22,098 bases of DNA from a virus. Where the stretch lies: positions 1 through 22,098 of IMG/VR virus record IMGVR_UViG_3300048134_000145, one strand, 5' to 3'. Below are positions 1-22,098 of the stretch, one piece after another (within the stretch, counting starts at the first letter, position 1; every line of letters starts with the position of its first letter). The notes below the pieces were generated by a model. It saw nothing but the letters and a program-made list of their open reading frames with translations, ran no database searches and had not been told where the DNA came from. A program made the translations under genes and the position numbers.

Positions 1-848
1 CGAATCTCCATAAGGAACATCAATATGAAATAGAGTTTGTAGAAATGGATTTCATTAGCTTCATCCAAATCTATGGCTGTATGGAAAACTTGGTTTCTGT
101 TTATTATGCCCATCTCACGAATCCCCGTTGTCTTATGGGGCTTTTCTTGGTTGTAGAAATTAAATGTGTTTTCAATTATTTTTATGTTGTTTTTGAAAGC
201 TTCAGTGTAGGTGTCGATGAGTTTCTGTTTCTCCTCATCTTCTGTCTCTTCATTAATGAGCTTGTCTATTTGTTCTTCTAAAAGACCTTTTATTTCCGAA
301 TTACTAACAATTTTCCCATCTTTATCAGCAAGTTTTTTAATGGTCTTTTCAACCAATATGATTAATACAGGAATGGAATTCAGTCTGTAGCCCAACCTCA
401 TCAAGGTGAACTGTTTATTAATGAAGGTCGTATTGTTTTCCCCCAAAAATCTACATAAGTTGGCTTCCAAATCTGCCTCAGTGTATTCAAATACTCCATA
501 TAATATTTTCATTAGTTGTTGCTCATCTACACCATCTTCGTCTTCATCTTCATATTCCATGATTGTAAACATATCTGTAAATGCTATTTCCAAGACTACA
601 GCCCAACCGTTACTGCTCAACTGCTTATAGAATCTGTCATTCAATTCATCAAAGTCTATTGAATCAAAAACTTCAATAGCTTCATAGATATGAACAAGAT
701 ATTTGTTTATGGTTTCTTGGTGTTGATTAATACTCCGTGCGACTTTGGCTACACTATTTTGGATTGGTTTAAAAGCCTGACTCATTTTCCTGAAGTTCTT
801 TTGATTCTCTGTCAATAGCTTGTTTATCTTATTCATAGGGTCATACAT
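1..848 (-). CDS. Accessory protein with a HEPN-like RNxxxH motif, C-terminus beyond window
   Basis: An open frame of 282 codons starts at ATG 848-846 and runs without a stop to the left edge, so the C-terminus is missing. The start is fixed by an excellent Shine-Dalgarno (AAAGGAG, 857-863) 8 nt upstream. The N-terminal half is helical and polar, with an acidic patch (EYEDEDEDG, about residues 104-112). Near the visible end is INRNQVFH, placing Arg251 and His256 in the R-x4-H arrangement, with Asn after Arg, that is typical of HEPN ribonuclease active sites. A hydrophobic helix follows (FYKLYFILMFLMEI), as in HEPN folds. HEPN proteins are common in abortive-infection and toxin systems. The gene lies past the terminator that closes the lysis cassette, the usual place for phage cargo genes. 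Function is inferred from one motif and position; the exact family is not recognised. Confidence 0.72.
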   Translation of the reverse strand, partial: MYDPMNKINKLLTENQKNFRKMSQAFKPIQNSVAKVARSINQHQETINKYLVHIYEAIEVFDSIDFDELNDRFYKQLSSNGWAVVLEIAFTDMFTIMEYEDEDEDGVDEQQLMKILYGVFEYTEADLEANLCRFLGENNTTFINKQFTLMRLGYRLNSIPVLIILVEKTIKKLADKDGKIVSNSEIKGLLEEQIDKLINEETEDEEKQKLIDTYTEAFKNNIKIIENTFNFYNQEKPHKTTGIREMGIINRNQVFHTAIDLDEANEIHFYKLYFILMFLMEI

Positions 849-856
849 TTTATCCA

Positions 857-863
857 CTCCTTT
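857..863 (-). promoter_or_regulatory. Strong ribosome binding site of the accessory gene
   Basis: AAAGGAG lies 8 nt before ATG 848, an optimal spacing. It shows that the left-edge frame is a translated gene. No convincing -35/-10 pair was found between the terminator at 900-936 and this site. Confidence 0.75.
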
Positions 864-899
864 CCCATAGTGTAACATCGTATATTTAAAATTAGGCAC

Positions 900-936
900 A
901 AAAAAAGGACTGAACACTCAAAAGAGTATCCAGTCC
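900..936 (-). terminator. Intrinsic terminator after the endolysin gene
   Basis: On the minus strand a 13-bp stem (GGACTGGATACTC paired with GAGTGTTCAGTCC, two G-U pairs) closes a TTTT loop and is followed at once by seven T residues. It lies about 55 nt beyond the endolysin stop and 52 nt before the accessory gene start. It probably ends the late operon and separates it from the accessory gene. The rest of the 849-991 gap holds only a small 6-bp hairpin just after the endolysin stop. Confidence 0.88.
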
Positions 937-991
937 AATCTTCATCAATCATCATCATCTTGCTAATTATTAAACCTTCTAATAGAAGGAG

Positions 992-1990
992 TTATTTATA
1001 AACTTTTGTTACTATGATTCTTTCTCCCCAGACCCAGCGGTTGCTGCCTTTGCCACTCCTGGAGCCAGTATAGATTCTGCACCAGCCATCATGAATCTCA
1101 TATACATAGACAACATCACCTTTCTTGAGTCTGAGTTTGGAGTCTTCATTCCAGTTGAATCCAACCTTCCTGGAACCTCTTCGGTGTCTTATATGAGTCT
1201 GGTTGGTATCAATGGTTCCTTTGAAGTAAGCTTTGCTGCTCCTGCCTCTGTCTTTGGAAAGGTTAACGGTAGTCTTCTTAGAGGAAGTCTTCTTAGCTGT
1301 ACCACTTACTTTCAACTTTTGACCAACTTTTATTGTATTGGATTTCAGACCATTGAGGGACTTCAATTTACTTACAGAAGTATTGTGGGCTCTTGCAATT
1401 GCCCAGAGGGAATCACCTTTTTGTACGGTGTATGTAGATGTTTTAGAAGCTTTTGGTTTAGCTGGTGCCTTCTTACCATTAAGCTTATCAAGATTTGCTT
1501 GAACCTTCCTTATAAAGTTATCCCAAGTGCCAGTATTACGCATCTTATGAGGACAGTCCTTCCTAGACCAATTCCAATGTTGCTTAACTCTGTTTACTCC
1601 CCAACCATACTGTTTAAGCACATGGGCAATATAAAGGGCAGCATTATCCTCAGCTTTCTTATACCTTGTAGACTTGTTTCCTGCATATCCGCCATCCATG
1701 GAATAACAGATTTCAATACCAATGGACTTCCTGTTTCCTGTACCATTGAGACCATCTCCACAATGCCAGGCTGCCCGATTAAATGGAATTGCTTGCACAA
1801 CTTCTTTATCATCAACGGCTACATGATAAGAAGTCATGTTATTGTTGTTTCGCATATAGGCTACTTCGTTTCTGGCAGCAGCAGTATTAGCTGTATTATG
1901 TACTGTGATGTATTGAGGGCTCATCGCATATGTGGCTTTAATTCTATACTTACTACTAGGTACAAACATATTTACAATTTTATAACTCAT
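992..1990 (-). CDS. Endolysin: N-acetylmuramoyl-L-alanine amidase with LysM and SH3-like domains
   Basis: This 332-residue endolysin should cut the amide bond between muramic acid and L-alanine of peptidoglycan at the end of infection. Residues about 20-165 form an Amidase_2 domain: TVHNTA carries the first zinc-ligand candidate His31, IGIEIC a conserved Glu, and [12 protein letters not shown] the other ligand region, close to the Bacillus XlyA type. After a Lys/Ala/Pro linker comes a LysM cell-wall-binding domain ([13 protein letters not shown] through VGQKLKV, about residues 187-230). A basic linker and a C-terminal SH3-like region follow (about 255-332). There is no signal peptide, so export should depend on the holin. 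AAGGAGA lies 10 nt before ATG 1990. A terminator-like hairpin lies just upstream between this gene and the holin genes. Confidence 0.93.
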
Positions 1991-2018
1991 TTCTCATCGT
2001 CTCCTTAAAAATTTCCAT

Positions 2019-2044
2019 AAAAAAGAGACTCCCGAAGGAGCCTC
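2019..2044 (-). terminator. Intrinsic terminator between the 68-residue gene and the endolysin
   Basis: On the minus strand GAGGCTCC pairs with GGAGTCTC around a TTCG tetraloop (8 bp, one G-U), followed by six T residues. It lies 13 nt after the stop at 2058 and 28 nt before the endolysin start, so endolysin transcription must read through it or start at a promoter not recognised here. Confidence 0.85.
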
Positions 2045-2057
2045 AATTGAATTGATA

Positions 2058-2264
2058 TTAGTGTTTATGATTTTCGTTTTCGCATTCTGCTTTGCATCTT
2101 TCATACTCAGCAATTAGTTCTTCATCATCGACTTCATTCTCCGTCTCTTGAGCAAAGCCGAAGAACATTTCATGGTCTGCATCTTCTACTTCACTTGCAT
2201 CCAAATCAATATCTTCGCCGATTCCATTTTCAATCTCTTCTTGATTAAGTTTTTTCTTACTCAT
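2058..2264 (-). CDS. Small acidic protein in the lysis cassette, unknown function
   Basis: This 68-residue, very acidic protein has a basic start (MSKKK), a central run of Asp/Glu and a C-terminus with two Cys and several His (ERCKAECENENHKH). No membrane segment or known domain is visible. It lies between the holin and the endolysin, with AAGGAG about 12 nt before ATG 2264. An ATG 5 nt upstream is in another frame and stops after two codons. A terminator follows. Coding status rests on position, the ribosome binding site and tight spacing with the holin gene. It could modulate lysis or be an unrelated small gene; no function is claimed. Confidence 0.68.
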   Translation of the reverse strand: MSKKKLNQEEIENGIGEDIDLDASEVEDADHEMFFGFAQETENEVDDEELIAEYERCKAECENENHKH

Positions 2265-2286
2265 TTCATTCTTCAGCTCCTTATAG

Positions 2287-2568
2287 TTATTTATCCTGCT
2301 TACTCACAATTTTCATCTCATCGAGTTGATGTTGAGCTGCCACTGCTTCATCTGACAGGTTTGTGTTACGATACCCCACCCAGACTGTCGAAGCCATGGT
2401 AATCAACATACTAACAAACTCTTCTACTTCACCTTCAGCAAATGGCAATGGACTATATCCAGCTGCTATGAGAAATTGATTCACCAGTGCATAGAACAAC
2501 ACGGTGACTCGAATCATCAAAGCCCTATCATTCATAAAGTTTCTGCTCATCATATTTAATCTTTTCAT
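2287..2568 (-). CDS. Holin, SPP1 family (XhlB-like)
   Basis: This 93-residue membrane protein should form the membrane lesions that release the endolysin. It has a first hydrophobic segment (about residues 18-37, with the motif LVNQFLIAAGYSPLPF), a short acidic turn (EGEVEEFV) and a second segment ending in a tryptophan (SMLITMASTVWVGYRN). The tail is polar. The order of a hydrophobic helix with an NQ-x-L motif, an SPLPF-like loop, EEV, a second helix with W and a polar tail matches the SPP1-type holin family that includes XhlB of PBSX. A strong AAGGAG lies 9 to 10 nt before ATG 2568. It follows the XhlA-like gene by 20 nt. Confidence 0.88.
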   Translation of the reverse strand: MKRLNMMSRNFMNDRALMIRVTVLFYALVNQFLIAAGYSPLPFAEGEVEEFVSMLITMASTVWVGYRNTNLSDEAVAAQHQLDEMKIVSKQDK

Positions 2569-2588
2569 ATGTATTTCTCCTTCTCTTC

Positions 2589-3011
2589 CTACATGAAGAA
2601 TGATTCAATAATTGGTCTGATAATAGTGCCAGCAAGTGTTAATGCTCCACCTATGCAAGCAACTAAGATAGCTATTTGACTAGCCTTGTTCTCTTCAAGT
2701 TTTTCTGTTCTTATTGCTATACCTGAGACTTTTGAGTTGGTGCTCTTAAGTTCATCTGCAAGTTCAGAAGCATTCTTCTTCACTTCTTCACCGAAGTTCT
2801 CAAGTGACTCAGCAGTACGCTTTGTATTCTCAGCAATATGCTTATTGGTCTCATTTATCTGAGCAAACATAACTCTCAATTCATTGTTCTTATCAGTATG
2901 CTTATCATCTACTTCATGAATCTTTTCTGATAGTTTATTCTGGATTGAGTGAGTATGCTTGTACATCTCAGACTTTGTTACATAACTGCCTGTCTTCTCT
3001 TTCTCTTCCAA
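2589..3011 (-). CDS. XhlA-like coiled-coil protein with C-terminal membrane anchor
   Basis: This 140-residue protein has a long polar coiled-coil region (about residues 10-108, heptad-like, rich in Glu, Lys, Asn) and one C-terminal membrane segment (SQIAILVACIGGALTLAGTI) followed by RPIIESFFM. In PBSX the coiled-coil protein XhlA works with the holin XhlB and the amidase XlyA; the layout and gene order here match. The start is TTG at 3011: a stop lies two codons upstream in frame, and the first in-frame ATG (residue 17) has no ribosome binding site and would remove part of the coiled coil. AAAAGG lies about 13 nt before the TTG, a rather long gap. Assignment is by architecture and context rather than a close motif match. 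Confidence 0.75.
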   Translation of the reverse strand: MEEKEKTGSYVTKSEMYKHTHSIQNKLSEKIHEVDDKHTDKNNELRVMFAQINETNKHIAENTKRTAESLENFGEEVKKNASELADELKSTNSKVSGIAIRTEKLEENKASQIAILVACIGGALTLAGTIIRPIIESFFM

Positions 3012-3035
3012 TTTTTATTCACAACCTTTTAACAA

Positions 3036-3065
3036 TATAAAAGAGACTAGCTTGAGCCAGTCTCT
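3036..3065 (-). terminator. Intrinsic terminator overlapping the end of the 123-residue gene
   Basis: On the minus strand AGAGACTGGCT pairs with AGCTAGTCTCT (up to 11 bp, one G-U), followed by TTTTAT. The stem contains the last codons and the TAG stop of the gene ending at 3047. It separates the tail genes from the lysis cassette. Confidence 0.8.
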
Positions 3066-3418
3066 AACATTTGAAGTATTTGATTAAGCTTTTCTTCAAG
3101 CTCTATATTTTTTTGTTTAAGTGCTTCCATCTCATCATTTTCTTCAATGGGTTTCGGAAAGGCTTGTTCAATATCTAGCCTTGCTGATAAATCTTCAATA
3201 GTGAGTATGTTGCCTTCTTCAAATACAAACTCAGAAGAAAAGACCGAAGGCTGCAACTTGCACCCCCCTAGCCTTGCTTCTCCTTCATCTGATTCAATTA
3301 TGTAATCATAGCCCTGTTCTGGTGCTTCATTAGGACTGCTCTTGAACAGGCTTACATTCATAAAAGCAATTTTCACTTCACTCTTTTCATCAGTGAAATA
3401 CAAATTACTAGTCTTCAT
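3047..3418 (-). CDS. Small tail-associated protein with C-terminal coiled coil, unknown function
   Basis: This 123-residue protein has a mixed beta-type N-terminal part (about residues 1-85) and a predicted coiled coil at the C-terminus (EMEALKQKNIELEEKLNQIL, about 96-117). ATG 3418 lies inside the end of the large tail gene, an 11-nt overlap, with GAGGT as a near ribosome binding site, so translation is probably coupled to it. In related phages this slot holds small proteins of the tail-fibre region or XkdW/XkdX-like proteins, but no clear match to either is seen. A role as a receptor-binding protein partner or trimerising chaperone is only a guess. The 3' end of the gene forms the stem of a terminator. 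Confidence 0.75.
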   Translation of the reverse strand: MKTSNLYFTDEKSEVKIAFMNVSLFKSSPNEAPEQGYDYIIESDEGEARLGGCKLQPSVFSSEFVFEEGNILTIEDLSARLDIEQAFPKPIEENDEMEALKQKNIELEEKLNQILQMLETGSS

Positions 3419-6400
3419 AAGTTACCTCTACTTTCAGGCTCTTCATCATAGCCATGTATTCATAGTTTGATGTGCTGTTTGTACTTACACCAAATCCGTA
3501 CCAACTACCAGAATTGATATAAGATTTGAATGCGCTTGTCACATCGAACCATTTTCTTTCACCCATCTCTAGGTAGTTTGTGTAGGTTCCAGCCGTGAAG
3601 GTTGGAGCTCCACTCGGTCTGGAACTGTGCTGGTGCATTCTCAGTGTGAACTTCCTTCTGCCTGTGTAACCTTGTGTTCCATATGATGTTCTTCCGAGAT
3701 ATACTCTGACCTTTTTGATTGTTTTACTTTGAAGGGTATTACGCATTGTGGAGCCAAAGAACCAAGCTCCGTCCCTCATTGCGTATCCACTCCACTGTCC
3801 TTGTATTGGGAATCCATCCATATAGGTTCCGTTCCATCCCCAGCTATTGTGGTAGTAGTGGTCTGCATAAGAAGAGTTAAATGTCTTCTTATGTGTGGTT
3901 ACTGTCGGTGCTGGTGCTGGAGAAGATACTGATGGGTAAGTCCAGCTACCTTCTGTAATAGAGCCTTTTTGTGTAGACTGGTTTGCTGTGTCACCTGTGA
4001 TTCCTGAGCCACTTCCTGCGATTGTAGAGGCGTAGTAAGAAACCGTACCGTACTGGTTAGCATGTCCTTCAACCCCTGTGTAGTAGACCCTTGAGCCATA
4101 TAGGGACTGAATGCCCCTGTGAACATTGGTACATTTGCCTCCACGCCACTCACAGTATGCGTTTCGAGTGACATAAAGCCCGGTATTCCCTCCACCCCCA
4201 TTGATTTCAAAGGTATATAGGCCGACTGAGCTATTTTCTACTCTTACAACACTACCAGCAGAGTTGTTCAAGCTGAGTTTTCTCATGTTAAATCTTATGA
4301 GGTTGCTATCGAAGTTAATGGATTTGTTTAGTGAAATAGGAGAATCCGATAAAACTTGGCTTCCATCGGTACCTGTTGTGCTACCACATATCTCAATAGT
4401 TCCTCGTCCTGTGTGGCCTGCTAGATAAATGTCTTCTTGTTCTGTGGCCGTTCCCCTCATCCAGATTGTACAGAAGCCATCATAAATCTTAGGAATCTCT
4501 TCTATTGCTCTCCCTAGTGTGGCGAAAGCATCATACAAGTCTCTTCCAGAGTTGCTGTCGTTGCCGTAAGAGTCTCCTCTTACATACAGTTCCATATCTT
4601 CGTCAGAGTATGAAACTAGATTCGGGTTGTTTATAGTCTCTACGCTCAGTTCACCTATCGTCATGTGAGACCCTGCTGTTTGAGCACTATCTAGGAGGAA
4701 TGTGGATTGGTCATCAGCATCAAGAACTTCAATCTTACCGTTCTCCCCTGAACCACCGAATAGGGCTGTTCCACCTCTAGACTTATCATATGAAAGATTT
4801 TCGATGTAGGTCTTACCATCGACCATATTCACATCGCCAATAAGGTTTATCTTGTCTCCAGAGATTTTTACATTTTCATCAGACAACTCAATCTCTGATA
4901 AAATATTGCTTTTATGCACCAAGTCGTCTCTTACCTGTAGGCTGATGCTATCTGATTGGACTTTTATTTGGGCGGCTTTTTTAACCAAGTCTTCAGAAAC
5001 TTCCTGAATCATCGGATTAACTACCCACATATCCTGTTGTGAGGTGTTATCGTAATTTAGGAAGCGTACCTGTAGCTGCTTCACGATAGGGAACATTTTA
5101 AAGTTGAATTGGGTGTATCCAGACAAATCTGGAACCAGTTCCTTCATTGGAGTTTCTGTACCTAAAGGAAGTATATAGCCTTTTACTTGCACCCAATCTG
5201 TTGGAGAATTTCCTCTAGAAGGATAAGCAAAATAAGGGTTGCCTGTACCACTACTACTCATTCCACCACTGTAATTATTATATGACTCAAAACCAGTCAA
5301 ATTACTGTTGTCGTTTTCGTCCCTACCATAGAATCCGATATATACTCTACCCTCAGACGAGGACTTTTTGACCCATGCTGAGAACTCATATGCCTTACTA
5401 GAGTCGATTTTGAAAGAAGGACTAGTAACCATGTTACTGCTAGAGGAACGAATCCTTAACGCATTAACTAGATTTCCTTTGAAGTCTATAGTGTCTAAGG
5501 CTGTTGCCGAAGAATTCCCCCAGAAGTCCTCAGTCTTCTCTCCAATCTTCAAATCAAGGCTTCCTGTTGCAGTCGGATTCACAATCAGGTTATTCCTGAA
5601 GCCGTCAGCATACTCTCTCGCCTCAATGGTCACATCTTTTGCTGTTTGTTCGATAGTTGTATTCATCTTGTGTATACTGCCGATTTCACCAGCATATTTT
5701 GTATAAATGACCTCTACATTGTATAGGCTGGAGTGACCATAGAGTCTAATGGCTGGTTGACCATTGGAGTCTAAGAAGAATTCTGGGTGGTTCGAGGATT
5801 GCCCTTTCTCTTCCAGTTTCACTAGCTCGTATGTGCTTCCGTTGTTTCTGGAGAGGAAGGCTGCTACGGCCAGTGTATCTGTATTGGTTCCGGTTACTCT
5901 TGCTGTAACTTCATAAGAGTAAGGGTGAGTGAAAGGGGAGCCATTTGCTTCTCTCAATATGGCTGGTTGACCAGTATTAACATTGTATGTTGATTTATAT
6001 GTTGCAATACTATCCAGGTTACCTTTGTAGGTTTCGTCTGTTATGTAGCTTTCGAGCTTTTTATCAGTTGCTGTTTTAGTGTAATAATTGGTTTGAATTG
6101 TATCTTTATAGAAACCATCTACAGCATCATCAGCATATTTCTGCTGGTCTTCAGGAGCTGGACTCCAATCGGTAGCCTTATTTCCTTTTTCAAGCTTGGG
6201 ATAGCTGTACCAGATAGAGTGACCATCTTCAGCTAAGAAGTAGATAATTTGGGTGTTAGTGGATGTTTCATATGTGAAGGTGTGGGTCAACAACTTAGTC
6301 TCGTTTGGCTGAATATAAATATATTCTGAAAAACCTAAATAACTACCGTGTATTCTGGCTCTCTGTTGGGTTGACTGGTTGTTATGCGCCAGAATAGAAA

Positions 6401-9400
6401 CAGTATATTGTTGTCCCTCCTCTAAGTTCGGCAAACCATTAGGCATACCAAAATTGTAACCCCAGACATACCCTAGGTTTCTAAATGGTTTGCCGTTGAA
6501 ATATGTTGGGAACGCATCTACAAATTCTCGACTGTTGCGTAAAAGGTTGGTGGAGCCAATCTCTACATCATCGACCTTTTGAGTAGAGATAGCGTCCAAA
6601 GCATTTTCCATTGCCTCTGACAAGGATTCAATACTGCTTCTATAGGCTCCGAAATAATTATTATAGGTTGATTTTTGACTGTCTGTGATTGTCTCTGATG
6701 TATTAATATCACTTATGTAGCCAGTAAGTGTGTTGTATGCAGAATTGTAATTAATCTTGGCATTATACAGGTTAGTTTTAGCCGAACCTGACAACTTAAG
6801 ATTAGAATAAATGCTTGTGAATCTCTTATTCATGTTGGCGAAGTCTGCCCTTACAGAGTTCAAACTACCCCCGATTGCTTTAGCTTCAGATTCAGAAATG
6901 ATTCCATCCTTGAATGATTTTGTAAGGTCTTCATTCAATCCATATGCATTTGTGTACACATCGTTAAATTGAGCTTCAATATCTTCAGGAGCAGGACTCC
7001 ATGATGTAGCTTTATTCCCTTTTTCGAGTTTTACTTTTCTAAAGATTGCTCCGTTACCTCTTGTGTTACCTGAAAAACCATTATATACCAACACGCAATC
7101 GGTGCCATCTCTGGCGACAAAAGAACTTTCAAAATACCCTGTGTTTGGGTCGATAGATACATATTTGTTGGAACCAGACGGATACTCATAAACTGAAACT
7201 CCAGTGAAGGCTCCATCGGTCACCTCCACGAATCCACTAATGATGTATTTATCACCAGCGATTAAACCATCGGTAGAATAAAATTTCTCATAATTATAAT
7301 TGTCTGATGATTCCCCAGAATTTTTTAGGGGGTTTATTCTTTCAAGTGTATTGATAGCTAAGTTAGTCCCACCAACTTCAATATCATCGACTTTTTGATT
7401 GGTAATAGCATCCCAAGCCGTTTCAATCGCATCAGATAAAAGTCCAATTTTATCTCTGTATGTAGAGTATCTGCTTGTATATGTGGACTTCTGAGTGTCC
7501 GTAACCTCTCCTGATGTAATGATAGAAGAGATGTAATCAACCAAGCTGTTGTAAGCTGAGTTGAATGAAACTTTGGCACTGTATAGGTTTGACTTAGGTG
7601 AACCAGAAAGTTTGGCATTGTTATATACATTCTGATATCTTTGGTTGATATTCTCGAAATCAGATTTAACTGTATTTAAACTATCCTCTATGGACTTAGC
7701 TTCTGAGTTAGAGATGATACCGTCTTTAAATGCATCTGTGAGGTCTGAGTTGAGGCCGAGAGCATTCTCGTTGATTGTGTTGAATTGAGCATCTATGTCT
7801 TCAGGGGCCGGTGACCAGCCTGTGGGTTTGTTACCTCTCTCAATCATAATCTCGATGAAATCCATTTTGTTTTCTCTTGAGGTCGCTGCGTTAGTACCTG
7901 CATATAACGCAATACTAGAACCAATCATATTTTCGGTCACTTCAAATGTCAGATGAGTTCTATCCTGACCTTCTGTTTTTAAAGGAACCCCAGCAAAACT
8001 CCCTACGCCAGTAGCATGAGAATATAGCAAAAAACTAGTAATTGTTGAGATTTCTTCGATGATTTCATAGTCGAATGATATTGTGTACTGACCAGCTTTA
8101 GTGGGGGTTAGAATATAATGGCTATTATGATTTCTATGTTCAATTATTTCACTATTTGGGAGCAGGTTTCTACCACCGATTTGAATATTTCCAATCTCAG
8201 TATCAGCATGTTCCTTGGCTGCTTTTTCAGCAGCAGCACTTGTTGTATCAGCATGTTCCTTAGCTGCTTTCAACTTAGCATTTACATCTGCAATACGAGC
8301 CTTTTCTTCATCCGTTACCTTACCATCGGCATAAGCTTCAGCCTTAACTCTCTCAGCATTGGCTTGAGCAAGTGCATACTTCTCAGCAGCTTCTTGAGCA
8401 GCCTGAGCTTTTGTTTCAGCATGTGACTTAGCATTTGTTTCTGCTACTGTTGCTTTAACACTACTGATATAATCATTAGCTTCTTCGAGTCGGAATGAGA
8501 GTGTAGCCAGTTTTGCTTCGTATGTGCCGAATCGAGAAATGGTTGCATTATACTCGGCCTCAGTTGCCTTACCGTTTGAGATAGCTGTATCAATATATGA
8601 TACTAGGTCAGAGTGAGCTGTGTTGAATTCGGATTTTGCGGAAGTTAAGTTATTACGAACAGTTGAAGCCTCACTAGCAACAATGAGTGAGTGATTCCTT
8701 ATCGTGTCATACTTCTGGTCTATGTCTTTCTTCTCTTTAGAGAGTTGTGCTTTGTGAGACTTAATGGCTTTAGCCTCGGCTTCTTCGATAATGCCGTCCC
8801 GGAAAGTGTTGTTGACTGTTTCCTCAAAGTCTCCGAGTGCACCAGCGAGTTCAGATAATTCTTGGTTTGTGGCTTCAATACGAGCTTCGGTATCTTCAGG
8901 AGCTTCTGTCCAAGATGTGGCTTTGTTGCCTTCCTCTAATTTTGGATAACTTAAGTGTATTTGCGTAGAACCTGATTTAGCCAGTAAGTAAGCTCTGTAT
9001 TCTCCTGTAGGGTTGGTATAATCTCCTGTGTTTATTGTAAGAACAATATGCTTAGATTCTTTAGGTTGTAAGACAGGTGTCTCATACTTCGTCTGCCAGC
9101 CATCCCTATCTGAGTATTTACTCTGGATAAGGATATAAGCGCTCTGTGGTGTATCCATATCATTGTAAGCCCAAACAGATAAGGTGTATTGTGTGTTTTC
9201 GTCTAAAGATAAGTTGAAATATCCATTACCCCAAGAGTAATCTATTGCTCTGTACGGTCTTTCATTTACAATCTTATCAACTTGATGATTTACCCACCCT
9301 GTACTGTTTTGAAGTAGGTTTCTTCCACCAACTTCAATATTATCAACAGCATTCTTAATGTCTGTATCAACAGCAGGTTTCCATTCAGAAGTCCATGAAG

Positions 9401-11198
9401 CAGAGCCTACACGAGATGAGATTCCCTCTACATCGGTCTCGAAGGAGGTGGAGCGCCATGTGTCCAGTCGTTCGACAATCTCTCCATTCTCATTAGCAAT
9501 TCTTGTTGCTTCATTAGAAATATCAAAGAGATGTTGTTCAATATCAATTTTTGCTTTTTCCATTACTTGTCTCAGTGTTTGTATTCTTTGTGAGTAGGTT
9601 TGTAGAAGATTGTTAGAAGTGACGGCATCATCTAGTGAGATACGCTCTGTAGTCTTTTTAGACTCAATGAAAGCATCAATATTAGTATATGCCGTGTTGA
9701 GGTTGCTGATTGCATTGAGGATATTTTGTCGGTGTATTTCTGCATTATCGAGGGTTAGGATGATTGGCTTTTCTCTAAGCTCTGTGGCTTCAGTAATGAT
9801 ACTTTGATGCTGAGGCTTAATATTCTCAAAGGATGCAAGTACAGCTTCATACATAGCTTGTTCTCTTGTAATAGCGCCTATATCAGAAGCTTCAGTTACT
9901 GCTTTAATCTCTTCATTCCATTGATAGTTGAAGTATCGCTTGAGGATTGGTTTTTGAGGATTGGAAGTGTCTAACCAGAGCTGGTCAGTAATGGGGTTTT
10001 CAGGAGGAGTATCTTGCTTATAGATTCTTCTTTCAACTTCCTTATCAATCATTGTCACTACATTATCCAAGTTGGAGTTTGTAGAAGCGAGTCTTTGACT
10101 GAGAGAACCAACAAGACTATTGAAGTGTTTTCTCAAATCCTCTCTCTGATGCTCAGTAATCTCACCGAGAGTATATGTTTTTGTCATATCACTAAATATA
10201 CTGCGCTTCACTTCTTTAACTGTGGCATCGACATAGAAATAAGGCTCTTGAAGGTCATCCTTGATTCTTGCTTTATCTCCGATAATCATAGATTCATGAG
10301 GCATTGCTTCACTCAATGTCACAGCATCAATAGTGTATTCTACTTGTGGCTTATTATGCTTGCCTAGCTCCGTCTTAGCAAGAGTGGTAAGTCTTGCTTT
10401 AGTCATTTCTTCATCGCTTGATTCAGGCTCATATATACCCCAAATATAGTTGTATGCTTTACCCCACTTTGCTTGAGCTTCATCATCTTTAACTTCAACT
10501 ACAAGCCTCTCTTTAGTTTCGTCCGTAGGTTGTGGGGCAAGAGCTACGAGAGCTGTAACAATATCGGTTGAGATAGTCTTTCTCTTTAAATCAGCTAAGT
10601 CCTTACCTCTCCTGATTTCTTTTCCTTTGAAGATGTTATTAGATTTTCTCAGGTGTACAAGTCGCTTAGTGACTTTGTTTCCTTTGGTTTCGATAGTAAA
10701 GTCGAGCACAAGGTCAAATCTATTTGCAAGTATCTTCAGTACATCAAAAGGAGAGTTATAGCTTGTCCAGCTGATGGTTCTGAATCCAGCATATTCTATC
10801 TCCCCTGCTTCCCAACCAGTGCCCCTGAGAGCAAAGTTTACACCCTGCTCAGGAGAATTTTGCTCAAGAGTTTGAGGAGCAATTGGTTTAGCTTTCTTCA
10901 AATCCTCAGGGTAGGATGCTTCAGAAAATACTTCCGTTTCACCATTGTATGTATCAGTTTCAATATTGTTAATGATGAACTCTCTGTATCTACCCTTCAC
11001 TTCGTCTGGAATGAGTACCCTATCTCTGTTCTCTAGAGCTTCAGAAGCTCTATAGTCTACAATGAAGTCATATGTCTCAGCGTGGGTCTCAATATTTCTA
11101 GTATGAGTATCTTCAAGCACTACTTTTCTATCTTGTCTGTTTGATAGTACCTCTTTCACTTCAAAGTTATATTTATCAAGAATATGTATTTGACTCAA
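3408..11198 (-). CDS. Tail-associated/minor structural protein with receptor-binding modules (Tal plus tail fibre)
   Basis: This 2596-residue protein should form the tail tip hub and host-recognition device. Residues 1 to about 370 match the prophage tail/minor structural protein N-terminal family (TIGR01665, PF06605), which closes the tail tube. A QLWLDTSNPQ linker follows (about 405). Then come jelly-roll-like modules opening with GGRNLL or similar (about 622, 1006, 1276, 1549 and a diverged one near 1868), each ending in LE-GNKATSW-PAPED, separated by helical repeats of FKDGIIS-SEAK type. Next come a beta domain (about 1725-1850), a GDKINLIGDV fibre segment, a beta-helix-like region starting ELYVRGDSYGNDSNSG (about 2200-2410), and a Trp/Tyr-rich beta-type C-terminal domain (about 2430-2596). 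The start is TTG 11198, the first possible codon after an in-frame TAA; AAAGGTGAT precedes it. The glycan-binding role is inferred. Confidence 0.9.
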   Translation of the reverse strand: MSQIHILDKYNFEVKEVLSNRQDRKVVLEDTHTRNIETHAETYDFIVDYRASEALENRDRVLIPDEVKGRYREFIINNIETDTYNGETEVFSEASYPEDLKKAKPIAPQTLEQNSPEQGVNFALRGTGWEAGEIEYAGFRTISWTSYNSPFDVLKILANRFDLVLDFTIETKGNKVTKRLVHLRKSNNIFKGKEIRRGKDLADLKRKTISTDIVTALVALAPQPTDETKERLVVEVKDDEAQAKWGKAYNYIWGIYEPESSDEEMTKARLTTLAKTELGKHNKPQVEYTIDAVTLSEAMPHESMIIGDKARIKDDLQEPYFYVDATVKEVKRSIFSDMTKTYTLGEITEHQREDLRKHFNSLVGSLSQRLASTNSNLDNVVTMIDKEVERRIYKQDTPPENPITDQLWLDTSNPQKPILKRYFNYQWNEEIKAVTEASDIGAITREQAMYEAVLASFENIKPQHQSIITEATELREKPIILTLDNAEIHRQNILNAISNLNTAYTNIDAFIESKKTTERISLDDAVTSNNLLQTYSQRIQTLRQVMEKAKIDIEQHLFDISNEATRIANENGEIVERLDTWRSTSFETDVEGISSRVGSASWTSEWKPAVDTDIKNAVDNIEVGGRNLLQNSTGWVNHQVDKIVNERPYRAIDYSWGNGYFNLSLDENTQYTLSVWAYNDMDTPQSAYILIQSKYSDRDGWQTKYETPVLQPKESKHIVLTINTGDYTNPTGEYRAYLLAKSGSTQIHLSYPKLEEGNKATSWTEAPEDTEARIEATNQELSELAGALGDFEETVNNTFRDGIIEEAEAKAIKSHKAQLSKEKKDIDQKYDTIRNHSLIVASEASTVRNNLTSAKSEFNTAHSDLVSYIDTAISNGKATEAEYNATISRFGTYEAKLATLSFRLEEANDYISSVKATVAETNAKSHAETKAQAAQEAAEKYALAQANAERVKAEAYADGKVTDEEKARIADVNAKLKAAKEHADTTSAAAEKAAKEHADTEIGNIQIGGRNLLPNSEIIEHRNHNSHYILTPTKAGQYTISFDYEIIEEISTITSFLLYSHATGVGSFAGVPLKTEGQDRTHLTFEVTENMIGSSIALYAGTNAATSRENKMDFIEIMIERGNKPTGWSPAPEDIDAQFNTINENALGLNSDLTDAFKDGIISNSEAKSIEDSLNTVKSDFENINQRYQNVYNNAKLSGSPKSNLYSAKVSFNSAYNSLVDYISSIITSGEVTDTQKSTYTSRYSTYRDKIGLLSDAIETAWDAITNQKVDDIEVGGTNLAINTLERINPLKNSGESSDNYNYEKFYSTDGLIAGDKYIISGFVEVTDGAFTGVSVYEYPSGSNKYVSIDPNTGYFESSFVARDGTDCVLVYNGFSGNTRGNGAIFRKVKLEKGNKATSWSPAPEDIEAQFNDVYTNAYGLNEDLTKSFKDGIISESEAKAIGGSLNSVRADFANMNKRFTSIYSNLKLSGSAKTNLYNAKINYNSAYNTLTGYISDINTSETITDSQKSTYNNYFGAYRSSIESLSEAMENALDAISTQKVDDVEIGSTNLLRNSREFVDAFPTYFNGKPFRNLGYVWGYNFGMPNGLPNLEEGQQYTVSILAHNNQSTQQRARIHGSYLGFSEYIYIQPNETKLLTHTFTYETSTNTQIIYFLAEDGHSIWYSYPKLEKGNKATDWSPAPEDQQKYADDAVDGFYKDTIQTNYYTKTATDKKLESYITDETYKGNLDSIATYKSTYNVNTGQPAILREANGSPFTHPYSYEVTARVTGTNTDTLAVAAFLSRNNGSTYELVKLEEKGQSSNHPEFFLDSNGQPAIRLYGHSSLYNVEVIYTKYAGEIGSIHKMNTTIEQTAKDVTIEAREYADGFRNNLIVNPTATGSLDLKIGEKTEDFWGNSSATALDTIDFKGNLVNALRIRSSSSNMVTSPSFKIDSSKAYEFSAWVKKSSSEGRVYIGFYGRDENDNSNLTGFESYNNYSGGMSSSGTGNPYFAYPSRGNSPTDWVQVKGYILPLGTETPMKELVPDLSGYTQFNFKMFPIVKQLQVRFLNYDNTSQQDMWVVNPMIQEVSEDLVKKAAQIKVQSDSISLQVRDDLVHKSNILSEIELSDENVKISGDKINLIGDVNMVDGKTYIENLSYDKSRGGTALFGGSGENGKIEVLDADDQSTFLLDSAQTAGSHMTIGELSVETINNPNLVSYSDEDMELYVRGDSYGNDSNSGRDLYDAFATLGRAIEEIPKIYDGFCTIWMRGTATEQEDIYLAGHTGRGTIEICGSTTGTDGSQVLSDSPISLNKSINFDSNLIRFNMRKLSLNNSAGSVVRVENSSVGLYTFEINGGGGNTGLYVTRNAYCEWRGGKCTNVHRGIQSLYGSRVYYTGVEGHANQYGTVSYYASTIAGSGSGITGDTANQSTQKGSITEGSWTYPSVSSPAPAPTVTTHKKTFNSSYADHYYHNSWGWNGTYMDGFPIQGQWSGYAMRDGAWFFGSTMRNTLQSKTIKKVRVYLGRTSYGTQGYTGRRKFTLRMHQHSSRPSGAPTFTAGTYTNYLEMGERKWFDVTSAFKSYINSGSWYGFGVSTNSTSNYEYMAMMKSLKVEVTYED
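6550..7808 (-). repeat. Duplicated fibre module in the Tal gene (272-residue period)
   Basis: The helical segment starting APEDI-AQFN and running through FKDGIIS, KLSGS, SAYN, DxQKSTY and QKVDDxE-G occurs at about 7360-7808 and again at about 6550-6992. Between the two copies lies a jelly-roll-like module. The offset is about 816 nt (272 codons), so the whole unit repeats in frame. A more diverged third helical copy lies upstream at about 8450-8905 (APEDTEARIE, FRDGIIEEAEAK). Protein similarity is obvious while the DNA has drifted, so the duplication is old. Confidence 0.85.
8201..8270 (-). repeat. Short tandem duplication in the Tal coiled region
   Basis: A 25-nt string occurs at 8201-8225 and at 8246-8270 with a single mismatch, a 45-nt period. 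It encodes AKEHADT twice, 15 residues apart, in an Ala-rich coiled stretch just before the second GGRNLL module. Confidence 0.8.
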
Positions 11199-11224
11199 TT
11201 AAATCACCTTTCATCTTTTTCTTT

Positions 11225-12670
11225 TTAGTAGAATCTATCTCTCCATTCTGCATTGGATTCAAAGTATCCTTGAGGTTCAATGAATACTTCTGTTCGTCCT
11301 GCATTAATAGAAAAATAGCTGGAACCAAAATCTTTTAACTCAGTCATTGGTTCATTATTAATCATGATTATTTCTTTATGTGTATCTATCTCGATTTCAT
11401 CCCCTGCTTTCACTACATAAGGAATTTGGTCTTCGGTAGAACCATTGGGCTTCCTGATTCTGAGGTAGAATACTTTGGGATTAGTTTTATCTGTGGAATT
11501 GGTATGTCTTCCTAGGTAAATGCTGGTTTGTACTACAGGTGCTTGATACAACTCCCCTGCATCAATGAACCTTGTCGTATATAAGTCATTCTTTTCGTAT
11601 GTATCCCAATCAATCATCCGCCAAGCTTTCACAATGAATTCTTGTCCTCTCCTGATGAGTCGGATATGAGTGTAGCCACTGTTGAACATGTTATGAGAGT
11701 AATCTACAATTGTTTTTCTGTTGCCATAGGCATCATAGACAGCAACAAATAATCGAGTATTCCTCTTTCCTGAAGCATCCAGTAGTCCTAGTGCAGCAAC
11801 CAGGTTCCCAGAAGTATCAAGCACATGTGTCATTGCTTTCCCTGATTTTTTACTTCGCCAATCTTCATGAACTCTTGCAGCAAAAGTTATATCAAAATCC
11901 TGCATTGTTTGACTAAGTGACCGTTTAAGCCCTGCGCCTATCCATCCAGTTTTATCGACTGGTTCAGTAGCTATCTTGAATGAATTATTATCCACTTCAA
12001 TAGAGCCACCTACTTCTCCTCCTACATAAGCATCTGGAATCTTGTCAGCTAGATAAGACCAGCCTACTGTGGTACTAAACCCAGTTGAGTAGACAGTCGG
12101 TGAAGCATCTACAGGAGTCTTGAAAGTATCCTCGGGCTCCCCAATCATGAAATAGTCTTCATCATTTTTAGATAATGCGAGCATCGTGCTGTCTTTCAAT
12201 GCTTTCATTTTGAATGTGGGATATGAATGAGCCGTACCGTTATTCAATAGAGTCATGTGGTCTTCTTCAGTTACAGTGGAATATACTTCATTAGAGTATT
12301 TGTAAGGGTCTGAGATGATACAGTTAAGCTCAAAACTTACAAATCCCTGTGTTCTTTGAGTCAGTTCAATAGTCCCTGAGAACACCACATTCCAGTACCA
12401 AACTTCACCCCCTAATCTGAACCGTACTTCTTTCTCTCGATTAAAGAACTCTACCAGTTCATTATTGATATCAAAGAAGTCTTTATTTGAATGGTTCGCA
12501 TAAATAAAAGGAATCGTGAAGTTATATCCTCTTACCTTCTTCTCTCCTCTAATGAATCCATCTCTACCTTTAACCTCTCTCGTTTCAATTTCAGTATTGA
12601 GTGAAGGTATCTTGAATCCATCTGCAATGTAGAGATTATCGTTCATTATGTTATTTATATAGAATTGCAA
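11225..12670 (-). CDS. Distal tail protein (Dit), enlarged form
   Basis: This 481-residue protein should form the ring joining the tail tube to the tip and receptor-binding proteins. The N-terminal part (about residues 15-150) fits the Sipho_tail/Dit family: KGRDGFIRGEKK, IPFIYANHS, a WYWNVVFSGTIELT strand pair and SFELNCIISDPYKYS. Typical Dits have about 250 residues. Here about 200 extra residues (about 190-400, including IGAGLKRSL, DITFAARVHEDW, YDAYGNRKTIVDY) look like an inserted beta-sandwich, as in evolved Dits with carbohydrate-binding insertions. The end (DEIEIDTHKE, FIEPQGYFESNAEWRDRFY) resembles the normal Dit C-terminal part. It lies between tape measure and Tal, as expected. The start is taken as TTG 12670 with AAGGAA about 11 nt upstream; an in-frame ATG at 12646 has no such site. 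Confidence 0.87.
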   Translation of the reverse strand: MQFYINNIMNDNLYIADGFKIPSLNTEIETREVKGRDGFIRGEKKVRGYNFTIPFIYANHSNKDFFDINNELVEFFNREKEVRFRLGGEVWYWNVVFSGTIELTQRTQGFVSFELNCIISDPYKYSNEVYSTVTEEDHMTLLNNGTAHSYPTFKMKALKDSTMLALSKNDEDYFMIGEPEDTFKTPVDASPTVYSTGFSTTVGWSYLADKIPDAYVGGEVGGSIEVDNNSFKIATEPVDKTGWIGAGLKRSLSQTMQDFDITFAARVHEDWRSKKSGKAMTHVLDTSGNLVAALGLLDASGKRNTRLFVAVYDAYGNRKTIVDYSHNMFNSGYTHIRLIRRGQEFIVKAWRMIDWDTYEKNDLYTTRFIDAGELYQAPVVQTSIYLGRHTNSTDKTNPKVFYLRIRKPNGSTEDQIPYVVKAGDEIEIDTHKEIIMINNEPMTELKDFGSSYFSINAGRTEVFIEPQGYFESNAEWRDRFY

Positions 12671-12688
12671 TTCATGTCACTTCCTTAT

Positions 12689-12722
12689 AAAAGAAGAGAT
12701 ACTAGGAGAACCTAGCATCTCT
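12689..12722 (-). terminator. Terminator-like hairpin overlapping the tape measure stop
   Basis: On the minus strand AGAGATGCTAGG pairs with CCTAGTATCTCT (12 bp, one G-U) around a TTCT loop, followed by TCTTTTA. The stop TAG of the tape measure gene lies inside the stem. The T-run is broken, so it could be a partial terminator or an mRNA-protecting hairpin ahead of Dit. Confidence 0.72.
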
Positions 12723-15700
12723 ATCAGTGTTATATTTACTTCTCTTAGTAATCTCAGGCTCCAAGTCTCTAGCCAGTTGTTTCTCATTGTAGAGGGCTAC
12801 ATAATCTTTCTCGGCTATCTTCATGAGTACTTCAAGCATCTGGTTAGTCTGCTGCATCTGAGCTTGTTGATTCTTAACAATCTCTTTCAGCTCATTGATT
12901 TCCTGGCTGCTGCCAGAACTACCTGGAGAAGGAATACTATTTGGTCTCAAGTTGCCGTCATTCTTCTGAAGTGTCTTACCAGCATAAGCCAGTAGCTTCA
13001 TGGCATCTGTCCTTCTGGCCGGGTCTGTTGGAATCACAAACTCTGGGTAGCCATCTTCAGCTAGCTGGTACATTCCAGAAGAATTAATTAGGCCTCCTGT
13101 GGCAAAACTTGCTTTCTTGAGAAGGGACATCGGGTTAATAGCAAACCTATTTCCTACACCACCACGCATGGCTTGAGTGTGAAGGTGCGGCCCAGTAGTG
13201 AAGTTACCTGTGTTACCAGTCTTACCGAGGTGATCTCCTACTTTAACCAGGTCTCCTACCTTCTTGGCGATGGAGCTCATATGCATGAACCACCAAGTCA
13301 GCTCTCCAGATTTGATTTGGATGGAGTTACCGCCACCATAGTCATTCCAGATTTTGTCCACTTTACCGTTGACTGGGGAAGCAAGTCGGTCATAGACATG
13401 TGCTGTATCTACTCCGTAGTGTTTACCACCGTTGAAGTTGATTCCACCTGTATATCTACCGAATGTCTGAGTGATAGCTCTATTCAGTATCTTACTGCCG
13501 TCTACTTGTCCACCTTCATTATCTTTGAAGATTCCAGTAATCCAATCAAGTGCATGGTCTTTAGCAAATTTAAAACCACCTTTAGCAGCTTTCTTACCGA
13601 ATCCTGCTAAGTTAGACCAGTCAGGAGCGATGTTATCTACAATCGCACTGATGACCTTGCCTGGATTCTTTATGTAGTCCCAAGTATTGGAAAGCACATC
13701 TCCGATAGTTCCAAAGAGGCCTTTCTTCTTCTTGTTTTTGCCATTCTTAGAACCAGAGCCAGCTTGTGGATTTGTACCAGTACTGAACTGTGGCAGACTA
13801 TTGATTATTTCTTCAGTCTGGCGGTTGTTGTAAATGATAGTGCCCTTAGGGGCAAAGATAGTAGCATCATTGTCGTAGAGCCCGGTCATACCATTTGGAT
13901 ATTGGACAAGCTCTCTAGTACCCTTGCCATTACCTGAGCCCCTATCACCGACTGTAGCAAATGTATCTTTAGCTATAGCTCCATTTGAGACAAGAGAGCC
14001 TCCACCTCGCTGTGTACCTGTCGAGAACCTAGGAAGCTCAACCTCACTAACAAGATTTTCAACTCCAATCTTCTTCAGCACTTTGTTCATACCTCTAATG
14101 AGACCGTTAATGACATCTTCCAGTTTGCTAATCATTGAGTTACCCATCGACTTGATACCATCGACTGCTTTACTCTTAGCATTCTTGATAGCATCTCTGA
14201 TGCGACCAGGGAGCGTTTTAGCCCCACTGACCATATCGTCCAGCTTCTCTTTAGCTTTGTCTTTCATGTCATCATAAAAACCAGTGACTTTATCCTTCAT
14301 TGCTTTAGCAGAAGCTGATACTCTGTCTTTGATACGATTGAACATTGCTATAGAGTCATCTTTTAAGTTTGTTACTTTTCTCTTCGCTCCGTCCTTCATA
14401 TCTGTGAAGAAGTTTACTACTTTGTTCTTCATACCTCTTGCAGCATCAGATACATTAGACTTGATGCGATTGAATAATGCGACTACATCATCCTTCAGTT
14501 TTGTTACTCTGTTTTTAGCAGATATGAACATGTCTTTGAAGAAACTTTTAACTCTGTTGACCATTCCAGACACAGAATCTTTCGCAAGTGTTGCCATCCT
14601 TCTTATAAGAGAGACTACCTTATCTCTCATGTACATGACTCTGAGGGTTGCGCCCTCATACATACCTTTAAAGAATCCGACTACTTTAGTCCACAATCCT
14701 TTAATGCTGCCTGAGAATATCCTGACAAGTGAGCCGACACCTTTAATGATTCTGCCGTAGAACATCAGTTGGAATAGATTCCATACGAAACTAATACCAC
14801 CTGAGAAGATGTTTTTTACACCCTCCCACACTCGGGAGAAATCGCCAGTGAAAATTCCTGTGAAAACTTTCACGAGTCCATCTATAACTTTTAGACCGCC
14901 TCGGATTAAGCCTTGGATGTTACCCCAAACCATTTCTATGACGGCAAATACGGCTGGCATAATAAACTGTATTGTAGAGAGAATTGCGCTAAAGACTGTA
15001 CTGATTATCTTACCAATGTTCGTTATCGTTGGAATAATAGTAGCCGAATTCTCTTCCCACATCGTTTTTAGTGTCTGTGCCGTCTGACTCATGAAATCCA
15101 TTACGCCCTGTAGAGCTGGCTGTATCTGAGAAGCTATAGTATCTTTAAGCTCTATCAGCTTATCTTTCAGTCCAGTTATTCTATCTCTGAAGCCAATTAA
15201 GGCAGCGATTGAGTTATCATCAATACCCAGTTCTTTGAGTATCTTTGAGCCTTCATCTTCTTCACCGCTTACAAAAAGATTCTTGACTCCTTGTCCGAAC
15301 TCCTTAATCTTCCCCCAGATTTCAGTTACTTTTTCTCCTACTCTATGTATACCTTCTCTGAAGGTGTCAGAGTTTTGATATACTGACTTAAAGGCTGCTA
15401 CGAGTAGTCCTATAACAGTCACTGCAAGGCCTACTGGCCCACCAAACCTAAGGAGTATCTTACCTAGTGTTTTGAACAAGCCACCGTTCTTGCCAAGTGC
15501 AGCAGCTAGTGGAGACAGGGCGTTCATCGTTGCTCCTGCAAGTGAAATGAATCCACCTACAGCCACCAATACAGGAGGGATAGCAGCTGCTATTCCAGCA
15601 AAGGCAAGTATCGCTACTTTAGTGCCGTCATTCAGTCCATTAAACTTGCTGACCATATCAGTCATCCATTGGATGCCATCTCTTACATATGGAATCAAGT

Positions 15701-17093
15701 ACTCACCGATGGAAAGAGCTGCTGCTTCGAGCCCCGAACTGAACTGCTCAAGGTCACCTTTGAGGTTGTCTTTCATGATTTTATGTAATTTATCTAATGA
15801 ACCATTAGCTTCTTCATTCATTTTCTTGTAGTCTTCAAGCTTGCCACCAGAAGCATCTAAAAGTGTATTCATTGAAGAAAGGTTTTCAGTACCAGCTATC
15901 ATGGCTATGTATCTATTCTTCTCAGCATCCGTAAGGCCGTCTGTCTTGGATTTAATTTCTGCAAGAATCTCATCAGAAGATTTCATTGTTCCATCAGCAT
16001 TAGCCATAGAAAGGTTCAACTCTTCAAATGCTTGTGCTGTCTGCCCTGTCGGGTTAATCATCTTAGCAAACATACTGTTCAGCTTAGTACCAGCTTCAGC
16101 ACCTTTTGTACCTTCATCTGCAAGAACACCGAGCATTGCATTGGTCTCATCTACAGTGAAGTTCATTGAGCTTAGTGTTGCCCCACTTCTTATGTATGCA
16201 TCCATCATTTCTTCTGCTGTAGTATTCGAGTTGGATTGAGTTGCTACCAGACTGTCGAGGTATCCATCCAAATCTTGTGTTTCAAGTTTAAGTGCTCCCA
16301 TTGAATCTGTTACGAGGTCAGAGGCGTTAGCCAGGTCTAGCTCAGTAGCTTCAGCAAACTTCAATACGCCACCCATAGCCTCAATCTGTTGTGCTGCATC
16401 CCAGCCCGCTAAACTCATATAAGAATGTGCATCTGCGACTTCTTTGGAAGTGAATGAAGTAGTACCGCCCCACTTCTTAGTGCTTTCCTCTATCTGCTTC
16501 ATTTCTTCATCTGTAGCATTCAGGAGCCCCTGTACTTTATCCATTGCAGATTCATAATCCATGGCAGACTTAACGCCTACAGTTCCCAATGCAACTAGTG
16601 GAGCTGTAATCCATTTAGAACCTGTCTTTCCTATATCAGTGATTTGTCCACCGATGCTAGAAAGCTTACTGCCATACTCATCCAATCCTTTAGACATTTT
16701 TGTCCACGGAGAGGTCATTATCTTATGTTGCTTCTCCATCTCTTCTAGTTCAGAAGTAATATTAGAGAGTGCTGCTTCTTCTTTGTTAAGTTTAGATGCA
16801 AGAGCTTCTGCTTCCTTACTTGCTGCACCCTTCTGCTTTACAACTTCCTTGTATGCATCCTGCTGTTCTTTAACAATAGCCTCTTGAATCTGTTGTTTCT
16901 TAGTGAGGCTTTCTACTTTCACACCAAGTTTATCTGATTCACTACCTACCCTACCGATGGCAGAGAGATTGGCAGTCATAGCTGAGTTAACCATCTTCAT
17001 TTGACGCTGTAGGCCAGTAACTGAGCTATTGAGCTTAGTCGTATTCATATCTACATCTATGACCATTCTGCCTAACGGAGTGTTATTCGCCAT
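12702..17093 (-). CDS. Tail tape measure protein with M23 peptidase domain
   Basis: This 1463-residue protein should set tail length and pass through the tube during DNA ejection. Residues about 10-145 are coiled coil. About 180-430 match the TP901-type tape measure core (SAMDKVQGLLNATDEEM, TTSFTSKEVADAHSYMSLAGWD). Hydrophobic segments lie at about 495-525, 550-570 and 685-720. Three 44-residue helical repeats fill about 818-949. Near the C-terminus is an M23/lysostaphin-like domain (about 1215-1315) with the metal-site motifs HYGVD (H-x3-D) and GPHLHTQ (H-x-H), so it probably opens peptidoglycan during entry. The tail end (about 1390-1463) is coiled coil. ATG 17093 has AAAGG about 12 nt upstream; an ATG 5 nt earlier is out of frame. 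A strong terminator lies directly upstream and another hairpin overlaps the stop. Confidence 0.95.
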   Translation of the reverse strand: MANNTPLGRMVIDVDMNTTKLNSSVTGLQRQMKMVNSAMTANLSAIGRVGSESDKLGVKVESLTKKQQIQEAIVKEQQDAYKEVVKQKGAASKEAEALASKLNKEEAALSNITSELEEMEKQHKIMTSPWTKMSKGLDEYGSKLSSIGGQITDIGKTGSKWITAPLVALGTVGVKSAMDYESAMDKVQGLLNATDEEMKQIEESTKKWGGTTSFTSKEVADAHSYMSLAGWDAAQQIEAMGGVLKFAEATELDLANASDLVTDSMGALKLETQDLDGYLDSLVATQSNSNTTAEEMMDAYIRSGATLSSMNFTVDETNAMLGVLADEGTKGAEAGTKLNSMFAKMINPTGQTAQAFEELNLSMANADGTMKSSDEILAEIKSKTDGLTDAEKNRYIAMIAGTENLSSMNTLLDASGGKLEDYKKMNEEANGSLDKLHKIMKDNLKGDLEQFSSGLEAAALSIGEYLIPYVRDGIQWMTDMVSKFNGLNDGTKVAILAFAGIAAAIPPVLVAVGGFISLAGATMNALSPLAAALGKNGGLFKTLGKILLRFGGPVGLAVTVIGLLVAAFKSVYQNSDTFREGIHRVGEKVTEIWGKIKEFGQGVKNLFVSGEEDEGSKILKELGIDDNSIAALIGFRDRITGLKDKLIELKDTIASQIQPALQGVMDFMSQTAQTLKTMWEENSATIIPTITNIGKIISTVFSAILSTIQFIMPAVFAVIEMVWGNIQGLIRGGLKVIDGLVKVFTGIFTGDFSRVWEGVKNIFSGGISFVWNLFQLMFYGRIIKGVGSLVRIFSGSIKGLWTKVVGFFKGMYEGATLRVMYMRDKVVSLIRRMATLAKDSVSGMVNRVKSFFKDMFISAKNRVTKLKDDVVALFNRIKSNVSDAARGMKNKVVNFFTDMKDGAKRKVTNLKDDSIAMFNRIKDRVSASAKAMKDKVTGFYDDMKDKAKEKLDDMVSGAKTLPGRIRDAIKNAKSKAVDGIKSMGNSMISKLEDVINGLIRGMNKVLKKIGVENLVSEVELPRFSTGTQRGGGSLVSNGAIAKDTFATVGDRGSGNGKGTRELVQYPNGMTGLYDNDATIFAPKGTIIYNNRQTEEIINSLPQFSTGTNPQAGSGSKNGKNKKKKGLFGTIGDVLSNTWDYIKNPGKVISAIVDNIAPDWSNLAGFGKKAAKGGFKFAKDHALDWITGIFKDNEGGQVDGSKILNRAITQTFGRYTGGINFNGGKHYGVDTAHVYDRLASPVNGKVDKIWNDYGGGNSIQIKSGELTWWFMHMSSIAKKVGDLVKVGDHLGKTGNTGNFTTGPHLHTQAMRGGVGNRFAINPMSLLKKASFATGGLINSSGMYQLAEDGYPEFVIPTDPARRTDAMKLLAYAGKTLQKNDGNLRPNSIPSPGSSGSSQEINELKEIVKNQQAQMQQTNQMLEVLMKIAEKDYVALYNEKQLARDLEPEITKRSKYNTDRDARFS
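14247..14642 (-). repeat. Three tandem 44-residue repeats in the tape measure gene
   Basis: Units of 132 nt start at 14642, 14510 and 14378, all in frame. The consensus runs RVT-LKDDVV-LFNRIK-- V-- A--GMKNKV--FF-DMK--AK. The first copy is the most diverged (VMYMRDKVVSLIRRM). A decayed fourth copy follows. Repeat copy number in a tape measure can directly change tail length. Confidence 0.85.
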
Positions 17094-17120
17094 TCATATT
17101 CATCCTTTCAAATTTTATAC

Positions 17121-17169
17121 AAAAAAATGGCTGGAGATAGTTGAGTGTTAATAACTTATCTCCAGCCAT
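17121..17169 (-). terminator. Strong intrinsic terminator just upstream of the tape measure gene
   Basis: On the minus strand a perfect 13-bp stem (ATGGCTGGAGATA paired with TATCTCCAGCCAT, 17157-17169 and 17127-17139), extendable past one bulge by AGTT/AACT, is followed directly by seven T residues. It lies 28 nt before the tape measure ATG and after the chaperone genes. No promoter is evident between it and the tape measure, so tape measure mRNA probably depends on read-through. Confidence 0.87.
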
Positions 17170-17297
17170 ATGGTCTGTTTATTTAATTGTTCCTCTGTTG
17201 CTATATTAGTAGCTGTTTTAGACTGAGTATATATTGAGAAAGTACTAGCCCTGAGACTAATCACACTCTCAATATATAAGCCCCCGGGAGGGAGCTT
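17170..17297 (-). other. Structured non-coding region between tail chaperone and tape measure
   Basis: No gene fits here. On the minus strand an 8-bp GC-rich hairpin overlaps the gpT stop (AAGCTCCC with GGGGGCTT, 17278-17297). Directly after it comes a 12-bp perfect inverted repeat (17228-17239 and 17267-17278, TATATATTGAGA with TCTCAATATATA) with a 27-nt loop holding a smaller hairpin. About 58 nt of AT-rich sequence then lead to the terminator at 17121-17169. Together this makes about 200 nt of largely paired RNA in an otherwise tightly packed operon. Confidence 0.65.
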
Positions 17298-17520
17298 ACA
17301 GTAAGTCAAACGCTGCTTCAGCGCTGACTTGATTCTTCTCTTGATGCTTCTGATAGATACGCATCTCAGAGTCCATTAAAGCAAATATGTCACATTCCAT
17401 AAGCTCTTGGAAGCTCATATGCTTACCATCTTCTCTTTCCCTCATATAATCTATGAAGTTCTGAAGATATTCTACTTGCTTATCAGGTGACAAGTCTTCT
17501 TCGCTTATTTCTGACTCGCT
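17296..17520 (-). CDS. Frameshift-encoded C-terminal part of the tail assembly chaperone (gpT-like)
   Basis: This frame has no start of its own with a ribosome binding site. It continues the upstream chaperone frame after a -1 slip at 17520-17526, giving a fusion of 105 upstream plus 74 new residues, 179 in total (gpGT-like). The new part is acidic and helical (SEISEEDLSPDKQVEYL, FIDYMREREDGKH, AEAAFDLL). In lambda and many siphophages, a minor frameshifted fusion binds both the tape measure and the major tail protein during tail assembly. The position between the major tail protein and the tape measure fits. A TTG at 17493 could be read as a start, but it lacks a good ribosome binding site. 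Confidence 0.85.
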   Translation of the reverse strand, partial: SESEISEEDLSPDKQVEYLQNFIDYMREREDGKHMSFQELMECDIFALMDSEMRIYQKHQEKNQVSAEAAFDLL

Positions 17521-17834
17521 AAAAAAGCTTGCTTCTTCAAACTTTCTACATCACGAGTCATAACCAGCATCAGTTGATTCTGAAGCTCTTCCATAAAGTC
17601 TGCTGCATCAATACCATCCCACATATCGTCTTTTGTGAATTCACCGTGATAGATATCTTTTGCAAGGAAGTCCAGTACTTCATCAAGAACAGCCATTTCA
17701 TCTTCAGCATTTTCCATCTTCTTAAAGAGGTTCTGAGCCTTGATGATGTTTCGTGCATTCGCAAATTTAGAGTAGAAAGTTTTATCTTCACCTTCGAGGA
17801 ATAGTGTAATCTTTCGTGTTACTGTTTTAGCCAT
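17505..17834 (-). CDS. Tail assembly chaperone (gpG-like)
   Basis: This 109-residue protein begins MAKTVTRKITLFLEGEDKTFYS, a beta-type opening usual in this chaperone family, followed by helices (ARNIIKAQNLFKKMENAEDEM, VLDEVLDFLAKDIYHGEFTKDDMWDG). It should coat the tape measure during tail assembly and be lost later. The last codons contain T_TTT_TTA, after which a fraction of ribosomes should shift into the gpT-like frame. ATG 17834 has AAAGGAGA 10 nt upstream, and this leader shares 16 nt with that of the holin gene. Confidence 0.88.
   Translation of the reverse strand: MAKTVTRKITLFLEGEDKTFYSKFANARNIIKAQNLFKKMENAEDEMAVLDEVLDFLAKDIYHGEFTKDDMWDGIDAADFMEELQNQLMLVMTRDVESLKKQAFLASQK
17520..17526 (-). 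promoter_or_regulatory. Programmed -1 ribosomal frameshift site T_TTT_TTA
   Basis: The heptamer TTTTTTA sits in the chaperone frame exactly as T-TTT-TTA (codons 104 and 105), five codons before the stop. A -1 slip keeps all pairs except the wobble base of the second tRNA and opens the downstream frame to 17296. A 7-bp stem with two G-U pairs (GCGAGTC with GACTTGT) begins right after the heptamer; its spacing is shorter than usual, so its role is doubtful. Confidence 0.88.
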
Positions 17835-17889
17835 AATATGTATTTCTCCTTTGAAATTTAGTAGTTTAAATAATTAGTCGATAATATGA

Positions 17890-17925
17890 TAAATAAAGCA
17901 GCCTGCATGATGAGTACAGGCCGCT
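17890..17925 (-). terminator. Terminator-like hairpin after the major tail protein
   Basis: On the minus strand AGCGGCCTG pairs with CAGGCTGCT (9 bp, one G-U) around an 11-nt loop, followed by TTATTTATC. It starts 27 nt after the major tail protein stop. The weak T-run suggests partial termination or 3'-end protection of an abundant mRNA. Confidence 0.62.
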
Positions 17926-17952
17926 GGTTAATCTGTATGATTCTCGTTAAGC

Positions 17953-18543
17953 CTATGCAACAGGTGTAGCAGTAGAGTCCATGAAGACTGCATTGGAGAG
18001 AACAGAGAAGTCGAAGTCTTCGTCTGAACCATTCTTAGAAATCTTGCGCTCATTGTCGTAGATTCTATCCATTGCTTCACCTTCAAGAGTGATAGAACCG
18101 AAGGAAACAGAGTCCTCTTTAGTTTGACCAGACTCTTCAGCTGGTTGAACCAGGGCTTTTGTCAGGCCGATAAACTTGGAAGTACCATCTTCTTTAGTGA
18201 ATTCAGCGATGACCCCAATGTATGGAGATACTTGCTGAGAGTTAGAGTATGTAAGTCCATCTTCTCTACGAACTTCTCCCAGAATTTCTTCTTTGAGCTC
18301 TTCAGGAAGGGAGTGGAATTCCATATTGAAGGCTGCACCTGGGCGAGCCTGAGCAGTTTGTACAGCACGGTTTCCAGCGTAGGCCTTCTCAATAGAAGAG
18401 TTAGGTGTCACACCGAAAGATTTGATAGAATCAATCTCGTGAATCTCACCGTAGGAAACTCCATCTTTCGTATCTTCATTCTGAACTGCCATGTAAACCT
18501 TCTTCAGACCAGTAATAGCCTGATAATCGTTAGTGTATGCCAT
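17953..18543 (-). CDS. Major tail protein (tail tube), phi13-type
   Basis: This 196-residue protein should polymerise into the tail tube. It begins MAYTNDYQAITGLKKVYMAVQ and has the features of the phi13-type major tail protein family: an opening GLKKVYMA strand, a GEIHEIDSIKSF-VTPNSS segment where mock tail parameters are set, AGNRAVQTAQ, a middle segment on EFHSLPEELKEEILG, and a SFGSITLEGEAM strand near the end. ATG 18543 is chosen because AAGGAG lies 10 nt upstream; a GTG two codons earlier is only 4 nt from that site. It is followed by a hairpin and then the chaperone genes, the usual order. Confidence 0.9.
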   Translation of the reverse strand: MAYTNDYQAITGLKKVYMAVQNEDTKDGVSYGEIHEIDSIKSFGVTPNSSIEKAYAGNRAVQTAQARPGAAFNMEFHSLPEELKEEILGEVRREDGLTYSNSQQVSPYIGVIAEFTKEDGTSKFIGLTKALVQPAEESGQTKEDSVSFGSITLEGEAMDRIYDNERKISKNGSDEDFDFSVLSNAVFMDSTATPVA

Positions 18544-18564
18544 TTGCACATTTCTCCTTAAAAT

Positions 18565-18963
18565 TTATTTAATCATTATATTTCCAGCGTAAGTTCTTGA
18601 ATCTCTGAACAAGTCAGTGTCTTCATCCTTGTCAAAGACTGGAGAACTTTGCCTGAAATTCATTTCTCGTAAAACTTGTTGAACATGTTGTCCAATTTTG
18701 AAAGCTTCGTAGTAATCTTCATGCCAAATATCAATCAGAAATTCATAGCGGTAAGCAATAACTTCATCCCCTGCCCATTCGATAGGTCTCATATCAGCGA
18801 TGTTTAATCGGATACAAGGGGAAAGCTCACTATCACTCAGCTCGTCAGGAACAGTAAACTTATAAATCTTGTCTTGGGGGAATGCAAATAGCCTTGATAA
18901 ACGCTCAACTAGATTCACTCTCAAAACTTCCAACATATCTTCCAGATATAATTCTTCTTCCAT
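18565..18963 (-). CDS. Probable tail terminator/tail completion protein
   Basis: This 132-residue protein has an N-terminal helix (LEDMLEVLRVNLVERLSRLF), then strands (CIRLNIADMRPI, VIAYRYEFLIDIWHED), a helix (AFKIGQHVQQVLREMNF) and a final strand (RTYAGNIMIK). This alpha/beta plan and the position between the gp10-like protein and the major tail protein match the gpU/gp17-like tail terminators that cap the tube and join it to the head. ATG 18963 directly follows the stop of the preceding gene. Exact family membership cannot be fixed by eye. Confidence 0.75.
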   Translation of the reverse strand: MEEELYLEDMLEVLRVNLVERLSRLFAFPQDKIYKFTVPDELSDSELSPCIRLNIADMRPIEWAGDEVIAYRYEFLIDIWHEDYYEAFKIGQHVQQVLREMNFRQSSPVFDKDEDTDLFRDSRTYAGNIMIK

Positions 18964-19362
18964 TTACTTCATCGCCCCTCTCAAGCTGGCTGCTATAGTT
19001 TTTCTAACTTGTTCTTGTGTGTCATTAATCGTCTTCGTCATGAATAATTGAGGAGATTGTCTAATGGTACCGAACTCGCTCATATGAATTCTCCATTTTA
19101 TAGAAGCAGGAAACCCCACCGTCACATACTTGTCTCCAGTGTCCCTATTCGTCTTGATATTCGATATGACAACATTATCTTTGGCATGTTCTTTACTGTT
19201 GTAGTTACCTTTTGGCGTATTCTTCTCTAGTGCATCTCTTACTACTTCAGCACCCTCTTTGATTGCTGCTCTACCAGCTTTATCTACATTCACACCCAGC
19301 TGTTCAAGATTCATAAGAATCTCATCGAAACCATTAATCTCAAAGCCGTCATGTTTAGCCAT
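18964..19362 (-). CDS. HK97 gp10-like head-tail joining protein
   Basis: This 132-residue protein has the family pattern: GFDEILMNLEQLG, KAGRAAIKEGAEVVRDALEKNTPKG, then DNVVISNIK, YVTVGFPASIKWRIHMSEFGT and a C-terminal helix ending AASLRGAMK. The family is common in HK97-like phages and belongs to the connector or tail completion machinery. ATG 19362 overlaps the previous stop as TGATG, arguing for coupled translation; the TTG one codon earlier is less likely. Confidence 0.87.
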   Translation of the reverse strand: MAKHDGFEINGFDEILMNLEQLGVNVDKAGRAAIKEGAEVVRDALEKNTPKGNYNSKEHAKDNVVISNIKTNRDTGDKYVTVGFPASIKWRIHMSEFGTIRQSPQLFMTKTINDTQEQVRKTIAASLRGAMK

Positions 19363-19694
19363 CAAATACCAACCTGTTCAGCCATGATTGTAATGACTTG
19401 ATGATTTGTGTAATCGGGATAGACTTCCTTGATTTCATAAGTTTGATTCTTGAAGACAATATGCATCTTATTAGTGATATCTACTGGAACAAATCTGATG
19501 GTAAACTTCAGTCTGTTCTGAGTACCACTAGAAACAGCTGTTTGATAATCTTTCATCCAGACGGTATCTATATGAGCATAAGCTTTGAATAGAGTCTCAT
19601 ATACTTCTTTAGCAATGCCCCTGTCGTTGATTGTGCGTTTCTCTTTGAACTCGACAATTTGATTCATCTTATTCATCAAGTTACTCATCAGCAT
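19362..19694 (-). CDS. Head closure/head-tail adaptor protein (SPP1 gp16-like)
   Basis: This 110-residue beta-rich protein shows the adaptor pattern: QIVEFKEKRTINDRGIAKEV, YETLFKAYAHIDTVWMKDYQ, then TIRFVPVDITNKMHIVFKNQ, TYEIKEVYPDYTNHQVITIM. Proteins of this family plug the portal channel after DNA packaging. It overlaps the gp6-like gene by 14 nt and the gp10-like gene by one base of a TGATG. Starts at ATG 19694 or ATG 19688 are both possible. Confidence 0.87.
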   Translation of the reverse strand: MLMSNLMNKMNQIVEFKEKRTINDRGIAKEVYETLFKAYAHIDTVWMKDYQTAVSSGTQNRLKFTIRFVPVDITNKMHIVFKNQTYEIKEVYPDYTNHQVITIMAEQVGI

Positions 19695-20001
19695 TCATCT
19701 CTTCTTCATATCTGAGGAAATCTGCTCTCAAATGAGATAGCGCATCTTTAAGACCAAAGGCTAAGTTATATTGGGGTTTATCGGCAAGAGGAAGTCTATT
19801 ATTAAAATAGTGTGCTGTGAGAAGGATTACTGCCCTATCGTAGTGAGGATTTTGGTCGAAGAATAAGTCATACATAATAGGCTCATCAGTTACAGAAGAT
19901 TTAACCTTCTGCTGAGCCCAGCCCATATACATCTGAATCACATCATCTTCAAAGTCGTCAATGACTCTAAGGTGTTTTTTAACTGTTGCGAGTTCCATCA
20001 T
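19681..20001 (-). CDS. Head-tail connector protein, gp6-like
   Basis: This 106-residue helical protein has the family pattern: VKKHLRVIDDFEDDVIQMY near the start, a middle acidic stretch, then DRAVILLTAHYFNNRLPLAD and a final helix. gp6-like and gp15-like proteins form the ring below the portal. ATG 20001 overlaps the previous stop as TAATG. A second ATG follows directly. Confidence 0.87.
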   Translation of the reverse strand: MMELATVKKHLRVIDDFEDDVIQMYMGWAQQKVKSSVTDEPIMYDLFFDQNPHYDRAVILLTAHYFNNRLPLADKPQYNLAFGLKDALSHLRADFLRYEEEMNADE

Positions 20002-20213
20002 TAAGCACCTTCTTCTTCAGTGCTATCTTCTGCTTTCTTCTTTCTAGGCTTTCGTTTTGGTTTGATTTCTTTAATGAATTCACCGTCAAATTGTTTTAGA
20101 TTCTCTGTCATTTCCTTGAATCGTTCATCGGAAACTTCATGAACAGAATCTAGTTTGTATAGTTCTTGAGAGTGAATGTCTTTGAATTCTTTCAGTACTT
20201 CAAATTTCTTCAA
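20001..20213 (-). CDS. Small protein between capsid and connector genes, unknown function
   Basis: This 70-residue protein begins KKFEVLKEFKDIHSQELYKL, which resembles the short KOW/SH3-like strands seen in small proteins found at this position in other phages. It ends in a strongly basic patch (KPKRKPRKKK) and an acidic tail (EDSTEEEGA). The start must be TTG 20213: a TGA lies four codons upstream in frame, AAGGAG is 10 nt away, and the next in-frame ATG is at residue 35 or later. A nearby ATG is out of frame and stops within six codons. A structural or nucleic-acid-binding role in the head is only a guess. Confidence 0.72.
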   Translation of the reverse strand: MKKFEVLKEFKDIHSQELYKLDSVHEVSDERFKEMTENLKQFDGEFIKEIKPKRKPRKKKAEDSTEEEGA

Positions 20214-20250
20214 GCATTCTCAACTCCTTGTATGTATAAGTAATAAATAT

Positions 20251-20274
20251 GCTTGAGAGACGAATCCCTCAAGC
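20251..20274 (-). terminator. Terminator-like hairpin between capsid gene and small head gene
   Basis: On the minus strand GCTTGAGGGA pairs with TCTCTCAAGC (10 bp, one G-U) around a TTCG loop. The following ATATTTATTA is T-rich but broken, so strong termination is doubtful. The 139-nt gap 20214-20352 also holds a CTAGTA/TACTAG hairpin just after the capsid stop and no gene. Confidence 0.6.
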
Positions 20275-20352
20275 TAATATGTTCATAGCACTCAATTAAT
20301 GAGCAGGAATACTATGAATAATGCTGCTCTCATTCAGCTAGTATGTACTAGA

Positions 20353-21582
20353 TTACGCTTGTACTGGAGTCGCTGGAGTGAAAGTAACTTTGCGAACTGC
20401 ATCAGAGTTAAGCTCTTTGACCTGCATTCTTAGGGCAATCATCAGGCACTCACCAAACTGCATGTAGCTAGTCCACTGTGCTTGGTATTGGCTACGGTCA
20501 AAGAGTACGATAGCTTCTCTCAAGTTACCAACATACATAGTGTCTGCACCGATGAGAGCATCTTCAAATACTACTACTTCCATGCCAAACAGTGCTTTAC
20601 CAGAAGCAGCTGCAATAGAATCTTGGAGCATATAGCGACCATTACCATCTTTAATTTTGTCAATTTCGTTGTACACAGATTGACTCATAAGGATATGCTT
20701 CTTATGCTTAGGCTTGAGGTCAACATTGACGATATCTTTAAGAGCATCCAGGTCAGCAACCGTATTTGCAGTAAATGTATTAGCAACATTCAGGATATGA
20801 GTATTACGAGTAGTAACTACTGCTTCAGAAAGAATACGCTTAACAAGCTCTTCAGCACCTACGCCATCTTCAATAGATTCACGAGATACAGGGACATAAC
20901 CACGATATGTTTCTACTTTGAAATCTACTTCATCAAGTGGTTGCACACCGACTTTAGGGTTGTCTTGGAGCTCAGCAGCAGATGCAAGAGCTGGAGCAGA
21001 GTCACCTTTATATACTGGTTTAGTACCAGACTTAGTGCTAACTGGTTCAACAGTTACATATTTGTCTAGGGATACTACTTCATCAGTCATATCTTTAACT
21101 TGAGTACCGATATAATCAGGAACTACTACAGCACCAGATTCAGTTGTAAGGTCACGAACTTCGTTATTCTTCACAAAATGTTGGAAGTTGGAGCGAACCT
21201 CTTCCATACCGTTTTCTACTACTACTTCTTCTACAATATTAGTCATATTTCTTTCTTCTCCTTCGAGTTGGGTTTTATTTTCTTCTGCTGGTTTATCAGC
21301 ATTTCGTTCATCATTATCTTCATCAGCTTCTTCAGTAGACTCTTCAGAATCAGCAACTTCTTCCCTTGCTTCTTCCTCTCCAGGCTCCTCAGATTTTTCT
21401 TCTTCGGGTTCCTCTTCAGGTTCCACTTCAGCAAGCTCTTCTTCAAGCTTTGCAATTTGTTCTTGAAGCTCAGCAATTTCAGCTTTAATTTGTTCTGCTT
21501 TATCAAGCTCATCATTACTCAGAGCTTCATTGGCTTCATCAAACTTTGCTTCTACTTCACTTCGCAATTCAGTGATTGTCAT
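20353..21582 (-). CDS. Major capsid protein, HK97 fold, with N-terminal delta domain
   Basis: This 409-residue shell protein has two parts. Residues 1 to about 112 are a charged coiled coil and a very acidic stretch (PEEEPEEEKSEEPGEEE region, 50-105), the scaffold-like delta domain that the prohead protease removes. From about 113 the HK97 fold follows: the N-arm, LTTESGAVVVPDYIG, VSTKSGTKPVYKG, LDEVDFKVETYRGYVPVSRESIED (E-loop and spine helix region), the P-domain, and AIVLFDRSQYQAQW near the end. ATG 21582 overlaps the protease stop as TAATG, with AAAGGAG 7 nt upstream inside the protease gene. A second ribosome binding site and ATG occur in frame at residue 113. Confidence 0.95.
   Translation of the reverse strand: MTITELRSEVEAKFDEANEALSNDELDKAEQIKAEIAELQEQIAKLEEELAEVEPEEEPEEEKSEEPGEEEAREEVADSEESTEEADEDNDERNADKPAEENKTQLEGEERNMTNIVEEVVVENGMEEVRSNFQHFVKNNEVRDLTTESGAVVVPDYIGTQVKDMTDEVVSLDKYVTVEPVSTKSGTKPVYKGDSAPALASAAELQDNPKVGVQPLDEVDFKVETYRGYVPVSRESIEDGVGAEELVKRILSEAVVTTRNTHILNVANTFTANTVADLDALKDIVNVDLKPKHKKHILMSQSVYNEIDKIKDGNGRYMLQDSIAAASGKALFGMEVVVFEDALIGADTMYVGNLREAIVLFDRSQYQAQWTSYMQFGECLMIALRMQVKELNSDAVRKVTFTPATPVQA
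21244..21263 (-). promoter_or_regulatory. Possible internal ribosome binding site and start in the capsid gene
   Basis: AAGGAG (21258-21263) lies 11 nt before an in-frame ATG (21244-21246) encoding Met113, exactly at the junction of the acidic delta domain and the shell domain. Translation from here would give a 297-residue capsid protein without the delta domain. The GAA GGA GAA codons may also arise by chance in an acidic stretch. Confidence 0.45.
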
Positions 21583-22098
21583 TATTTATCTCCTTTCAGT
21601 TTCATCAAATCTAATTCGAGTTGTAGTTTTCTCTTCTGTTTCTCCAGCAAGTCTTTAGCTTCCTGTTCAGCTTGTTCAATACTTCTAATTGCAGGAGCTA
21701 CATCAGTATCTTCATACGCTGGATATGTAACAGCACTTACATCTTTAATTCGTTTAAATGAGTTTAGTGTACGCTCATACATCTTTGATTCTTTGTTGTA
21801 TCGAACAGTGTCACCTTTCTCATCCAACTCAAAAGCAAATGAGCATTGATTAATATTTCCAGCCTGGATATTCTTATACAGGTCTCTCGCATAAGTAGTA
21901 TCAGCAAGCTCAGCTCTAAATCTAAGGCCGACTTCATCAACTTCAAGTTGTAGCGTGTCTGCTGTAGTTCTTGCTAGAATGAGTGAAGGATTATGGTCGA
22001 TAAGGGCTCTCACATCTTCCATGTCAGCATCATTAAGTGCTTCTGGGGAGATAGTTTCAACAAACCTCACACCATTTCCCATAAGTGGATGGCTCTGA
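21582..22098 (-). CDS. HK97-family prohead protease, N-terminus beyond window
   Basis: The frame is open to the right edge. An ATG at 22082 exists, but the codons upstream of it read QSHPL, which together with GNGVRFVETISPEAL fits the usual opening of this family, so the true start lies outside. Family motifs visible are VRALIDHNPSLILARTTADTLQLEVDEVGL (His of the catalytic set in DHN), AELADTTYARDLYKNIQAG, and NINQCSFAFEL with the catalytic Ser. The final part is a charged coiled coil. It should cut the delta domain of the adjacent capsid protein and itself during head maturation. The stop overlaps the capsid start as TAATG. Confidence 0.9.
   Translation of the reverse strand, partial: QSHPLMGNGVRFVETISPEALNDADMEDVRALIDHNPSLILARTTADTLQLEVDEVGLRFRAELADTTYARDLYKNIQAGNINQCSFAFELDEKGDTVRYNKESKMYERTLNSFKRIKDVSAVTYPAYEDTDVAPAIRSIEQAEQEAKDLLEKQKRKLQLELDLMKLKGDK

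Follow-up and report, generated by a model that had tools for sequence, protein, structure and literature searches.

The window analyzed in this study is the whole 22,098-base virus record IMGVR_UViG_3300048134_000145, from a virus of bacteria whose late genes lie on the minus strand and encode the major capsid protein, head-tail proteins, the major tail protein (MTP), the chaperone proteins gpG and gpT, the tape measure protein (TMP) and the distal tail protein; the features described below are on that strand unless stated otherwise. The MTP gene (17953-18549; phrog_88, 6.3e-37) is followed by the gene for gpG (17505-17834, 109 amino acids; phrog_187, 1.4e-18), and between the MTP and chaperone genes there is a terminator-like hairpin of -17.0 kcal/mol at 17897-17925, where the closest relative found, a prophage of Salinicoccus halitifaciens, also has one. 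The annotation of phrog_187 in PHROGs is head-tail adaptor; our assignment of gpG as a putative tail assembly chaperone rests on its position and on the frameshift layout, in which gpG is joined to the gpT frame through a -1 slippery site (T TTT TTA, 17526-17520) and this frame is read through. Within the frameshifted chaperone gpGT, the gpT portion occupies 17296-17493 with its TAA stop at 17298-17296, and its C-terminus, AFDLL, matches AFDLI in the Salinicoccus prophage. The TMP gene (12702-17093, 1463 amino acids; phrog_167, 8.3e-185) starts at 17093 behind the ribosome binding site GAAAGGAT at 17102-17109. The gap between gpGT and TMP is 202 nt long and is read here on the minus strand, on which the operon is encoded.

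Three stems follow one another in this gap, and each of them had been named in a preliminary description of the DNA, which listed a GC hairpin over the gpT stop, a 12-bp perfect inverted repeat with a structured 27-nt loop, and a 13-bp terminator with seven T before the TMP ribosome binding site. Stem 1 (17278-17297) is a GC-rich 8-bp hairpin of -11.9 kcal/mol over the gpT stop, with a weak U-tract (TATATATT). Stem 2 (17228-17278; -20.6 kcal/mol) abuts stem 1 and consists of the perfect inverted repeat, with arms TATATATTGAGA and TCTCAATATATA at 17278-17267 and 17239-17228, and an inner helix; its 27-nt loop itself folds further, and the fold amounts to a nearly continuous duplex of ~22 bp. 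An unstructured linker (17170-17227; z -0.3) leads to the last stem (17127-17169), which has 13 bp, about -21.4 to -21.6 kcal/mol and arms at 17169-17157 and 17139-17127, and directly after it runs the U-tract TTTTTTT (17121-17127), the first T of which is paired. None of 300 shuffles was as stable as the fold of 17094-17297 (z -5.1); measured against shuffles, stems 1 and 2 together reached z -5.6 and the terminator z -6.8, and the plus strand over the same stretch folds less stably (z -2.3). Perfect 12-bp inverted repeats with a loop of at most 40 nt occur only twice on the minus strand of the whole window, both times in the gap, and 20 shuffled windows held two in total. Stems 1 and 2, genuine as structures, are known from this phage alone. 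A blastn search with 1.2 kb against phages gave no match. A mobile palindrome was rejected: the pattern of stem 2 had no match in viral contigs, and among the short DNA matches that 82 of 157 genomes of the order yielded (E of at most 0.1), none covered stems 1 and 2 together.

The last stem carries the sequence features that define an intrinsic (Rho-independent) terminator, namely a stable, G+C-bearing stem-loop in the transcribed strand and a run of U directly after it, and we treat it as a predicted terminator of that class; a simple terminator scan omits it because its loop is longer than the limit of the scan. Only 27 nt separate the end of its U-tract from the TMP start, which leaves no room for a promoter, so that the TMP gene would be reached only via read-through. 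The only minus-strand promoter-like site that our promoter scan found near the gap, at 17493-17464, lies upstream of it. The preliminary description had compared the layout to a leader attenuator. In the sense of a switch this comparison finds no support, for there is no antiterminator pairing that competes with the terminator: the best upstream partners of its arms (-11.7 and -11.3 kcal/mol) are no better than the shuffled means (-11.9 and -12.1) and are far weaker than the terminator itself (-21.6). The same description had recognized no ligand-binding class, and with this our Rfam search agrees. Over the whole window there was no match at the gathering score, and the eight matches with E values up to 10 at 16900-18000 were all far below their gathering scores; a known RNA family was therefore rejected for the gap. 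The idea of a conserved cis-acting RNA finds no support, since neither the one close relative nor the scan of viral contigs shows stems 1 and 2; such an RNA might still act in this one phage. Masking of the TMP ribosome binding site was also set aside, as pairing over the site is merely moderate (about 0.4-0.7 per base). An open frame of 75 codons that ends at -54 is unlike the ends of gpT and was taken as chance. An open reading frame for 28 amino acids (17169-17083), considered as a leader peptide, crosses the terminator stem and overlaps the TMP start; there is no fitting ribosome site in the sequence before it, and the stretch is not conserved in the Salinicoccus prophage (L013).

In the collections searched, no phage was closer to the window than this prophage (L013, L093 and L094 are the same locus), whose TMP is 64% identical over the whole protein and 71% over the first 600 residues; identity to the TMP of Staphylococcus aureus phi13/PVL-type phages is ~30%. 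The gap of the prophage is shorter, is without stems 1 and 2, and holds a different strong terminator (-20.0 kcal/mol, U-tract at -58) directly after the gpT stop, which is the position of stem 1 in the window. Direct covariation analysis of the window's gap is impossible because the sole close relative found differs there. In the gap terminators of S. aureus phages (four sequences), all 32 of 32 cells were paired and three of eight pairs had changed on both sides, a covariation score reached by 2 of 500 shuffles. Three other small groups had 2/15, 2/12 and 2/16 pairs changed on both sides, which is slight covariation and in the first group does not exceed that of shuffles. All of these sets are very small. 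A misaligned alignment (A6) did not enter the count, A11 omits L040, whose alignment in A10 was faulty, and L053 was excluded for a stem shifted by one base.

We surveyed TMP junctions in related phages with a rule that calls a terminator around the TMP start where a hairpin of -9 kcal/mol or below, at least 60% paired, is accompanied by six T in eight positions. The first set comprised 128 loci in 40 clusters, joined by single linkage where the 260 nt upstream of TMP were 80% identical, which does not make the clusters independent by descent; left out were 17 named loci (cut, duplicate, or with the TMP start not found or doubtful) and those with fewer than 265 nt upstream. In 23 of the 40 clusters a terminator ended no more than 100 nt upstream of TMP; antisense terminators did so in 5/40, and each of the seven 100-nt bins between the TMP start and +700 had 0/40. 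Over the stretch from -260 to 0, a terminator was present in 28/40 clusters, where 2.1 were expected from shuffles. As called, the U-tract followed the gpT stop in 19/40. In the other four of the 23 it lay before or at the stop, and three of these calls (L044, L032, L086) fall deep within the gpT codons, where coding alone might have produced them. Hairpins with a T-run in or near the end of the gpT codons, ~70-95 nt before TMP, were seen in the same three loci and in L181 and L190; these five may be either by-products of coding or in-gene terminators. In the remaining 17/40 clusters no terminator was called this close to TMP, and it is therefore not obligatory. One cluster accounts for 78 loci, and in it 25 of 32 distinct junctions had a call between -100 and 0, some of them inside gpT codons.

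The 19 gap terminators fall by eye into about eleven stem types, and the stem sequence differs between lineages. In six loci (L005, L062, L120, L132, L134, L135) the 5' arm is formed by the last gpT codons and the 3' arm lies after the stop. A second peak is found at the MTP/gpG junction (12/36 in the bin from -700 to -600), and with respect to called gene starts a terminator precedes TMP in 23/40, the next upstream gene (gpG) in 14/31 and genes further upstream in 8/37. For a broad sample of Bacillota we took matches to PF10145, the TMP family, in genomes of the class and the phylum (L151-L242). Seven of these 92 loci were dropped by script and 14 by hand (doubtful start or duplicate), which left 71, and the 60 clusters without a member of the first set were counted. 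Here a terminator was called in the last 100 nt in 10/60, where shuffles gave an expectation of 2.2, and antisense calls numbered 7/60. The feature is thus strong in the phages related to the window and weak or absent in many others.

Other structured elements were noted elsewhere in the window. A noncoding element after the major capsid gene (20282-20329), with the core CAGCATTATTCATAGT, is kept in the Salinicoccus prophage at L094:935-981, and a pattern scan of viral contigs returned only the Salinicoccus contig. Its two helices either form an H-type pseudoknot or are mutually exclusive; 36/36 cells are paired and 3/18 pairs have changed on both sides, in a comparison of two sequences only in which 69/500 shuffles scored as high. 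A weak whole-length match to the Rfam family sRNA71 of Staphylococcus at 20243-20319 (22.1 bits against a gathering score of 50, E 0.2-0.4) is probably due to chance. Behind the major capsid gene lies an additional terminator-like hairpin (20251-20274) that has no counterpart in the Salinicoccus prophage. More such hairpins occur in the downstream late region (899-936, 2019-2046 and 3035-3066), where one hairpin has -20.5 kcal/mol and a T-run from 906.

We propose that the gap probably holds a constitutive, leaky intrinsic terminator, by which expression of TMP and the genes after it is kept below that of the chaperone. Some late transcripts would end there, once the chaperone gene has been read, and TMP and the genes behind it would be transcribed only by polymerases that run through; together with the hairpin at 17925-17897, it may form a staircase in which expression is high for the tail tube, lower for the chaperone and lowest for TMP. 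We infer that termination takes place in vivo, is leaky and serves protein dosage. The suggestion in the preliminary description that this region might keep tape measure output low fits our preferred explanation, given that relatives repeatedly carry a terminator at the same place.

In phage T7 a partial terminator after the abundant major capsid gene lowers the genes that follow, but it acts on the phage's own RNA polymerase and concerns other genes than those of the window. The Listeria phage CKA15, which is P100-like, is a myophage with a sheathed tail. On its transcript map, intrinsic termination sites are reported after the tail tube and the tail assembly chaperone genes, and the chaperone unit also has a reported transcription start (PMC12282133); the window resembles CKA15 in having terminators, in this case predicted, after the same two genes. 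For Bacillus phage SPP1, the accessible portions of the report describe late gene clusters as delimited by stem-loops; among the predicted terminators, one lies behind the major capsid gene (8775-8815) and another separates the tail tube gene from that of the chaperone (11255-11304) (PMC6316719). SPP1 differs from the window in that its chaperone and TMP genes are ~12 nt apart with no terminator listed in the gap in those portions, and a predicted terminator (12009-12049) lies inside its frameshifted chaperone 17.5* (PMC6316719). The portions of PMC5601072 accessible to us do not mention a terminator. Terminators of this kind are already known from single cases (CKA15, SPP1), and in the literature searched, in part through excerpts, there was no report of their recurrence at the chaperone/TMP junction.

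Stable 3' stems protect bacterial mRNA, and it may be asked whether the terminator mainly makes and protects a stable 3' end of the abundant tail tube and chaperone message, low TMP being a side effect. Stem 1, which is without a good U-tract, would fit such a role. However, a stem without a U-tract would suffice for protection, and the U-tract is kept in 23/40 lineages, a count made with a rule that demanded a U-tract and left stems without one uncounted; we consider this account unlikely. A separate matter is how the window came to differ from its relatives. It is possible, if doubtful, that stem 1 is what remains, at the usual place, of an ancestral terminator that decayed and was replaced by the present one after an insertion brought in stem 2. 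Stem 1 sits where the relative has its terminator, and the gap of 202 nt exceeds the 30-96 nt of the other 18 phages with a U-tract after the gpT stop, but both stems are still intact. Such turnover is a history and can be compatible with the leaky terminator.

The upstream stems invite explanations of their own. The three serial stems, the stability of the gap as a whole (z -5.1) and the fact that the upstream two are far beyond chance would suit a regulated leader, in which formation of the terminator would depend on stems 1 and 2 or on a bound protein. Nevertheless, the terminator arms have no competing pairing, no Rfam family matches, and the Salinicoccus prophage has a terminator without stems 1 and 2, all of which makes this highly unlikely. 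The ~22-bp duplex of stem 2 also recalls an RNase III-type processing site that would cut the late message between chaperone and TMP; we give this a very slim chance, as stem 2 is found in this phage only and the cut would leave the terminator unexplained. With regard to the leaky terminator itself, a stem of such strength might stop nearly all transcripts unless read-through is helped. The put RNAs of phage HK022 are two adjacent stem-loops in nascent RNA ahead of a terminator, and by analogy stems 1 and 2 could be a put-like cis-acting RNA that passes a set fraction of polymerases through the terminator 58 nt downstream. The likeness consists of two adjacent stems alone, and the relative manages without them; we regard this as very improbable. 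If it were true, one gap would hold both the brake and its release and would set the chaperone-to-tape-measure ratio.

That tailed phages produce many tube subunits but few rulers from one late transcript is usually credited to translation. The structured RNA formed by stems 1 and 2 in a single phage is less important in this respect than the terminator that recurs. The recurrence of a terminator at this junction with unrelated stem sequences suggests that transcription termination is a second, evolvable control of tail stoichiometry, for which some lineages appear to build the terminator from the last codons of the chaperone gene itself. Termination at the junction would be directly testable in phages that are already in laboratories.
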